NCBI GenBank assembly: GCA_903927005.1
Contig: CAIYLH010000054.1
Span: 1 to 64,000, forward strand
From: an uncultured Pseudomonadota bacterium
GTDB lineage: Bacteria > Pseudomonadota > Gammaproteobacteria > Steroidobacterales > Steroidobacteraceae
Reading direction: 5' to 3'
DNA: 64,000 nt
Below, one piece after another: positions 1-64,000 of the stretch. The notes beneath the pieces were generated by a model. It searched no databases and was not told where the DNA came from. It worked only from the letters and a program-made list of their open reading frames with translations. The translations under genes and the position numbers were made by a program. Positions within the stretch are counted from its first letter, which is position 1. Each line of letters starts with the position of its first letter.

Positions 1-1092
1 CTGCCCGGGACGCTGGCCCTTCAGTTCAGACGCCGCATAGCCGGTCAGGCGGCGGAAGGCGAGATTGGCCCACTCAATGCGGCCCTCGGCATCGGTGACC
101 AGTACGCCGTTGTCGGTCCGCGAGGCCACCAGCGCAAGCTTGCGAATCTCCTCGCGCTGCACCCGCAGCGTGCTTTCAGAACGCTTGCGGCGAGTGATGT
201 CCTGCAGCGTGCCGGACAGGCGGGTCGATTCGCCGGCAGCGATCTCAGCACGGCCACGCACGTGCACGAAACGCACCTCACCGTCCGGCCGCACGATGCG
301 CAAATCAACATCGATACGGGGCGGCAGTGTGCCTGCCGCGCCAAACAGCCGCTCAACCAGCGGCCGGTCTTTCGGATACAGGCGCTCCTCGAGCGTTGCG
401 AGGCGCCGCTCGCCAATCGACAGATCCAGACCCAGGATGCGGGCGAATTCTTCCGACCAGTCGATCTGACCGGACGCCGAGTCATACGCCCAGCTGCCGA
501 GCGAAGCGACGCTCTGCGCCTCTTCCAGCTCGCGCTTGGTGTGGCTCAGCGCCTGGTTCTGCGCACGCAGCTCCTCGTTGACCCGCCGCAGCTCGCTACG
601 CTGCTCAGTCAGCAGCTGCGTGAGGCGTCGCAGGTCCTCGTTGGCGATCCGATGCGACTGCACCGTCTGCACCAGGTCCTGCGAGGCGTCGTGTAGCGCG
701 AAGTCGCCCAGCGTGAGACCGAGGCGATCGAGTGATTCGGGGCCTTCCACCCACGGTGTACAGAGGAAGGCGATCAGCGGCATCGGGCCATCCAGTCGCA
801 GCACCTGGCTGCGCAGCACAAGCCCCGACGGCGGGAACTCGAGAATGTGCAGCACCCGCTGCCCCGCCTCCAATGCCTCGAACGACCACGGCATCGCCGG
901 CCGTCGCAGAACCAGAAGGTCCGGCAGGTGGCTACCGATCGACACGCCGGGCATGACGCCGCGCAGCGAACGACCAAGCTGCACCACGCGCAAAGCGCGA
1001 TCCACGACGATGTGGAATGGGAAGACATTGACCATCTGACTGGGCGAGAGCCCAGCGCGCTGCGGCGCGCCTGCGGGACCGAGGTTGTTCAT
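1..1092 (-). CDS. HNOBA-PAS signalling protein, H-NOX partner (C-terminus beyond window)
   Basis: This is the partner protein of the adjacent H-NOX haem sensor. The reading frame starts with ATG at 1092 and stays open to the window edge, giving 364 residues without a stop. Residues from about 15 to 160 resemble the haem-NO-binding-associated (HNOBA) domain, with the typical start FPFHIVVDRALRVVQLG and a later stretch rich in hydrophobic and charged residues. A coiled-coil follows (RVNEELRAQNQALSHTKREL, about 185-205). Then come a PAS fold (about 205-315, ending LSGTLQDITRRKR) and the start of a second PAS (NGVLVTDAEGRIEWANLAFR). The ATG overlaps the H-NOX stop as ATGA, so the two are translationally coupled. 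In known pairs, NO-bound H-NOX changes the activity of an HNOBA or kinase partner. The output domain is missing here and could be a histidine kinase, GGDEF or EAL domain. Confidence 0.85.
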   Translation of the reverse strand, partial: MNNLGPAGAPQRAGLSPSQMVNVFPFHIVVDRALRVVQLGRSLRGVMPGVSIGSHLPDLLVLRRPAMPWSFEALEAGQRVLHILEFPPSGLVLRSQVLRLDGPMPLIAFLCTPWVEGPESLDRLGLTLGDFALHDASQDLVQTVQSHRIANEDLRRLTQLLTEQRSELRRVNEELRAQNQALSHTKRELEEAQSVASLGSWAYDSASGQIDWSEEFARILGLDLSIGERRLATLEERLYPKDRPLVERLFGAAGTLPPRIDVDLRIVRPDGEVRFVHVRGRAEIAAGESTRLSGTLQDITRRKRSESTLRVQREEIRKLALVASRTDNGVLVTDAEGRIEWANLAFRRLTGYAASELKGQRPGQ

Positions 1093-1643
1093 ATCGATTG
1101 CGACCACTCGACGTGAAATACCGCGTGGCCGGGCCCTTCGGAGTGTGCCGGCATGCGGCGACTGTGCACCTTGACGTGGAACAGCTCACCGAGCCCGTCT
1201 AGCAGCCCCTCGACGAACGGCACCAAGCCCGGCCGCTGCGAGCGGTAATGCAGGTGCAGTGTCCGCTCGCCAATATCGCTGCAGGCAAACTCCGGTGGCA
1301 CCAGCTGCGGCATCATCAGTGACACGCGCGCGTGGAAATTCGGTAGCGCCAGCAGGAATTCCCGGAACGAGCGGCCGCCGGACTGCAGCAGGTGGCCATA
1401 GTGCTGGGCAGCGGTGTCGAGCACCCAGTGGCGTCCGAACGCGTACAGCAGCTTGTCGACTTCCTCGCCTAGCACCTCGGACGCAGCACCCACCAGCTGG
1501 TAGGTAATCGCGTCGGGGTAGCCATCCATGCTGATGAAGACTTCGACATCGACGCCGGCCTTAACGCGAATCTGCTCCCAGGTCGCCGCGCCATGGCTGC
1601 GCGTCAGCATCTCGCAAAGCGCTTTGTTCACCAGCCCGTACAT
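1089..1643 (-). CDS. H-NOX haem nitric-oxide/oxygen sensor
   Basis: This 184-residue stand-alone H-NOX (HNOB) domain is a cytosolic haem protein that senses NO or O2 and regulates a partner. The N-terminus MYGLVNKALCEML is the family signature. His104 in LPNFHARVS is the likely proximal haem ligand. Tyr133-Ser135-Arg137 (YRSQR) is the YxSxR motif that holds the haem propionates. Length matches bacterial H-NOX proteins of about 180-190 residues. The stop overlaps the start of the HNOBA-PAS gene, and a single-domain response regulator starts 128 bases away on the other strand, so a signalling cassette is likely. Whether it prefers NO or O2 depends on a distal-pocket residue that I cannot assign with certainty. 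Confidence 0.93.
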   Translation of the reverse strand: MYGLVNKALCEMLTRSHGAATWEQIRVKAGVDVEVFISMDGYPDAITYQLVGAASEVLGEEVDKLLYAFGRHWVLDTAAQHYGHLLQSGGRSFREFLLALPNFHARVSLMMPQLVPPEFACSDIGERTLHLHYRSQRPGLVPFVEGLLDGLGELFHVKVHSRRMPAHSEGPGHAVFHVEWSQSI

Positions 1644-1691
1644 GCAGATCCTCTAAGCGCGCCGAAACAAGCGGGCACGCACTCGCGTGGC

Positions 1692-1721
1692 GTTATCATC
1701 AATCGCGCCGATACTAACCAA
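1692..1721 (-). promoter_or_regulatory. Candidate promoter for the H-NOX operon
   Basis: Read on the minus strand, TTGGTT (1721-1716) and GATAAC (1697-1692) are separated by 18 bases, about 50 bases upstream of the H-NOX ATG. Both boxes are imperfect sigma-70 matches in the only AT-richer part of the 128-base divergent gap. Confidence 0.25.
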
Positions 1722-1771
1722 CCGACCCCCGCGCCGATAGCGGCCGCGTCACGACCTGCGGCAGAGCCTCC

Positions 1772-2191
1772 ATGGATAGCGCCCCTCACAGATCTGTCAC
1801 GATTCTTGTCGCCGACGACCATGGCCCGGCGCGACGTCTGGTCGCGCTGACCCTGGCGCCGATCGCAACGGTCATCGAAGCACGTTCAGGGCGCGAGGCA
1901 CAGCAACTGTGTCACGCGCTCGAACCCGCGCTGGCCATTCTGGACCTGTCCATGCCGGGTGAGCTGTCCGGAATCGACACCTGCCGGGCGCTGCGCGCCG
2001 ACCCCCATACCGCGGCGCTGCCGGTGCTGATCTTCACCGCCAGCAGCCGATCGGAGCACGCAAGCGCCTGCCTCGAGGCCGGCGCCAATGCGTTCCTGCA
2101 AAAGCCCTTCAGCTCGGCGGCACTGACCGCGCTGGTGCGCGGCCTGGTCCCGGCGCTCAGTTCCCGCCCGCCACTGACCGTCCCGACCTGA
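1772..2191 (+). CDS. Single-domain response regulator (CheY-like receiver)
   Basis: This 139-residue cytosolic receiver domain has no output domain. The acidic pocket is in LVADDHG, Asp58 in LAILDLSMPG is the expected phospho-acceptor, and the Thr/Ser in IFTASS and the Lys in LQKPF complete the receiver site. Stand-alone receivers act as phosphate shuttles or bind partner proteins. It is divergent from the H-NOX/HNOBA-PAS pair, so it may be the phosphorylation target if that PAS protein ends in a kinase, but this is inferred from position alone. The start ATG at 1772 lies just before the conserved beta-strand. Confidence 0.88.
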   Translation: MDSAPHRSVTILVADDHGPARRLVALTLAPIATVIEARSGREAQQLCHALEPALAILDLSMPGELSGIDTCRALRADPHTAALPVLIFTASSRSEHASACLEAGANAFLQKPFSSAALTALVRGLVPALSSRPPLTVPT

Positions 2192-2236
2192 CCTGACCCC
2201 GCACCTAGACCTACCCCACCCCTCGGTACGCAGATG

Positions 2237-2266
2237 TTGCACCGCAAAAAGAGTCGGGCGTAGACT
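2237..2266 (+). promoter_or_regulatory. Candidate sigma-70 promoter of the thiolase gene
   Basis: TTGCAC (2237-2242) and TAGACT (2261-2266) are 18 bases apart and end 27 bases before the thiolase ATG. The -35 box matches TTGACA at four positions. Confidence 0.35.
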
Positions 2267-2293
2267 CCAGCGCTACTTCCTGGGGGTACCGCT

Positions 2294-3475
2294 ATGAGCG
2301 CCGAGTCCGTTGTCATCCTGTCCGCCAAGCGCACGCCGATCGGCGGCTTTCAGGGCATCTTCGCCACCACCACCGCACCCAAGCTTGGCTCAGCCGCCAT
2401 CGCCGGCGCACTCGCCGCAGCCGGCATTGCGCCGGCCGAGGTCCAGGAAGTGATCATGGGCTGCGTGCTGCCGGCAGGTGTCGGTCAGGCTCCCGCCCGC
2501 CAAGCTGCCATGGGCGCCGGCATTCCGGTCGGCACCCCGGCCACCACGGTCAACAAGATGTGCGGCTCAGGCATGCGCGCGGTGATGCTGGCCGCCGACG
2601 CCCTACGCACCGGCGATACCGACTTCATCGTCGCTGGCGGCCTGGAGTCGATGAGCAATGCCCCGTACCTGCTGCCCAAGGCCCGCACGGGCTACCGCAT
2701 GGGCCACGGCGAAGTCCTCGACCACATGTTCACCGACGGCCTGCAGAGCCCATGGGACGGACAGCTGATGGGCTGCTTCGCCGAGAACACCGCGGACAAG
2801 TACGCATTCACGCGCGCCGCCCAGGATGCGTTCGCCTCGGAGTCGGTGCGCCGCAGCCTCGCGGCCGTCGAAGCCGGCGCGTTCAAGTCGGAAATCGTTC
2901 CTGTGACCGTGAAGACCCGCAAGGGCGAGACGGTGATCGAGCAGGACGAGACCCCGTTCAACTGCGACCTGGCCAAGATCCCGCAGCTCAAGGCCGCCTT
3001 CCGCAAGGACGGCACGGTCACTGCTGCCAGCTCATCCTCGATCTCCGACGGCGCCGCAGCGCTTGTGATGACACGCGCGAGCGTCGCCGCCGCACGTGGC
3101 CTGAAGCCCGTCGCGCGGCTCGCCGCGTATGCAAGCCATGCGCAGGCGCCGGAGTGGTTCACCACCGCGCCGATCGGGGCGATCAACGCGGTCCTCAAGA
3201 AGACCGGCTGGGCGGCCTCTGAGGTCGACCTGTACGAGATCAACGAGGCATTCGCGGCGGTCGCGATGGCGGCGATCCATGACCTCAAGCTCGACCCGGC
3301 GCGCGTCAACGTCAACGGCGGCGCCTGCGCGCTGGGCCACCCGGTAGGCGCGACCGGCGCACGCATCATCGCAACGCTGATCGCAGCGCTGCAGGCACGC
3401 GGTGGCAAGCGCGGCGTAGCGGCGCTTTGCATCGGGGGCGGCGAGGCGACCGCAGTGGCGATCGAGCTGCTCTGA
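2294..3475 (+). CDS. Acetyl-CoA acetyltransferase (thiolase)
   Basis: This 393-residue cytosolic thiolase condenses two acetyl-CoA to acetoacetyl-CoA, or cleaves 3-ketoacyl-CoA thiolytically. Cys90 in NKMCGSGMR is the acylated nucleophile. His349 in GGACALGHPVGATGAR and Cys379 in ALCIGGGEA are the other catalytic residues, and NEAFA is present. Length and motifs fit the AtoB/PhbA group rather than FadA, but substrate chain length cannot be read with certainty. Two short-chain dehydrogenases follow after a terminator, and an ETF-quinone oxidoreductase lies further on, so fatty acid, branched-chain or ketone body catabolism is likely. No PHA synthase is in the window. Confidence 0.93.
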   Translation: MSAESVVILSAKRTPIGGFQGIFATTTAPKLGSAAIAGALAAAGIAPAEVQEVIMGCVLPAGVGQAPARQAAMGAGIPVGTPATTVNKMCGSGMRAVMLAADALRTGDTDFIVAGGLESMSNAPYLLPKARTGYRMGHGEVLDHMFTDGLQSPWDGQLMGCFAENTADKYAFTRAAQDAFASESVRRSLAAVEAGAFKSEIVPVTVKTRKGETVIEQDETPFNCDLAKIPQLKAAFRKDGTVTAASSSSISDGAAALVMTRASVAAARGLKPVARLAAYASHAQAPEWFTTAPIGAINAVLKKTGWAASEVDLYEINEAFAAVAMAAIHDLKLDPARVNVNGGACALGHPVGATGARIIATLIAALQARGGKRGVAALCIGGGEATAVAIELL

Positions 3476-3482
3476 AAAGATC

Positions 3483-3510
3483 GGCCCGGCCTGCAGGCCG
3501 GGCCTGTTTT
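3483..3510 (+). terminator. Rho-independent terminator after the thiolase gene
   Basis: GGCCCGGCC and GGCCGGGCC form a perfect 9-base-pair stem around TGCA and are followed at once by TGTTTT. It begins eight bases after the thiolase stop codon. Confidence 0.85.
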
Positions 3511-3693
3511 GATGCGCCATGGGGCGCGATGACATCCGGTGCGAGGGGTGAATGCGTCACCCCACGGCGTGCATACACGCCGTCCGCACCGGCGCCTGCG
3601 CCACAACGCGTGGTTCAGCCGGACTGATGCATCCCTGGCGACCGCTCGACGGTCTGAACGCCGCACACGCGGCCGCTCTGGAGACGAGACACG

Positions 3694-4455
3694 ATGGACA
3701 TCAAGGGTAAGGTAGTGGCGATCACTGGCGGCGCACGCGGCCTGGGCAAGGCCATGGCGCTCGAGTTCGCCAGTCGCGGCGGACGTCTGGCGCTGATCGA
3801 TCTGAGCGCGGCGGACCTGGAGGCCTGCGCCGACGCGTGCACGGCGCTCGGCGCCGAAGCGCGCGCCTACAGCTGCAACGTCAGCAGCGAAGAGGCGGTC
3901 ATCGCCACCCTCGATGCGATCGTCGCCGACTTCGGCGCGCTCGACGTCATGATCAACAACGCGGGTATCGTCAAGGACGGGCTGCTGATCAAGTTCAAGG
4001 ACGGCCAGATCACCGGCAAGATGACCCTTGACCAGTGGAACGCCGTGATCAGCGTCAACCTGACCGGCGTGTTCCTCTGCGGCCGCGAAGCGGCCGAGCG
4101 CATGATCAAGGCCGGCAAGGGCGGCGTGATCATCAACATCTCGTCCATTTCGAAGGACGGCAACGCCGGCCAGACCAACTACACCGCAGCCAAGGCCGGC
4201 GTGGCGGCGATGGCGACCACCTGGGCTAAGGAACTGGCGCGCTACGGCATTCGCACCGGCGCGATCGCGCCCGGCTTCTGCGCGACCGACATCCTCTCCA
4301 GCATGTCACCCGAGACGCTGGCAAAGGTCACCGCGCCGGTGCCGCTCAAGCGCCTGGGTGAGCCATCCGAGGTCGCCCGGACCGCGGTGTTCATCGTCGA
4401 GAACGACTTCTTCACGGGTCGTACGATCTACATCGACGGCGGAATGCGCCTGTAA
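3694..4455 (+). CDS. Short-chain dehydrogenase, FabG / 3-hydroxyacyl-CoA dehydrogenase type
   Basis: This 253-residue classical SDR oxidoreductase is cytosolic. The cofactor-binding motif is TGGARGLG near residue 12, with NNAG near residue 87. The catalytic triad is visible as Ser in ISSIS, Tyr in NYTAAK and Lys four residues later. The acidic residue after beta-2 (ALIDLS) suggests NAD rather than NADP. It probably interconverts 3-hydroxyacyl and 3-ketoacyl thioesters. It lies between a thiolase and a second SDR 25 bases downstream, which supports a role in acyl-CoA breakdown. Start ATG at 3694 follows a GGAG ribosome-binding site. Confidence 0.88.
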   Translation: MDIKGKVVAITGGARGLGKAMALEFASRGGRLALIDLSAADLEACADACTALGAEARAYSCNVSSEEAVIATLDAIVADFGALDVMINNAGIVKDGLLIKFKDGQITGKMTLDQWNAVISVNLTGVFLCGREAAERMIKAGKGGVIINISSISKDGNAGQTNYTAAKAGVAAMATTWAKELARYGIRTGAIAPGFCATDILSSMSPETLAKVTAPVPLKRLGEPSEVARTAVFIVENDFFTGRTIYIDGGMRL

Positions 4456-4480
4456 TCGACCAAACCGAGGACCTGCCCCG

Positions 4481-5248
4481 ATGAAAACAGCCGACCTCAA
4501 GGCACTGATCACCGGCGGCGCCTCGGGCCTCGGGCTCGCGGTCGCGCGCCGCGTCGTCGCCGACGGCGGCCGGGTGGCGCTGCTGGACGTGCAGGAAGAA
4601 GCCGGCCGGCGCGCCGCAGCCGAACTCGGCGCGGCCGCGTCGTTCCAACTGTGTGATGTCAGCAATGAGGCGAACGTCGACGCCGCCGTCGCCGCGGCAC
4701 ACGCGGCGATGGGCGGCCTGAACCTTGCGGTCAACTGCGCCGGCGTGGTCGGCGCCGGCAAGCTGCTGGGCCGCGACGGCCCCATGGCCGGCGCCTTCTT
4801 CGCCAAGGTCGTCGCCATCAACCTTGTAGGAACGCTGCACATCGACAAGGCAGCCGCGGCGCTGATGCAGGCCAACACGCCCAATGCAGAGGGTGAGCGC
4901 GGCCTGTTGATCCACACCGCCTCGGTCGCCGCCTACGAGGGCCAGATAGGCCAGGTCGCCTACGCCGCCACCAAGGCGGGCACCATCGGCATGGTGCTGC
5001 CTATAGCCCGGGAACTTGCCCGTTACGGGATCCGCGTGATGGCCATCGCGCCGGGCATCTTCGAAACCCCCATGGTGGGCGGCATGAGCCCCGAACTGCA
5101 GGCCTCGCTCGGCGCCCAGGTACCCTTCCCCTCGCGGCTGGGCCGGCCATCCGAGTACGCCGACCTCGTCCTGGCGATCGTCGCCAACCCGATGCTCAAC
5201 GGCGAGACGATCCGCCTCGACGGCGCGATCCGCATGCAAGCTAAGTAA
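4481..5248 (+). CDS. Short-chain dehydrogenase, 3-hydroxyacyl-CoA dehydrogenase type II-like
   Basis: This 255-residue SDR has TGGASGLG for nucleotide binding, ALLDVQ after beta-2 (favouring NAD), NCAGV, and the Tyr/Lys pair in YAATKAG. The insert around GRDGPMAGAFF and the C-terminal run RLGRPSEYADLV resemble type II 3-hydroxyacyl-CoA dehydrogenases (HSD17B10 group), which act in branched-chain or fatty acid breakdown. I chose the ATG at 4481 because it sits just before the Rossmann fold; an upstream extension would run into the preceding gene. It probably forms an operon with the previous SDR, and the two proteins are clearly diverged paralogues. Confidence 0.88.
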   Translation: MKTADLKALITGGASGLGLAVARRVVADGGRVALLDVQEEAGRRAAAELGAAASFQLCDVSNEANVDAAVAAAHAAMGGLNLAVNCAGVVGAGKLLGRDGPMAGAFFAKVVAINLVGTLHIDKAAAALMQANTPNAEGERGLLIHTASVAAYEGQIGQVAYAATKAGTIGMVLPIARELARYGIRVMAIAPGIFETPMVGGMSPELQASLGAQVPFPSRLGRPSEYADLVLAIVANPMLNGETIRLDGAIRMQAK

Positions 5249-5333
5249 TCGTCCCCGCCGACGGTTTGCGCGCTACCGGCCAGCGCGCCGGCGGGCCATA
5301 ATCGCCGCCCCGCCCGTCACACACGTGGTCCCG

Positions 5334-6731
5334 ATGTCGAAGGCTCTCCTGATCGCCGCCATTCTGGTGACCGGCCTGCTCGCCGGCTGCGCCCATGCAC
5401 CGACGAGCACCGCCGCTGCCCCTGCCCTGCAGATGCGCGTGCCGGTGGACTACTACCGCTTGGCGAATGGGCTGCGGGTCGTGCTGTCGCCCGATGCGTC
5501 GGTACCGACCGTCACGGTGGGGGTCTACTACCACATTGGCTTCCGGATCGAACCGCGCGACCGCACCGGCTTCGCGCACCTGTTCGAGCACCTGATGTTT
5601 CAGGAGTCGGTGAACCTCGGCAAGGGCGAGGCGGAGCGCATCGTCGGCGGCAATGGCGGCCTTTCGAACGGCTCTACCCGCTTCGACTACACCAATTTCT
5701 ATCAAGCCGTGCCGAGCCACGTGCTCGAGCCGGTGCTGTTCGTCGAGGCCGAACGGATGCGCGGCCTGGCACTGTCGGCGGCCAGCCTCCAGAACCAGAA
5801 GGATGTGGTTAAGAATGAGGTCAGGGTCAACGTCCTGAATACTCCTTACGGCGGCTTTCCTTGGCTAGACCTGCCGCAGGTCGCGAACACCAACTGGTAC
5901 AACGCCCACAACTTCTACGGCGCGCTGGAGGACATCGACGCGGCCACACTGGATGATGTGCGCGCCTTCTACGACCGCTATTACGTGCCTGCCAACGCCG
6001 TGCTCGTCGTCGCCGGTGACTTCGACCCGGCGACGATCCGTGACTCGATCAACCGGCAGTTCGGCGCCCTCCCGGCGCGTCCTGAGCCTGCACGCCCCGA
6101 CGTCGCTGAGCCGCCGCAGACTGCTCCGCGTTCGGCCGAGCACGTCGATCCGCTAGCACCAAGACCCGCCATCGCCTGGGGCTACCAGCTGCCGCCGCGC
6201 GGCACGCCGCAGTGGTACGCGTTTGGCCTGATCAACGAGATGCTGCTGCAGGGCGAGGACAGTCGCCTGCACCACCGCCTGGTCAACGAGCGCAAGTACA
6301 GCGACTCCGTCAGCGGCGGCATCAACCTTCTCGGCAACATGTTCGATTACGAGGGACCCGCGCAGTGGTCCGTGTATCTACTGCACGATGCAGCCTCAAC
6401 GCCACAGGCGATCAGTACGGACCTGGAGGCGGTGATCAGTGAGCTGCAGCGCACGCTGGTACCTCCGGCAGAACTACACCGCGCCCGCACCAAGATCCGC
6501 TCCGGCCTGTACGAACTTGCCGGCAGTCCGACTCGCTTCGGGCTAGTGGATATCCTTGCCTGCCTGGCGCTGTTCGACGACGACCCGGCGCGCATCAACA
6601 GCATCGAGTCGGAGTTCAACAAGGTGACGCCGGAGCTGATCCGCGAGACGGCGCGTCGCTACCTCGTTCCCAGCAACCGCACGACACTGATGGTCGTCCC
6701 TGGCAAGCCTGCCGCGGGAGACACGCCATGA
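5334..6731 (+). CDS. M16 zinc peptidase, catalytic member, putative lipoprotein
   Basis: This is a secreted or membrane-anchored zinc peptidase of the M16 (pitrilysin/insulinase) family. The signal sequence ends in a lipobox-like LLAGC, so lipidation at that Cys is likely. The inverted zinc motif HLFEH is at residues 82-86, and Glu162 in KNEVRVNV is at the right spacing for the third zinc ligand. About 465 residues make one half-clamshell; the next gene encodes the other half. ATG 5334 is preferred over GTG 5325 because the signal peptide begins there. The stop overlaps the next start as ATGA, indicating coupled synthesis of a heterodimer. The substrate is unknown. Confidence 0.9.
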   Translation: MSKALLIAAILVTGLLAGCAHAPTSTAAAPALQMRVPVDYYRLANGLRVVLSPDASVPTVTVGVYYHIGFRIEPRDRTGFAHLFEHLMFQESVNLGKGEAERIVGGNGGLSNGSTRFDYTNFYQAVPSHVLEPVLFVEAERMRGLALSAASLQNQKDVVKNEVRVNVLNTPYGGFPWLDLPQVANTNWYNAHNFYGALEDIDAATLDDVRAFYDRYYVPANAVLVVAGDFDPATIRDSINRQFGALPARPEPARPDVAEPPQTAPRSAEHVDPLAPRPAIAWGYQLPPRGTPQWYAFGLINEMLLQGEDSRLHHRLVNERKYSDSVSGGINLLGNMFDYEGPAQWSVYLLHDAASTPQAISTDLEAVISELQRTLVPPAELHRARTKIRSGLYELAGSPTRFGLVDILACLALFDDDPARINSIESEFNKVTPELIRETARRYLVPSNRTTLMVVPGKPAAGDTP

Positions 6732-8128
6732 GTCAGCGCGCTCGCATCACCCTGCTGCTGGCCGCGCTACTCGTGACGCTGCCGGCGGCAGCCGCGCCGC
6801 GCGAGCCGGTACCGCCAATGGGCACGCCGCGCGCGCTGACGCTGCCTGCCAAGCGGGAGTTCAGCCTGGCGAACGGCATGCAGGTCACGTTCGTGCCGTT
6901 CGGCACCGTTCCCAAGACCGCGATCATGCTGAACATCGGCACCGGCAACGTCGCCGACGGCGACAAGAACGGCCTTGCCGACCTGGTCGCGCAGCTGCTC
7001 AAGCACGGCGCAGGGGCCCGCGACACCGAGGCGGTAGCGAACCTCGCGGCGGAACTCGGCGGCGAGCTCGACGCCGGCAGCAGCGTCGACCAGTTCGGAA
7101 TCTCACTGGACGTGCTCGCCGAACACGCCACCGACGCCGTCGAGCTGCTTGCTGACGTCGTGCGGCGACCGCGTCTGCCCAGCGCCGATCTGCAGGGCCT
7201 CAAGTCCAGCATGAAGCGCAATCTGGCGATCTCGCGCTCGCAGCCGCAGGCGGTGGCCGGCGAGGCGTTCGCCCATTTAAGGTGGGGCGATACGGCCTAC
7301 GGACTGGGCATGCCGAGCGATGCGCAGATCGACTCGATGACGCTCGCCGACGTGCGTGCGTTCATCAGCAGCGAATTCGGCGCGCGTCGCGCGCACCTGT
7401 ACGTTGCCGGTCAGTTCGATGCAGCAGCCGTCGAGGCAACGCTGCGTCGTGCTTTCGGCGACTGGGCAGCGGGCCCCGCGCCGCGTCATCAGGCGCCGAG
7501 CGCCGTCGGCGGCCAGGTCGTGCAGTTGATCGACCGACCGGGAGCGAAGCAGTCCACCGTCCTGCTGGGCTGCGCCGTAGCGGGCCCGACGCAACCGCGA
7601 TTCATGGACCTGTCGGTCGCCAACGCCTTGTTCGGTGGCACACCGCTGCTGTCGCGTCTGGACCGGAACCTGCGCGAGGACAAGGGCTATACCTACGGCG
7701 TCAACAGCCATCTGATCGCGTACCGCAGCATCGCCGGCTGGACGCTCGCCGCCGACGTCAACACGGCCGATACGGCAGCCGCACTGACCGAGGTGTTCGC
7801 CGAGCTCGCGCGGCTTCGTACTGTCGAGGCCAGCGCCGACGAATTGCGTGCCGTGCAGAACTACCGAGCCGGCAACTTCCTGATTGGTGCCTCGAGCCGT
7901 CAGGGGCTCATCGGCCAGCTGCAGTTCCTGCAGCAGCAGGAACTTGGCGACGATTGGCTGGTGCACTACGTCGATCACCTCAATGCAGTAACGCCCGCCG
8001 ACGTGCGCCGCGCCGCGAGCGAGTCGCTCGATCCCCGGCAGATGGTGCTGGTCATCGTCGGCGACCTCGCCAAGATCAAGCCCGCCCTCCTCGCCCTCGA
8101 GGCTCTGCAGGGCGCCGAATTCCGTTGA
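6728..8128 (+). CDS. M16 family protein, non-catalytic partner
   Basis: This 466-residue secreted M16 homologue has an N-terminal signal peptide (hydrophobic core LLLAALLVTLPAAA). Where the zinc motif should be it reads GLADLVAQLLKHG, so His, Glu and His are replaced by Asp, Ala and Gln and the protein cannot bind zinc in the usual way. The C-terminal half keeps the substrate-handling stretch LREDKGYTYGV typical of M16 second subunits. Paired catalytic and non-catalytic M16 proteins form a heterodimer in several bacterial systems, with this type completing the chamber. It overlaps the active subunit gene by four bases. Confidence 0.9.
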   Translation: MSQRARITLLLAALLVTLPAAAAPREPVPPMGTPRALTLPAKREFSLANGMQVTFVPFGTVPKTAIMLNIGTGNVADGDKNGLADLVAQLLKHGAGARDTEAVANLAAELGGELDAGSSVDQFGISLDVLAEHATDAVELLADVVRRPRLPSADLQGLKSSMKRNLAISRSQPQAVAGEAFAHLRWGDTAYGLGMPSDAQIDSMTLADVRAFISSEFGARRAHLYVAGQFDAAAVEATLRRAFGDWAAGPAPRHQAPSAVGGQVVQLIDRPGAKQSTVLLGCAVAGPTQPRFMDLSVANALFGGTPLLSRLDRNLREDKGYTYGVNSHLIAYRSIAGWTLAADVNTADTAAALTEVFAELARLRTVEASADELRAVQNYRAGNFLIGASSRQGLIGQLQFLQQQELGDDWLVHYVDHLNAVTPADVRRAASESLDPRQMVLVIVGDLAKIKPALLALEALQGAEFR

Positions 8129-8151
8129 CACCCACACGAGCGATCACCGAC

Positions 8152-9768
8152 ATGAGCGCAAATAGCATCGAACGCGACCAGATGGAGTACGACGTCCTGA
8201 TCGTCGGCGGCGGCCCAGCCGGGCTGTCCTGTGCGATCCGGCTCAAGCAGCTCAACGCGGACCTGACGGTCTGCGTGCTGGAGAAGGGCGCCGCGATCGG
8301 CGCGCAAGCCCTGTCGGGCTGCGTGATGGAGCCCCAGCCGCTGGACAAGCTGCTACCGGAGTGGCGCAACAGCCCGCCGGAGATCTGCGTGCCGGCGACG
8401 CGCGACGAATTCAGCCTGCTGACGAAGAAGCGCGCGTTCCGCATCATCACGCCGCCGCAAATGAACAATCACGGCAACTTCATCGTCTCGCTCGGACAGC
8501 TGACGCCCTACATGGCGGCGCAGGCCGAGGCGCTCGGCGTAGACGTGATCGCAGGTTTCGCTGCCGCCATGGCGTTGCACGACGACGCAGGCGCCGTGGT
8601 CGGCGTGCAGATTGGCGACATGGGCATCGACAAGGACGGCAAACCTGGGCCCAACTTCGCTCCCGGCCCGGAGATTCGCGCCCGCACGACCGTGTTCGCG
8701 GAAGGCTCACGCGGCAGCATCACCAAAACGCTGATCGCCAAGTACAGCCTCGATGCCGACAGCTCACCGCAGACCTTTGGACTGGGCTTCAAGGAAATGT
8801 GGCAGCTACCGGAAGGCCGGGTTGAGCCGGGCCTGATTCAGCACACGATCGGCTGGCCGGTGGACCGCAACACCTACGGCGGCAGCTTCCTGTATCACAT
8901 CAATGACAACCGTGTGTATATCGGCTACGTCGCCGGTCTCGACTACAAGGACCCGCGCTTCAAGCCGTTCGAGGCGTTCCAGCAGTTTAAGAATCATCCA
9001 TCGATCAAGAAACTGCTCGACGGCGGCGAACTACTGACCTACGGCGCGCGCACCATCGCAGCTGGCGGCTACCAGTCGCTGCCGAAGGTAGAGATGCCGG
9101 GCGCCATGCTGATCGGCTGTGGCGCGGGGCTGGTCAACGTGCCCAAGGTCAAGGGCGTACACCAGGCGGTCCGCTCAGGCGTACTTGCGGCCGAGCACGT
9201 CGTCGAAACCGGCGGTACTGCTGGCTTCGACGCCCGCTTCCGTGCCTCGCCGGCAATGGACGAACTGCGCAAAGTCCGCAACTTCAAGCCAGCCTTCAAG
9301 AAGGGCTTGTGGTTCGGCCTCGCCAACGGCGGCCTCGAAACGATCACTGGTGGTCGCACGCCGTGGACACTCAAGAACAAGGTCGACTACAAGCAACTGC
9401 AGCGACTGGACCAGTACACCTCGCCCGATCGCGACTGGATTGCAACGCGCGAACTCAAGCCGCGTGATCGCCAGGCGGCGGTCTACTTCGCCGGCAACAC
9501 GCACGACGACGCTCAGCCGGCACATCTGAAGGTCAGTGACACCAGCATCTGCGCGGACCAGTGCGCCAAGGAGTTCGGCAATCCGTGCCAGAACTTCTGC
9601 CCGGCCGGGGTCTACGAAATGGTCGACGACGGTGCCGGTGGCAAGCGCCTGCAGATCAATGCCTCCAACTGCGTCCACTGCAAGGCCTGCGACATCAAGG
9701 ATCCGTACGGGATCATCACCTGGACCACCCCCGAGGGCGGCTCCGGCCCCAACTACTCGAACTTCTGA
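8152..9768 (+). CDS. Electron transfer flavoprotein-ubiquinone oxidoreductase
   Basis: ETF-QO takes electrons from reduced electron-transfer flavoprotein (fed by acyl-CoA and other dehydrogenases) and passes them to ubiquinone at the inner membrane. The 538-residue protein has an N-terminal FAD motif, VLIVGGGPAGLSC, and a C-terminal 4Fe-4S domain whose cysteines are in CAKEFGNPCQNFC and CVHCKACDIKDP. I used the ATG at 8152 because it directly precedes the dinucleotide-binding fold; the frame is open much further upstream but that overlaps the M16 gene. Together with the thiolase and SDR genes it points to fatty or branched-chain acid oxidation. No etfAB is in the window. Confidence 0.95.
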   Translation: MSANSIERDQMEYDVLIVGGGPAGLSCAIRLKQLNADLTVCVLEKGAAIGAQALSGCVMEPQPLDKLLPEWRNSPPEICVPATRDEFSLLTKKRAFRIITPPQMNNHGNFIVSLGQLTPYMAAQAEALGVDVIAGFAAAMALHDDAGAVVGVQIGDMGIDKDGKPGPNFAPGPEIRARTTVFAEGSRGSITKTLIAKYSLDADSSPQTFGLGFKEMWQLPEGRVEPGLIQHTIGWPVDRNTYGGSFLYHINDNRVYIGYVAGLDYKDPRFKPFEAFQQFKNHPSIKKLLDGGELLTYGARTIAAGGYQSLPKVEMPGAMLIGCGAGLVNVPKVKGVHQAVRSGVLAAEHVVETGGTAGFDARFRASPAMDELRKVRNFKPAFKKGLWFGLANGGLETITGGRTPWTLKNKVDYKQLQRLDQYTSPDRDWIATRELKPRDRQAAVYFAGNTHDDAQPAHLKVSDTSICADQCAKEFGNPCQNFCPAGVYEMVDDGAGGKRLQINASNCVHCKACDIKDPYGIITWTTPEGGSGPNYSNF

Positions 9769-9792
9769 CGCAGACCCCGACAGGACACTGCC

Positions 9793-10392
9793 TTGAAGCT
9801 GTATTACTCGACGACCTCGCCCTACGCGCGCAAGGTGCGCGTCGTGGCGATGGAGAAGGGCCTGGCCGAACGCATCGAGCTGGTCACGGCCAATCCGTGG
9901 ACCGACCCGGCGGCCGTGCTCGCGGCCAATCCGCTTGGCAAAGTGCCGGCACTGGTCAGCGACGAGGGTCTGGCGCTCTACGACAGCCCGGTGATCTGCG
10001 AATACCTGGATACGTTGGTCGAAGAGCCGCGCCTGATCCCGGCGAACGGCAACGCGCGCTGGCAGGTGCTGCGCACGCAGGCGCTCGCCGATGGCGTTCT
10101 CGATGCCGCCGTCTCGGTAGTGCTCGATCGCCGCCGTCCCGAGGCCGAGCGCTCAATAGTGTCGCAGGAGCGCGCGAGCGAGGCGATCCGCCGCAGCGTA
10201 CAGGTACTCGCCGCCAACCTCGGCACAGCCCGCGGCAGTCTCGACCTGGGCCAACTCGCTACGGCAGTCGCGTTCGACTACCTGCAGTTTCGCCTGCCTG
10301 AAATGGACTTTGGCGCCGGCCATGCCGCCGTACGCCACTGGTGTGCCGAAGTCGGTCGCCGACCGAGCTTCACCGCCACCGTGCCAATCTGA
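9793..10392 (+). CDS. Glutathione S-transferase family protein
   Basis: This 199-residue cytosolic protein has a thioredoxin-like N-domain (MKLYYSTTSPYARKVRV) and an alpha-helical C-domain. The Ser/Tyr in TTSPYARK is where the catalytic Ser or Cys of bacterial GSTs lies, and NPLGKVPAL with DSPVICEYL forms the glutathione site. The start is TTG at 9793, chosen because the first beta-strand begins there and no ATG or GTG fits. It is 24 bases after ETF-QO and probably co-transcribed. The substrate is unknown. Confidence 0.88.
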   Translation: MKLYYSTTSPYARKVRVVAMEKGLAERIELVTANPWTDPAAVLAANPLGKVPALVSDEGLALYDSPVICEYLDTLVEEPRLIPANGNARWQVLRTQALADGVLDAAVSVVLDRRRPEAERSIVSQERASEAIRRSVQVLAANLGTARGSLDLGQLATAVAFDYLQFRLPEMDFGAGHAAVRHWCAEVGRRPSFTATVPI

Positions 10393-10409
10393 CTCCCTGG
10401 AGCCATTGA

Positions 10410-11360
10410 ATGACGAAGGAACTGTTCCAGCCGCTATCGGGCAACGTAATGCCCCGCTTCGGCGGACCGGCAACGTTCATGCGCCTGCCGGCCTGCGAGC
10501 TGGAGGCGAATCTGGACGTCGCGTTCATCGGGGTGCCGCTCGACATCGGCACCTCCAATCGGCCCGGCGCACGCCTCGCACCGCGGCAGATCCGCGATGA
10601 ATCACGGATGCTGCGACCGTACAACATGGCAACCCGCGCCGCGCCGTTCGATTCGCTGCGCATCGCCGACGTGGGCGACGTCGCGATCAACACGTTCAAT
10701 CTGCAGAAGAGCATGGGCATCATCGAGTCGCACTACGACCGGCTGCTCGACACTGGCGCAAAGCCGCTGACGATGGGCGGCGACCACACGATCGTGCTGC
10801 CGATCCTGCGCGCCCTGCATCGCCGCCATGGGCCGATCGGGCTCGTCCATGTCGACGCACATGCCGACATCAACGATGAAATGTTCGGCGAGAAGATCGC
10901 GCACGGCACGCCGTTCCGGCGTGCGGTCGAGGAAGGACTGCTGGACTGCAACCGCGTGGTGCAGATCGGCCTGCGCGGCACCGGCTACGCCGCCGACGAC
11001 TTCGACTGGTCGCGCAACCAGGGCTTCCAGGTAGTGACGGCGGAAGAATGCTGGCACCACTCGCTCGCGCCGCTGATGCAGGACGTCGCGCGCCGTCTGG
11101 CCGGCGGCCCGGTCTACATCAGCTTCGACATCGACGGCCTCGATCCCGCCTACGCGCCGGGCACCGGCACGGTGGAGATTGGCGGACTCACGGTGCCGCA
11201 GGGGCTGGAGGTCGTGCGCGGCTGCCACGGCCTCGACATCGTCGGCGGCGACCTGGTGGAGGTCAGCCCGCCCTACGACACCTCGGGCAATACGGCGCTG
11301 CTGGGCGCGAGCCTCCTCTACGAGATGCTGTGCGTGCTACCTGGCGTGCAGCGCCGCTGA
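10410..11360 (+). CDS. Agmatinase / guanidino-acid ureohydrolase
   Basis: This 316-residue cytosolic manganese enzyme of the arginase-agmatinase family hydrolyses a guanidino compound to urea and an amine or amino compound. The metal-binding motifs GGDHT, VDAHADI and SFDIDGLDP are all present, as is the substrate-loop EVSPPYD. The N-terminal FGGPATFMRLP is typical of the SpeB, guanidinobutyrase and guanidinopropionase subgroup. Agmatine is the default substrate, but guanidinobutyrate cannot be excluded from sequence alone. It starts 17 bases after the GST gene. Confidence 0.9.
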   Translation: MTKELFQPLSGNVMPRFGGPATFMRLPACELEANLDVAFIGVPLDIGTSNRPGARLAPRQIRDESRMLRPYNMATRAAPFDSLRIADVGDVAINTFNLQKSMGIIESHYDRLLDTGAKPLTMGGDHTIVLPILRALHRRHGPIGLVHVDAHADINDEMFGEKIAHGTPFRRAVEEGLLDCNRVVQIGLRGTGYAADDFDWSRNQGFQVVTAEECWHHSLAPLMQDVARRLAGGPVYISFDIDGLDPAYAPGTGTVEIGGLTVPQGLEVVRGCHGLDIVGGDLVEVSPPYDTSGNTALLGASLLYEMLCVLPGVQRR

Positions 11361-11517
11361 AGCGGGCGGGGTTCAATCGCGTGCCCATGAACACACCGAT
11401 CCGGGTTCCCGCGCCTAGTCGCCTAACGCCCGACCCGCGTGCGCCGCAGCCGTTGCTCCTGCCGAACCTGCCCCCGGCGGCCAGCACGGCGCCACACCTG
11501 CCGGCGCTGGAGGGTGG

Positions 11518-12618
11518 GTGACTCTCATAGAGCGCTACCTCGCGGAAATCGCCGCCCACAGCTACGCCGCCGACGACGCACAGCGCGCAGCGATCGCCCA
11601 GCTGGAGGACCTCCGCCAGCGCTTGGAGCGCAGCCAGCGGCGCGAATCGAGTCTGTGGTGGCGCTTGCGGGCCACGTTGGGACTGGTACCTGCCCGTCGG
11701 CCGGTACGCGGCCTGTACCTGTGGGGCGGTGTCGGCCGCGGCAAGACCCTGCTGATGGACCTTTTTGTCGATTCGCTCGGGGTGCCGGCCGTGCGCGTGC
11801 ACTTCCACCGCTTCATGCACGACGTGCATGCCCGCCTGACGGCGCTGCGCGATGAGGCACTGATCGATCCGCTGGCGCGGATAGCCACGGACATCGCAGC
11901 GGACACGCGCGTTTTATGCTTTGACGAGCTATACGTCAGCGACATAGCCGATGCGATGCTGCTGGCTGGCCTGTTCGACGGCCTGGTAGCGGCCGGCGTG
12001 ACACTCGTGTTCACCTCCAACACGCCGCCGCTCGGGCTCTACCCCGGTGGCCTGCAGCGCAGCCGCTTCCTGCCTGCCATCGCCCTGCTGCAGAGCGCAA
12101 CGACGGTAGTAGAGGTGGACGGCGGCACTGACTACCGGCTGCGGGAACTGGAGCGCGCGCCGCTGTATCTGGATGCGGATGGCAGCAGCGACGCTGAGCT
12201 CAAACGCCGCTTCGTGGCAATCGCCGGCAGCGCGGGGGCCGCCGGTGGAACGCTGCAAATCGAAGGCCGGCCGATCAGGGTGCGGCTCCACCATGCGGGC
12301 ATCGCCTGGTTCGACTTCACCGCACTGTGCTCGGATCCGCGCGGCACGGCCGACTACATCGAGATCGCGCGCCAGTTCCATACGCTGCTGCTGTCCGCCA
12401 TACCGCAGTTCGAGGCCACCGCCGACAACGAAGCGCGGCGCTTCGTCGCGCTGGTCGACGAATTGTACGAACGGGGCGTCAAGCTGGTGGTGTCGGCAGC
12501 AGCGCCTGCCGAACAGCTGTATCATGGACAACGGTTGCAATTTGAATTCCGGCGCACGACCAGTCGGCTCGCCGAAATGCAGTCGCACGAGTATCTGGCT
12601 CAGCCCCACCGCCCCTAA
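11518..12618 (+). CDS. zapE: Cell division protein ZapE (AFG1-like ATPase)
   Basis: This 366-residue P-loop ATPase of the AFG1/ZapE family associates with FtsZ and modulates the Z-ring during constriction and stress in Escherichia coli. The Walker A is GGVGRGKTLLMD, and the Walker B/sensor stretch is CFDELYVSDIADAMLL, followed by VFTSNTPP. Residues near 290-320 (EARRFVALVDELYERGVKL) match the family C-terminus. The start is GTG at 11518, giving the normal N-terminus TLIERY; there is no closer ATG. The start overlaps the stop of a 44-residue upstream frame as GTGA, whose reality is doubtful. Confidence 0.93.
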   Translation: MTLIERYLAEIAAHSYAADDAQRAAIAQLEDLRQRLERSQRRESSLWWRLRATLGLVPARRPVRGLYLWGGVGRGKTLLMDLFVDSLGVPAVRVHFHRFMHDVHARLTALRDEALIDPLARIATDIAADTRVLCFDELYVSDIADAMLLAGLFDGLVAAGVTLVFTSNTPPLGLYPGGLQRSRFLPAIALLQSATTVVEVDGGTDYRLRELERAPLYLDADGSSDAELKRRFVAIAGSAGAAGGTLQIEGRPIRVRLHHAGIAWFDFTALCSDPRGTADYIEIARQFHTLLLSAIPQFEATADNEARRFVALVDELYERGVKLVVSAAAPAEQLYHGQRLQFEFRRTTSRLAEMQSHEYLAQPHRP

Positions 12619-12639
12619 GACGCATGACGCGTCGCTTTT
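12619..12639 (+). terminator. Weak hairpin and T-run after zapE
   Basis: GACGC and GCGTC form a five-pair stem directly behind the zapE stop codon, followed by GC and TTTT. The stem is short, so termination would be partial. Confidence 0.3.
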
Positions 12640-12655
12640 GGTTACAATCGCAACC
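12640..12655 (+). promoter_or_regulatory. Candidate MarR operator overlapping a -10 box
   Basis: GGTTACAATCGCAACC is an imperfect palindrome (12 of 16 positions symmetric) and contains TACAAT, a good -10 hexamer. It lies directly before the GTG at 12660, the likely start of the MarR gene, so an autoregulatory operator is plausible. Confidence 0.35.
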
Positions 12656-12659
12656 AATC

Positions 12660-13220
12660 GTGAAGCCCGCGACCTCCGCAGACCTGCCACGCACGCTCGA
12701 CCTGGAGCGCTTCCTGCCCTACCGGCTGTCCGTACTCGCCAATACGATGAGTACTGCCATCGCCGGCGCCTATGCCGAGCGCTTCCAGCTTTCCATCCCC
12801 GAATGGCGCGTGCTGGCGGTACTGGCGCGCAACCCCGACCTCTCCGCAGCGCAGGTGGCGCAGCGCACGGCGATGGACAAGGTCGCCGTCAGCCGCGCCG
12901 TCGCCTCGCTGTCGCGCACTCAGCGCATCGAGCGCAGCGTCGAGGAATCCGACCGGCGGCGCTCGCGCCTGCGCCTGACCGCAGGCGGGCACGCAGTCTA
13001 TGACGAGGTTGTACCCTGGGCGCTGGCGTACGAGGAGGCCGTGCTCCGCGGCATCCCGCCGCAAGTCCACGCGGCGCTGCACGACCTGCTCAACGACCTG
13101 ACCCTGCGGGCACTAGCGCTCGCGAACACCCTTCCCGTCACGGACCAGAACGTCGTCGCAGCCGACGTGGTTCCGCCTGCTTCCCTAGACCACAACGCGC
13201 TGCGAACCTCGAGGGGATAA
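12660..13220 (+). CDS. MarR family transcriptional regulator
   Basis: This winged-helix DNA-binding protein has about 186 residues from GTG 12660. The wHTH is clear: PEWRVLAVLARNPDLSAAQV, then MDKVAVSRAVASL (recognition helix) and the wing ESDRRRSRLRLTAGG. The dimerisation helices flank it. An ATG at 12624 would add 12 residues but would place a palindromic -10 region inside the coding sequence, so I prefer the GTG. The gene ends two bases before the NAD-GDH start, so it is probably co-transcribed with it and may control glutamate catabolism or itself. The effector is unknown. Confidence 0.85.
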   Translation: MKPATSADLPRTLDLERFLPYRLSVLANTMSTAIAGAYAERFQLSIPEWRVLAVLARNPDLSAAQVAQRTAMDKVAVSRAVASLSRTQRIERSVEESDRRRSRLRLTAGGHAVYDEVVPWALAYEEAVLRGIPPQVHAALHDLLNDLTLRALALANTLPVTDQNVVAADVVPPASLDHNALRTSRG

Positions 13221-13222
13221 CC

Positions 13223-16200
13223 ATGCTCGGCAAAGTTCCGGCCAGCCGCCTGCGGTTGATTGAAGGCATCGTTCGAGTCGCACGCGGCCGCGCCAAGGCG
13301 TCCGACCGCGTACTGACCGAAATGTTCGTACGGCGATATTTCCACGGCGTTGCCGAGGAAGACATGGTTGCGCGCGGGCCCGAGCAACTCGCCGCCGCCG
13401 CCCTCGCCCACCTCGCCGGTGCGCGCACGCGCAAGGCCGGCCGCCCCTGGGTGCGCGTCTTCAACCCCGACCCGGCAATCGATGGCTTCCGCTCGAAGCA
13501 CACCCTGGTGATGCTCGTCAGCGATGACATGCCGTTTCTGGTCGATTCGATGAGCATGGCTGCGAATCAGGCAGGCCTGGCGGTACACCTGATCGTGCAC
13601 CCGGTCATCGACGGGCGTCGGGACCGCAGCGGACGGCTTGCGCAGATCGTCGAGCCGAACACCAATGGCCGCGCCGAGTCGTGGCAGATGCTCGAGGTCG
13701 ACCGCGAAGCCGATCCGGTACGACTCGCCGCACTGGCCAAGCGCCTGGTCGCGTCGTTGGACGACGTACGCGTCGCAGTCGCCGACTGGAGCGAGATGCG
13801 GGGTCGCGTACACGACATTTCAGCGTCGCTCGAACGGTTGCCGCTGCCGCTCGCCGCCGGCGAGGCGGCCGAAGCCCGCGCACTGCTCGACTGGATGAAC
13901 GAAAACCACTTTACGCTCCTCGGACACCGCTACTACCGACTCGAGCGCGGCCGCAGCAGCGACCGGCTGGTACCGGATCCCGCCTCCGGCCTCGGCATCC
14001 TGCGCGCGCGCCGCGCGGGCCACCCGCTGCGCAACGTGACCCTCACCGGTGCCGTACGTGATCACGCCCGCGCACCTACGCTGCTGGTGATCACCAAGGC
14101 AAACACCGTTTCCACGGTGCACCGCCCGGTGTACCTCGATTACGTCGGCATCAAGACTTTCAACGCCCGCGGCGAAGTGACCGGCGAACACCGTTTCCTG
14201 GGCTTGTGGACCTCGAGCGCCTACAGCCGCAGCCCGCATGAGATCCCGGTGCTGCGCCACAAGGTGCAGAAAGTCATCGATCACTTTGGTCTGGCGCCAG
14301 CCAGTCACGATGCGAAGGCGGTGCTGCACGTACTGGAGACGTATCCGCGGGATGAACTGTTCCAGGCCACGACCGACGACTTGATTAAAATCGTGCGCGG
14401 CATCGTTAACCTGTACGACCGCCAGGTGGTGCGCCTGTTCGTGCGCCGCGATGGCTTCCAGCGGTTCTGGTCGTGCCTGCTGTACGTGCCACGCGACCGC
14501 TACAACACCGAAGTACGGCGTCGCATCGAGGCCATCCTCAGCGAGGCGCTGGGCGGCACGGCCGTCGAATCGACCGTGCAGCTGTCGGAGTCGGTGCTCG
14601 CCCGCGTACACCTGATCGTGCGCTCGCCCGCGCAAGCGACGGCCGCAAATGCCGCCGAGATCGAACGGCGCATCACCGAGGCGGTACTGACCTGGAGCGA
14701 CGCGCTGCGTGAGGCGCTGGCCGCCCGCTCGGACGAGGCCGCCGCGCTACGCCTGCTCGCCCGCTACGGCCGCAACCTGCCGGCAGCCTATACCGAGGAC
14801 ACCCTACCCGCCGACGCGGCCGCCGACATTGAAGTGCTCGAGACGCTCGCCAGTGCACCGGACGGATTGCGCCTAGGCCTGTATCGCCCCGCAGGCGCCG
14901 CCGCCGGACGAATCAACCTCAAGCTATATCGCCGCGGCGAGCCACGCGCGATCTCCGACGTGCTGCCTACGCTGGAGAACCTTGGCCTGAGGCTGATCAG
15001 TGAACGGCCTTACCAGATCAACCTCGGTGGCGAGGGCGCACTGTGGATCCAGGACTTCGAGCTGGAGCAGCGCTCGACGCCTGGCATCGACCTGGTCGCT
15101 GACGGCCCGCGCCTGGCCGCGTCAATCATCGCGCTGTGGTCGGGCCAGGCCGAAAACGACGGCTTCAACCGCCTGATTCTCGGCGCCCGCCTCAGCTGGC
15201 GCGAGACGGTGGTGCTGCGTGCGTACTGCCGCTGGCTGCTGCAGACCGGCATTCCATTCAGCCAGCAGTATATGGAGAGCGTGCTCACCGCGAACGCCCG
15301 TGCGGCCGGGCGGCTTGCACGGCTGTTCACCGTGCAGTTCGATCCCTCGTTGGGTGAGCGCCAGCGGGCAACTCAGACGGCGCGCCTGCGCCGCGAACTG
15401 GACACGACGCTGGCCGCAGTCGCGCGCCTGGACGAAGACCGCATCCTGCGCGCCTTCCGCGCGGCGATCGAGGCGACGCTGCGCACGAATTACTTCCAGC
15501 AAGGCGCCGACGGTGGGCCGAAGTCCTACCTGTCGCTGAAACTCGACCCCGCAAACGTGCCCGGCGTGCCCGAACCGCGACCGATGTTCGAGATCTGGGT
15601 CCACTCACCGCGCGTCGAAGGCGTACACCTGCGCAAGGGCCGCGTCGCACGCGGCGGGCTGCGCTGGTCGGACCGCTACGAGGACTTCCGCACCGAAGTG
15701 CTGGGCCTGATGAAGGCGCAACACGTGAAGAACACGGTGATCGTGCCGGTCGGCGCCAAGGGCGGCTTCGTCTGCCGACGCCTGCCCGCAGCGCGCGAAG
15801 CGCAGAATCAGGAAGTCATCGGCTGCTACCAGACGTTCGTGCGCGCCTTACTCGACGTCACCGACAACATCGTTGACGGCAAGGTAGTGCCGCCGGCCTC
15901 GACCGTACGGCGAGACCGCGACGACACCTACCTCGTAGTCGCTGCGGACAAGGGCACGGCCTCGTTCTCCGATATCGCCAACGGCATCTCGGCCGAATAC
16001 CACTTCTGGCTGGGCGACGCGTTCGCCTCGGGCGGCTCTGCCGGCTACGATCACAAGAAAATCGCGATTACCTCGCGCGGGGCCTGGGAGTGCGTAAAGC
16101 GCCACTTCCGCGAACTCTCGCTAGACGTCGACAGCCAATCGTTCACGGTAGTGGGTATCGGCGACATGTCCGGCGATGTGTTTGGCAACGGCCTGCTGCG

Positions 16201-18037
16201 CTCCCCGCAAACGCAACTGGTCGCAGCGTTCAACCACCAGCACATCTTCATCGACCCGGCACCAGACGCCGCTCGCAGCTTCCGTGAGCGTCAAAGACTG
16301 TTCAACCTGCCTCGCTCGGGTTGGTCGGACTACGACACGCGCCTGCTTTCCAGCGGCGGTGGAGTCTGGTCCCGCGCTGAAAAGTCGATCCGACTGCCGC
16401 GCGAGGCGCGTACGCTGCTCGGCCTCGGCGCCGAGGCCCTGCCGCCGAACGAGATCATCCGCGCGATCCTGCGGATGCAAGTCGACCTGCTGTGGAACGG
16501 TGGCATCGGCACCTACGTCAAAGCCAGCTCCGAAAGCCACGCCGCGGTCGGCGACCGCGCCAACGACGCATTGCGCGTCGACGGCCGCGAGCTGCGCTGC
16601 CGGGTCGTTGGCGAGGGCGGCAATCTGGGCTTCTCGCAGTTGGGTCGGGTCGAGTACGCGCTCTCCGGCGGGCGCCTCAACACCGACTTCATCGACAACT
16701 CTGGCGGCGTCAACTGCTCTGACCTTGAGGTCAACATCAAGATTCTGTTGCGCCTTGCCGAGCAGCGCCGCGGACTGAAGCGTCCGGCGCGCGACCGGCT
16801 GCTGGCAGGGATGACCGAGGCGGTCTCAGCCCTCGTGCTACGCAACAACTACCTGCAGACGCAGGCCATCAGCGCGCTCGAGTCGCGCTCGCTCGAGCGC
16901 GCCTCGGAGCACGCCTACGCGATCGGCTTCCTCGAGCGCGGCGGCGATCTGGACCGGGAAATCGAGTTCCTGCCCTCGCAGGCGGCGCTGACCGAGCGTA
17001 TCCAGAAAGGCCGCGGACTGACCCGTCCGGAACTGGCGATCCTGCTGTCTTACTCCAAGATCTGGATTCACCACCAGATCATCGAGTCCGACGTGCCGGA
17101 AGACCCGTACTTGTCGAACGAGCTGCAGCGTTACTTCCCGCCCGCCCTGTTTGATCGCTACCACGACCTGCTGAAGGACCATCCGCTGCGCCGCGAGATC
17201 ATCGCGACCGCGACCACCAACAGCATCGTCAACCGCATGGGGCCCGTGTTCGCCATGCGCGTCGCGGAAGATACCGGCGCGAGCCTCGGCGCGATCACCC
17301 GCGCCTATGCCATTGCTCGCGAGAGCACCTCGATTCGCGAACTGTGGCGCGACGTCGAGGCGCTGGACAACCGCATACCGGCGGCACTGCAGTACGACAT
17401 GCACAATGCCACCGCGCGCGCACTGCGTCTGGCAACGTACTGGATCCTCGCTCACCACGGCCGCTCGCTGCAGGTTGAGCCTGCGGTCGCGAAACTGCGG
17501 CCAGGACTGGCGGAACTCGTCGCCGCGGCGCCAGCCCTGGTGGCAGGCCGCCTCGGCGAACGACTCGCCGGGCACCGCAACTACATGGTCAAGAGCGGTG
17601 TTCCCGCGCCGCTAGCGGCGCGGGTCTCGGCTCTGGAACTGCTGCAGTCAGGCCTGTACATCGTCGAGCTGGCAACGCGCCGGCGGGCACCGCTGATGAC
17701 GGTTGCACGGGTCTACCTGCACCTGGGTAACGTGCTGGACCTGGACAGCCTGCGACTGCAAATCGATGCACTGCAGACCAGCGGCCACTGGCAGTCGGTC
17801 GCCCGCAGCTCGCTGCGCGAGGACCTTTACCGCCTGCACAGCGATCTGACGGACCTGGTGCTGGCACGCGGCGTACGCGGCGATCCGGCCAAGGCGGCGA
17901 GCGCCTGGCTTGAAAGCCGGCGCGACGCGGTCGGTCACCTGCGGCGGATTTTCGCCGACATGGCCGCTGGCGGCGCCGTCGACTTCCCCACCCTGTCGGT
18001 CGCGCTGCAGTCGCTGCGGCGGCTCACCGGAACTTGA
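13223..18037 (+). CDS. NAD-specific glutamate dehydrogenase, large (180 kDa) class
   Basis: The protein has 1604 residues, the size of the large bacterial NAD-GDH class (called gdhB in Pseudomonas). It oxidises glutamate to 2-oxoglutarate and ammonium in the catabolic direction. The long N-terminal half carries ACT-like regulatory segments known for this class, with [13 protein letters not shown] near residue 230. The catalytic core is in the second half: [20 protein letters not shown], then [12 protein letters not shown] with the substrate lysine, then [11 protein letters not shown] and [17 protein letters not shown]. The start ATG at 13223 has a strong GAGGGG site. It follows the MarR gene directly. 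Family members are allosterically regulated, but which effectors act here cannot be seen. Confidence 0.96.
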
Positions 18038-18128
18038 CCGCGCAGCGGGCAAACCACACTGGACCGGTTGCGGCCCAGCGGCTAGCCTGCGCGCTCGATG
18101 CCTCACGCCCCCACTGGAGACTTCCTCT

Positions 18129-18887
18129 GTGACTTCATCCGCCGGTTCGCTTGCCCTGTTGCGCCATGGCCAGAGCACATGGAACCTCGAGAACCTTTTT
18201 ACCGGCTGGACCGACGTCGAGCTGACCGAGCAGGGCCGCGCTGAGGCGGCCGAGGCAGGTCGCCTGCTCGCCGCCGAGGGCATCGCCTTCGACCAGGCCT
18301 ATACCTCGGTTCTCAAGCGCGCGATCCGCACGCTGTGGATCGCACTCGACTCGATGGAACGAATGTGGCTCCCGGTGGAGGGCAGCTGGCGCCTCAACGA
18401 GCGCCACTATGGCGCACTACAGGGACTGGACAAGGCGCAGACGGTCGCCGCGCATGGCGCCGAACAGGTCAAAATCTGGCGCCGCAGCTACGACATCCCG
18501 CCGCCGGCGCTGACCAGCGACGATCCGCGCCACCCGCGCTTCGACGAACGCTACCGCCTGCTCGCACCATCGGATCTGCCGGCAACCGAGTCGCTCAAGG
18601 ACACGCTCGCACGAGTAGAGCCGTTCTGGCGCGACCGCATCGCGCCAGACCTGCGCGCCGGGCGCAACGTACTGATCGTCGCGCACGGCAACAGCCTGCG
18701 CGCACTGGTGAAGATGCTGGACGGGATGAGCGAAGCCGACATCGTCGAGTTCAACATCCCAACCGGCGTACCGATCATCTATGACCTGGACGCCAACCTG
18801 AACTCGCGTGGCCGGCGGTTCCTCGGTGACCCGGCGGCGATTGCCGCAGCGGCCGAGGCAGTCCGGCGGCAAACCGAAAAGAAGTGA
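18129..18887 (+). CDS. gpmA: 2,3-bisphosphoglycerate-dependent phosphoglycerate mutase
   Basis: This 252-residue cytosolic glycolytic enzyme interconverts 3- and 2-phosphoglycerate through a phosphohistidine. The nucleophile His13 is in [23 protein letters not shown] and [15 protein letters not shown] carry the other active-site residues, and FNIPTGVP is typical of the dPGM branch. I used the GTG at 18129, with GGAG upstream, because earlier starts lie within the GDH gene. A convergent ferredoxin gene follows. Confidence 0.94.
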
Positions 18888-18891
18888 GTGA

Positions 18892-18924
18892 CGGCAGCAG
18901 CGGCACGGGCCGCTCCTGCTGCCG
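18892..18924. terminator. Bidirectional hairpin between gpmA and the ferredoxin gene
   Basis: CGGCAGCAG and CTGCTGCCG pair across a GC-rich centre that itself can pair (CGGC with GCCG). It fills the short gap between two convergent stop codons, but lacks a T-run on either side. Confidence 0.5.
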
Positions 18925-18933
18925 CCGCGCGAC

Positions 18934-19248
18934 TCACTCGTCCGGGGCGATGGCGACCTTCAGGCCTGACAACGCCTCGGTGAACTGCACCTGGCAGGAC
19001 AGACGCGAGTTCGGCTTGAAGCTGCTCAGCTCGCGCAGCAGTTCGGTCTCGTCGCCCTGGCGCGCCGGCAACTTGGCCGTCCACTCCTCGTCGACCCAGA
19101 TGTGGCAGGTTGCGCAGGAACACATGCCGCCGCAGATCGCCGCGACGCCAAAATCGAGGTCGCGCACCGTCTCCATCACGGAAACGCCAACGCGCCCGGT
19201 GACGCTATGTTCTTTGCCCAGTCGGTCGACGATCACAAGCTCAGCCAT
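18934..19248 (-). CDS. 2Fe-2S ferredoxin, adrenodoxin type
   Basis: This 104-residue soluble electron carrier has the four cluster ligands Cys39, Cys45 and Cys48 in CGGMCSCATCH, and a Cys in RLSCQVQ near the C-terminus. The spacing is that of adrenodoxin or putidaredoxin-type ferredoxins serving cytochrome P450s or other monooxygenases rather than the Isc ferredoxin. No P450 or ferredoxin reductase is nearby, so its partner is unknown. Confidence 0.93.
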   Translation of the reverse strand: MAELVIVDRLGKEHSVTGRVGVSVMETVRDLDFGVAAICGGMCSCATCHIWVDEEWTAKLPARQGDETELLRELSSFKPNSRLSCQVQFTEALSGLKVAIAPDE

Positions 19249-19346
19249 TCGAAACTCCGGTGCAGACAGTCGGCGCGGATCTTGAAGCGCAACGGGAAAA
19301 TCCGCAACCTCAGGCGGCGGCGGGCAGGTTCAGCAGGCTGACCCCG

Positions 19347-20216
19347 TCAGCCCTCGCGATCAGCCGGGTCGATGCTCAGGCGCGCCAACAGCGCCTCGCG
19401 ATGACCCACTTCCAGCGTGTGCCAGGCGCAGGCCGTATCGAGCCAGAGGGCATACAGGCAGTCGAAGACGAGGCACATCTCGGCCACGTGGGCCGGCTTG
19501 AACGCCCCGCCGTGGGCGGCGAGCAGCACAGCGCGCTGCTCCTCGTCCAGGTCGTGATAGCCGATGATCGCGGCCAGCTCGAACAGCGGATCGCCAACGC
19601 CACCGTACTCCCAGTCCACGAAAATCAGCCGCTCGCCAACCAGAATGTTGCGGTGATGCAGATCGTTATGGCACAGCGCGAGCCCGCTCTGGCGATAGCT
19701 GGCCAGCGACCAGCGCAGCCGCGCGGAAATGTCCGCACGGGACATCGGGCCGGGCGGCACGTCCTGCTGCTCGAGGTAGTGCAGCAGCGCGTCGTGCACG
19801 TCCAGACGCCGCACGGTGCGCGGCAGCGGCGTGCGGTGCAACTCGCCCAACCTCGCGCCTAGCGCTCGCAGCATCTCGGGGGCGCGCAGCTGCGCGCGAC
19901 TCGGCGCCTCGGCGTGCAAAAAAGCCGTTACCAGCAGGCCTGCGTCCGGATCGGCGTGAATGATGGCAGGCGCGAATCCGAGCGCCGCGGCCGCCGCGTG
20001 CGTCTGCCGCTCACCGACACGGCTGATGGCAAGTGCCGCGTCCGAGTCACCACCCAACCGAACCACCCAGTCGATGGACGGCGCGCGGACGCGGAACGTG
20101 CGGTTGATGCCGCCACCCGCCAACACCGCGACGGTCGGCCCAGCCGCGAGCAGGTCGCGGCCGGCGGCGAAACCCTGCAGGGCCGCTTGCAGCGTCGGGT
20201 CGAGCGCCGCGCTCAC
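19347..20216 (-). CDS. Aminoglycoside/choline kinase-family phosphotransferase next to pnuC
   Basis: This 289-residue kinase has the APH/choline-kinase fold. INRTFRV and WVVRLGG form the nucleotide-binding lobe with its Lys/Arg site, CHNDLHHRNILV is the Brenner-type catalytic loop with the catalytic Asp, and IFVDWEYGGVGDPLFELA carries the metal-binding Asp. It resembles thiamine kinase (ThiK) and related vitamin kinases more than true antibiotic kinases. The start is GTG at 20216, overlapping the pnuC stop as GTGA; longer starts would lie inside pnuC. Phosphorylating the substrate imported by the PnuC-type facilitator would trap it in the cell. The substrate (thiamine, nicotinamide riboside or another nucleoside) is not determined. 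Confidence 0.82.
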   Translation of the reverse strand: MSAALDPTLQAALQGFAAGRDLLAAGPTVAVLAGGGINRTFRVRAPSIDWVVRLGGDSDAALAISRVGERQTHAAAAALGFAPAIIHADPDAGLLVTAFLHAEAPSRAQLRAPEMLRALGARLGELHRTPLPRTVRRLDVHDALLHYLEQQDVPPGPMSRADISARLRWSLASYRQSGLALCHNDLHHRNILVGERLIFVDWEYGGVGDPLFELAAIIGYHDLDEEQRAVLLAAHGGAFKPAHVAEMCLVFDCLYALWLDTACAWHTLEVGHREALLARLSIDPADREG

Positions 20217-20833
20217 GCTGGCCTCCCCGCCTGCCGCTTCAGATCCAGATTCCAGCTTCGCCAACCCACTACTACCAACCCCAGATAAAGAATATAGAGA
20301 ATCATGGAGGCAAAGAGCTGCTGGCGCCAGCACAGCACTGCGATCAACGCATCCACCACCAGCCACCAAGGCCAGTTGTCGATCCGCTTGCGGGCGACGA
20401 GCCAGCTCGCGTAGACGCTACCCCAGGTCGTGATGGAGTCCAGCAGCGGCTGGGTCGAGCCCGTCTCGCGCGCGAGCAGCCCGGCAGTGGCGAAGCTGAC
20501 CAGGACCACCACGAGCAGCGCCGTGACCTGCCCGCGCCACGGCGCGCGACTGACCGTGAGCGCCGCACCCGGGACGCCCTGCCGCCAGGCGCGCCAGCCG
20601 TAAAGCGCGACGCCGAGGTAGTACAGCTGTAGCGCGGCCTGCATGTAGAGCCGGGCGTCCCAGAAGACGAACAAGTACAAGGCAGTACTGGCGAACGCCG
20701 CCAGCCAGCAGGCCCGCTGCTGGCGGATCACCAGCAGCACATAGGCCAGCCCAAGGGCGGCGCCGGCGGCCTCGGCGGGTGGCACGGCGGCGACCGACCG
20801 GAGCAGGCCCGCCAGCAGCACCGGCAGGCTCAA
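20213..20833 (-). CDS. pnuC: PnuC family vitamin/nucleoside transporter
   Basis: This 206-residue inner membrane protein has about seven hydrophobic segments and fits PnuC, a facilitator for nicotinamide riboside; relatives move thiamine (PnuT) or other nucleosides. TM segments are visible at LGLAYVLLVI, AFASTALYLFVFW, LYYLGVALYGW, TALLVVVLVSFA, and two more near the C-terminus. The stretch WPWWLVVD fits the WxxWxxxD/N substrate motif of the family, and the C-terminal SWNLDLKRQ is charged and cytosolic. The coupled downstream kinase suggests import followed by phosphorylation. Because the kinase looks like a thiamine or choline kinase, a PnuT-like role is possible. Confidence 0.88.
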   Translation of the reverse strand: MSLPVLLAGLLRSVAAVPPAEAAGAALGLAYVLLVIRQQRACWLAAFASTALYLFVFWDARLYMQAALQLYYLGVALYGWRAWRQGVPGAALTVSRAPWRGQVTALLVVVLVSFATAGLLARETGSTQPLLDSITTWGSVYASWLVARKRIDNWPWWLVVDALIAVLCWRQQLFASMILYILYLGLVVVGWRSWNLDLKRQAGRPA

Positions 20834-20899
20834 GCCGCCCGCCCGGCAGCCAGCAGCGCCCCACGGCTGCCCGGCACACCGGCGGCGGCCCGGGGCTGA

Positions 20900-20905
20900 T
20901 AGAAT
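20900..20905 (+). promoter_or_regulatory. Candidate -10 box of phzF-like gene
   Basis: TAGAAT matches the -10 consensus at five of six positions and lies 32 bases before the ATG in the divergent gap with pnuC. No convincing -35 box is at the right distance. Confidence 0.25.
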
Positions 20906-20937
20906 TGCAGTCCTGTCATTTCGAGGGTTGTCGCCCC

Positions 20938-21846
20938 ATGGCCCAGCGTACGGTCACTGTTTTTCAAATCGACGTCTTCACGAACCAGCTGTTCGCCGGC
21001 AATCCGGCGGGCGTGGTGCTCGGCGCCGAGCATCTGACCGAGGCCGAGATGCAGGCGCTGGCGTGCGAGCTTAACAACTCCGACTCCGCCTTCGTACTGC
21101 CGGCGGACGGTCCTGACCACGACGTGCAGCTGCGCTTCTTCACGCCCAGCCGCGAAGTCGGGTTTGTCGGCCACGCGACCGTCGCGGCGCACCTCGCCCG
21201 TCTCGCCTCCGGCGAGGCCACGGTCGGTCGGCTGCGCCAGAAGTCCCGCTCAGGCATCCAGAGCGTCGAGATCTCCGGCACGGTCGCAGCCCCACGCGTC
21301 TCGGTCAGCATCCCGCCGCCGCTGTTTCAGCCGGCCATCGACGAGAGCCTGCGCCGCCGACTGCTGGACGTGTTCGGCATCGATACCGCGGCGCTCGACC
21401 CGAAGTGCCCGCTGGTGGTGACCAAGCGCGCGAGCACGCGCCTGATGATCGGCCTGCGCTCGGCAGACGCGCTGGCGGCGCTGCAACCAGACCTCGAGGA
21501 ACTCAAGCGCCTGACGCCCCACATCGGCGCCGACGGCTACTTCCTGTTCGTGCGCGACGCTCGCGGCCCGGGCACGACCGAGGCGCGACTGTTCTCGCCA
21601 GTGCTCGGCATTCCCGAAGACCCGGTCAGCGGCAACGCGCACGGCATGCTCGGCGCCTATCTGGTCGCGCACGGCCTGGTGCCGGTCGTTAATGGCCGCG
21701 CCACGCTGCGCGGCTACCAGGGCCGCAGCATGGACCGCCATGGCGAAGTGGACGTCGAGGTCGAAGTTGCCGACGGTGCCGCCACGACGATCACCATCAG
21801 CGGCACCGCACGGGTCGTGTTCACGACCCAGATCACGCTGGACTGA
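20938..21846 (+). CDS. PhzF family isomerase/epimerase
   Basis: This 302-residue cytosolic protein of the PhzF (DAP-epimerase-like) fold has two halves: QIDVFTNQLFAGNPAGVVL at the start and LFSPVLGIPEDPVSGNAHG in the second half. The position of the catalytic Glu in PhzF (NxSExxF) holds Asp49 in NNSDSAFV, a conservative change. The His in GFVGHATVAAH and the Asp in EDPVSGNAHG are present. No phenazine genes are nearby, so a role in phenazine synthesis is unlikely and the substrate is unknown. ATG 20938 is the natural start; earlier ones are in the pnuC promoter region. Confidence 0.88.
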   Translation: MAQRTVTVFQIDVFTNQLFAGNPAGVVLGAEHLTEAEMQALACELNNSDSAFVLPADGPDHDVQLRFFTPSREVGFVGHATVAAHLARLASGEATVGRLRQKSRSGIQSVEISGTVAAPRVSVSIPPPLFQPAIDESLRRRLLDVFGIDTAALDPKCPLVVTKRASTRLMIGLRSADALAALQPDLEELKRLTPHIGADGYFLFVRDARGPGTTEARLFSPVLGIPEDPVSGNAHGMLGAYLVAHGLVPVVNGRATLRGYQGRSMDRHGEVDVEVEVADGAATTITISGTARVVFTTQITLD

Positions 21847-21847
21847 C

Positions 21848-21882
21848 GCAGGAGGGACGCCCGAACCGGGCGTCCCTCCTGC
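21848..21882. terminator. Bidirectional terminator hairpin between phzF and the symporter gene
   Basis: A perfect 16-base-pair inverted repeat with a three-base AAC loop lies between two convergent genes. The left arm begins GCAGGAGGGACGCCCG. No T-run follows, but the stem is very stable and the position fits termination in both directions. Confidence 0.65.
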
Positions 21883-21888
21883 CGGCCT

Positions 21889-23133
21889 TCAGCCGCCCGC
21901 GCCGCGTGGCGACTGGATTTCCTTTTCCCACGACGCCACCACGACGGTTGCAACCGAGTTGCCGATGACGTTGGTCGCACTGCGACCCATGTCGAGGAAC
22001 TGGTCGACCGCGAGGATCAGCGCCAGTCCAGCCTCCGGGATCCTGAACTGCGCGAGAGTGGCCGCAATCACGACGAGCGAGGCGCGCGGCACGCCCGCCA
22101 TCCCCTTGCTGGTCACCATCAGCATCAGCAGCATCGACACTTCCTGACCGAGCGTCAGGGTGATGCCATAGGCCTGCGCGATGAACAGCGTCGCAAAGGT
22201 GCAATACATCATTGAGCCATCGAGATTGAACGAGTAGCCCAGCGGCAGCACGAAGCTGGAGATGCGGTCCGACACGCCGAACTTGCCGAGCTGCTCGAGC
22301 GTCTTGGGATAGGCGGCCTCGGAACTGGCCGTCGAGAACGCCAGCACCACCGGCTCGCGCAGCAACGGCACCAGCGCGCCGATGCGGCGACCCACCACCA
22401 GGAAACCGAGCGCCAGCAGTGCCGCCCACAACACCGCCAGCGACAGATAGAACCCGCCGATGAATCGCCCGTAACTGAGCAGGATCCCGAGCCCCTGGTT
22501 GGTCACCACGGCGGCGATGGCCGCAAACACCGCTACCGGCGCCAGCAACATCACGTAGCTGGTGAGCTTGAGCATTACCTGCACGAGCTCCTCGATCATC
22601 GTGACGAGCCGGCGAACGCGATCTCCCAACGCCGCAAGCGCCACGCCGAAGTAGGCGGAAAACACAACGATCTGCAGTATCTCGTTGTTGGCCATCGCTT
22701 CGGCGATCGAGCGCGGCACCAGATGGGTGACGAACTCCTTCAGGTTCAGCGTGGCGACACCAACTGCGGCGCTGGTCGAAACATCTGGCAGCGGCAGCGC
22801 AAGCCCAACGCCAGGCGCAAGCCAGGTGACCATCACCAGCCCCAGCGTCAGCGACAGCAGCGAGGCCGAGACGAACCAGCCGAGAGTGCGCAACCCCACC
22901 CGGCCGAGCCGACTGGCGTCGCCCATGTGCGCGATGCCGACCGACAGCGTGGCGAACACCAACGGTGCGATGATCATCTTGATCAGCCGCAGGAACAGGT
23001 CGGTCACGACGCTGCCGTAGCCGGCAACCGTCTTGCGCAAGACGAGGTCGTCGATGCCCGCGTGCAGCAGCGCGCCGACGATGATGCCGGCGAGCATCGC
23101 AGCGACGACGTACACAGTGAAGCGTCTTGCCAT
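21889..23133 (-). CDS. Dicarboxylate/amino acid:cation symporter (DAACS family)
   Basis: This 414-residue inner membrane symporter of the GltP/DctA family has eight or more transmembrane segments and two re-entrant loops. The first re-entrant loop contains STASSEAAYP, and the family motif SFNLDGSMMY with LFIAQAYG forms the substrate and cation site. It would import C4-dicarboxylates, glutamate or aspartate using H+ or Na+; the sequence does not decide which. It starts two bases after the stop of the double ABC ATPase gene and is the last gene of that operon. The large glutamate dehydrogenase nearby fits glutamate use, but that link is inference. Confidence 0.92.
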   Translation of the reverse strand: MARRFTVYVVAAMLAGIIVGALLHAGIDDLVLRKTVAGYGSVVTDLFLRLIKMIIAPLVFATLSVGIAHMGDASRLGRVGLRTLGWFVSASLLSLTLGLVMVTWLAPGVGLALPLPDVSTSAAVGVATLNLKEFVTHLVPRSIAEAMANNEILQIVVFSAYFGVALAALGDRVRRLVTMIEELVQVMLKLTSYVMLLAPVAVFAAIAAVVTNQGLGILLSYGRFIGGFYLSLAVLWAALLALGFLVVGRRIGALVPLLREPVVLAFSTASSEAAYPKTLEQLGKFGVSDRISSFVLPLGYSFNLDGSMMYCTFATLFIAQAYGITLTLGQEVSMLLMLMVTSKGMAGVPRASLVVIAATLAQFRIPEAGLALILAVDQFLDMGRSATNVIGNSVATVVVASWEKEIQSPRGAGG

Positions 23134-23135
23134 AG

Positions 23136-24638
23136 TCAGTGTCCTGTTCCCTTGCGTAAACCCGATCGTCGATCGCGGCGCGACCGCCGACGGGCGGTAC
23201 CGGCGCGGATTTCCAGCACGTGGCGGATCTCCGGCACCAGATCAGTGGCGTGGTGAGCGGCGAGCACCAGCTGCACGCCGGTGCGGGCGAGCCCCGACAG
23301 CAGCGCGCGCACGCGCGCTCTATAGGGACCGTCCAGCCCGGTCAGTGGTTCATCCAGGAGCAGCGCCTCCGGTCGCAACACCAGCGCACGGGCAAAAAGC
23401 GCGAGCCGCCGCTGGCCGTAAGACAGTGTCGCGGCGCGGCGCGCCGGATCCACCTCAAGTCCCGCGAGCACCAGTGCAGCGCGGGCCTGCGTGCGCTCGC
23501 GCGCGGTCGGCGCGTCGTCGAGGCCAACGCTCGCGCGCAGGCCACTGACGACAAATTCCTCGACGCTCACGTCGGCAAGGTACTCGGCCTGCAGTTCCGG
23601 CGAGACCCAGCCGACGCGCCGACGCCAGGCACGAATGTTACTGCCCGGCGCCTGCCCGCGGCGCAGGATCTGGCCTCCAAGCGCGACCGGCACCAGACCG
23701 TACAGGCAGGCCAGCAAGGTGGACTTGCCGCTGCCATTGCCGCCGGTCACCGCCCAGTGCTCGCCGGCCTCGATGCGCCAGTCAAGCCCCTGGATCACGG
23801 CCCGGTAGTCGCGATACAGGCTCGCGCCGGTCAGCACGGCAAGCGGCTGCCCGGCGCCTGCGCGGCGCGGCGGCGGCGCGAGCGCGGGCGACTCCTGCGG
23901 CAGCGCGTCCGCGGCGAGCCAGAGGCGCGGGGCGCGCGCACGCGGGCCGTCATGGACGAGCCTGCCACCGTCCAGCACCAGCGCACGCCTGAACGCCGCC
24001 GGCGCATCCTCCGCGCGGTGGGCAGACAGCACGATGGTCAGTCGCGTACGTGCCAGTCGCGACAGCTCGCGATCAAGCAATGCCCGGCTGTCGCGATCGA
24101 GGCCATTGTGCGGTTCGTCTAGCAACAGCAGGCGCGGGCGCGCGGCCAGTGCGCGCGCCAGCAGCACACGCCGCCGTTCGCCGTAGGATAGCGTCAGGAA
24201 CTTGCGCCGCCGCAGCGCCCACAGCTGCAGCCGCACCAGCAGGCCGCGTACGCGCCGACTCTGCGGCGGGGTCAGCGCGACGATCGGTCGCGCCCCGCCG
24301 TGCACGCCAGTGGCGACGACGCGCTCGACGCTGAAGTTCCAGTCATAGCGGGTGTACTTGTCCTGCCGCTCGCCACCGAGGACTGCGATCTGCGCCAGCA
24401 ACTCCGACAGCTCTACCGTCCGGCCGCGCGCGTCGCGGTACTCGCGCCGCTCGGCGCCGGTGGGTGTCGGCCAGCGCTCGCCCGCCAGCATCTTCAGCAA
24501 CTGCGTCTTGCCGGCACCATTGGCGCCCAGCAGCAGGCAGTGCGCTCCCGGCTCCAGGTTCAGGTTGATGTCGTCCAACACGTGCCGGCCAGCGAGGGTC
24601 AGCCGGACGCCCTGACACAGAATGCCGATACCGCTCAT
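23136..24638 (-). CDS. Double ABC ATPase, ModF/PhrA-like
   Basis: This 500-residue cytosolic protein contains two ATP-binding cassettes and no membrane domain. Walker A motifs are GANGAGKTQLL (first) and GGNGSGKSTLL (second). The signatures are LSYGERRRVLL and LSYGQRRLALF, and the Walker B motifs are LLLLDEPHNGLD and LLLDEPLTGLD. The architecture matches ModF, also called PhrA, whose role is poorly known despite an annotation with molybdate transport or photorepair. The molybdenum cofactor operon begins about 1 kb away on the other strand. It overlaps the MBL hydrolase stop as ATGA, and the symporter gene follows. Confidence 0.88.
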   Translation of the reverse strand: MSGIGILCQGVRLTLAGRHVLDDINLNLEPGAHCLLLGANGAGKTQLLKMLAGERWPTPTGAERREYRDARGRTVELSELLAQIAVLGGERQDKYTRYDWNFSVERVVATGVHGGARPIVALTPPQSRRVRGLLVRLQLWALRRRKFLTLSYGERRRVLLARALAARPRLLLLDEPHNGLDRDSRALLDRELSRLARTRLTIVLSAHRAEDAPAAFRRALVLDGGRLVHDGPRARAPRLWLAADALPQESPALAPPPRRAGAGQPLAVLTGASLYRDYRAVIQGLDWRIEAGEHWAVTGGNGSGKSTLLACLYGLVPVALGGQILRRGQAPGSNIRAWRRRVGWVSPELQAEYLADVSVEEFVVSGLRASVGLDDAPTARERTQARAALVLAGLEVDPARRAATLSYGQRRLALFARALVLRPEALLLDEPLTGLDGPYRARVRALLSGLARTGVQLVLAAHHATDLVPEIRHVLEIRAGTARRRSRRDRRSGLRKGTGH

Positions 24639-25561
24639 ACGCGCTCCCAGCGCTCACCGTCGCAGCGGGCAAGGCCGATCTGGCCGAGCCGCAGCAGATG
24701 CGCCTCCAGGGTGCGCCGCGCCCACACATACAGCGACGGCGCCACGTCCTCGTAGGCGAGCGGCAACAGCTCGTCCAGAGTCGCGCCGCCCGCGCTCGGC
24801 AGCGCCGCAAACACCCGTGCCTCACGCGCTAAGCGGTGCCGGACCAGCGCGGCGATCACCGCCTGCGGCTCTACCAGCGAGGGGCCGTGGCCCGGCAGCA
24901 AACGCTCGAGGTCCAACGCCGTCAGGCGCCCGAGCGCGTCCAGGTACTCGGTCATATCGCCGTCCGGCGGCAGGATCACCGGCGAGGTCGTTCCAAGGAT
25001 GTGGTCGCCGGTGTACAGCCAGCGCCGGCCTGGCTGTTGCCAGCAGAGGTGGTTGGAGGCGTGACCGGGGGTCGCCACCGCGACCAGCGGACCTACGTCG
25101 GTTGCAACCGTGCCGCCGTCCTCGATCGTATGGGCGCAAAGGCCGGCCAGATCATGGTGCAGGGTATCCCGCGGCAGCCGGGCCAGGACCGGCGCGGGGT
25201 GGTGGTGGCGAAGCAGCTGCAGGCCGCCCGAATGGTCCGCGTGGGTGTGGGTCAGGGCAATCGCCACGACCCGGGCGGTACCAATCGCCCTAACCAGCGC
25301 CTCGGTATGCGCCGGCAGCGCAGGGCCGGGGTCCAGCACCACCAGTTCACGGCTGCCGATCAGGTAGGTATTGGTCCCGGGACCGGTCATCAGGCCGGGG
25401 TTTGGTGCCACCACGCGCCGCACGCCGGGCGCCAGGGTTGCCACGGCGCCGGCCACCGGCGGCGCCTCAGCCGGCGTCAGCACGCGCGCAACCGCCGCCG
25501 CCAGGACGAGGTGGGACCGGGTACAGGACGAAAGGGCAGGAAGGCAGTCACGGTTGCGCAT
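24635..25561 (-). CDS. MBL-fold metallo-hydrolase, LACTB2-like
   Basis: This metallo-beta-lactamase-fold hydrolase of about 308 residues has the zinc motif THTHADHSGG, a second His in TPGHASNH and the Asp in LYTGDHILG. The C-terminal 60 residues (LDELLPLAYEDV, TLEAHLLRLGQIGLARCDG) form a winged-helix-like tail as in LACTB2, a ribonuclease-like subgroup. ATG 25561 is preferred to the longer ATG 25630 because the added 23 residues have no family character. It heads an operon with the double ABC ATPase and the symporter. The natural substrate is unknown. Confidence 0.88.
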   Translation of the reverse strand: MRNRDCLPALSSCTRSHLVLAAAVARVLTPAEAPPVAGAVATLAPGVRRVVAPNPGLMTGPGTNTYLIGSRELVVLDPGPALPAHTEALVRAIGTARVVAIALTHTHADHSGGLQLLRHHHPAPVLARLPRDTLHHDLAGLCAHTIEDGGTVATDVGPLVAVATPGHASNHLCWQQPGRRWLYTGDHILGTTSPVILPPDGDMTEYLDALGRLTALDLERLLPGHGPSLVEPQAVIAALVRHRLAREARVFAALPSAGGATLDELLPLAYEDVAPSLYVWARRTLEAHLLRLGQIGLARCDGERWERV

Positions 25562-25678
25562 GGTACCGGCCGGCGCGCCGCCGCAGTAGCTCAGCGCCTG
25601 TCCGTATCGCCGCAGGCCCGCCGAAACCATTAAGATGGTCGTCTACCGGCCATGTCGGCCGGCCACTGAGGACCGTCC

Positions 25679-26074
25679 ATGATCCGTACCCCCAGACTCG
25701 CCGCGTACCTCCTCGCTGCCGGCGCCCTGGTCGCCGCTCAGGCCAGCTCTGCCGCGTGCACGTACCCGAAGGCGCCGACCCAGGTACCGGACGGCGCCAC
25801 TGCCACACTCGTCGAAATGGTGGATGGACAGAAAGCTGTCAAGCAGTTCACCGTCGACATGGATGAGTACCTGAAGTGCGTCGACGAGGAAAATCCCCCG
25901 GCAGCGGCAGGCACCAAGCTCAGCGATGAAGCGAAGAAGGCGCAAGACGCGCGCGAGAAGATGAAGGTGCAGAAGCACAACGCCGGCGTCGCCGACGAAG
26001 AAGCGCTCGCCGCTCGCTTCAACGCACAGATCAAGGCCTTCAAGGAAGCCGCAGCGGCCAAGAAGGCACAGTGA
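25679..26074 (+). CDS. Small secreted protein with a cysteine pair
   Basis: I do not recognise a named family. This 131-residue protein has a clear Sec signal peptide (LAAYLLAAGALVAAQASSAA, cleavage likely after ASSAA). The mature part has Cys in ACTYPKAP and EYLKCVDEE, about 40 residues apart, which could form a disulfide in the periplasm. From about residue 85 it is a lysine- and alanine-rich helix (EAKKAQDAREKMK, IKAFKEAAAAKKAQ) likely to be a coiled coil. It lies four bases before moeA and may share its transcript, although a Moco function would be surprising for a periplasmic protein. Confidence 0.75.
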   Translation: MIRTPRLAAYLLAAGALVAAQASSAACTYPKAPTQVPDGATATLVEMVDGQKAVKQFTVDMDEYLKCVDEENPPAAAGTKLSDEAKKAQDAREKMKVQKHNAGVADEEALAARFNAQIKAFKEAAAAKKAQ

Positions 26075-26078
26075 GCCG

Positions 26079-27260
26079 ATGCTGACACCAGCCGAGGCCA
26101 CGGCGGCGATCGACGCCCATGTGGCGCCGCTTGCCGCCGAGACCTGCGGGCTGGTCGAGGCCGCCGGCCGGGTACTGCGCGAGGCGCTCAGCGCCGAACG
26201 CGACCAGCCGCCGTTCGACCGGGTCGCGATGGATGGCATCGCGATCCGCTACGCCGCCCATGCGTCGGGGCGGCGTAGCTTTCGCATTGCCGGAACCGTC
26301 GCCGCGGGCGCCTCGCCCGTGGCGTTGCCGGCCGACGATGCCTGCCTGGAAGTGATGACGGGCGCGATGCTGCCGCCGGGCACCGACGCGGTGATCCCGG
26401 TCGAAGTGCTATCGCTCGCCGAGGGCATGGCCCAGGTCGGCACGGACGCGACCCCTGCGGCATGGGCGAACGTGCATCGCCGCGGCACCGATGCCCTGGC
26501 CGGCAGCCTTGCTCTGGCCGCCGGCACTCGCCTGCTGGGCCCGGAGCTCGCCGTCGCGGCCTCCGTCGGTCGCGGCCGCCTGAGCGTGGGCAGACTGCCG
26601 CGCATCGCGATCGTCTCCACCGGCGACGAACTCATCGGGCCGGACCTGCCGCTGGAGCCGTGGCAGATCCGCCGCTCCAACGCCTACGCCATCAGCGCGA
26701 CCTTAAACGCGCGCGGCTATCGGGACCTGCATGACCTGCACGTACGTGATGACCAGACCCTGCTCAGTCACGCGCTCGCCGCCGAACTGGCCACGCGCGA
26801 CGCCCTGATCCTCAGCGGCGGCGTGTCGGCCGGCCGTTTCGACTACGTTCCTGCAGTGCTGGAATCGCTCGGCGTACGGCGCGTGTTTCACAAGCTCGCG
26901 CAGCGGCCAGGCAAGCCGTTCTGGTTCGGGATCGGACCTGCCGGCCAGCCGGTATTCGCGCTACCCGGCAATCCGGTGTCGACCCTGGTGTGTCTGGTTC
27001 GTTACGTGCTGCCGGCACTGGCCCGCCTCGAGGGGGAGACCACCCCTCGCCGCTACTACGCACCCCTTGCCGAGGCGTATGAAGCGCGCCAAACGCTGAC
27101 GGCATTTCTGCCGGTAGATCGACCGCGCGGCGCCGCGGTGCTGCGGCCCACGCATGGCTCGGGAGACTTCACCTCGCTGGCGGGCACTGCCGGTTTCGTT
27201 GAATTATCGCCCGCTCACCGCCATCAAGCGGGTGACTCTGTGCCGTTCTACAGTTGGTAA
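26079..27260 (+). CDS. moeA: Molybdopterin molybdotransferase MoeA
   Basis: MoeA inserts molybdate into adenylated molybdopterin in the cytosol. At 393 residues it has normal length. The N-terminus carries the conserved PPFDRVAMDGIAIR; the MoCF-type domain carries IVSTGDELIGPD, ILSGGVSAGRFDYVP and the active-site region FALPGNPVSTLV. The C-terminal beta-barrel domain ends HQAGDSVPFYSW. It starts the molybdenum cofactor operon, with moaA only two bases downstream. Confidence 0.95.
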   Translation: MLTPAEATAAIDAHVAPLAAETCGLVEAAGRVLREALSAERDQPPFDRVAMDGIAIRYAAHASGRRSFRIAGTVAAGASPVALPADDACLEVMTGAMLPPGTDAVIPVEVLSLAEGMAQVGTDATPAAWANVHRRGTDALAGSLALAAGTRLLGPELAVAASVGRGRLSVGRLPRIAIVSTGDELIGPDLPLEPWQIRRSNAYAISATLNARGYRDLHDLHVRDDQTLLSHALAAELATRDALILSGGVSAGRFDYVPAVLESLGVRRVFHKLAQRPGKPFWFGIGPAGQPVFALPGNPVSTLVCLVRYVLPALARLEGETTPRRYYAPLAEAYEARQTLTAFLPVDRPRGAAVLRPTHGSGDFTSLAGTAGFVELSPAHRHQAGDSVPFYSW

Positions 27261-27262
27261 GC

Positions 27263-28306
27263 ATGACCTCCGTGATCTCCCTGCAGCCGCCGCGTGAACC
27301 GCTCGACAAGCGCGGCCGGCCCATGCACGACCTGCGCATTTCGGTCATGGACCGCTGCAACTTCCGCTGTCCCTACTGCATGCCGAAAGACACCTTCGGC
27401 GAGGGCTACCGTTTTCTCGGCACCGCCGAACGGCTCTCGTTCGCGGAGATCACCCGGCTCGCCTCGATCTTCGTCGACCTCGGCGTCCATAAGCTGCGCC
27501 TCACCGGCGGCGAGCCCCTGCTGCGCGCCGGCCTGCAGGAGCTGGTCGGCGACCTTGCGGCACTGCCTGGCGTGCGCGACGTCGCCTTGACCACCAACGG
27601 CGTGCTGCTCGCCCGCCACGCCGAGGAGCTGCGCGCGCAGGGACTCGGCCGCGTGACGGTCAGCCTCGACTCGCTGGATCCGGCCGTGTTCCACACGATG
27701 TCCGGCGGCTTTGGCAACCCGGCCGAGGTGATCGAGGGTATCGAGGCGGCGCTGGCGGCGGGCCTCGCGCCGATCAAGGTCAACTGCGTCGTGCAGCGTG
27801 GCGTCAACGATCACACGCTGCTCGCGCTGGTAGAGCGCTTCCGCGGCACCCGCGTCGTCGTGCGCGTCATTGAATACATGGATGTCGGCAACCGCAACCA
27901 CTGGGACCGCAGCCGCGTCGTGCCCTCCAAAGAGCTGCATGCCATGATCGACGCGCGCTGGAAGCTCGCGCCGATCGCAGCCGGGTATCACGGTGAGGTG
28001 GCCGAGCGCTACGGCTTCGCCGACGGCGCCGGCGAGATCGGCTTCATCTCATCGGTGACGCAGCCGTTCTGCGGTGGGTGCACGCGCGCGCGCCTGTCCA
28101 GCGAAGGGGTGCTGTACACCTGCCTGTTCGCGACCCAGGGTCTGGACCTGCGTACGCCACTACGCGCCGGCGCCGACGACGCTGCGATCGAAGCACTGAT
28201 CCGTGGCGCCTGGCTGGGCCGCAACGACCGCTACAGCGAGGCGCGCGCGGAGCCCAACGCGGAAGACACGCGTCGCAAGATCGAAATGTATTACATCGGG
28301 GGCTGA
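27263..28306 (+). CDS. moaA: GTP 3',8-cyclase MoaA
   Basis: This radical SAM enzyme performs the first step of molybdopterin synthesis, converting GTP to 3',8-cyclo-GTP. The 347-residue protein has the N-terminal cluster motif CNFRCPYC and the C-terminal cluster in [13 protein letters not shown] plus a Cys in YTCLFA. It ends in GG, as functional MoaA proteins do. The ATG at 27263 is the natural start; an in-frame TTG nine bases earlier overlaps moeA. MoaC starts inside its stop codon (TGATG). Confidence 0.95.
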
Positions 28307-28788
28307 TGACTACTCTCACGCACGTAGACGGCGACGGCGCCCCGACGATGGTCGATGTCGGCGGCAAGGCGGTGACAGCACGCAGCGCAGTGGCGGAGTC
28401 ACGCGTGCGCCTGCCGGCGGCCGTCGCCCGCACGCTCGCGCAGGCTGGCTTTGCCACCGCCAAGGGACCGGTCTTCCACACCGCGATCATCGCCGGCACC
28501 ATGGCCGCCAAGCGCACGCACGAACTGATTCCGTTTTGCCATCCGCTGGGACTGGACAAGTGCCGCATTCAGATAACGGCCGAGGGTGACGATGTGGTCA
28601 TCCGCTGCGAGGTCGCGGTCGAACATCGCACCGGAGTCGAGATGGAGGCGCTGACCGGCGCCAGCGTCGCCGCACTGACCGTGTACGACATGTGCAAGGC
28701 GCTGTCGCATGACATCGTCATCGACGGCACCCGCCTGCTGCACAAGCGTGGCGGCAAGAGCGACTTTGGAGCCGACCATGAGCGCTGA
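28306..28788 (+). CDS. moaC: Cyclic pyranopterin monophosphate synthase MoaC
   Basis: MoaC converts 3',8-cyclo-GTP to cyclic pyranopterin monophosphate, the product of the MoaA-MoaC pair. The 160-residue protein has [20 protein letters not shown], the main conserved block, [19 protein letters not shown], and a C-terminal Lys in HKRGGKS. It starts within the moaA stop codon and overlaps mobA by 11 bases, so its translation is coupled on both sides. Confidence 0.95.
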
Positions 28789-29380
28789 CGCGCCCCTCGC
28801 AGGGCTGGTGCTCGCCGGCGGTCGCAGCACGCGCATGCAGCGCGACAAGGCGACACTTGAATTCAACGGTGAGACGCAGCTGGCGCGCGCCATGCGGCTG
28901 GTCGGCACGCACTGCGAGCGCACATTCGTCTCGGTGCGCGCCGATCAACAGACCGAGGACGAGCGCGCCCGCTGGCCGCAGGTGCTCGACCGTCTTGGCG
29001 AGGTCGGCCCCGCGGCCGGCATCCTCGCCGCACAGGAAATGCTGCCCGATCACGCCTGGCTCGTGGTCGCAGTGGACCTGCCATTGCTTGACGACGCGAC
29101 GCTCGCGGCGCTGGTCGCCGCGCGGGATCCTGCTGCCGTCGCCACTGCCTACCGCAGCAGCGGCGACGCGCTACCGGAGCCGCTGTGTGCGATCTGGGAG
29201 CCGGCCAGCCACGCGCCACTTGCCGCGTTCATCGAGGGCGGCCGCAGCTGCCCGCGCAAGTTTCTGATCACGCACCACGCACGACTGGTAGAGCTCGCCT
29301 CGCCGCAGGCACTGGCAAACGTAAACACGCCAGCCGACTACGCCGCAGTAACAGCCCTCGGCGCAGGAGAGGCACGATGA
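28778..29380 (+). CDS. mobA: Molybdenum cofactor guanylyltransferase MobA
   Basis: MobA attaches GMP to the molybdenum cofactor to make the guanine dinucleotide form used by DMSO-reductase family enzymes. The 200-residue nucleotidyltransferase has the N-terminal [14 protein letters not shown] motif for GTP binding, the metal-binding region VVAVDLPLL and the late PADYAAV. Its presence means that this organism probably makes bis-MGD enzymes such as nitrate reductase or formate dehydrogenase, none of which are in the window. It overlaps moaC by 11 bases and moaD by 4. Confidence 0.92.
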
Positions 29381-29619
29381 CTTCGATAGAGGTGCAGTAC
29401 TACGCGCTACTACGCGAACAGGCCGGCGTCAGCCGCGAGCGCGTCGATACGCCAGCAACGACACCCGCTGCGCTTTATGAAGAGCTGCAGGCCCGCTACG
29501 GCTTCACCCTGGCACGCGCGCAACTGCGCGTTGCGATCAATGGCGAGTTCGCCGACTGGAACGCCGTGCTCCCGCTCGGTGCGGAAGTCGTGTTCATCCC
29601 GCCGGTCGCCGGCGGCTGA
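29377..29619 (+). CDS. moaD: Molybdopterin synthase sulfur carrier MoaD
   Basis: This 80-residue ubiquitin-like protein ends in VAGG, the C-terminal diglycine that is adenylated by MoeB and thiocarboxylated before donating sulfur to MoaE. The fold is consistent with IEVQYYALLREQAG at the start and INGEFADWNAVLPLGAEVVF near the end. The ATG overlaps the mobA stop as ATGA. It is kept as a separate gene although its partners MoaE and MoeB are fused in the next gene. Confidence 0.94.
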   Translation: MTSIEVQYYALLREQAGVSRERVDTPATTPAALYEELQARYGFTLARAQLRVAINGEFADWNAVLPLGAEVVFIPPVAGG

Positions 29620-29621
29620 CG

Positions 29622-31211
29622 ATGGCACGCTTCGAGTTCAGCGAGCGTGCGCTCGATACGCTGGCACTGCAGGAATCCCTGACAGATCGCGCCTGTGGTG
29701 GCTACGCCAGCTTCGAAGGCTGGGTGCGCGACTTCAACGACGGTCGGCAGGTTGCACGACTGGAATACGAGGCCTATGCGCTGCTCGCGGTCAAGGAAGG
29801 AGAGCGCATCGTCGCCGAGGCGATCGAGCGCTTCGGCGTCACCCATGCGCGCTGCGTGCACCGCATTGGCAACCTGCCACTGGGCGAGCTCGCGGTCTGG
29901 GTAGGCGTCAGCTCGCCACATCGTGGCGAAGCGTTCGCGGCCTGCCGCTACATCATTGACGAGGTCAAGCACCGCGTCCCCATCTGGAAGAAGGAACATT
30001 ACCTCGACGGCGACTCGGGCTGGGTCAATTGTGAGCGCTGCGCAGCGGCTCCCGCGACCACCGCTGCGGGGACACACGATCATCATGATCATGCGCACGA
30101 GCACCATGACCACGACGAGACCCTCGCGCCGACGGCGATCGGCGTGCACGCGCCTGGCCTGCCGCAGCCCGACTACTCTCGCCAGCAGGTGCTGCCGGAA
30201 GTAGGCGCCGCAGGTCAAGCGCGGCTGCGCGCGGCGCGCGTGCTGGTGATCGGCGCCGGCGGTCTTGGTACACCGGTGCTCAGCTACCTTGCCGGCGCAG
30301 GCATCGGCACGCTCGGCGTCATCGACGGCGATGTGCTGGATGCCTCCAATCTGCACCGACAGACGCTCTATGCGCTCGCCGACGTCGGCCGACCCAAAGC
30401 CCTGCTCGCTGCCGAACGACTGCGCGCGCTCAACCCCGAAGTAGACGTACGCGCCTATGTGCAGCGCGCTGATGCCGAGCAGCTGCCAGCGCTTGCCGCG
30501 GGCTTCGACGTGCTGGTCGACTGCAGCGACAACTTCCGCACGCGGTTCCTGGTCAACGACGTTGCCGTTCGGCTCGGCAAGCCGGCGGTCATCGCGAGCG
30601 TCTACCAGTACGAAGGCCAGCTGCAGGTACTGACCCCCTCCAGCGCCTGCCTGCGCTGCATTTGGCCAGACGGCGCACATGACGGCCTGGTCGGCAACTG
30701 TGCCGAGGCCGGCGTACTCGGCCCAGTGGCCGGGGTACTCGGCAGCATGCAGGCCTTGGAAGTACTAAAGCTCCTGCTCGGCCTGGACTCGCCGGCGATC
30801 GGCGCGGTCGTGCTGGTGGACTTGCGCACGCTGGAGACACGCCGCCTGCGTGCGCCGCGCGCCGCCGGCTGCGATGCGGGTGCCTGCATGCGCCTGCCGA
30901 GCGCGACTGCCGTGGCAATGGAGCTGGAGGTCGAGCTGGACCTGTCGGCAGAGGGCACTATCGCCGACTGGACCATGGTCGACCTGCGCGAATTGACCGA
31001 GACGGTCGCCTCACCACTTGCGCTGGCACATCTGCATCTGCCGCTGGCGCAACTGCTCGCCGATCCCGCCCGACTGCCGCCAGGGCCGCGTTATCTGCTG
31101 GTGTGCGCGCGCGGACAGCGCTCGCGCGGAGCTGCCGAAGCACTGCGGGCGGCGGGACGGGATGGGATCTGGTCATTGCGCGGCGGGCTGGCTGCGCAAC
31201 CGCGTCGCTAG
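29622..31211 (+). CDS. MoaE-MoeB-rhodanese fusion protein
   Basis: This 529-residue protein joins three parts of the MoaD sulfur relay. Residues 1-140 are MoaE, the catalytic subunit of molybdopterin synthase (ASFEGWVRDFNDG, VCSSPHR-like GVSSPHRGEAF, active-site Lys region PIWKKEHY). A linker at 152-164 has eight His in thirteen residues. Residues 175-430 are MoeB/ThiF-like: GAGGLGTPVLSYLAGAGIG binds ATP, NLHRQTLY and the zinc cysteines in CLRC and CDAGAC follow. Residues 440-529 are a rhodanese domain with an active-site CARGQRS (Cys495). One polypeptide could thus adenylate MoaD, sulfurate it and use it. MoeB-rhodanese fusions are known (MOCS3/MoeZ); MoaE at the front is less usual. It is the last gene of the operon. 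Confidence 0.93.
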   Translation: MARFEFSERALDTLALQESLTDRACGGYASFEGWVRDFNDGRQVARLEYEAYALLAVKEGERIVAEAIERFGVTHARCVHRIGNLPLGELAVWVGVSSPHRGEAFAACRYIIDEVKHRVPIWKKEHYLDGDSGWVNCERCAAAPATTAAGTHDHHDHAHEHHDHDETLAPTAIGVHAPGLPQPDYSRQQVLPEVGAAGQARLRAARVLVIGAGGLGTPVLSYLAGAGIGTLGVIDGDVLDASNLHRQTLYALADVGRPKALLAAERLRALNPEVDVRAYVQRADAEQLPALAAGFDVLVDCSDNFRTRFLVNDVAVRLGKPAVIASVYQYEGQLQVLTPSSACLRCIWPDGAHDGLVGNCAEAGVLGPVAGVLGSMQALEVLKLLLGLDSPAIGAVVLVDLRTLETRRLRAPRAAGCDAGACMRLPSATAVAMELEVELDLSAEGTIADWTMVDLRELTETVASPLALAHLHLPLAQLLADPARLPPGPRYLLVCARGQRSRGAAEALRAAGRDGIWSLRGGLAAQPRR

Positions 31212-31224
31212 GGCTGCGACTCGT

Positions 31225-32526
31225 TCAGCCGGGCCGCACCTGGCCGGTGCCGCGCACCACGTACTTGTAGCTGGTGAGCTGCTCAACGCCTACCGGGCCA
31301 CGCGCGTGGAAGCGATCGGTGGAGATGCCGATCTCGGCCCCCATGCCAAATTCACCACCATCGGCAAACTGCGTCGAGGCGTTGTGCAGCACGATGGCGC
31401 TGTCGACAGCGTTCAAGAAACGCTCGGCGGTAACGGCGTTCTCGGTCACGATCGACTCGGTGTGGGCCGAGCCGTAGCGGGCAATGTGCGCGATGGCGGC
31501 CTCCACCCCAGGAACGACGCGCACCGCGATGATCGCGTCGAGGTACTCGGTTAGCCAATCCTGCTCGGTGGCCGGCAATACGCGCGGATCGGCGGCCTGC
31601 GCGGCAGCGTCACCCCGCACCTCGCAGCCGGCATCGAGCAACGCGCGCAGCAGCGGCGCGAGGTGGGTGGCGGCGGCACCCTCGTCTACCAGCAGCGTCT
31701 CGGCGGCGCCGCAGATGCCGGTTCGCCTGAGCTTGGCGTTGAGCACGATCTCACGGGCCATCGCCAGGTCAGCTTCCCGGTCCACATAGACATGGCAATT
31801 GCCGTCGAGGTGGCCAATCACCGGCACGCGCGCCTCGCGCTGGACCCGCTCGATCAGCCCCTTGCCGCCGCGCGGCACGACCACGTCGATGTAGTCCGTC
31901 ATGCCGGCGAGCAGGTAGCGCACCGCCTCACGGTCGGTGGTGGGCACGCGCTGGATGCAGGCGGCGGGCAGCCCCGCCGCCACGAGCCCCGCCTCGAGGC
32001 AGGCATGGATCGCGGCACTGGAGTGAAAACTCTCTGATCCCGGCCGCAGGATCACAGCATTGCCCGATTTCAGGCACAGCGCACCGGCGTCTGCCGTCAC
32101 GTTCGGCCGGCTCTCGTAGATGATCGCAATGACGCCCAGTGGCACCCGTACTCGCTGGAAGCGCAGCCCATTGGGTTGGGTCCATTCGGCGGTCACAGTG
32201 CCGATCGGATCCTCGAGCGCGGCGACCTGTTCCAGGCCGCGGGCCATCGACTCGATGCGGGTGCTGTCCAGCAACAGCCGCTCCAGCAGCGCGCCGCTCA
32301 GGCCACGGGCACGGGCGGTCTGGAGGTCCTGCGCGTTAGCCTCGAGCAGTCGCGGCGCGGCCGCGCGTATCGCAGCGGCAGCAGCGATGAGCGCGGCGTC
32401 CTTGAGCTCCCGTGAGGCGGCCGCGAGCACCTCGGCGGCGGCCAGTGCCGCCACGCCGAGTTGCAGCATCGTGGCGCCAAGGGCGTCGGGTGAGGTCGGA
32501 ATCCGGGCAGAAGGCATATCACTCAC
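31225..32526 (-). CDS. proA: Glutamate-5-semialdehyde dehydrogenase (gamma-glutamyl phosphate reductase)
   Basis: ProA reduces gamma-glutamyl phosphate to glutamate-5-semialdehyde with NADPH, the second step of proline synthesis. At 433 residues it is a typical length. Conserved blocks are [19 protein letters not shown], the stretch [17 protein letters not shown], and the catalytic Cys region in [15 protein letters not shown]. The C-terminal [19 protein letters not shown] is typical. The gene overlaps proB by eight bases, as in many proBA operons. Confidence 0.95.
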
Positions 32527-33661
32527 CGAGTATTACCAGGTCGTCACGATGGATCAGCTCCTCGCGCCCGCTATAACCGAGCAGCGACTCGATCTCGGCG
32601 CTGCGCCGGCCGGCGATCAGCGCCGCGTCGGTGGACGAGTAGGCAGCCAGGCCGCGGGCGACCTCGCGCCCACCAGCCACCACACTGACGGTATCGCCGC
32701 GCTCGAAGCGGCCGCCGACCCGCACGACACCCGCCGGCAGAAGGCTCTTGCCGCGACCGAGCGCGGCGGCGGCGCCATCGTCGATCGACAGTTTGCCGCG
32801 CGGCTTCAAGGTGCCAGCGATCCACTGCTTGCGCATCGCCAGCGGCGTCGTACTCGGCAGGAACCAGCTGCAGCGCTCACCGTCCGCGATCGCCCGCAGC
32901 GGGTGGGAGCGGCGGCCGCTGGCGATACACAGGCTGCTGCCGGCGCCAACCGCGATTCGCGCCGCGGCAACCTTTGTGGTCATGCCGCCAGAGCCGATGC
33001 CGGAGGTGGGCCCCGTGGCCATCGCCTCGACCGCATCGTTGATCTCACGGATCTCCGGCAGGAAGCGTGCGTTCGGGTCACGGCCGGGATCGGCCGTGTA
33101 AAGACCGTCGATGTCGGATAACAGCACCACGCACTCGGCACTCGCCATCTGCGCGACGCGAGCCGCCAGCCGGTCGTTGTCGCCATAACGAATTTCGGCG
33201 GTCGCGACGGTGTCGTTCTCGTTGATTACCGGCACCGCGCCCAGCGCGAGCAGGGTATTGAGGGTCGCGCGGGCGTTCAGGTAGCGGCGCCGTTCCTCGG
33301 TGTCCTCCAGCGTCAGCAGCACCTGCGCCACTGCCAGGCCGCGATCTTCGAGGATTTCCTGCCAGGCGCGCGCCAGCCGGATCTGGCCGACCGCCGCAGC
33401 CGCCTGGCTTTCCTCCAGCCGCAGCCGCCCAGCCGGCAGGCCCAGATGCCGCCGACCCAGCGCGATCGCGCCGCTGGAGACGACGATCAATTGCTGTCCC
33501 CGACCGGCGGCCTCGGCGAGGTCGTCCGCCAGGGTTTCAAGCCAGGCCCGGTTGAGGCGCCCCGTCTTAGCATCCACCAAGAGCGCCGAACCGACCTTGA
33601 CGATCAGGCGGCGAGCATCCCGGAGACGCCGTGCGCGGGCACGAAATTCAGCTTGCGACAT
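32519..33661 (-). CDS. proB: Glutamate 5-kinase with PUA domain
   Basis: ProB phosphorylates glutamate to start proline synthesis and is the feedback-controlled step. The 380-residue protein has an amino acid kinase domain ([11 protein letters not shown] at the start, [40 protein letters not shown]) and a C-terminal PUA domain from about residue 285. The PUA-containing form is the usual bacterial one and is linked to proline feedback. The start ATG at 33661 is the only good one. Confidence 0.95.
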
Positions 33662-33948
33662 GTTTTAGAGCGCTGCCAGCCACGGGACGGAAGACCCGGC
33701 GCGACTATACCGGGATCGCCTGCACCGCCGCACCACCGTACGCCTAGCCGAAACCGGCCGGCACAGGCACAGACACAGGCAAACATCTCAGCCGCCGCTG
33801 CGACGGAGTTGGAAAAACGGCTAGGGTCAACCCGCAGGGCATATGCACATTTGCGTATGGGACCTAGGGCGTCCCCTCCCGTACGCTCTGAGCGCTGCAA
33901 AAACGGCCAGAATGGGCCGCCTTTATCCTCTCGCGGAACGGAACGCAC
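33662..33948. other. Intergenic region between divergent proB and ccoN
   Basis: This 287-base gap must hold promoters for proBA and for the cbb3 operon. I searched by eye for an FNR/Anr box (TTGAT, four bases, ATCAA) and saw none. It does contain GGGACCTAGGGCGTCCC-like symmetry and a TATGGGACCTAG stretch that recurs near the receiver gene downstream of fixJ. Confidence 0.6.
33856..33867 (+). promoter_or_regulatory. Candidate FixJ-type site upstream of ccoN
   Basis: TATGGGACCTAG shares the core TAT(T)GGGAC(C)TA with the complement of a stretch at 45838-45856, just upstream of the receiver gene behind fixJ. The site is 82 bases before the ccoN start. The assignment to FixJ is guesswork from context and from the lack of an FNR box. 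Confidence 0.2.
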
Positions 33949-35376
33949 ATGCAAAGCGCGGAAACCTACAACGATACTGTCGTCAGACAGTTCGCCCTGA
34001 TGACCGTGGTCTGGGGGATCGTCGGCATGCTGGTGGGGGTCATCATCGCCTCCCAGCTGCTGTTCCCGGCCCTGAACTTCGACATCGCCTGGCTCAGCTA
34101 CGGCCGCCTGCGGCCACTGCACACCAATGCCGTGATTTTCGCGTTCGGAGGCAGCGCGCTGTTCTGCACCTCCTACTACATCGTGCAGCGGACCTGCCAC
34201 GCGCGACTGTTTGCCGGGCCGCTGGCAACGTTCACGTTCTGGGGCTGGCAGGCGATCATTCTCGCCGCTGCCATTACCCTGCCGCTCGGCATCACCAGCG
34301 GCAAGGAATACGCCGAACTGGAATGGCCAATTGACCTCGCCATCGCGGTGGTGTGGGTCTGCTACGCGATCGTGTTTCTGGGCACGATCGTCAAGCGCAA
34401 GGTCAAGCACATCTACGTCGCCAACTGGTTCTTCGCGGCGTTCATCATCACCGTTGCAGTGCTGCACATCGTCAACAGCGCCGCGATTCCGGTGACGATG
34501 TGGAAGTCCTACTCCGCCTACGCTGGCGTCGTCGACGCGATGGTGCAGTGGTGGTACGGCCACAACGCGGTCGGATTCTTCCTGACCGCCGGCTTCCTCG
34601 GCATCATGTACTACTTCGTGCCAAAGCAGGCAGGCCGGCCGGTGTACTCGTACCGACTGTCGGTCGTGCACTTCTGGGCGCTGATCTCGGTGTACATGTG
34701 GGCAGGCCCCCACCACCTGATCTATACCTCACTGCCGGACTGGGCGCAGTCGCTCGGCATGGTGTTCTCGCTGATCCTGATCGCGCCATCGTGGGGCGGC
34801 ATGATCAACGGCATCATGACCCTCTCGGGCGCCTGGCATAAGCTGCGCACCGATCCGATCCTGAAGTTCCTGATCGTCTCGCTGTCCTTCTACGGCATGT
34901 CGACGTTCGAAGGGCCGATGATGTCGATCAAGACCGTCAACGCGCTGTCGCACTACACCGACTGGACGATCGGCCACGTGCATTCCGGCGCCCTCGGCTG
35001 GGTCGCCATGGTGTCTATCGGCGCGCTCTACGCACTGATCCCGCGTCTGTACGGGCGCACTGAAATGCACAGCACGAAGCTCATCGACATTCACTTCTGG
35101 GTGATGACCATCGGCGTCGTGCTGTATGTCGCGGCAATGTGGATCTCGGGCGTAACGCAGGGCCTCATGTGGCGCGCGACGAACGTCGACGGCACGCTGA
35201 CCTACACCTTCGTCGAGGCGCTCAAGGCCACCTACCCGTTCTACGCGGTACGCCTGATCGGCGGCGTGATGGTGCTGTCGGGCATGTTCCTGATGGCCTA
35301 CAACGTCTGGAAGACGATCACCGCACCGAATGCCTCGACCGTTGCGCAGCCGGTGCCCGCGCCGGCGCACGGCTGA
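33949..35376 (+). CDS. ccoN: cbb3-type cytochrome c oxidase subunit I
   Basis: CcoN is the catalytic subunit of the high-affinity cbb3 oxidase in the inner membrane and holds two b-type haems and the copper. The 475-residue protein has about twelve transmembrane segments. The haem-binding His are in [14 protein letters not shown] and in [17 protein letters not shown], copper and haem His are in [11 protein letters not shown], and a His pair is in HVHSGALGW. It starts the eleven-kilobase cco locus. Expression in low oxygen is expected, probably through the FixLJ system encoded downstream. Confidence 0.97.
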
Positions 35377-35410
35377 GCTCGGCGCCGCAACCGCATCTGG
35401 AAGCCAACTC

Positions 35411-36022
35411 ATGAACCACGAAAAGATCGAAAAGAACGTCGGCCTGCTAGGGGTGCTGACGGCGATCGTCATCAGCGTCGGCGGACTGGTCGAGATCGTG
35501 CCTTTGTACTTCAGCAGTCAGGTCACGGACCCCGCCCCAGGCGTGGTGCCGTACACCGCCCTGCAGGTAGAGGGTCGCGATATCTACCTGCGCGAAGGCT
35601 GCTACAACTGCCATTCGCAGATGATTCGGCCGCTGCGCGCCGAGACTGAGCGTTACGGCCATTACTCGGTAGCGGGCGAGTCGGTCTACGACCACCCATT
35701 CCAGTTCGGCTCGAAGCGCACGGGGCCCGACCTCGCACGCGTCGGGGCCCGCTATTCGGACGAGTGGCACCGAGCGCACCTCAACAACCCGCGCGACGTC
35801 GTCCCCGAGTCGAACATGCCCGGCTTTCCGTGGCTGGCAACGGCCAAGATCGACAGTGACGTCACGGCAAAGAAGCTCAAGGCCCTACGCATCGTCGGCG
35901 TTCCGTACACCGACGCCGACATTGCCGGCGCCAAGGCCGCTGTCGAGGGCAAGACCGAACAGGATGCGCTGGTCGACTACCTGCAGCACCTCGGCCTCGC
36001 CTCCAAGACGTGGAAGAAGTGA
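35411..36022 (+). CDS. ccoO: cbb3-type cytochrome c oxidase subunit II
   Basis: CcoO is a monohaem cytochrome c anchored by one N-terminal transmembrane helix ([20 protein letters not shown]). The haem motif is [11 protein letters not shown], with a later Met ligand in ESNMPGFPW. The protein has 203 residues and passes electrons from CcoP to CcoN. The ATG at 35411 is used because the upstream frame lies within ccoN. It is separated from ccoQ by two bases. Confidence 0.96.
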
Positions 36023-36024
36023 CG

Positions 36025-36198
36025 ATGAGCTCAACCTTGTACGGATGGGTCGCCGGAATTTCGACCCTGCTGTCCATGATCGCCTTCCTCGGCGTCGTGG
36101 CTTGGAGCTACAGCCGGCGCCGTGGCAGCGCGTTTGACGCCGCCGCACGCATGCCGCTTGAGGAAGATGCACGTCAGACGCCGGGAGCTCAGTCATGA
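36025..36198 (+). CDS. ccoQ: cbb3-type cytochrome oxidase subunit CcoQ
   Basis: This 57-residue single-span membrane protein has one helix (YGWVAGISTLLSMIAFLGVVAWSY divided by no charge) and a cytosolic arginine-rich tail, SRRRGS. Its place between ccoO and ccoP and its size fit CcoQ (FixQ), which stabilises the oxidase. An upstream in-frame start at 36010 is possible but lies inside ccoO. The stop overlaps the ccoP start as ATGA. Confidence 0.9.
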   Translation: MSSTLYGWVAGISTLLSMIAFLGVVAWSYSRRRGSAFDAAARMPLEEDARQTPGAQS

Positions 36199-37154
36199 GT
36201 GGCTTTTGGAATTTATGGATTGCGGGTCTTGTTTCACTGAACATCGCCTTCGTCGGCTGGCTGCTGTTCGCAACGGCACTCAAGAAGAAGGGCGATCAGA
36301 AGGCCGGCCCGGAAACAACCGGGCACATCTGGGACGGTGACCTGCGCGAATACAACAACCCGCTGCCGCGCTGGTGGCTGGGCATTTTCTACGCGTCGAT
36401 CGTCTTCGCGCTGCTGTACCTCGTGCTATTCCCCGGCTTCGGCTCGTTCAAGGGGATTCTCGGCTGGTCGCAGGTCAGCCAGTGGCAGGGCCAGAAGGCG
36501 GACGCCGACGCCGTCGTGTCGCGGGAATTCGCCCGCTTCACCGGCGTCAGTGTTGAGGATCTGGCCAAGGATCCGGGCGCGATCAAGATCGCCAAGAACC
36601 TGTTCGCGGCAAACTGCGCCATGTGCCACGGATCCGACGCGCACGGCGCCAAGGGCTTCCCGAATCTGACCAGCCCGAATCTGACCTGGGGCCGCACGGC
36701 CGACGACATCGTCGCTACGATCAGCAATGGCCGGGCAGGTGTGATGCCAACCTGGAAGGACACTCTCGGCGCCGACGGCGTCGTGCAGGTGGCCAACTAC
36801 GTCTATACCCTGTCAGGCCGGACCGCCCCGGACGCTGCTGCAGCTGCCGCCGGCAAGGAGAAGTTCGCGACGATCTGCTTCGCCTGTCACGGTCCGGAGG
36901 GCAAGGGCAATAAGCTGCTCGGCGCCCCTAACCTGACGGACGATTACTGGATCTACGGCAGCTCGCTAGATACCATCAAGGAGACCGTTGCCAACGGCCG
37001 CACCAACCGGATGCCCGCGTGGCTCGACACGCTTGGCGAACAGAAGGTAAAGCTGCTGGCTGCGTACATTTACAGCCTCGCACCGCCGCCGGCGGACGCC
37101 GCTGCTGCGCCAGCACCCGTCGCTGACGCCGCCCCGGCGCCAGCAGGCACCTGA
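36195..37154 (+). CDS. ccoP: cbb3-type cytochrome c oxidase subunit III
   Basis: CcoP is a dihaem cytochrome c that receives electrons from soluble donors in the periplasm. The 319-residue protein has two N-terminal transmembrane helices, then two cytochrome c domains with CAMCHG and CFACHG, and axial Met candidates in AGVMPTWKD and NRMPAWLD. The motif HIWDGDLREYNNPLPRWW between the helices is a family hallmark. It ends in a proline/alanine-rich tail. Confidence 0.96.
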   Translation: MSGFWNLWIAGLVSLNIAFVGWLLFATALKKKGDQKAGPETTGHIWDGDLREYNNPLPRWWLGIFYASIVFALLYLVLFPGFGSFKGILGWSQVSQWQGQKADADAVVSREFARFTGVSVEDLAKDPGAIKIAKNLFAANCAMCHGSDAHGAKGFPNLTSPNLTWGRTADDIVATISNGRAGVMPTWKDTLGADGVVQVANYVYTLSGRTAPDAAAAAAGKEKFATICFACHGPEGKGNKLLGAPNLTDDYWIYGSSLDTIKETVANGRTNRMPAWLDTLGEQKVKLLAAYIYSLAPPPADAAAAPAPVADAAPAPAGT

Positions 37155-37162
37155 AGGGAACC

Positions 37163-37498
37163 ATGACCGGCGACGCATCCAGAGAGACAACACCCGCTGC
37201 GTCGCCGTCGCCGCCCACGCCCACCGGCTGGAGCCGGGTCAGCCGCGACGTCGCGATCGTCCTTTGGCCATCGTTCCTCGCTGCCGCGATCGAGACGATG
37301 TTCTTCTTTGCCATATTCGACCCAGTAGACCTCGGCGAGGGCACCGCCCTCGCCGACCTGGTCGCAAACCACAATGCTGGTTACGCCATCGGGTTCTTCT
37401 TCTTCTGGGCGTTCACGACACTGTCGGGAGCGCTGTCGTTGTATCTAACACGCACTGAAACGGCCGCCTCCGGCTCGCACACGAGCAGCCGACCGTGA
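37163..37498 (+). CDS. Small two-span membrane protein between ccoP and ccoG
   Basis: I do not recognise a named function. This 111-residue protein has a Pro/Ser/Thr-rich N-terminal cytosolic part and two likely transmembrane helices (about residues 30-52, IVLWPSFLAAAIETMFFFAI, and 73-95, AIGFFFFWAFTTLSGALSLY). It has SD sequence AAGGGA and its stop overlaps ccoG as GTGA, so it is part of the cbb3 transcript. Small proteins occur at this place in other gammaproteobacterial cco loci, so a role in assembly or stability of the oxidase is likely, but is inferred only from position. Confidence 0.8.
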   Translation: MTGDASRETTPAASPSPPTPTGWSRVSRDVAIVLWPSFLAAAIETMFFFAIFDPVDLGEGTALADLVANHNAGYAIGFFFFWAFTTLSGALSLYLTRTETAASGSHTSSRP

Positions 37499-38898
37499 AC
37501 ACTCCAACCGACGACCGCTCCGGCGATCCCGCGCCGGACGACGGGCAGTCTTTCTACGCCAAGCACGCCAAGGTTTACCCGCGCGAGGTAAAGGGTCGCT
37601 TCGACCGCCTGCGCCGCACCGCGGTGTTCGCGCTACTGGGACTTTTCTACCTCATACCGTGGTTTACGTGGGACGGCCGCCAGGCCGTGTTGTTCGACCT
37701 GCCGGCGCGCAAGTTCTGGATCTTCGGTCTGGTGCTCTGGCCGCAGGACTTCATCTTCCTGACGTGGCTGCTGATCCTGCTGGGCCTGTGCCTGTTCTTC
37801 TTCACCGCAATGGCCGGCCGGCTGTGGTGTGGATACGCGTGCCCGCAGACAGTGTGGACAGAGGTCTTTGTCTGGATCGAGGCCGCAATCGAGGGCGATC
37901 GAGCCAAGCGCATGAAGCTCGACAAGGCGCCGTGGACGGCCGACAAGCTCGTCCGCAAAGCGTCCAAGCAGTTCGTCTGGATCGTCTTCTCGCTATGGAC
38001 AGGCCTGTCGTTCGTCGGCTTCTTCGCGCCGATTGTGCCGCTCACGCATAGCCTGCTGACGCTCGCGCTGGACGGCTGGGCCCTGTTCTGGACGCTGTTC
38101 TATGGCGCGGCAACCTACGCCAATGCCGGCTACATGCGCGAACAGGTCTGCCTGTACATGTGTCCCTACGCGCGTTTCCAGAGCGCAATGTTCGACCGCG
38201 ACACGCTGATCATCACCTACGACACCGAGCGGGGCGAACCGCGCGGCGCACGCGCACGCAGCACGGACCATCGTGCCAAGGGCCTGGGTGACTGCATCGA
38301 CTGCACTGTCTGCGTGCAGGTCTGCCCGACCGGCATCGACATCCGCAAGGGCCTGCAGTACGAGTGCATCGCCTGCTCGGCCTGCATCGACGCCTGCGAC
38401 GCGGTCATGGACCGCGTCGGCTACGAGCGCGGGCTGATCCGCTACACGACCGAAAACGCCCTCGCCGGGCGTGCTTCGAAGATCCTGCGCCCGCGCACGC
38501 TCGTCTACGCCACGCTGCTCAGCCTGATCTTCGGCGTTGGGCTCACCGCCCTGCTGACCCGCAACACTGTTGGCCTGGATGTCATCCGCGACCGTGGCGC
38601 GCTCTATCGCGAAACCTCGCACGACGAGATCGAAAACGTCTACTTCCTGCGGATCATCAACAAAGACCAGCACGCGCACACCTACCGGCTGGAAGTCGAG
38701 GGACTCGAGGGCGTGCATCTGGATGGGAAATCCCTTTCCTGGCGCGTCGACGGCGGCGAGGTCTACTCGGTAGCGGTGCGCGTCGAGGAGCCCCTGAAAT
38801 CCGTGCATGGCGGCCACGACATCCACTTCATCCTGACCGACGCCGACCAGCCGTCGCGTCGGGTACGGGAAAAGGCGCGCTTCATCGCGCCTCCTTGA
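37495..38898 (+). CDS. ccoG: cbb3 oxidase assembly ferredoxin CcoG
   Basis: CcoG (FixG/RdxA) is an inner membrane iron-sulfur protein that reduces Cu(II) to Cu(I) for delivery to the oxidase. The 467-residue protein has about five transmembrane helices, a conserved CGYACPQTVWTEVF after TM2, and two 4Fe-4S motifs in the middle (CIDCTVCVQVCPTGID, CIACSACIDACD). The C-terminal 150 residues form the periplasmic Ig-like domain (FRIINKDQ-like LRIINKDQHAHTYRLEVEG). The start is GTG at 37495, overlapping the previous stop. Confidence 0.95.
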   Translation: MNTPTDDRSGDPAPDDGQSFYAKHAKVYPREVKGRFDRLRRTAVFALLGLFYLIPWFTWDGRQAVLFDLPARKFWIFGLVLWPQDFIFLTWLLILLGLCLFFFTAMAGRLWCGYACPQTVWTEVFVWIEAAIEGDRAKRMKLDKAPWTADKLVRKASKQFVWIVFSLWTGLSFVGFFAPIVPLTHSLLTLALDGWALFWTLFYGAATYANAGYMREQVCLYMCPYARFQSAMFDRDTLIITYDTERGEPRGARARSTDHRAKGLGDCIDCTVCVQVCPTGIDIRKGLQYECIACSACIDACDAVMDRVGYERGLIRYTTENALAGRASKILRPRTLVYATLLSLIFGVGLTALLTRNTVGLDVIRDRGALYRETSHDEIENVYFLRIINKDQHAHTYRLEVEGLEGVHLDGKSLSWRVDGGEVYSVAVRVEEPLKSVHGGHDIHFILTDADQPSRRVREKARFIAPP

Positions 38899-38915
38899 GC
38901 GCTGAGGATCTTTAG

Positions 38916-39437
38916 ATGAACGACCCCACTACTACCGGCGCAGTGTCCGCGCAGCGTCCGTGGTACCGCGAGCCGCTGCTGTGGCTGGTGATCGCAATTC
39001 CGGCGCTGACGGTCGTGGCGGGGCTGTCGACCGTGTACATCGCCCATCGCGGCGCTGATGATCCGGTCGCCGACGAAATACGCAAGGAAGGCCTGGCCAT
39101 CCACCAGGACCCGACGCGCGACCGCGCCGCCGCGGCCGCCGGTGTGGCAGCGACACTCGTTCTGGGCAACGGCCAGGTGCACGTCACCGTGGCCGCTGGC
39201 CGCACGACGCTGCCGCGCAGCATCGTGCTGCTGCTGTCGCACGCCACACGCGCGGAACACGACCAGATGCTGACACTGACTGCGACCGGCGACGGGCAAT
39301 ACGCCGGCACGCTGCCTTCACTGGCAAGCGGCCACTGGTATCTCGAACTCACACCCACCGATCGCTCCTGGCGACTGACGGGCGAGTTCGTCGGCGAATT
39401 CGCCACGCTGCAGCTAAGGCCAAGGACTACTTTGTGA
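38916..39437 (+). CDS. ccoH: cbb3 oxidase assembly protein CcoH (FixH)
   Basis: This 173-residue protein has one N-terminal transmembrane helix (EPLLWLVIAIPALTVVAGLS) and a periplasmic domain containing LLLSHATRAEHDQM, DGQYAGTLP and HWYLELTP, characteristic of FixH. It stabilises the oxidase during assembly and works with CcoI in copper supply. A GAGG site precedes the ATG. The stop overlaps the ccoI start as GTGA. Confidence 0.92.
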   Translation: MNDPTTTGAVSAQRPWYREPLLWLVIAIPALTVVAGLSTVYIAHRGADDPVADEIRKEGLAIHQDPTRDRAAAAAGVAATLVLGNGQVHVTVAAGRTTLPRSIVLLLSHATRAEHDQMLTLTATGDGQYAGTLPSLASGHWYLELTPTDRSWRLTGEFVGEFATLQLRPRTTL

Positions 39438-41872
39438 ACGCAGCGGGATCTGGCTGCTTTCACTGCGGCGAGCCCATCCCGTCTGGAGTTCTCACCACAG
39501 TCACGCTGGACGGACAGTCAAAACCGGTCTGCTGCATCGGCTGCCGGGCAGCCGCCGAAATGATCCGCGACGCCGGGCTCGGCGACTACTACCGCTTCCG
39601 CACCGCCGCCGCGCCCAGACCGCAGCTGGATGCCGACGACGTCTGGTCGACTTACGACCGGCCCGAAGTACAGGCGCCACTCGTCGGCCACGAGGGCGGC
39701 CTGCAGGTCGTCAACCTGTTAATCGAAGGGCTGCGCTGCTCCGCTTGCAGCTGGCTGATCGGCGAGCGACTGGACCGGCTTGCGGGCATCGCCCGCGCCA
39801 ACGTGAACCCCGCGACCGCTCGTGCGCAGGTCGCGTTCGATGCATCCCGCACGAGCCTTGCCGCCGTACTGCGCTCGATCGCAGCGCTCGGCTACCGGCC
39901 GCACGTGCTGGGCGCAACCGACACGCTGGAGGTTGCGACGCGCGAACGGCGGCTGGCGCTCAAACGACTCGCCGTGGCGGGTTTTGGCATGATGCAAGTC
40001 ATGATGATCGCAACCGCGCTGTACGTCGGCGCGGTCGACGGCATCGACCCGGTCATCCGCGAATACATGCGCATCATCTGCCTGGTGGTCACCACGCCGG
40101 TACTGTTCTATTCGGGTCGGCCGTTTTTCGCAGGTGCAGCGGCATCGCTGCGCGCGCGCCACATCGGCATGGACGTACCGGTATCGATCGGCATCGGACT
40201 TGCGTTCGTGGCCAGCGCCTGGAACACGTTCCTGCACCGCGGCGAGGTCTACTTCGACTCGGTGACGATGTTCATCTTCCTGCTGCTACTCGGCCGCTAC
40301 GTGGAGATGCTCGCGCGCCATCGCGCCGGCTCCACTGCCGAGGCACTGTTGCGATTGGTTCCCGCCACGGCGATGCGCATCGCGGATGGGCGCCGCGAAC
40401 GGGTGCCGGTGGCACAGCTCGCAGCTGGCGATCGCATCTGGGTACTGGTCGGCGAATGCTTCCCCGCGGATGGCCTCGCGCACAGCGCAACCGAGGCAGA
40501 CGAGGCGCTGCTGACCGGTGAGTCGCTGCCGGTGGCCAAGCCCGTTGGCGCGCGCGTGATCGCAGGCGCTCTCAACCGCGGCGCACCGGTGGAAATTGAA
40601 TTGACGGCAGTCGGCCAGTCGACCGTCCTGGCAGGCATCGTACGCCTGCTCGAACGGGCGCAGACAGAGCGGCCACGAATCGCCCGCCTGGCGGACCGCG
40701 CCGCCGCCTGGTTCGTCTCGCGTGTGCTGCTCGGCGCCGCCGTGGTCGCGGCTGTCTGGCTGTATATCGATCCATCGCGCGCCTTCGAAGCGACGCTGGC
40801 AGTGCTGGTCGTGACGTGTCCGTGTGCGCTGTCGCTCGCGACGCCAACAGCGATCACGGCCGCCACTGCGGCGCTGGCGCGTGCGGGCCTGCTGGTCACG
40901 CGCCCCGATGCACTGGAGTCGCTGGCGCAAGCAGATACGGTACTGTTCGACAAGACCGGCACCCTGACGCTCGGCCATCCGCAACTCGAGCGCGTCACCA
41001 CACGCGGAGTGCCTAGGGAGATGGCCCTCGCCATCGCCGCGGCTCTTGAGCGTGGCTCGGAGCATCCGCTGTCGCAGGCGTTCGACGGCATCGTCGCAGC
41101 GCCTGCCGAAGACCCATCGATCCATCCCGGCCAGGGCGTCGAGGGGCGTGTGCACGGTAGACGGTACCGGATCGGCACTCCCGCCTTCGTCGCCTCCCTC
41201 GCAGGCGCGCCGCCTGCCGACCTCGTTGAATCAGCCATCCACCTCGGCGGCGACGACGGCTGGCTCGCGAGCTTCGAGCTGGGCGATACGCTTCGACCGC
41301 AAGCTGCAGAGCTCGTTCGCGAGTTGCAAAGCCTGGGGATCACGCCGCTTATCGCCAGCGGCGACCACGCCGCTGCGGTCGGCGCCACCGCCGCACAGGT
41401 CGGGATCACGCAATGGCACGCGCGGCTGCTGCCGGCCGACAAACTCGCCCTCATCGGCTCGCTGCGTGAGCGCGGCGCGCGCGTGCTGGCGGTTGGCGAT
41501 GGCATCAACGACGCGCCGACCCTGCGAGCGGCCTCGGTATCGCTCGCGCTGGGTACCGGCTCCGCGCTCGCGCAGGCGAGCGCGGACCTGGTGGCGCTAC
41601 GCGGTGACCTGACGACCCTGCCGACCGCAGTACGCCTCGCGCGCCGCACCGCAACGGTCATCCGCCAGAACCTCGTCTGGTCGGCCACCTACAACGTGAT
41701 CGCACTGCCCGTCGCGGCGCTGGGACTCGTGCCACCGTGGCTGGCCGCCGTTGGCATGTCGATCAGTTCACTACTGGTGGTGCTCAACGCACTGCGGCTG
41801 GCCCGCGGCACGGCGCCGCCACGGCAGCCCGGCCGGCCGCCGCTCTTGGCGACGCCGCTGGCTGCCACATGA
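39434..41872 (+). CDS. ccoI: Copper-translocating P1B-type ATPase CcoI
   Basis: CcoI (FixI) pumps Cu(I) across the inner membrane for the cbb3 oxidase. The 812-residue protein has an N-terminal metal-binding region (CFHCGEPIP, CCIGC), a heavy-metal domain with GLRCSACSW, eight TM helices with the CPC motif in TCPCALSLATP, the actuator motif LTGESLP, the phosphorylation site DKTGTLT and the hinge GDGINDAPTL. The start codon is GTG at 39434. It is followed by ccoS with a four-base overlap. Confidence 0.95.
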   Translation: MNAAGSGCFHCGEPIPSGVLTTVTLDGQSKPVCCIGCRAAAEMIRDAGLGDYYRFRTAAAPRPQLDADDVWSTYDRPEVQAPLVGHEGGLQVVNLLIEGLRCSACSWLIGERLDRLAGIARANVNPATARAQVAFDASRTSLAAVLRSIAALGYRPHVLGATDTLEVATRERRLALKRLAVAGFGMMQVMMIATALYVGAVDGIDPVIREYMRIICLVVTTPVLFYSGRPFFAGAAASLRARHIGMDVPVSIGIGLAFVASAWNTFLHRGEVYFDSVTMFIFLLLLGRYVEMLARHRAGSTAEALLRLVPATAMRIADGRRERVPVAQLAAGDRIWVLVGECFPADGLAHSATEADEALLTGESLPVAKPVGARVIAGALNRGAPVEIELTAVGQSTVLAGIVRLLERAQTERPRIARLADRAAAWFVSRVLLGAAVVAAVWLYIDPSRAFEATLAVLVVTCPCALSLATPTAITAATAALARAGLLVTRPDALESLAQADTVLFDKTGTLTLGHPQLERVTTRGVPREMALAIAAALERGSEHPLSQAFDGIVAAPAEDPSIHPGQGVEGRVHGRRYRIGTPAFVASLAGAPPADLVESAIHLGGDDGWLASFELGDTLRPQAAELVRELQSLGITPLIASGDHAAAVGATAAQVGITQWHARLLPADKLALIGSLRERGARVLAVGDGINDAPTLRAASVSLALGTGSALAQASADLVALRGDLTTLPTAVRLARRTATVIRQNLVWSATYNVIALPVAALGLVPPWLAAVGMSISSLLVVLNALRLARGTAPPRQPGRPPLLATPLAAT

Positions 41873-42036
41873 GCATCCTGTTCGTCATGATCCCGCTCGG
41901 CCTTGTGCTGGTCGGGTTCGCGCTGTGGGCGTTCTTCTGGGCGGTCGGCGACGGCCAATTCGACGATCTGGAGTCGCCAGGCTGGTCGGTGGTCGCCGAC
42001 GACAAGCCCGCACCGACTGTAGAGGAACCGCAGTGA
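41869..42036 (+). CDS. ccoS: cbb3 oxidase maturation protein CcoS
   Basis: This 55-residue single-span protein has the family signature FALWAFFWAVGDGQFDDLESPGW, split between the transmembrane helix and the cytosolic GQFDDLE motif. CcoS is needed for cofactor insertion into the oxidase in Rhodobacter. The start overlaps the ccoI stop as ATGA and the stop overlaps the next gene as GTGA. Confidence 0.93.
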   Translation: MSILFVMIPLGLVLVGFALWAFFWAVGDGQFDDLESPGWSVVADDKPAPTVEEPQ

Positions 42037-42767
42037 ACGATCCGGCGCTGGCGGTCAGCCTTGGCGCCGCGCTACTGGCAGGTCTGGCGGGAGCCGCCCA
42101 CTGCGCGGCGATGTGCGGTGGTATCGCAACCGCCGTCGGCGCCACCTTCCGCGGCGGTCGTGGCCTGCCGCTGGCGGCAGCAATAGCATTCAACACCGGT
42201 CGCTTGGCCGGCTACGCGCTGGTCGGGGCCGCACTGGCGGCGCTGGTAGGCAATACCGCCAGGCTGCTACCGCTGGCGGGCATCGCGCTGGGGGGCCGGC
42301 TGGTAGCCGCTGCGGTGCTCGCCGCCCTTGGCCTGCGGATGCTTTCCGGCCGCGACCTACTGGGCGCCGAGCGGCTGGGAGCGTTCTTCTGGGCAGGCCT
42401 GAGGCCGTTATTCGCCCGCCTCGGCCGACTGCCGGCGACAGTGCGACCGGCAGCGCTGGGACTACTGTGGGGTTTCATGCCCTGCGGGCTCGTCTATTCG
42501 ATGCTGCTCGTCGCAGCGAGCGGCGGCCGTGCGCTCGACGGCGCCGCAACGATGCTCGCCTTCGGCGTGGGTACGTTGCCGGCGCTGCTGGGCCTCACGC
42601 TCGGCGGCGCGACGCTGGGCACCTACCTGCGCCGCCCCGGACTGCGACGCCTCGCCGGCAGCGCGGTGCTGCTGGCGGCGATCTGGACGCTTACCGGCGC
42701 GTGGCTCCACCCGCCCGGTGCCGCGCACGACCACGCACACATGCACATGACCTCGCCTGCCCGCTGA
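42033..42767 (+). CDS. TauE/SafE-like membrane protein of the cbb3 locus
   Basis: This 244-residue inner membrane protein has about six transmembrane helices. GAAHCAAMCGG near the N-terminus has the HCxxMCGG pattern thought to bind copper, and GLLWGFMPCGLVYSMLL is the second family motif. The C-terminus HDHAHMHM is His/Met-rich and could bind Cu or other metals. Proteins of this type are common behind ccoS and are proposed to help with copper export or oxidase assembly. The start is GTG at 42033 overlapping ccoS. I avoid a sulfite exporter assignment, as the family name is generic. Confidence 0.85.
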   Translation: MNDPALAVSLGAALLAGLAGAAHCAAMCGGIATAVGATFRGGRGLPLAAAIAFNTGRLAGYALVGAALAALVGNTARLLPLAGIALGGRLVAAAVLAALGLRMLSGRDLLGAERLGAFFWAGLRPLFARLGRLPATVRPAALGLLWGFMPCGLVYSMLLVAASGGRALDGAATMLAFGVGTLPALLGLTLGGATLGTYLRRPGLRRLAGSAVLLAAIWTLTGAWLHPPGAAHDHAHMHMTSPAR

Positions 42768-42874
42768 TTGCCTCGCGCTACCTGAACCCCTAAACTCCCG
42801 GGGCGATCGCCGCGCGCCTGAATTGGCGCCAGACGCAGAATTTTCCGACAATTTTCGACTGAGGGTCTTCGAAC

Positions 42875-43201
42875 GTGGGCAGAGAATACGAGCCGGTCAA
42901 GGGCAAGTGGTACCGGGATCTGGAGGAGGACGAGTCCTTCCAGGTGCTGTCCGTGGACGAAGACGCGGAATTGGTCGAAGTCCAGCACGCCGATGGGGAA
43001 GTCGAGGAGATGGACCTGGACACCTGGGCCGAACTCGACCTCGAACTGACTCAGGAGCCTGAGGGCTGGTCCGGGTCGGAAGACGAGGACGACGACTGGG
43101 ACGAGGACGAGGATGACGACGAGGATGATGACTGGGACGAGGACGACGATGAGGATGAGGATGACGACGAGGACGAGGACAAGGATCGCGAAGACTACTA
43201 G
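42875..43201 (+). CDS. DUF6763-like protein with long acidic tail
   Basis: This 108-residue protein starts at GTG 42875. Residues 1-65 (YEPVKGKWYRDLEEDESFQV, LVEVQHADGEVEEMDLDTW) resemble the small DUF6763 family of gammaproteobacteria, of unknown function. Residues 68-105 are almost all Asp and Glu, with two copies of a DDDWDED block, an unusual tail that makes the protein extremely acidic. Such tails can bind basic proteins, metals or act as nucleic acid mimics, but there is no direct evidence here. It sits between the cbb3 locus and fixL. Confidence 0.8.
   Translation: MGREYEPVKGKWYRDLEEDESFQVLSVDEDAELVEVQHADGEVEEMDLDTWAELDLELTQEPEGWSGSEDEDDDWDEDEDDDEDDDWDEDDDEDEDDDEDEDKDREDY
43080..43186 (+). 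repeat. Asp/Glu-coding low-complexity repeat
   Basis: GAC, GAG and GAT codons fill this stretch of the acidic-tail gene. The block coding DDDWDED occurs twice about 36 bases apart, which suggests expansion by slippage or duplication. Confidence 0.75.
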
Positions 43202-43284
43202 CTCGCCCACCGCACCGAGCGGCCACCGCAGGTGGCTGCCCTGCCTCACGCGGTCATTCCCTAGTCACGGAAACACGCTGCGCC

Positions 43285-45207
43285 TTGCCTACCAACGCTG
43301 ATCCCGCCACTGCCGCGAGCCACTCGCAGCAGGTCACCAACGAACTCAAGGCCCTACTCGATGCCGCGGTCGATGGCGTTATCGTCATCGACCACAAGGG
43401 CAGCATCGAGACGTTCAACGCCGCGGCCGAACGGCTGTTCGGCTACACCGCCGCCGAAGTGGCCGGCAAGAACATCAACATGCTGATGCCGGATCCCTAC
43501 AGCTCCGGGCACGACCAGTACATGCAGAATTACCAGCGCACCGGCAAGGCGCGCATCATCGGCATCGGGCGAGAAATCTCGGCCCAGCGCCGGGACGGCA
43601 CGATATTCCCCGCCTCGCTCGCCGTCGGCGAAATCCCCGGCTCGGGTGCAAAGCGCTTTGTCGGCTTCCTCCACGACATCAGTGCCCGCAAGGCAGCCAC
43701 CGACGCACTACGCCGCGAGCGCGATCGGGCGCAAAGCTACCTTGACCTCGCGCAGGTGATGCTGCTCGCCATCGCCAATTCCGGCCACATCACGCTGATC
43801 AACCGCAAGGGCTGCGAAATCCTCGGTTACACCGAGACCGAGCTGGTCGGCCGGGACTGGTTCGAGCAATGCATCGCCGAGCCGCACCGCGAAGCCGCTC
43901 GCGCGACGCTGGCAGCTACACTGCGCGGCGACACCAGCTTGCTCGAATACTCGGAGGACGAGGTCGTCACAAGCGATGGCGAGATAAAGCTGATCGCCTG
44001 GCGCACGACCCGCGTGACCGACGAGGAAGGCCGCGCGATCGGCACACTCAGTTCCGGTGAGGACGTCACCGACCAGCGCCATGCCGAACAGGCGCTCAAA
44101 CGCAGCGAGCAGCTGCTACGCAGCGCACAGGCAATCGCAAAGCTCGGAAACTTCGAAATCCACGAGCCTGATGGCGCAGCGCTCTGGTCGCAGCAGGTCT
44201 ACGACATCACCGGCCGCGACCCGGACTCGGGAGCGTTACTACTCAAGGAATACGCCGCCGACTGCGTGCACCCCGACGACCGCGCGCGCTTCCTGCACGA
44301 CTGGCGCCGCGGCGTCGCGGAGACCGGCAGGATCGATCTGGAATACCGGATCGTCCGACCGGACGGCAGCACGCGCGTCGTGCAGACGCTCGCGCAAACC
44401 GTACCCAGCAACGACGCGCAGTCGCTGATCATCACCGGCACGGTGCATGACATCACTGAGCGCAAGCTCGCCGAGGAAGAGCTGCGCCTGGGCCAGGAGC
44501 GCCTGACCCACGTCGCCCGCCTGTCGACGATGGGCGAAATGGCCACCGGACTCGCCCACGAAATCAACCAGCCACTGACCGCAATAGCAACCTATGCGCA
44601 GGCCCTGGTACGCATGATGGACTCCCCTTCCGGCGGCGAGCGCGCGGAGCTGCGTGAAGCACTGGTGCAGATCACCTCTCAGGCGCTGCGCGCCGGCGAG
44701 GTAATCCGTCGCCTGCGCGCCTTCGTCAAGAATCGCGCAGCGAAGACCGAGACGCTCGACCTGAACCGGCTAATCGAGGACCTGCGGGTGCTCGCCGAAC
44801 CAGATGCCCGGGTCAACGACGTTCGGTTAATACTGACACTGGCGCCGTCCGTACCGCCGGTCGCAGCGGACCCGGTGCAGATTCAGCAGGTACTGCTCAA
44901 CCTCGTCCGCAACGCGATCGACGCGCTGCTTGAAGCGCCCGGCGCACCGCGCCAGGTCGTGGTGACCACCCAACTGGTCGGCCAGGACGTGGAAGTCTGC
45001 GTGATCGACCAAGCCGGTGGCATCCCACCGGAGGTCGCCGTGAACCTGTTTAACCCGTTCTTTACGACCAAGGCCACCGGCACCGGGCTGGGCCTTGCCA
45101 TATCGCACTCGATTATTCGCGCGCATCGCGGCAAACTGGGCCATCGACCCACGCCGGGGGGCGGTACCACGTTTCATTTCACGCTGCCCCAGCTGCCAGG
45201 AGGCTGA
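43285..45207 (+). CDS. fixL: FixL-type haem-PAS oxygen sensor histidine kinase
   Basis: This 640-residue soluble kinase senses oxygen through haem in its first PAS domain (about residues 18-140). His76 in SSGHDQYM matches the proximal haem ligand of FixL and Arg96 in IIGIGRE matches the oxygen-switch Arg. Two more PAS domains follow (about 145-265 and 275-400). The kinase core has the phospho-acceptor His425 in GLAHEINQPLTAIA, the N-box LLNLVRNAIDALL and the G-boxes DQAGGIPPE and GTGLGLAISHSI. The start is TTG at 43285; no ATG or GTG precedes the PAS domain. Its stop overlaps fixJ. By analogy low oxygen activates the kinase, and the adjacent cco operon is the likely target. Confidence 0.93.
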   Translation: MPTNADPATAASHSQQVTNELKALLDAAVDGVIVIDHKGSIETFNAAAERLFGYTAAEVAGKNINMLMPDPYSSGHDQYMQNYQRTGKARIIGIGREISAQRRDGTIFPASLAVGEIPGSGAKRFVGFLHDISARKAATDALRRERDRAQSYLDLAQVMLLAIANSGHITLINRKGCEILGYTETELVGRDWFEQCIAEPHREAARATLAATLRGDTSLLEYSEDEVVTSDGEIKLIAWRTTRVTDEEGRAIGTLSSGEDVTDQRHAEQALKRSEQLLRSAQAIAKLGNFEIHEPDGAALWSQQVYDITGRDPDSGALLLKEYAADCVHPDDRARFLHDWRRGVAETGRIDLEYRIVRPDGSTRVVQTLAQTVPSNDAQSLIITGTVHDITERKLAEEELRLGQERLTHVARLSTMGEMATGLAHEINQPLTAIATYAQALVRMMDSPSGGERAELREALVQITSQALRAGEVIRRLRAFVKNRAAKTETLDLNRLIEDLRVLAEPDARVNDVRLILTLAPSVPPVAADPVQIQQVLLNLVRNAIDALLEAPGAPRQVVVTTQLVGQDVEVCVIDQAGGIPPEVAVNLFNPFFTTKATGTGLGLAISHSIIRAHRGKLGHRPTPGGGTTFHFTLPQLPGG

Positions 45208-45827
45208 TGATGAAGGAAAAGCCCGCTACTGTTTTCGTCGTCGACGACGATGACGCCGTACGCACCTCACTACGACTGCTGTTGAAGTCCGTCGGCCTGC
45301 CGGTCGAGACGTTCGCCTCCGCACAGGAATTCGTCGACTCGTTCGACGCCGAACGGGCAGGCTGTCTGGTGCTCGATATCCGCATGCCCGGCATGAGCGG
45401 ACTGGAGCTGCAGCAGCGCCTGAACGAGATCCACGCGATCGTGCCGATCGTGTTCATCACCGGCCACGGCGATGTGCCCATGGCGGTCGAAGCGATGCAG
45501 CACGGCGCCGTTGACTTCATCCAGAAGCCATTCCGTGACCAGGACCTGATCGATCGCATCAACCAGGCGCTCGAGAAGGACCGTGACAACCGCGCAGGCC
45601 TGAAGGAGCGCGACGCAATTCGCCGCCGAATGCAGCAGCTGACGCCGCGGGAGCGCGAGGTGCTGGATCTGGTCACGCAAGGCAAGGCCAACAAGGTAAT
45701 CGCCGGCGACCTGAACGTCAGCCAACGTACGGTGGAAATTCACCGTGCCCGCGTCATGGAAAAGATGGGGGCTTCATCGCTCGCCCACCTAGTGCGGATG
45801 GTCATCGAAGCGGAACGCGCGACTTAG
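45207..45827 (+). CDS. fixJ: FixJ-type response regulator
   Basis: This 206-residue transcription factor is the partner of the FixL kinase just upstream. The receiver has VVDDDDAV, the phospho-acceptor Asp57 in CLVLDIRMPGMSG, ITGHGD and IQKPF. The LuxR-type HTH (LTPREREVLDLVTQGKANKV, VSQRTVEIHRARVMEKM) fills the C-terminus. An AGGAGG site precedes the tandem ATG. Phosphorylated FixJ would activate microaerobic genes, most plausibly ccoNOQP, the following receiver gene, or both. Confidence 0.95.
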   Translation: MMKEKPATVFVVDDDDAVRTSLRLLLKSVGLPVETFASAQEFVDSFDAERAGCLVLDIRMPGMSGLELQQRLNEIHAIVPIVFITGHGDVPMAVEAMQHGAVDFIQKPFRDQDLIDRINQALEKDRDNRAGLKERDAIRRRMQQLTPREREVLDLVTQGKANKVIAGDLNVSQRTVEIHRARVMEKMGASSLAHLVRMVIEAERAT

Positions 45828-45837
45828 ACCCCAGAAT

Positions 45838-45883
45838 CTAGGTAATAGTCCCAATATGGGCTCAGCGGGCTCACCGGGATACT
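45838..45883 (+). promoter_or_regulatory. Candidate activator site and -10 box behind fixJ
   Basis: CTAGGTAATAGTCCCAATA (45838-45856) shares a GGGAC-TA core, on the other strand, with a site upstream of ccoN. GATACT at 45878-45883 could be a -10 box, placing the site near -40. If real, translation of the receiver gene must start downstream of the ATG at 45856. Confidence 0.25.
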
Positions 45884-45895
45884 GGTACGAAGGAG

Positions 45896-45922
45896 CGCTG
45901 CCGACGTTCACCGTCGGCAGCG
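45896..45922 (+). terminator. Perfect hairpin in the leader of the Glu-receiver gene
   Basis: CGCTGCCGACG and CGTCGGCAGCG pair perfectly over 11 bases around a TTCAC loop. There is no T-run. It could end part of the fixLJ transcript or regulate the downstream receiver gene. Confidence 0.4.
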
Positions 45923-45933
45923 TCGACTTCCCC

Positions 45934-46347
45934 ATGTCCAGCCAAGCAGCAGACCTAGTGATGAAGACGGCCACCGTGGTTAGCGTCGTTGATCCGGACG
46001 CGAACGTGCGCCGCAGCGTCGCCAAGCTGCTGCGCGCGCTCGGCGCACAGATCGAGGAGTTCGCCACCGCGCGCGAATTTCTGGACCGTCTGCCGACCAC
46101 CATTCCCGTCGTGCTGATCGCCGAGGCCCGCCTGCCCGACATGCCGGGACTGACGCTGCTGCAGGAACTACGCGCCCGCGGCCTGGAGATGCCGGTGATC
46201 CTGCTGTCGAGCGATGCCGATGTGACCAGCGCGGTCACGGCGATGCGCGCAGGCGCCCTGGACTTCATCGAGAAGCCCTTTATCGACCGTGCCCTCGTGG
46301 CCCAGCTGAGCCCACTGCTAGAGCTCGATGGCAAGCCAGCCCACTGA
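45934..46347 (+). CDS. FixJ-like receiver with Glu at the phospho-acceptor position, no output domain
   Basis: This 137-residue stand-alone receiver resembles the FixJ receiver along its length (KLLRALGAQIEEFATAREFL, LDFIEKPF). In FixJ the acceptor motif is LDIRMPGMSG; here it is AEARLPDMPG, so the Asp is replaced by Glu64. One acidic-pocket residue is Pro (VVDPDANV) and the Thr of the switch is Ser92, while Lys114 is kept. Such a receiver cannot be phosphorylated normally and may mimic the active state or compete for FixL or another partner. I chose ATG 45934; ATG 45856 would include a hairpin, and 45961 is also possible. The last 20 bases overlap the iron transporter gene. Confidence 0.8.
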   Translation: MSSQAADLVMKTATVVSVVDPDANVRRSVAKLLRALGAQIEEFATAREFLDRLPTTIPVVLIAEARLPDMPGLTLLQELRARGLEMPVILLSSDADVTSAVTAMRAGALDFIEKPFIDRALVAQLSPLLELDGKPAH

Positions 46348-47392
46348 ATCGCCGCCGGAGAATCCGGCCGCCGCGCACTCCAGTTGGTACCACGAGCTCG
46401 AATCGGCCTGGCTCTATCGCCGGCTCGCCGAGATCGAGCGTGACCCGCCGAAGCAGCAGCTGTTCCTGAAACTCGCCGCCGCCGCCGAGGATCAGGCGGG
46501 CACCTGGGCACGATACCTGCCCACACCAACGCCAACGTTCCAGCCCAGCACACGAGCACGACTTGTAGAAAGGCTGACTCGCGTGCTCGGGCCCAAGCGC
46601 ATGCGCACGGCGCTGATCGCACTGAAACTACGCGGACTGTCGGTCTACAACGCGGGGCCAGGACCGGGTCACGCGATGCCGCAAACCATCGAGGACATCG
46701 GCCGGCGCCACCAGAACGTGGCTGGCGGCAACCTACGCGCGGCAGTGTTCGGCATCAACGACGGACTGCTGTCGAACGCGAGCCTGATTCTCGGTGTAGC
46801 GGGCGCCGGCGTCGACGCACGCTTCGTTCTCACCAGCGGTGTTGCCGGGCTACTGGCCGGCGCACTGTCGATGGCCGCCGGCGAATACGTCTCGGTGCGC
46901 TCGCAGCGCGAGATGTACGAATACCAGATCGCCCTCGAGCGCGAGGAGCTGGCCGAATATCCCGACGAGGAGGCCGAGGAGCTGGTGCTGATCTACGCCG
47001 CCCGCGGCATGGACGTCGAGCAGGCACGCACCCTTGCACAGACGCTGATCAAGGATCCCGAGCAGGCGCTCGACGCGCTGGCGCGCGAAGAGCTCGGCAT
47101 CAACCCGAACGATCTGGGCTCGCCGTGGGGCGCAGCGAGCGCCTCGTTCGTGGCGTTCGCCGCCGGCGCAACGCTGCCGCTGGTGCCATTCCTGCTGGGA
47201 CTGCCACTGGCCCGCGGAACATTCACCGCCGCCGCACTGACGCTGTTCGCGCTATACGCGATCGGCATGGTGCTGAGCCTGTTTACCGGCCGCAATGCCT
47301 GGCTCGGCGGTCTGCGCATGATGGCGATCGGCGCTGCCGCCGGTGCCGCCACGTTCCTGATCGGACGCCTGCTGGGCGTCGCGGTCGGCTGA
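46328..47392 (+). CDS. MbfA-like VIT1/CCC1 family transporter with ferritin-like N-domain
   Basis: This 354-residue protein has a helical N-terminal part of the rubrerythrin/ferritin-like type (about residues 15-65, ELESAWLYRRLAEIE, FLKLAAAAEDQAGTW) and a C-terminal VIT/CCC1 membrane domain of five helices (GGNLRAAVFGINDGLLSNAS, GALSMAAGEYVSVRSQREM, then three near 270-350). MbfA proteins export iron from the cytosol and their ferritin domain binds iron. Here the usual ExxH of that domain reads as AxxQ, so its di-iron site seems lost. The gene overlaps the Glu-receiver gene by 20 bases. Iron or manganese is the likely substrate. Confidence 0.85.
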   Translation: MASQPTESPPENPAAAHSSWYHELESAWLYRRLAEIERDPPKQQLFLKLAAAAEDQAGTWARYLPTPTPTFQPSTRARLVERLTRVLGPKRMRTALIALKLRGLSVYNAGPGPGHAMPQTIEDIGRRHQNVAGGNLRAAVFGINDGLLSNASLILGVAGAGVDARFVLTSGVAGLLAGALSMAAGEYVSVRSQREMYEYQIALEREELAEYPDEEAEELVLIYAARGMDVEQARTLAQTLIKDPEQALDALAREELGINPNDLGSPWGAASASFVAFAAGATLPLVPFLLGLPLARGTFTAAALTLFALYAIGMVLSLFTGRNAWLGGLRMMAIGAAAGAATFLIGRLLGVAVG

Positions 47393-47400
47393 GTTCCTCG

Positions 47401-48339
47401 TCAGTCGCCGCCGAACTCGGCCCGCGGCTCGAACGGCAGCTCCGCCGCCAGCATCGCGTACAGCTCCTGCGCCCGCGGCGTATCTGCCGGCGGCAACACC
47501 ACCTTCAGGACCACGAACTGATCACCCGGCGGATCCCCCGGCAGGCCCCGTCCGCGCAGGCGCATCTTCTGCCCGCTGCGCGCACCCGCCGGGATCCGCA
47601 GGTCGACCGCGCCCCCAAGCGTTGGGGTCGACACCGTCGCGCCCAGCGCGGCCTCCCACGGCGCCAGCGGCAAGTCCAGGGTCACATCCCGACCGTCCAG
47701 GCGAAACCAGGCATGGGGCAGGATCGCCACTTCCAGCAACAGGTCGCCGGCGCCAGCGGGCCCTGCGCCGCCCTGACCCGCCAGCCGGATCACCTGGCCC
47801 GCCCCAACACCCGCCGGCACCGTCACGCGCAAGGTGCGCTCGCGCGATGCGCCGCGGCGATCCGGGTCCTCCGCCTGCTGCAGGCGCACGTCCCGACTGA
47901 CACCGCCGAACGCTTCCTCGAGCGTCAGTTCCAGTCTGGCCCGCCGGTCATCACCGCGCGCGCGCGCGCCAGGACCGGGACCAGGACCGCCGAAACCACC
48001 AAACGCGGCATCGCCGAACAGGCTTGAGAAGAAGTCACTGAACCCCGGGTCACCGCCAGCTGCGCGCGGACGCGCCCCGCCCGCACCGAAACCCGGCGGC
48101 GGCCGGAACTGCTGCCCGCCGACATAGCCGGCGCCGAGCTGGTCATAGGACGCGCGCTTTGCGGTGTCACGCAGTACCTCGTAGGCCTCGGCGACCTCCT
48201 TGAAGCGCGCCTCAGCATTCTTTTCCTTGCTGACGTCCGGGTGGTACTTGCGCGCCAGCTTGCGGTACGCCTTCTTGATCTCGGCCTCGGTCGCGGACCG
48301 AGGCACGCCAAGCGTCTTGTAGTAGTCGTGATATTCCAT
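47401..48339 (-). CDS. cbpA: DnaJ-family co-chaperone CbpA
   Basis: This 312-residue protein has an N-terminal J domain ([20 protein letters not shown], with the HPD motif in KYHPDV) that stimulates DnaK, a Gly-rich region (about 75-135) and two C-terminal DnaJ peptide-binding beta-domains ([39 protein letters not shown]). It lacks the zinc-finger cysteines of DnaJ, which fits CbpA or DjlA-type class II. ATG 48339 is the start; longer in-frame extensions lie upstream in the neighbouring gene. It is convergent to the MbfA gene with only eight bases between the stops. Confidence 0.92.
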
Positions 48340-48406
48340 GGCGTCTAGGTGCCCGTCGTTGAAGCCGGCATGCTGCCGGTTCAGAGTGTGGACCGGGAAG
48401 GTATTT

Positions 48407-49810
48407 TCAAGCGGCCGGCTGGCCGAGCGTGGCGACTTCGCCCAAGCGGGCGACGGACACCTCGCGCCAACCCAGCTCAGCGCCGATCCTCGCCGCCAGC
48501 GCATTCGCTGCAGGGGGCTCGCCATGCACCAGCCAGGTACGCGGCGGACGATGGAAATTTCGCAGCCAGCCGAGGATCGCGCTCTGATCCGCATGGGCAG
48601 AGAATCCGCCCAAAGTGACGACCTCCGCCCGCACCGGCACACGCACGCCGCTGATCATGACCGAGCGCTCCCGCTCGACCAGCCGCCGGCCGAGGGTGCC
48701 CGCCGCCTGGAATCCGACGATCAGGACCGTCGTTTTGGGATTGGGCAGGTGGTGCTTCAAATGATGGCGGATGCGGCCGCCGTCACACATGCCACTGCCG
48801 GCAACGATGACCGCGCCACCGGCAATGCGGTTGAGCGCCATCGACTCCTCGACGCTGTGCGTCTCGCGGATATGGCAGCGCATCTGACCTGCGAGCTGCA
48901 CCTGCCGCATCCGGCGCGCCTCGGCGTCGAACAACTCGAAATGCCGCGCAGTAATCGCACTGACCTCATTGGCCAGCGGTGAGTCGACGAACACGTCCAA
49001 CGGCGGCAGTCGGCCCTCCAGCACGAGCCGCTCGAACCAGTACAGCAGCTCTTGGGTGCGGCCAACCGCGAACGACGGCACGATGACGTTGCCGTGGCGC
49101 TCCAGCAGCGTGCGGCTCATCGACTCGACCAGCTCGTCGAGTGTCGCAGCGAGTGGCCGGTGGTCGCGGTCGCCATAGGTGGACTCGAGCACCAGCACGT
49201 CGGCGTCGGCGATCACGGTGGGGTCGCGCAGGATCGGCCTGCCCGGTTGACCGAGGTCGCCGCTCATGACCAGCTTGCAGCGGCTCGCGCCGCTCTCCAG
49301 CCAAAGTTCGACCAGCGCCGAACCCAGGATGTGGCCTGCGTCGGAGAGCCGCAGGCTCATGCCGGGCGCGATCAGACGGCTCTCCCCGTAGGGCAGCGGC
49401 ACCATCCGGCGCATCAGCGCCTCGACCTCCTCGAAGCCGTACAGGGGCGGCAGGCCGGCACGCGGACCGCCGCGCCGGGCGGCCCGGGCCGCGTCGGCCA
49501 GTTGCAGGTGAGCGCTGTCGCGCAGCATCACGCTGATCAGCTCGATCGTGGCCGGGGTCGCGTACACCGGGCCGGCAAAGCCGTCCGCGACCAGCCGCGG
49601 CAGCAAGCCGCTGTGGTCAATATGTGCGTGGGTCAGCACGACAGCGGACAGGCTGGCCGGCTCGAAGCTCCACGGCGCCCGGTTGCGGGCCGGGGCATCC
49701 CGCCCGCCCTGCACCATGCCGCAGTCGACCAGCACCCGGGAACCGCCCACCTCGACCAGATGGCGGGAGCCGGTAACCTCGCCGGCGGCGCCTAGAAACG
49801 TCAATTGCAT
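48407..49810 (-). CDS. Beta-CASP MBL-fold RNA-processing hydrolase
   Basis: This 467-residue cytosolic protein has the CPSF73/Ysh1-like MBL plus beta-CASP domain. The zinc motif is [13 protein letters not shown], the next His is in [11 protein letters not shown], and the Asp is in [11 protein letters not shown]. The beta-CASP insert has [16 protein letters not shown], and the C-terminal motifs are [24 protein letters not shown] and GGFSAHADQ. Such bacterial proteins are probably RNases; the target is unknown. It lies 67 bases upstream of cbpA. Confidence 0.93.
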
Positions 49811-49862
49811 GACCGGTGGACCTCCAAACCCACTATAACCGCCACCGTCACCAGACGAAGCT

Positions 49863-49880
49863 GCATTAACCGCGCTTCAT
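49863..49880 (+). promoter_or_regulatory. Poor PmrA-box-like sequence upstream of arnT
   Basis: GCATTAACCGCGCTTCAT has the two-half, five-base-spacer layout of a PmrA box (YTTAAK repeat) but only the first half is a reasonable match. It is 78 bases before the arnT ATG in the gap to the divergent beta-CASP gene. Confidence 0.15.
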
Positions 49881-49888
49881 GAAGTGAT

Positions 49889-49905
49889 CCGGCCGTGCTG
49901 GCCGG
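49889..49905 (+). other. Small hairpin in the arnT leader
   Basis: CCGGCC and GGCCGG form a six-pair stem around GTGCT, some 50 bases upstream of the arnT ATG. Its role is unknown. Confidence 0.3.
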
Positions 49906-49957
49906 CCTAGGGCCGCTGCCGGTAAGATTGGAGTTTAGTTTGCTTGGCGACGCCCTC

Positions 49958-51613
49958 ATGAACCGCGATCTGGACGCCCGGCATCAGGCCCGTGCCTGGA
50001 CGCTGCTGCTCATCGCGTGCGGCATCGCCTGGTTTGCGCTGCTTGGTGCCCGCCCGCTCTACAACCCCGACGAGGGGCGCTACGCCCAGATCCCGGCGGA
50101 AATGCTCGCGTCCGGCGACTACACCCTGCCGCGTCTGGACGGCATGGTCTACCTTGAGAAGCCCCCGCTGCAGTACTGGGCCACCGCCCTGTCGCTGCGC
50201 GTGTTCGGCCACACCGAGTGGGCCGCCCGCTTCGTCACCGCCGGCTCCGCGGTCCTCGCCTTGGTGTTCGTCTATCTGCTTGGCCGGCGCCTGTGGAACG
50301 CGGAGCGCGGACTGATTGCCGCCGGCATGACCGGCAGCATGCTGCTGTACGTCACCATGGGCCAGCTGACCACGCTCGACATGAGCCTCAGCTGCTGGCT
50401 GACGATCGCGATCGCCGCGTTCTGTCTCGGCCAAGCCGAGCGCGAACGCGCGCCGGACACGACCCGCAGCTGGATGCTGGTCTGCTGGGCGGCAATGGCT
50501 GCCGCGACGCTGACCAAGGGCCTGATCGGCATCGTGCTGCCGGGCGCCGTGCTGCTGCTGTACAGCGCATTGCAGCGCGACACCGCCGCCTGGCGCCACC
50601 TGCATCTGGGCAAGGGCCTGGCGCTGTACGCGATCCTGGTCGCGCCGTGGTGCCTCGCCGTCGAGCGGGCCCACCCGGGCGCGCTCGACTTCCTGGTCAT
50701 CCACGAGCACTTCCAGCGCTACCTGACCAAGGTTCACGACCGGTTCAAGCCGTGGTGGTACTTCCTGATGATCCTGGCGGCGGGCTCCCTGCCGTGGCTG
50801 CCGCAGGTCTGCCGCTCGCTACTGGGCGGCTGGCGGGCGACCGCGCCGCGCGGCCACTTCGACGGCCCGCGCGTACTGTGGGTCAGCGCTGCATTCACGC
50901 TGCTCTTCTTCTCGCTGTCGGACTCCAAGCTCGCGCCCTACATCGTGCCGGTGCTGGCGCCACTGTCGCTGCTCGCGGCCGGCGGCGGACGGACCGCACT
51001 CAAGGACCTGCGGCTGGCGGCGCTGCTGCAGCTCGCATTGGGCGTCGCGATCGCCGTGGCGCTGCCGCTGTACGGACAGCGGGCACTCGACGCCGACGCC
51101 ACCTGGACGCGCGCGATGCTGACGCCCTACGCGTGGATGGTCGCCGCGCTGTTGATCGGCGGCGGTGTACTCGCGCTGTGGCACGGCCGCACCAGCCTCG
51201 GCCGTGCACGCCGCACGCTCACCGCGGTAGGCTTCGCCGCGCCGCTGCTGCTGCTGGCGCTAGGGGGCAGCGCGATCGCCGCGCGCTACTCGGTGCAGCC
51301 GCTGCTCGCACGCGTAGGTCCGCTTGAAGACGGCGCGCCGCTGTACACGGTGGAAACGTTCGACTGGACACTGCCGTTCTACGCCGGCCGCCCGGTGGTG
51401 CCGGTGGTCTACCGGGGCGAGCTCGACTACGGGCTGACGTTCGAGCCGTCGCGCGGACTCGACAGTGTCGAGGCATTCGAGGCGCGCTGGAAGGACTCGA
51501 CCAGCGGCTACGCGCTGGTGCCTCACGCGACCGCCCTTCGTCTCGCCCGGGACGGCCTGCCGATGCGCGAACTCGGCCGGGATTTCGACAACGTGTTCGT
51601 CAGCAGACGGTGA
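49958..51613 (+). CDS. arnT: Lipid A 4-amino-4-deoxy-L-arabinosyltransferase ArnT
   Basis: ArnT transfers L-Ara4N from undecaprenyl phosphate to lipid A in the periplasmic leaflet, lowering the charge that attracts polymyxin. The 551-residue protein has about twelve transmembrane helices. The first periplasmic loop has the GT39-like motif NPDEGRYAQIPAEML (with the catalytic-type Asp/Glu) and then LEKPPLQYW. I used ATG 49958 because the first helix follows it; GTG 49895 would add 21 residues without family character. It is the first gene here of the arn operon, unlike the usual enterobacterial order in which arnT follows arnD. Confidence 0.9.
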   Translation: MNRDLDARHQARAWTLLLIACGIAWFALLGARPLYNPDEGRYAQIPAEMLASGDYTLPRLDGMVYLEKPPLQYWATALSLRVFGHTEWAARFVTAGSAVLALVFVYLLGRRLWNAERGLIAAGMTGSMLLYVTMGQLTTLDMSLSCWLTIAIAAFCLGQAERERAPDTTRSWMLVCWAAMAAATLTKGLIGIVLPGAVLLLYSALQRDTAAWRHLHLGKGLALYAILVAPWCLAVERAHPGALDFLVIHEHFQRYLTKVHDRFKPWWYFLMILAAGSLPWLPQVCRSLLGGWRATAPRGHFDGPRVLWVSAAFTLLFFSLSDSKLAPYIVPVLAPLSLLAAGGGRTALKDLRLAALLQLALGVAIAVALPLYGQRALDADATWTRAMLTPYAWMVAALLIGGGVLALWHGRTSLGRARRTLTAVGFAAPLLLLALGGSAIAARYSVQPLLARVGPLEDGAPLYTVETFDWTLPFYAGRPVVPVVYRGELDYGLTFEPSRGLDSVEAFEARWKDSTSGYALVPHATALRLARDGLPMRELGRDFDNVFVSRR

Positions 51614-51618
51614 TTGCG

Positions 51619-52740
51619 ATGACAGATTTCCTGCCCTTCACCCGCCCGACCATCGACGAGGACACGATTGCCGCCGTGGTTGCCGTGCTGCGCTCCGGCT
51701 GGATCACCTCCGGACCGCGCGTCGCCGAGTTCGAGCGCGGGCTGGCCGACTATCTAGGCGGCACCCGCCAGGTCCGCTCGATGACCTCCGCGACCGGCGG
51801 CCTGGAGATGGCGCTGAAGGCCTTCGGCGTCGGCGCCGGCGATGAGGTGATCGTGCCGGCGATGAGCTTCGCCGCATCGGCCAACGTCGTTGAGCGACTC
51901 GGCGCGCGCGCCGTGTTCGCCGACGTCGAACTGCGCTCGCGCAACATCACCGCCGCGGCGATCGAGGCGGCGATCACGCCACGCACCCGCGCCATCATGC
52001 CGGTGCACTACTCCGGGCTCGCAGTCGACATGGACGCCGTGCTGGAGCTCGCCGCGCGCCACGGCCTGCGGGTGCTCGAAGACGCAGCCCATGCGATCGG
52101 CACCCGCCACCGCGGCAGGCTGATCGGCAGCTTCGGCGACGTCGCCAGCTTCAGCTTCCACGCCAACAAGAACATGACGACGATCGAGGGCGGCGCGCTC
52201 GCCTTCGCGGACCCCTCACTCGCGCTACCGCTCGACCGCGAGCGGTTCCACGGCATCAGCAAGGACGCGGCCGGCAACGTCGACGTCTACAGCGCCGGTG
52301 GCAAGTACAACCTCACCGACGTCGCCGCGGCGGTCGGCATCGGTCAACTCAAGCGGCTGGACGAGTTCAACGCCAGACGCCGCGAGCTCGCGGCACACTA
52401 CTTCGCGCGCCTTGCGCCGCACCTGCCCGCGGACATGCTGCCCGCCGACGGCGAGGGGCACAGCTGGCACATGTTCGCGGTACTGATACCGTTCACGCGA
52501 TTGCAGACGACGCGCGACGCCTTCATCGCGCAGATGCGCGAGCGTGGCATTGGGCTCGGCATCCACTATCCGTCGATTCCGGGGCTCACCTACTATCGCC
52601 AGCAGGGCTGGGACCCGGCGGCGTTTCCTAACTCCCAGCGGATTGGTGCCGAAACCGTCACCCTGCCGCTGTTCCCGGCGATGACGCCTGCCGACGTCGA
52701 GCGCGTGTGCGACGCCGTACTCGACATGACAAAGCTCTAA
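51619..52740 (+). CDS. arnB: UDP-L-Ara4O C-4'' transaminase ArnB
   Basis: ArnB is a PLP-dependent aminotransferase that makes UDP-L-Ara4N from UDP-L-Ara4O in the cytosol. The 373-residue protein has the DegT/DnrJ/EryC1 fold, with the PLP Lys184 in FSFHANKNMTTIEGG, TSATGGLEMALKA and a conserved DAAHAIGT. The C-terminus has IHYPSIPGLTYYR. ATG 51619 is preferred to GTG 51610, which overlaps arnT. The 10-base gap to arnC suggests co-transcription. Confidence 0.93.
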   Translation: MTDFLPFTRPTIDEDTIAAVVAVLRSGWITSGPRVAEFERGLADYLGGTRQVRSMTSATGGLEMALKAFGVGAGDEVIVPAMSFAASANVVERLGARAVFADVELRSRNITAAAIEAAITPRTRAIMPVHYSGLAVDMDAVLELAARHGLRVLEDAAHAIGTRHRGRLIGSFGDVASFSFHANKNMTTIEGGALAFADPSLALPLDRERFHGISKDAAGNVDVYSAGGKYNLTDVAAAVGIGQLKRLDEFNARRRELAAHYFARLAPHLPADMLPADGEGHSWHMFAVLIPFTRLQTTRDAFIAQMRERGIGLGIHYPSIPGLTYYRQQGWDPAAFPNSQRIGAETVTLPLFPAMTPADVERVCDAVLDMTKL

Positions 52741-52750
52741 AGGCCTTCCC

Positions 52751-53719
52751 GTGAACGACACCGCTCCTGTGCTCTCGGTGGTGATCCCCGTCTACAACGA
52801 GGAGGACGTATTGCCGACTCTGTTCGAGCGCCTGTATCCGGCGCTCGACGCCCTCAACCGCCCCTACGAGGTGCTGTTCGTCAACGACGGCAGCCGCGAT
52901 CGCTCGGTGGCGATGCTGCGCGAGCAGTACCAGCGCCGACCCGCTGAGACACGCGTGATTCTGCTGCAGGTCAACTTCGGCCAGCATGCCGCTATCCTGG
53001 CCGGCTTCGAGCGCTCCCGCGGCGAGTACGTCGTCACCCTCGACGCGGACCTGCAGAACCCTCCCGAGGAGGTCGGCAAGCTGCTGGCCAAGCTCGAGGA
53101 AGGGCACGACTACGTCGGTACCTGGCGCACGAACCGCCAGGACCTGTGGTGGCGGCGCATGGCCTCGAAGGTCATCAACGCGATCCGCGAGCGAACCACG
53201 CCCATCAAGATGGCGGACCACGGCTGCATGCTGCGCGGCTACGGCCGCCAGATCGTCGACACGATCAACGCAACGCGCGAGAACATCACGTTCATTCCGG
53301 CACTGGCTTCGATCTACTCATCGAACCCGGTCGAGATCGAGGTTAAACACGACGAGCGCGTCGCCGGCACCTCGAAGTACTCGCTCTACCGCCTCATCCG
53401 GCTGACCTTCGACCTGATGACCGGCTTCTCGACCGTGCCACTGCAGATGTTCTCGCTAGTCGGACTGGTGCTGTCAGCGCTGTCGGGCGCGCTGGTGTTC
53501 TACATGCTGGCTCGCCGCGCCATTCTCGGACCTGAAGTCGACGGCGTGTTCACGCTGTTCGCGATCGTGTTTTTCCTGCTCGGCATGACGCTGTTCGGCA
53601 TCGGCCTGCTGGGCGAGTACATCGGCTGCATCTACGTGCAGGTGCGCCAGCGGCCGCGCTACATCATCGGCGCCGTTCTCGAGCAGTCGCCGCACGCGCC
53701 GCCGGCCGGCCGCGAATGA
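52751..53719 (+). CDS. arnC: Undecaprenyl-phosphate 4-deoxy-4-formamido-L-arabinose transferase ArnC
   Basis: This 322-residue GT2 glycosyltransferase is anchored in the inner membrane and transfers Ara4FN to undecaprenyl phosphate. The N-domain has LSVVIPVYNEEDVLPTLF, the DXD-like ATLDADLQNPPEE (as TLDADLQNP), and the two C-terminal transmembrane helices are near residues 225-250 and 265-290. GTG 52751 is the only suitable start. The stop overlaps the formyltransferase gene start as ATGA. Confidence 0.93.
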   Translation: MNDTAPVLSVVIPVYNEEDVLPTLFERLYPALDALNRPYEVLFVNDGSRDRSVAMLREQYQRRPAETRVILLQVNFGQHAAILAGFERSRGEYVVTLDADLQNPPEEVGKLLAKLEEGHDYVGTWRTNRQDLWWRRMASKVINAIRERTTPIKMADHGCMLRGYGRQIVDTINATRENITFIPALASIYSSNPVEIEVKHDERVAGTSKYSLYRLIRLTFDLMTGFSTVPLQMFSLVGLVLSALSGALVFYMLARRAILGPEVDGVFTLFAIVFFLLGMTLFGIGLLGEYIGCIYVQVRQRPRYIIGAVLEQSPHAPPAGRE

Positions 53720-54672
53720 CCGACACGCACCCAACCGTCGTCTTCGCCTATTCCGAGGTCGGCGCTCGCTGCCTCGGCGCGCTGTTCGAGGCGGGCATTG
53801 GCGTGCGGCTGGTGGTGACGCACGAGGACGACCCGAACGAGACGCGCTGGTTCGCCTCGGTCGCTGAAGTTGCGCGTGGTGCGGGCTGCCGCGCCGTGAC
53901 GCCGTCAGACCCCGCCGACCCCACGCTGCTGGCGGAGATCGCCGCGATCGACCCAGAGTTCATTTTCTCGTTCTACTACCGGCGCATGCTGCCGCCGAGC
54001 GTACTGGGTCTCGCCCGGCGCGGCGCGTTGAACATGCATGGCTCGCTGCTGCCCAAGTACCGCGGTCGTGCGCCGATCAACTGGGCCGTGCTGCACGGCG
54101 AGTCCGAGACCGGCGCCAGCCTGCATTACATGGTCGACAAGCCCGACGCCGGCGCACTGGTCGACCAGCAGGCCGTGCCTATCGGTCCGGACGACACCGC
54201 CATCGAGGTCGCCGACCGGGTCGCGGATGCCGCCGTCACCGTGCTGCGGCGCAGCCTGCCGGGGCTGCTGGCAGGCACCGCCACCACGACGCCGCTGGAT
54301 CTGTCGAAAGGCTCCTATTTCGGCGGTCGCAAGCCGGCCGACGGCGAATTGAGCCTGGAATGGCCCGCCAAGCGCGTCCACGACCTGGTGCGTGCCGTCG
54401 CCCCCCCATTCCCGGGCGCCTACCTACGGCTCGGGGATGCGATACTGCGGGTTCATCGGACACGTCGGCTGGCGGACCCGGCCGCCGCCGAGACGGCCGA
54501 CCCCTCGGTCGGCGTCGAGGACGGCGCCATCGTCGCGCTCTGCGGTGACGGCCGCCGGCTTGAGCTGGTCGATGCGCATCTGGAGGACGGGCGGCTCGAT
54601 GCCGCGCGTTTTATCGAAACCTTCGGGCACGCCCGCGTGCCCACCCGCCCGCGCATCGCGGGCCCAACCTGA
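53716..54672 (+). CDS. UDP-L-Ara4N formyltransferase (ArnA N-terminal domain as a separate gene)
   Basis: This 318-residue protein corresponds to the first half of bifunctional ArnA and formylates UDP-L-Ara4N with 10-formyl-tetrahydrofolate. The catalytic triad equivalents Asn106 and His108 are in NMHGSLLP, and Asp144 is in VDKPDAGA. The spacing His to Asp of 36 residues is the same as in Escherichia coli ArnA. It carries the complete formyltransferase fold including the C-terminal subdomain and then stops, rather than continuing into the dehydrogenase. The dehydrogenase domain is a separate gene nine bases downstream. Confidence 0.9.
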   Translation: MTDTHPTVVFAYSEVGARCLGALFEAGIGVRLVVTHEDDPNETRWFASVAEVARGAGCRAVTPSDPADPTLLAEIAAIDPEFIFSFYYRRMLPPSVLGLARRGALNMHGSLLPKYRGRAPINWAVLHGESETGASLHYMVDKPDAGALVDQQAVPIGPDDTAIEVADRVADAAVTVLRRSLPGLLAGTATTTPLDLSKGSYFGGRKPADGELSLEWPAKRVHDLVRAVAPPFPGAYLRLGDAILRVHRTRRLADPAAAETADPSVGVEDGAIVALCGDGRRLELVDAHLEDGRLDAARFIETFGHARVPTRPRIAGPT

Positions 54673-54681
54673 AGCGAAGCC

Positions 54682-55734
54682 ATGAAGAAAGTACTGATCC
54701 TCGGCGTCAACGGTTTCATCGGCCACCACCTGAGCCGCACGATTCTCGCCAACACCGACTGGCAGATCTGGGGCATGGACATGCAGGACGACCGGATCAA
54801 GCCCCTCAAGGGCGATCCGCGCTTCCACTTCTTCGAGGGTGACATCACGATCAATCACGAGTGGGTGGAGTACCACATCCGCAAGTGCGACGTGATCCTG
54901 CCGCTGGTTGCGATAGCGACGCCGGTAACCTACGTACGCGATCCGCTGCGCGTGTTCGAGCTCGACTTCGAGGCGAACCTGCCGCTGATCCGCCAGTGCG
55001 TGAAGTACAAGAAGCGCGTCGTGTTCCCGTCGACCTCCGAGGTCTACGGCATGAGCACTGAAGCGGAGTTCCATCCGCACACCTCACCGCTGGTCTGCGG
55101 CCCGATCGAGAAGCAGCGCTGGATCTACTCGTGCAGCAAGCAGCTGCTCGACCGCGTGATCTGGGCGCATGGCCAGCGCGACGGCCTCGACTTCACGTTG
55201 ATCCGGCCGTTCAACTGGGTTGGCGGCGGGCTGGACTCGCTCGCCACGGCGAAGGAAGGCTCGAGCCGCGTCGCTACGCAGTTCCTCGCCCACATCGCCC
55301 GCGGCGAGGACATCAGCCTGGTCGACGGCGGCGCACAGCGCCGCTGCTTCACCCACATCGATGACGGCATCGACGCGCTGGTGCGCGTGATCCGCAATGA
55401 GGGCGGCATTGCCAGCGGCAAGATTTACAACATCGGCAACCCGCGCAACGACCTGTCGATCCGCGACCTGGCCGAGCGCATGATCGCGATCGGCAAGCAG
55501 CACCCGGCTTATGCCAAGAACGCCCAGAAGGTAAAGATCAAGGAAGTCAGCTCCAACGACTTCTACGGCAAGGGCTACCAGGACGTACAGACACGCGTGC
55601 CCTGGGTCGGCAACACCCAGGACGAGCTGGGCTGGAGCCCGAAGGGCGACATGGACTCGATCCTGAAGTCGGTGTTCGATGCCTATGCGGCCGAAGTCAC
55701 CGCCGCGGCCGACCTGATCGATACGGTCGGCTGA
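54682..55734 (+). CDS. UDP-glucuronate decarboxylase (ArnA C-terminal domain as a separate gene)
   Basis: This 350-residue extended SDR matches the C-terminal half of ArnA, which oxidises and decarboxylates UDP-glucuronate to UDP-L-Ara4O. The cofactor motif is LGVNGFIGHHL. The catalytic residues include Ser and Glu in STSEVYG, and Tyr and Lys in YSCSK. RPFNWVGGGLDSL and RRCFTHIDDGIDAL are close to the ArnA sequence. UDP-glucuronate is needed but no ugd is in the window. Gene order places it between the formyltransferase and arnD, as expected for a split ArnA. Confidence 0.92.
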   Translation: MKKVLILGVNGFIGHHLSRTILANTDWQIWGMDMQDDRIKPLKGDPRFHFFEGDITINHEWVEYHIRKCDVILPLVAIATPVTYVRDPLRVFELDFEANLPLIRQCVKYKKRVVFPSTSEVYGMSTEAEFHPHTSPLVCGPIEKQRWIYSCSKQLLDRVIWAHGQRDGLDFTLIRPFNWVGGGLDSLATAKEGSSRVATQFLAHIARGEDISLVDGGAQRRCFTHIDDGIDALVRVIRNEGGIASGKIYNIGNPRNDLSIRDLAERMIAIGKQHPAYAKNAQKVKIKEVSSNDFYGKGYQDVQTRVPWVGNTQDELGWSPKGDMDSILKSVFDAYAAEVTAAADLIDTVG

Positions 55735-55750
55735 AGCGGGCCGTCGGCTC

Positions 55751-56656
55751 GTGCAGATCGCCCTCAAGGTCGACGTCGACACGTATCGCGGCACGCTCGA
55801 GGGCGTGCCCGCGCTCGTGGCCGACCTCGGCCGCCGCGACATCACGGCAAGCTTCTACTTCAGTCTCGGCCCCGACCACACCGGCTGGGCTTTGCGGCGC
55901 GTATTCCGTCCCGGCTTTCTCTCCAAGGTGGCGCGCACCTCGGTGGTCAGCCACTACGGCCTGCGCACACTGATGTATGGCGTGCTGCTGCCGGGGCCAC
56001 ACATTGGCCGCCGCGCCGGGCATGTGCTGCGGGCGACCCGCGATGCCGGCCACGAGACCGGCATCCACTGCTATGACCACGTCTACTGGCAGGACAACGT
56101 CGCCAGCCGCGACGCGGCGTGGACGCAGCGGCAGGTGATGCGCGCCGCTGAGGCCTATACCGAAGCGTTCGGCACCCCGGCCCGGGCGCACTGCGCGGCC
56201 GGCTGGCAGGTCAACAGCCACCTGTTCGCACTCGAAGACCGGCTCGGGCTCGACTACGCGAGCGACTCGCGCGGCAGCCATCCGTTCCTGCCGGTGATGG
56301 ACGGCATCGCTGCCGCCTGCCCGCAGCTGCCGACGACGCTGCCGACGCTGGACGAACTGATCGGCGTAGACGGTATGACCGTCGACGGTGCAATCGACCG
56401 CGTGCTCGACATGACCGCGACAGCGCCAGCGTCCGGTAGCCACGTCTTCACACTGCATGCCGAACTCGAGGGCCAGCAGTTCCGCGCGCCGTTCATGCGA
56501 CTGATCGACACCTGGCGGGAGCGCGGCGTCGACGTCGGCACGATGGCGCGCCTGCGCCGCGGACTGGACGCGAGCCGACTGCCACGGCACGCCGTGGTGA
56601 TGGGCGAACTGCCCGGCCGCAGCGGCCTGCTGGCGTTGCAGGGGGCCGCGGCCTGA
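55751..56656 (+). CDS. arnD: 4-deoxy-4-formamido-L-arabinose-phosphoundecaprenol deformylase ArnD
   Basis: ArnD removes the formyl group from Ara4FN-undecaprenyl phosphate before flipping. The 301-residue NodB-like polysaccharide deacetylase homologue has IALKVDVDTYRGTLEGVPAL at the start, TASFYFSLGPDHTGWA, GHETGIHCYDHVYWQDNV with metal-binding His, and the late ASDSRGSHPFLPVM. The start codon is GTG at 55751. It is the last recognisable arn gene; no arnE/arnF flippase gene follows. Confidence 0.92.
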   Translation: MQIALKVDVDTYRGTLEGVPALVADLGRRDITASFYFSLGPDHTGWALRRVFRPGFLSKVARTSVVSHYGLRTLMYGVLLPGPHIGRRAGHVLRATRDAGHETGIHCYDHVYWQDNVASRDAAWTQRQVMRAAEAYTEAFGTPARAHCAAGWQVNSHLFALEDRLGLDYASDSRGSHPFLPVMDGIAAACPQLPTTLPTLDELIGVDGMTVDGAIDRVLDMTATAPASGSHVFTLHAELEGQQFRAPFMRLIDTWRERGVDVGTMARLRRGLDASRLPRHAVVMGELPGRSGLLALQGAAA

Positions 56657-57008
56657 CGTCACTGTCCGGTGCCCGGCGGCCGGGCAGCGAATGCTGCCGC
56701 GGCCACTGCGCAAGGTCGGTTCAATAACGGCCGCACCGTCCAGTACGGATCCGCGGCTTAGGCGGGCAAGCAGCAAGCGTGATGCACGGCGGCGTCCAGG
56801 ACGGTCGCCCGATCGATCGACGGGCTCGCGGGTCTGCGCAAAGCGGGCGTTGGAATTCCAGTTATGATGGCCGCCACAAGGCGCTCGTCGTCAACGCTGC
56901 CTCACGCCGCGCCTTGAATTGCCGACGCCCGCCCCCACCTCCGCCCGAACGGCCGTCCCGTTCCGGCATTCCGCCGCAACCGCTTCAGGCCGCTGGAGGA
57001 TTTCGCCA
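56657..57008. other. Intergenic region between arnD and htpX
   Basis: This is the longest non-coding gap in the window. Just behind arnD, TGCCCGG and CCGGGCA (56670-56686) form a seven-pair hairpin without a T-run, a weak terminator. TATGAT at 56863-56868 resembles a -10 box but has no good -35 hexamer. A TGGAGGA site lies eight bases before the htpX ATG. I see no RNA gene and no credible ORF. Confidence 0.55.
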
Positions 57009-57899
57009 ATGCGCGTACTGCTGCTGATCGTCACCAACCTCGCAGTCGTCATCCTGGCGTCGATCACGTTGAACCTGCTTGGCGTCGGCCCCTGGCTGAG
57101 CCACGCGGGACTCGACTACGGCTCGCTGGTCATCACCGGCCTCGTCTTCGGGTTCGGTGGCGCGTTCTTCTCGCTGGCGATCTCCAAGTGGAGCGCCAAG
57201 CACATGATGGGCGTGCAGCTAATCACGGCACCCCGCGACGAGCGCGAAGCCTGGCTGCTGTCGACCGTCACGCGACTCGCCGCTGCCGCCAACATCGGCA
57301 CGCCGGAAGTCGGCATCTTCGAGTCAGAGGCCCCCAACGCCTTTGCGACAGGCGCGACCCGCAACCACGCTCTGGTCGCGGTAAGCACGGGGCTGCTGGT
57401 GCAGATGGGCCGTGCCGAAGTAGAGGCAGTACTTGGTCACGAAATCACCCATGTCGCCAACGGTGACATGGTCACGCTGACGCTGGTGCAGGGAGTGGTG
57501 AACACGTTCGCGTTCGTGCTGTCGCGCATCATCGGCAGCATCATCATCGACAGCGCGCTGTCACGTGGCGAGAACAACGAACGCCGCGGTCCCGGTATCG
57601 GCTTCTGGGTGGGCTCCATGGTCGCGCAGGTGATCCTGACGTTCCTCGGCTCGCTGGTCGTAATGTGGTTCTCACGACGGCGCGAGTTCCGAGCAGACGC
57701 GGGCGGCGCGCACCTCGCGGGCCGCCAGTCAATGATCGCGGCGCTGCAGGCACTCAAACGCGGCGAGTCCGGCGCACTGCCGCAGAAGCTCGAGGCGATG
57801 GGCATCGCCGGCGATGAACGCGTTGGCGGCCTGCGACGACTGATGATGAGCCACCCGCCGCTCAACGAGCGCATCGAAGCCCTGCGCAACGCCACCTGA
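57009..57899 (+). CDS. htpX: Membrane protease HtpX (M48 family)
   Basis: HtpX is an inner membrane zinc metalloprotease in quality control of membrane proteins. The 296-residue protein has two N-terminal transmembrane helices (LLLIVTNLAVVILASITLNL, GSLVITGLVFGFGGAFF), the zinc motif VLGHEITHVANGDMV, then two more helices and the third ligand Glu in RREFRADAGGAHLAG. Length and arrangement match the family. Expression of its homologues is tied to envelope stress, in line with an envelope-active region next to arn genes. Confidence 0.95.
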   Translation: MRVLLLIVTNLAVVILASITLNLLGVGPWLSHAGLDYGSLVITGLVFGFGGAFFSLAISKWSAKHMMGVQLITAPRDEREAWLLSTVTRLAAAANIGTPEVGIFESEAPNAFATGATRNHALVAVSTGLLVQMGRAEVEAVLGHEITHVANGDMVTLTLVQGVVNTFAFVLSRIIGSIIIDSALSRGENNERRGPGIGFWVGSMVAQVILTFLGSLVVMWFSRRREFRADAGGAHLAGRQSMIAALQALKRGESGALPQKLEAMGIAGDERVGGLRRLMMSHPPLNERIEALRNAT

Positions 57900-57939
57900 G
57901 ACGAGCGGACCGCTCACGCCGTCCGCGCCGTCACCCGCC

Positions 57940-57945
57940 GGAGAG
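57940..57945 (+). promoter_or_regulatory. Ribosome-binding site for a CTG-started photolyase
   Basis: GGAGAG lies six bases before the CTG at 57952. It supports initiation at this codon, since no ATG, GTG or TTG occurs in frame between the preceding stop and 58039. Confidence 0.45.
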
Positions 57946-57951
57946 TTCCCG

Positions 57952-59433
57952 CTGCACACCTCGCTCGTCTGGTTCCGCCGCGATCTGCGCCTGCACGACC
58001 ACCCCGCACTGACCGCCGCCCTGGAGGGCGGCGGTCGCGTGATCGCGCTGTACATCCACGCCCCGGAAGAGGAAGCACCCTGGTCGCCGGGTGCCGCCAG
58101 CCACTGGTGGCTGCACCACAGCCTCGCTGCACTGGATGCGGAGCTGCGCCTGCGCGGGGCGCAGCTGGTCATCGCGCGCGGGCCCAGCCTTGCGACGCTG
58201 CAATCGATGGCGCAGGCGACGGGCGCGACGAGCGTGCACTGGAACCGCACCTACGAGCCTGCGCTGATTGCGCGGGACGCCACGATCAAGTCAGCGCTGC
58301 GGGCGGCCGGACTGCAGGCCCACAGTCACGCCGGCAACCTGCTGTTCGAGCCCTGGACCGTGAAGAACGGCAGCGGCGATCCATTCCGCGTATTCACGCC
58401 CTTCTGGCGCGTCTGCCAGGGACGCCTGTCCGAAGTGGGTCCGCCACTGCCTGCGCCGGCGAAGATCCGGGCAGCGCGACCGCCCGCAGGCATCGCGCTT
58501 GCGGCGCTTGAGCTGCTGCCGCAACGGCGCTGGGACTCAGGCTTTGCCGCGCTGTGGTCGCCAGGTGAACAAGGAGCACACGCCCGCCTCAAAGAGTTCC
58601 TCGAGGACGACGCGGCGGACTATGCCGAAATGCGGGACCGCCCCGATATGGCGGGCACCTCGCGGCTCGCCGCGCACCTGCACTTCGGCGAAATCTCGCC
58701 GCGACAGGTGCTGGCAATCTCAGCCGCCACGCTGGAGCGCGACGGGGCACGGCGCGGCACCGAGAGCTTCCTGCGCGAAGTGGGCTGGCGTGAGTTCGGC
58801 CATCACCTGCTGTACGCCTTTCCCCATACGACCGATCAGCCGATGGATGTGCGCTACACCCACTTCCAGTGGCGACCGGACGCCGCCCTGCTGCGCGCCT
58901 GGCAGCGCGGCCAGACCGGCATCCCGCTCGTGGATGCCGGCATGCGCGAGCTGTGGCACACCGGCTGGATGCACAACCGCGTGCGCATGGTTGCAGCCTC
59001 GTTCCTGATCAAGAACCTGCAGCAACCCTGGCTCGATGGAGCCCGCTGGTTCCACGACACGCTGGTCGACGCGGACCTGGCGAGCAACACCGCCGGCTGG
59101 CAATGGACGGCCGGCTGCGGTGCGGATGCAGCGCCGTTCTACCGTATCTTCAACCCAGTGCTGCAGAGCGAGCGCTTCGACCCGGCGCGTGGCTACCTGC
59201 GCCGCTGGCTACCGGAACTCGCGCGACTTCCAGCCGAGTGGCTGCACCGGCCGTTCCTGGCGCCCGCAGCGGTGCTCGCCGCCGCCGGCGTCCGCCTTGG
59301 CCAGGACTACCCCGTACCGCTGGTCGACCTCGCTGGCAGCCGCGACCGTGCACTGGCGGCATGGCAGCAGATCCGCACGCCCGCAGAGGCCCAGCCGGCG
59401 CCGGCCGCCCGGCGCCGTCCCACCCGCCGCTGA
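57952..59433 (+). CDS. Deoxyribodipyrimidine photolyase, probable CTG start
   Basis: This flavoprotein of about 493 residues repairs UV-induced pyrimidine dimers using blue light. The N-terminus LVWFRRDLRLHDHPAL is the hallmark of class I photolyases and is encoded before the first standard start codon (GTG 58039), so translation must begin upstream; CTG 57952 has a good ribosome-binding site. The alpha-helical FAD domain has TSRLAAHLHFGEISPRQV, EVGWREFGHHLLY, AWQRGQTGIPLVDAGMREL and TGWMHNRVRMVAASFL. The end of the gene is normal. It starts 52 bases after htpX. Class I CPD photolyase is most likely; a 6-4 or cryptochrome role is not excluded. Confidence 0.85.
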   Translation: MHTSLVWFRRDLRLHDHPALTAALEGGGRVIALYIHAPEEEAPWSPGAASHWWLHHSLAALDAELRLRGAQLVIARGPSLATLQSMAQATGATSVHWNRTYEPALIARDATIKSALRAAGLQAHSHAGNLLFEPWTVKNGSGDPFRVFTPFWRVCQGRLSEVGPPLPAPAKIRAARPPAGIALAALELLPQRRWDSGFAALWSPGEQGAHARLKEFLEDDAADYAEMRDRPDMAGTSRLAAHLHFGEISPRQVLAISAATLERDGARRGTESFLREVGWREFGHHLLYAFPHTTDQPMDVRYTHFQWRPDAALLRAWQRGQTGIPLVDAGMRELWHTGWMHNRVRMVAASFLIKNLQQPWLDGARWFHDTLVDADLASNTAGWQWTAGCGADAAPFYRIFNPVLQSERFDPARGYLRRWLPELARLPAEWLHRPFLAPAAVLAAAGVRLGQDYPVPLVDLAGSRDRALAAWQQIRTPAEAQPAPAARRRPTRR

Positions 59434-59569
59434 GCGAAGCCGGGGCAGGCCCGAGCGGCGACATCCGTCGCCGGGTGATACCCTCCGGCCGCGCAAGATC
59501 TCCATCTGCCAGAGGCCCCAGGATGCCGAGCATCGCCCCCGTTTTGACCCAGGCTCGCAGGTCGCACCC

Positions 59570-61009
59570 ATGAGGGGCGCGCCCTCCGCCGCAGCGCTGA
59601 CCGCACTACGCGCCCTGCTGGGAGCGGAGGGTTGCCGCACGGACAGCGCAGACGTTGCGCGTTACCTGCAGGACCACCGTCACCTGTACCAGGGCCTCAC
59701 GCCACTGGTCGCGCGGCCGGCAGACGTCGCGGCCGTGTCGGCTGTGCTGCGATTGTGCGCAGAGCACCGCCTGGCAGTCGTCCCGCACGGCGGCAACACG
59801 AGCTACTGCGGCGGCGCGACGCCGGACGAGTCCGGCACCCAGATCGTATTGAGCCTGGAGCGACTGAACCGCGTGCGCGCCGTCGACCCGACCGGCGGCA
59901 CGCTGATCGCCGAAGCCGGCTGCACGCTCGCCAGTGTTCAATCGGCCGCACAAGCCGTACGCCGGCGCTTTCCGCTCTCGCTCGGCTCTGAGGGTACCTG
60001 CCAGATCGGCGGCAACCTCTCGACCAACGCCGGCGGCACCTCGGTGCTGCGCTTCGGCATGATGCGCGACCTGGTGCTGGGCCTCGAGGTCGTACTGCCG
60101 GATGGACAGGTACTCGATCAACTGCGCGTGCTGCGCAAGGACAATACCGGCTACGACCTCAAGCAGTTGTTCCTCGGCGCCGAGGGCACGCTCGGCGTGA
60201 TCACCGCGGCCGCATTGAAGATCTATTCGCAACCGGCCGATTACGCCACCGCGATGGTGGTCGTGGACGACATCGGCGCTGCGGTCGCGCTGCTCGGGCG
60301 AATTCGCGATGCATTCGGCGACCTCGTCGAGGGGTTCGAATACCTGCCGGGCGCCGCCTACCAGCTCGCCCTTGAGCACGTTCCCGGCGTCGCGGCACCC
60401 TTCGACGCCACCGTGCCCGCGCTCGTGCTGGTGGAGCTGGCGATACCACCGGCGCTGCCGGAGCTGGCCATTCGCTTCGAGGAGTTCCTGCAGGCGGAGG
60501 TCGAGGCCGGTACGCTGCGGGACGCGGCGCTTGCTCACTCCGGGCGGCAGCGCGAGGCGTTCTGGTTCCTGCGCGAGCACGTGCCACAGGCCCAGACGCG
60601 TGCCGGCGCGTCGATCAAGCACGACGTCTCGCTGCCCATCGCAAGACTGGCGGAGTTCGTGGCGCGCAGCACCGAAGCGCTCGCCCGACTGGCCCCCGGG
60701 GCCCGCATCATCGGCTACGGACACCTCGGCGATGGCAACCTCCATTACAACCTCAGTCCACCGCCGGGCGTCGCCGCCGGCTCAGCTGAGGAGAGCGCAT
60801 TCCTCGCGCTGAAGCCCGCCGTGACCCGCGCAGTGCACGACCTGGTGGCTGAACTGGGCGGCAGCTTCAGTGCCGAGCATGGCGTCGGCCGGCTGAAAGT
60901 CGACGAACTGGAGCGCTACGAGGATCCGGTAGCGCTGCAACTGATGCGCCGCGTCAAGCACGCGCTGGACCCCGAGGGCCGGATGAACCCCGGCAAGGTA
61001 CTGCGCTGA
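59570..61009 (+). CDS. FAD-linked 2-hydroxy acid dehydrogenase, GlcD/D2HGDH type
   Basis: This 479-residue cytosolic or membrane-peripheral flavoenzyme probably oxidises a D-2-hydroxy acid such as D-2-hydroxyglutarate, D-lactate or glycolate. The FAD-binding PCMH domain has VVPHGGNTSYCGGAT and SLGSEGTCQIGGNLSTNAGG; the C-terminal domain has IGYGHLGDGNLHYNL and SAEHGVGRLKVDEL. The His in GHLGDGNLHYN matches metal-binding residues of the D2HGDH family. ATG 59570 is the natural start; the frame extends upstream over the photolyase gene. D-2-hydroxyglutarate dehydrogenase is my preferred guess. Confidence 0.88.
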   Translation: MRGAPSAAALTALRALLGAEGCRTDSADVARYLQDHRHLYQGLTPLVARPADVAAVSAVLRLCAEHRLAVVPHGGNTSYCGGATPDESGTQIVLSLERLNRVRAVDPTGGTLIAEAGCTLASVQSAAQAVRRRFPLSLGSEGTCQIGGNLSTNAGGTSVLRFGMMRDLVLGLEVVLPDGQVLDQLRVLRKDNTGYDLKQLFLGAEGTLGVITAAALKIYSQPADYATAMVVVDDIGAAVALLGRIRDAFGDLVEGFEYLPGAAYQLALEHVPGVAAPFDATVPALVLVELAIPPALPELAIRFEEFLQAEVEAGTLRDAALAHSGRQREAFWFLREHVPQAQTRAGASIKHDVSLPIARLAEFVARSTEALARLAPGARIIGYGHLGDGNLHYNLSPPPGVAAGSAEESAFLALKPAVTRAVHDLVAELGGSFSAEHGVGRLKVDELERYEDPVALQLMRRVKHALDPEGRMNPGKVLR

Positions 61010-61011
61010 AC

Positions 61012-61608
61012 ATGGCCAAACGACGACCTGTCACCATCGCCCTGCCGCTGACCACGCCGCGGCTGAGCGTGCGGGAGTTCGCGCGCAGCGATCTGCCCTT
61101 GCTGCGCGCGTTCAGTGATGATCCGCGGGTCCGCGAGTTCGCGCCGATCGAGAGCCGTGCGATTGCAGCGGCCGAGCGTGCCGACCAGCCGCAACGTGGG
61201 GCGCGCCGCTCGTGGGAACTGGCGGTGATCGTGCGGCGCACGGGCAAGCTGGTGGGTGCCTGCGATCTCGCCCTGGGCGCACCCGGTGAGGCAGACATCG
61301 GCTACATGCTCGCGCCCCGTCACTGGGGCCACGGCTACGCAACGGAGCTGGCGACAGCACTGGTCGCATTCGGTCTCGGCCAGCTCGCCCTCAAGCGTGT
61401 TTCGGCGATCGTCGCCATCGAGAACGATCGCTCGCGCCGCGTGCTGGAGAAGGCGGGCCTGCAGTGGGAGGGCCTGCTGCGCCGTCACGTTCGAGCCGGC
61501 GGGCGCAGCTGGGACTGCCACCGGTACGCCATAGACCGCGCCGGCTGGGCACGCGTCTTGCGCCCGGCCGCGCCGTCGCCGATCATCAGGGGAGTGAAGG
61601 AGCGCTGA
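61012..61608 (+). CDS. GNAT family N-acetyltransferase, RimJ/RimL-like
   Basis: This 198-residue protein has the N-terminal segment TPRLSVREFARSDLPLL, then ELAVIVRRTGKLVGACDL, IGYMLAPRHWGHGYATELA (acetyl-CoA-binding Q/RxxGxG/A-type loop) and ENDRSRRVLEKAGLQWEGLL. These are typical of the RimJ-like GNAT subgroup that acetylates amino groups of proteins or small molecules. The substrate is unknown. It starts two bases after the dehydrogenase stop. Confidence 0.85.
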   Translation: MAKRRPVTIALPLTTPRLSVREFARSDLPLLRAFSDDPRVREFAPIESRAIAAAERADQPQRGARRSWELAVIVRRTGKLVGACDLALGAPGEADIGYMLAPRHWGHGYATELATALVAFGLGQLALKRVSAIVAIENDRSRRVLEKAGLQWEGLLRRHVRAGGRSWDCHRYAIDRAGWARVLRPAAPSPIIRGVKER

Positions 61609-61613
61609 TACCC

Positions 61614-64000
61614 ATGCTACGCCTGACCCCGTCCCGCAAGCTGCTTGTCAGCGCTCTACTCATAGTCGCGCTGTATGCACTGGCGGGCTACTGGCTGGTA
61701 CCGGCCGTGGTCAAGGGCGGACTGCGCGAGTACTTGCAGGTCAAGCACCAGCGCACTTACCAGCTCGACGCCGTTCACTTCAATCCGTTCACGCTCAGGC
61801 TAGACGTTGAGCGTTTCGCCGTGGCGGATGCCGACGGCCAGCCGATGCTGGCCTTCGATCACCTCGCTGCAGACGTACGCCTGATCTCGATCTTCAAGGG
61901 TGGCGTGGACGTGGGCTTCGTCACGCTGGACGGGCCGCACGTACGACTGATCGAGCGACGCGACGGCAGCATCAACCTGATGGATCTGGTGCCACCGAGC
62001 GACCCGAACTCGCCGATGCCGAAAGTGTGGATACACACGCTGTCGATCAGTCACGGCCGGGCCGAGTACTCCGACAAGGCCCGCGCGACGCCATTCGACG
62101 TGGAAGTCGCCGCGTTCGATCTGACACTGACCGAGTTCTATACGCGCAGCTCCGCAAACGCGTACCGGCTGGTCGCGCGTTCGAAGCTGGACGCGACCTT
62201 CTCGTGGTCCGGCACCTTCGGCCTTGACCCGGTGGTCTCGACGGGCGAGATGCACATCGGCAACTTCCGCGCCCAGGCCATCGCCGACGCGGGACCAAAT
62301 CTACTGCCGTTCAACGTCGCGCACGGCACGATGGACCTGAACGGCCGCTACGACTACTCCCCACATGAAGATGGCCTGGGGCTGCGCCTCGACATCTCCG
62401 ACCTGACTTGCCACGACCTCGGGCTGCGCGCACCGGAGCAGTCCGACAGCTGGCTGGAGATTCCGCAACTGCAGGTGCTCGACACCAAGGTCGACTTCGC
62501 CGCAGCAAGCGCGAGCGTGCGCCAACTGCGCGTGAATGGAGCAAAGATCCTCGCCTGGCGTGAGCGCAACGGCAGCCTCAACCTGGCACGACTGTACGTG
62601 GCGCTGCCGGCAGACCCAGCCGACGCCAAAGCGCCACCCCCGAAGCCGTGGACGGTGGACCTGCCCGACATCGGCATCGTCGATGCCGACGTGAGCTTTC
62701 GCGACCTGACCCTGCATGCGCCAGCGACATTCCATATCGCGCCGCTGCAGCTTGCGCTCACTGGCTACTCCACCGCCGGCCAGAAGCCGCTCGCCGTCGA
62801 GCTGCACGCAACCCTCAACGAGACCGGCACCATTGCGGCCATTGGCTCGCTGAGCGTCAGCCCGCTCGCGGGCCAGCTGAACCTCGAGCTGCAATCACTG
62901 CCGCTGAAGCCGCTGCAGCCGTATCTCGAAGGCCACGCCGCAATGCAGCTGCGCAGTGGAGCGGTGACGTTTCATGGCACAACCGCGCTCGCGGCCAGTG
63001 GCGGCGTTGCGATCGAGGGCGATGGTTCGGTAGACAACCTGCGCACGACCGACAATGCGCTGGGGGAGGACTTTGTCAAATGGCAGAGCCTGCGCTTCCG
63101 CGGCCTGCGTGCCGGGACGCAGCCAGCCTCGCTGAAGATCCGCGAAGTGGTGGCGCAGCAGCCGTACGCGCGCGTGATCGTCGGCTCCAACGGCCACACC
63201 AACCTCCACGCCGTGCTCGCAATGGAACACGCAGGCACAGCACCGAAGGAGGAGACAACCACGCCGATAGACATCGGCGTCGTGCGCGTCGAGGGTGGCT
63301 CGATGAATTTCGCTGACTTCTCCGTCCAACCGAATTTCGCCACCGGCATCCACGACCTTAGCGGCACCATCACCAACCTGTCGTCGGCCGACGAGAGTCG
63401 CGCTGTACTGCAGCTGGCCGGCAAGGTCGATCGCTATGCTCCTGTGACGATCGCCGGCGAGGCAAGCTTCCTCGGCGCAACGACTTTCGCCGACGTACGG
63501 ATGAGCTTCAAGAACCTCGAACTGACCGGCCTGTCGCCGTACTCAGGCAAGTTCGCCAGCTACTGGATCGACAAGGGCAAGATGTCGGCCGATCTGTCCT
63601 ATCGGATCGAAGACCGAAAACTGAACGCAAACCACCACATCGTCGTCAACCAGCTGCAGCTGGGCAAGCATGTCGACAGCGGCGAGGCGACGAGCCTGCC
63701 GATCCGGCTGGGCATCGCCCTGCTGAAGGATGCCGATGGCGTGATCGATATCGAGTTGCCGGTCACCGGCAGCCTGGACGATCCGCAGTTCCGCGTCGGC
63801 AAGATCGTATGGAAGGTGTTCGTCAATCTGCTCACCAAGGCGGTCACCTCGCCATTCCGGCTGCTAGGCGCGCTGTTTGGTGGTGGCGATGAACTGGAAT
63901 TCCTTGAGTTCGGTGCCGGCGAGGCCACTCTCGACGAGGCGGCACATGCGCGCGCGGCAGCGCTGGTCAAGGCACTATCCGCACGACCGGGGCTTAACGT
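61614..64000 (+). CDS. DUF748 (AsmA-like) envelope protein, C-terminus beyond window
   Basis: The first 795 residues are present and no stop is reached. An N-terminal transmembrane segment (KLLVSALLIVALYALAGYWL) is followed by a long beta-rich periplasmic region. HFNPFTLRLDVERFAVAD and LISIFKGGVDVGFVTLDG match the repeating-strand start of DUF748 proteins, which belong to the AsmA-like bridge-type lipid transport group. Later motifs are KFASYWIDKGKMSADLSYRI, LGKHVDSGEATSLPIRLGIA and IDIELPVTGSLDDPQFRVG. Such proteins probably carry phospholipids or help outer membrane assembly. AAGGAG precedes the ATG at 61614. Confidence 0.88.
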   Translation, partial: MLRLTPSRKLLVSALLIVALYALAGYWLVPAVVKGGLREYLQVKHQRTYQLDAVHFNPFTLRLDVERFAVADADGQPMLAFDHLAADVRLISIFKGGVDVGFVTLDGPHVRLIERRDGSINLMDLVPPSDPNSPMPKVWIHTLSISHGRAEYSDKARATPFDVEVAAFDLTLTEFYTRSSANAYRLVARSKLDATFSWSGTFGLDPVVSTGEMHIGNFRAQAIADAGPNLLPFNVAHGTMDLNGRYDYSPHEDGLGLRLDISDLTCHDLGLRAPEQSDSWLEIPQLQVLDTKVDFAAASASVRQLRVNGAKILAWRERNGSLNLARLYVALPADPADAKAPPPKPWTVDLPDIGIVDADVSFRDLTLHAPATFHIAPLQLALTGYSTAGQKPLAVELHATLNETGTIAAIGSLSVSPLAGQLNLELQSLPLKPLQPYLEGHAAMQLRSGAVTFHGTTALAASGGVAIEGDGSVDNLRTTDNALGEDFVKWQSLRFRGLRAGTQPASLKIREVVAQQPYARVIVGSNGHTNLHAVLAMEHAGTAPKEETTTPIDIGVVRVEGGSMNFADFSVQPNFATGIHDLSGTITNLSSADESRAVLQLAGKVDRYAPVTIAGEASFLGATTFADVRMSFKNLELTGLSPYSGKFASYWIDKGKMSADLSYRIEDRKLNANHHIVVNQLQLGKHVDSGEATSLPIRLGIALLKDADGVIDIELPVTGSLDDPQFRVGKIVWKVFVNLLTKAVTSPFRLLGALFGGGDELEFLEFGAGEATLDEAAHARAAALVKALSARPGLN

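Follow-up and report, generated by a model that had tools for sequence, protein, structure and literature searches.

What is the function of a receiver protein that is encoded directly behind fixL and fixJ, has glutamate in place of the phospho-acceptor aspartate and ends without an output domain? A gene of this kind is found in a 64,000-nucleotide stretch of DNA, referred to here as the window, from an uncultured member of the Steroidobacteraceae (contig CAIYLH010000054.1). A first-pass annotation had treated the glutamate as the key feature of a permanently on-like or decoy receiver that might tune FixL output, and had tied the gene to a downstream gene for an iron transporter.

Organization of the locus and properties of the receiver

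The genes and sites of the locus are listed in Table 1. FixJ of the window scored 258.4 bits against the NCBI FixJ model, above its cut-off of 255 bits, and FixL reached 372 bits against the rhizobial FixL model, under the cut-off of 850 bits. A stretch in this FixL resembles the haem-pocket motif of known FixLs. The end of fixJ at 45827 is separated by 106 nt from the start of the receiver gene, the stop codon of which lies in a 20-base overlap with the VIT1 gene, in agreement with the first-pass annotation.

Table 1. Features of the fixLJ locus, with positions in the window
Feature	Position	Strand	Basis
cbb3 oxidase cluster ahead of fixL (ccoN, ccoO, ccoP, ccoG)	ccoN at 33949	+	
Heavy-metal P-type ATPase within the cbb3 oxidase cluster	39434	+	
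DUF6763 protein, small and acidic, between the cbb3 cluster and fixL		+	
fixL (three PAS domains, HisKA, HATPase); start codon uncertain	43285..45207	+	Pfam
fixJ (receiver and LuxR-type DNA-binding domain, GerE)	45207..45827	+	Pfam
Predicted FixJ-binding box, CTAGGTAATAGTCCCA	45838..45853	+	Shared by 8 close-clade loci; S. meliloti locus scanned with matrix
Predicted -10 element, GATACT, 40 nt after box start	45878..45883	+	Same spacing in 8/8 boxed loci
Single-domain receiver, FixT-like, 137 amino acids plus stop	45934..46347	+	Pfam Response_reg; AlphaFold2 model; homologue family
Asp20-Pro21-Asp22 codons; Pro at second acidic-pocket site (FixJ Asp11)	45991..45999	+	Sequence, FixJ alignment
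GAG, Glu64, phospho-acceptor site (aligned with FixJ Asp54)	46123..46125	+	Sequence, FixJ alignment
VIT1-family transporter gene	46328..47392	+	Pfam VIT1, E 3.2e-69

Pfam matched Response_reg to residues 16-125 of the receiver with 75 bits (cut-off 30.2) and yielded no second domain at E<=0.01; the GerE domain that is present in FixJ of the window is lacking from the 137-residue protein. In an alignment with S. meliloti FixJ, the receiver ran at an offset of 10, with Asp20-Pro21 corresponding to Asp10-Asp11 and Glu64 to Asp54, Ser92 standing at the site of Thr82, and Lys114 retained as the counterpart of Lys104. The missing output domain, the glutamate (GAG) at the acceptor site and the proline in the acidic pocket, all described in the first-pass annotation, were confirmed, and the protein is an aspartate-less receiver. 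From receiver chemistry, we infer that it would neither bind Mg2+ nor be phosphorylated.

The AlphaFold2 model of the receiver showed a normal receiver fold (pLDDT 84.2, pTM 0.79). The solved structures closest to it in sequence and in fold were receivers, FixJ among them (PDB 1d5w, 5xso, 5xt2). The top rows of VIA-align were a mixture of active and inactive receivers and allowed no conformation to be assigned. An alternative in-frame ATG at 45856 would give a product of 163 amino acids. We preferred the start of the 137-residue form because the predicted promoter lies inside the additional stretch and because Met is kept at this position in all seven close-clade sequences compared.

Position beside fixLJ

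When loci found in a scan of species genomes were ranked by similarity to the receiver alone, the 13 most similar all adjoined fixLJ; 12 followed fixJ in the same orientation, and the remaining one (L042) was divergent from fixL. The annotation of S. meliloti ml56 gives the order fixL, fixJ, fixT, a helix-turn-helix gene, which we take to be fixK, another gene, and then ccoN and ccoO, with fixT being the next gene after fixL-fixJ and situated 98 nt downstream of fixJ. FixT is reported to consist of one receiver domain and to inhibit the autophosphorylation of FixL (PMC7078487). Two points on which the first-pass annotation had based the novelty of the protein, namely that nothing of this kind had been described in this position and that its fold differs from that of FixT, therefore fall, given the placement of S. 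meliloti fixT and the receiver fold of FixT.

Loss of the second pocket acid in the receiver family

A homologue search returned 263 proteins at E<=1e-10, and residues were counted in the 120 that were listed, including the window's own. Among the 107 listed homologues of 180 amino acids or less, the second pocket site was occupied by Pro in 85, Ala in 11, Thr in five, Ser in three and Gly in one, with two gaps and no Asp at all, and the acceptor site by Glu in 85, Asp in 20, and Gly and Val in one each. The 13 longer, LuxR-type homologues listed had Asp at both sites.

A second set was assembled by locus. Forty receivers were called behind 99 FixJs, L035 (inside a longer frame) was added by hand, and L085 was left out for a gap of >500 nt. 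From 45 receiver rows we drew 33 mostly gammaproteobacterial receivers, leaving out six alphaproteobacterial FixTs (two from Caulobacter, that of S. meliloti, L098, L102 and L108), a fragment (L013), a long-branched sequence labelled Acidobacteriota (L066), and four sequences that group with Alphaproteobacteria in the tree (L067, L083, L084, L094). The second pocket Asp was present in none of the 33, versus 97 of the 99 FixJs; the site held Pro (13), Ala (6), Ser (6), Gly (4), Thr (2), Arg (1) or Glu (1). The acceptor site held Glu (15), Asp (12), Asn (2), Ser (2), Ala (1) or Thr (1), and at least 11 changes of this residue were required on the tree. Only three of the 45 rows, L083, L084 and L094, keep the second pocket Asp, all of them outside the 33. 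In the tree, which took in 52 of the 99 FixJ rows, the 33 receivers fell on one side of a single branch with support of 90/87, below the program's star, and the FixJs of the same genomes fell apart from them.

The receiver is thus one of a conserved family of proteins, in which the loss that is constant is that of a metal ligand, the second pocket Asp, with Glu being the commonest but an exchangeable residue at the acceptor site. Given that Asp and Glu seem interchangeable there, Glu is probably not required as a phosphate mimic, and probably not essential. The emphasis of the first-pass annotation on Glu was thus not supported, and Glu was rejected as a family-defining feature because the acceptor residue varies and has changed repeatedly on the tree. 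A strain-specific or sequencing change was also ruled out: the acceptor codon is GAG in seven of seven close genomes, and the same replacement recurs among the neighbours of fixLJ in relatives. Asp at this position in relatives, which the annotation had named as a refuting observation, is carried by a minority of the short homologues listed.

Fourteen columns were invariant across 54 aligned relatives of the receiver. Within the 33 receivers, helix 1, which is expected to face the kinase, showed a conservation of 0.45, versus 0.74 for helix 4 and strand 5.

Two further kinds of protein were encountered. Sphingomonads and a Caulobacter (L083, L084, L094, L067) encode another kind of stand-alone receiver behind the fixLJ pair, with the acceptor Asp in four of four and the second pocket Asp in three of four. 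L105:3788-4573 encodes a two-domain FixJ-like regulator with Glu at the acceptor site (VVEARMMG) and an Asp-Glu pocket.

Evolutionary constraint and distribution

For 21 pairs from seven close genomes, median values for the receiver were dN 0.264, dS 0.774 and dN/dS 0.36, and those for FixJ were 0.018, 0.482 and 0.041; the ratios are rough because dS is high. The receiver is constrained but evolves fast, its dN being about 15-fold higher than the value for FixJ. Among 18 relatives with a strong FixL (>600 bits), 12 have the receiver, five (G002, G006, G013, G014, G036) lack it, and in one (G004) the contig ends.

Predicted FixJ box and promoter

Alignment of the fixJ-receiver intergenic region from 12 loci revealed CTA(A/G)GTA followed 40 nt on by GATACT (AATACT once) in eight loci; the remaining four have GATACT without the box. 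The whole pattern, sought with one mismatch in 60 relatives, matched 14 genomes. Eight sites lay directly before the receiver, one in each of the eight close-clade genomes (G000, G001, G003, G005, G008, G010, G012, G034), and the other six were on contigs other than that with the genome's best receiver-like match. As a control, the reversed pattern was searched for as well and was matched 33 times in the 60 genomes (hand count). The more distant receivers among the 60 relatives had no match at this stringency. In the window's own genome, a 22-nt box pattern with up to three mismatches found two sites, that of the receiver and one with three mismatches elsewhere, versus one control match.

We built a 16-bp matrix from the eight boxes and scanned both strands with it. 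The top site in the 8,318-bp S. meliloti fixLJT locus was CTAAGTAATTTCCCTT, with 15.6 bits (next, 11.3), and it covers the FixJ-binding site upstream of fixK, TAAGTAATTTCCCTTA (Kurashima-Ito 2005 as quoted in PMC4999443). It is located where fixT ends, ahead of the following gene and not ahead of fixT itself. Of the other alphaproteobacterial loci scanned, L098 and the near-identical L102 and L112 also had their top matrix site directly behind fixT, and L108 did not.

Among loci without the receiver, matrix scores were higher in seven with a CRP/FNR gene behind fixJ than in 50 without (rank test, p=3e-5), with six of the seven and three of the 50 reaching 10 bits, a threshold chosen after the scores were seen. 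Six of the seven CRP/FNR genes were submitted to Pfam and all six were CRP-type. These seven loci are L044, L045, L047, L056, L068, L072 and L100, several labelled Nevskiaceae, and the box in six of them parallels that at S. meliloti fixK. The fixLJ layout thus recurs with either a CRP/FNR (fixK-like) gene or a putative brake behind fixJ.

Scores above those of the 50 were also seen for the 33 receiver loci that had not been used in training (p=0.005); only two of the 33 had a box with p<=0.02 singly. In L042, where the receiver lies across from fixL, the highest-scoring site of the 14.4 kb, at 18.6 bits, precedes the receiver, with AACACT at the same distance of 40 nt. This locus (L042:6934-7411 and 7404-8442; CP070716.1, label Gemmatimonadota) has the receiver divergent from fixL and the box before the receiver. 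A second box-like site there, of 14.2 bits, is found at the receiver end, before a gene judged by eye to encode a ferredoxin-like oxidoreductase.

Of the eight boxes, that of the window scored lowest, with 10.7 bits when left out of the matrix. A loose form of the box pattern alone occurred eight times in the window, against 5.97 expected, and is no rarer than chance. A standard scan found no sigma-70 consensus promoter. Around the two CRP/FNR genes found in the window's genome (L176, L177), no site exceeded 10 bits in the stretches scanned, with one weak site of 6.8 bits upstream of L176. On the basis of the conserved box and -10 element, we predict that the receiver is transcribed by FixJ from its own promoter.

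Other elements were observed in the same region. A perfect hairpin, GCTGCCGACG-TTCAC-CGTCGGCAGC, occupies 45897-45921 in the predicted leader just before the receiver start. It was rejected as a conserved RNA element, being strong in the window only (z -4.7) and at z 0.9 to -1.1 in seven relatives. FNR-type boxes (TTGATNNNNATCAA, up to two mismatches) numbered 13 in the whole window, against 5.07 expected (100 shuffles, largest 11); none was an exact copy, and the best, at 34918, lies inside ccoN.

Relation to the VIT1 transporter gene

MbfA consists of an N-terminal ferritin-like domain and a VIT1 domain. In the downstream protein, called MbfA-like in the first-pass annotation, Pfam placed a VIT1 domain at residues 136-347 and gave no ferritin-like match at E<=0.01 in residues 1-135. 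Given their overlap, the receiver and VIT1 genes are probably co-transcribed in the window. A VIT gene was present in 16 of the 99 FixJ loci, each time beside a receiver (L035 by hand). Among 15 stretches fetched from relatives, eight had the receiver without VIT, four had VIT behind fixJ without the receiver (G014, G006, G002, G009), one had both and two had neither. The two genes are separable, and the functional tie to the transporter proposed earlier is not supported by these counts. In four genomes of the same genus (L161, L162, L163, L169), which have the order fixL-fixJ-VIT with no receiver between, no FixJ box above 7.2 bits was found before VIT.

Probable function and alternative explanations

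We consider it probable that the receiver is a FixT-like feedback inhibitor that is driven by FixJ from its own promoter, binds FixL and blocks its autophosphorylation. By analogy with FixT and Osp, FixL and FixJ would become active at low O2, levels of the receiver, and probably also of the VIT transporter, would rise under phosphorylated FixJ, and binding of the receiver to FixL would keep autophosphorylation of the kinase in check. The control by FixJ is read from sequence, and the inhibition of FixL is drawn from FixT and Osp, which lack these pocket acids and are reported to be kinase inhibitors that are not phosphorylated (PMC7078487, PMC9430884). The fixT position, the loss of the second pocket acid, the conserved box, the constraint on the sequence and the single tree branch argue for such a brake; the less conserved helix 1, the weak box of the window, the absence of the receiver from five of the 18 strong-FixL genomes, the distance from FixT profiles, the S. 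meliloti box behind fixT and the Val at the site of FixT C64 weaken the case. A FixL-tuning role, as suggested in the first-pass annotation, is nevertheless the best-supported reading, pointed to by position, pocket losses and predicted promoter.

A more specific scenario is tentative, and we regard it as doubtful: a gammaproteobacterial anti-kinase for FixL may have arisen from a gutted FixJ receiver, independently of FixT in Alphaproteobacteria, in many lineages with Glu and the lost metal ligand together (the combination made in the laboratory as PhoB D10A/D53E) forming an always-armed lock, and with one FixJ promoter driving both the brake and a metal transporter.

The main rival is a phosphomimic, in which Glu and the lost second acid hold the receiver permanently in the active shape and it pairs with FixJ through the face formed by helix 4 and strand 5, either enhancing FixJ dimers or poisoning them. 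In its favour, PhoB with this pair of replacements (D10A/D53E) is constitutively active according to the title of PDB 2jb9, conservation within the family is highest in helix 4 and strand 5, and Glu is the commonest acceptor residue in the short homologues listed; this face is, however, well kept in FixJ too, and a function that depended on Glu would not be conserved in a family whose acceptor residue varies, with Asp in 20 of the 107 listed and in 12 of the 33, and other residues in six of the 33. The corresponding D62E change in VieB moreover gave a weaker inhibitor (PMC4352251). We consider this explanation unlikely.

Rather less likely still is a passive decoy that occupies the docking face of FixL and slows transfer to FixJ while leaving autophosphorylation untouched. 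Such a role would suit a FixJ-like receiver encoded beside fixLJ that is not expected to take phosphate, but the closest tested protein of this layout, C. crescentus FixT, is reported to inhibit autophosphorylation and not to block transfer to FixJ (PMC7078487). A role directed at the VIT transporter or at metal status, as partner or sensor, instead of at FixL seems very improbable, the overlap of the two genes and the VIT genes that always adjoin a receiver in the FixJ loci being set against the 12 of 15 stretches with one gene and not the other. Least credible is a FixJ paralogue that is in decay and no longer has a function, for although dN is high and five strong-FixL relatives lack the gene, its open frame, dN/dS, invariant columns, conserved promoter element and single branch all speak against decay.

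If the receiver is indeed a FixT-like brake on FixL, kinase inhibition by single-domain receivers, which the authors of the Osp study consider possibly common (PMC9430884), would extend to a broad gammaproteobacterial group. The accompanying sequence rule would be loss of the second pocket acid with Asp and Glu interchangeable at the acceptor site, and the predicted FixJ promoter would allow the loop to be tested in Povalibacter uvarum DSM 26723, a cultured relative in the 14-kb locus of which no VIT gene was found.

Comparison with known systems

In a survey of aspartate-less receivers, Asp was most often replaced by Glu (26%), and only 29% had an acidic residue at the site of the second acid (PMC4395418). 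The receiver family shows the same trends, Glu being commonest and the second acid often lost, whereas that broad class, as described in the survey, is set by the missing Asp and has no common function. The receiver domain of FixJ, among the nearest solved sequences and folds, has retained both its acceptor Asp and the Asp residues of the pocket and is joined to a DNA-binding domain. VieB of Vibrio cholerae is also a receiver-containing kinase inhibitor in Gammaproteobacteria; it is larger, contains a TPR region and retains its acceptor Asp (PMC4352251). Osp of Rhodobacter sphaeroides, an inhibitor of CckA, resembles the receiver in standing alone, in having lost metal-binding acids and in forming a negative loop with its own regulator, and differs in acting on another kinase, in keeping the acceptor Asp and in having lost the Lys that the window's receiver keeps (PMC9430884). 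The missing pocket acids could, according to its authors, explain why Osp is unphosphorylated, and FixTs lack them as well (PMC9430884).

FixT remains the closest parallel. Its phosphorylation was reportedly not seen, and the identity between FixT of S. meliloti and that of C. crescentus is only 21.5% (PMC7078487). The second pocket site is Pro or Ala in six alphaproteobacterial FixTs, and FixT of Caulobacter sp. HMWF025 reads DPD, as does the window's receiver; the Caulobacter FixTs were assigned by their place near fixLJ and a Cys motif. FixT of L102, a record carrying the label S. meliloti 4H41, shares 99% identity with a plasmid copy from S. fredii GR64 and about 50-56% with the S. meliloti copies listed, which indicates a transferred plasmid or a label problem.

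The two proteins also differ. FixT has an acceptor Asp where the receiver has Glu, and the helix 4 motif is kept in the receiver whereas S. meliloti FixT is short there. The broadly conserved C64 of C. crescentus FixT corresponds to Val60, and the four-Cys motif of FixT is lacking. Cys was found at the C64 site in 104 of the 107 short homologues listed; as a FixT signature, Cys60 was ruled out, given that FixJ of the window has Cys there too. Comparison with alphaproteobacterial FixT profiles gave 52.8 and 65.4 for the receiver family and 56.5 and 73.3 for alphaproteobacterial FixJ, FixT profiles thus being somewhat closer to the latter than to the gammaproteobacterial receivers. A tree uniting the receivers and alphaproteobacterial FixT in one clade was not rejected (p-AU 0.442), and the profiles showed no special closeness between the two. 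Foldseek with a low-confidence model of S. meliloti FixT (pLDDT 66.9) gave no match at E<=0.001, with receivers among the best rows. Titles and abstract openings of the open-access papers listed described no gammaproteobacterial FixT, no relative was confirmed in viral contigs, and matches in plasmid records were all below 60% identity, the five shown being labelled other response regulators or kinases.

Given the Val at the C64 site, the lack of profile closeness, the p-AU value and an anti-kinase activity that is a prediction, we do not file the receiver as FixT, although on present evidence it would work like FixT. Both are single receiver domains without an output domain, with the second pocket acid lost and a gene beside fixLJ, and induction by FixLJ, reported for FixT (PMC7078487), is predicted from the promoter sequence for the window's receiver.
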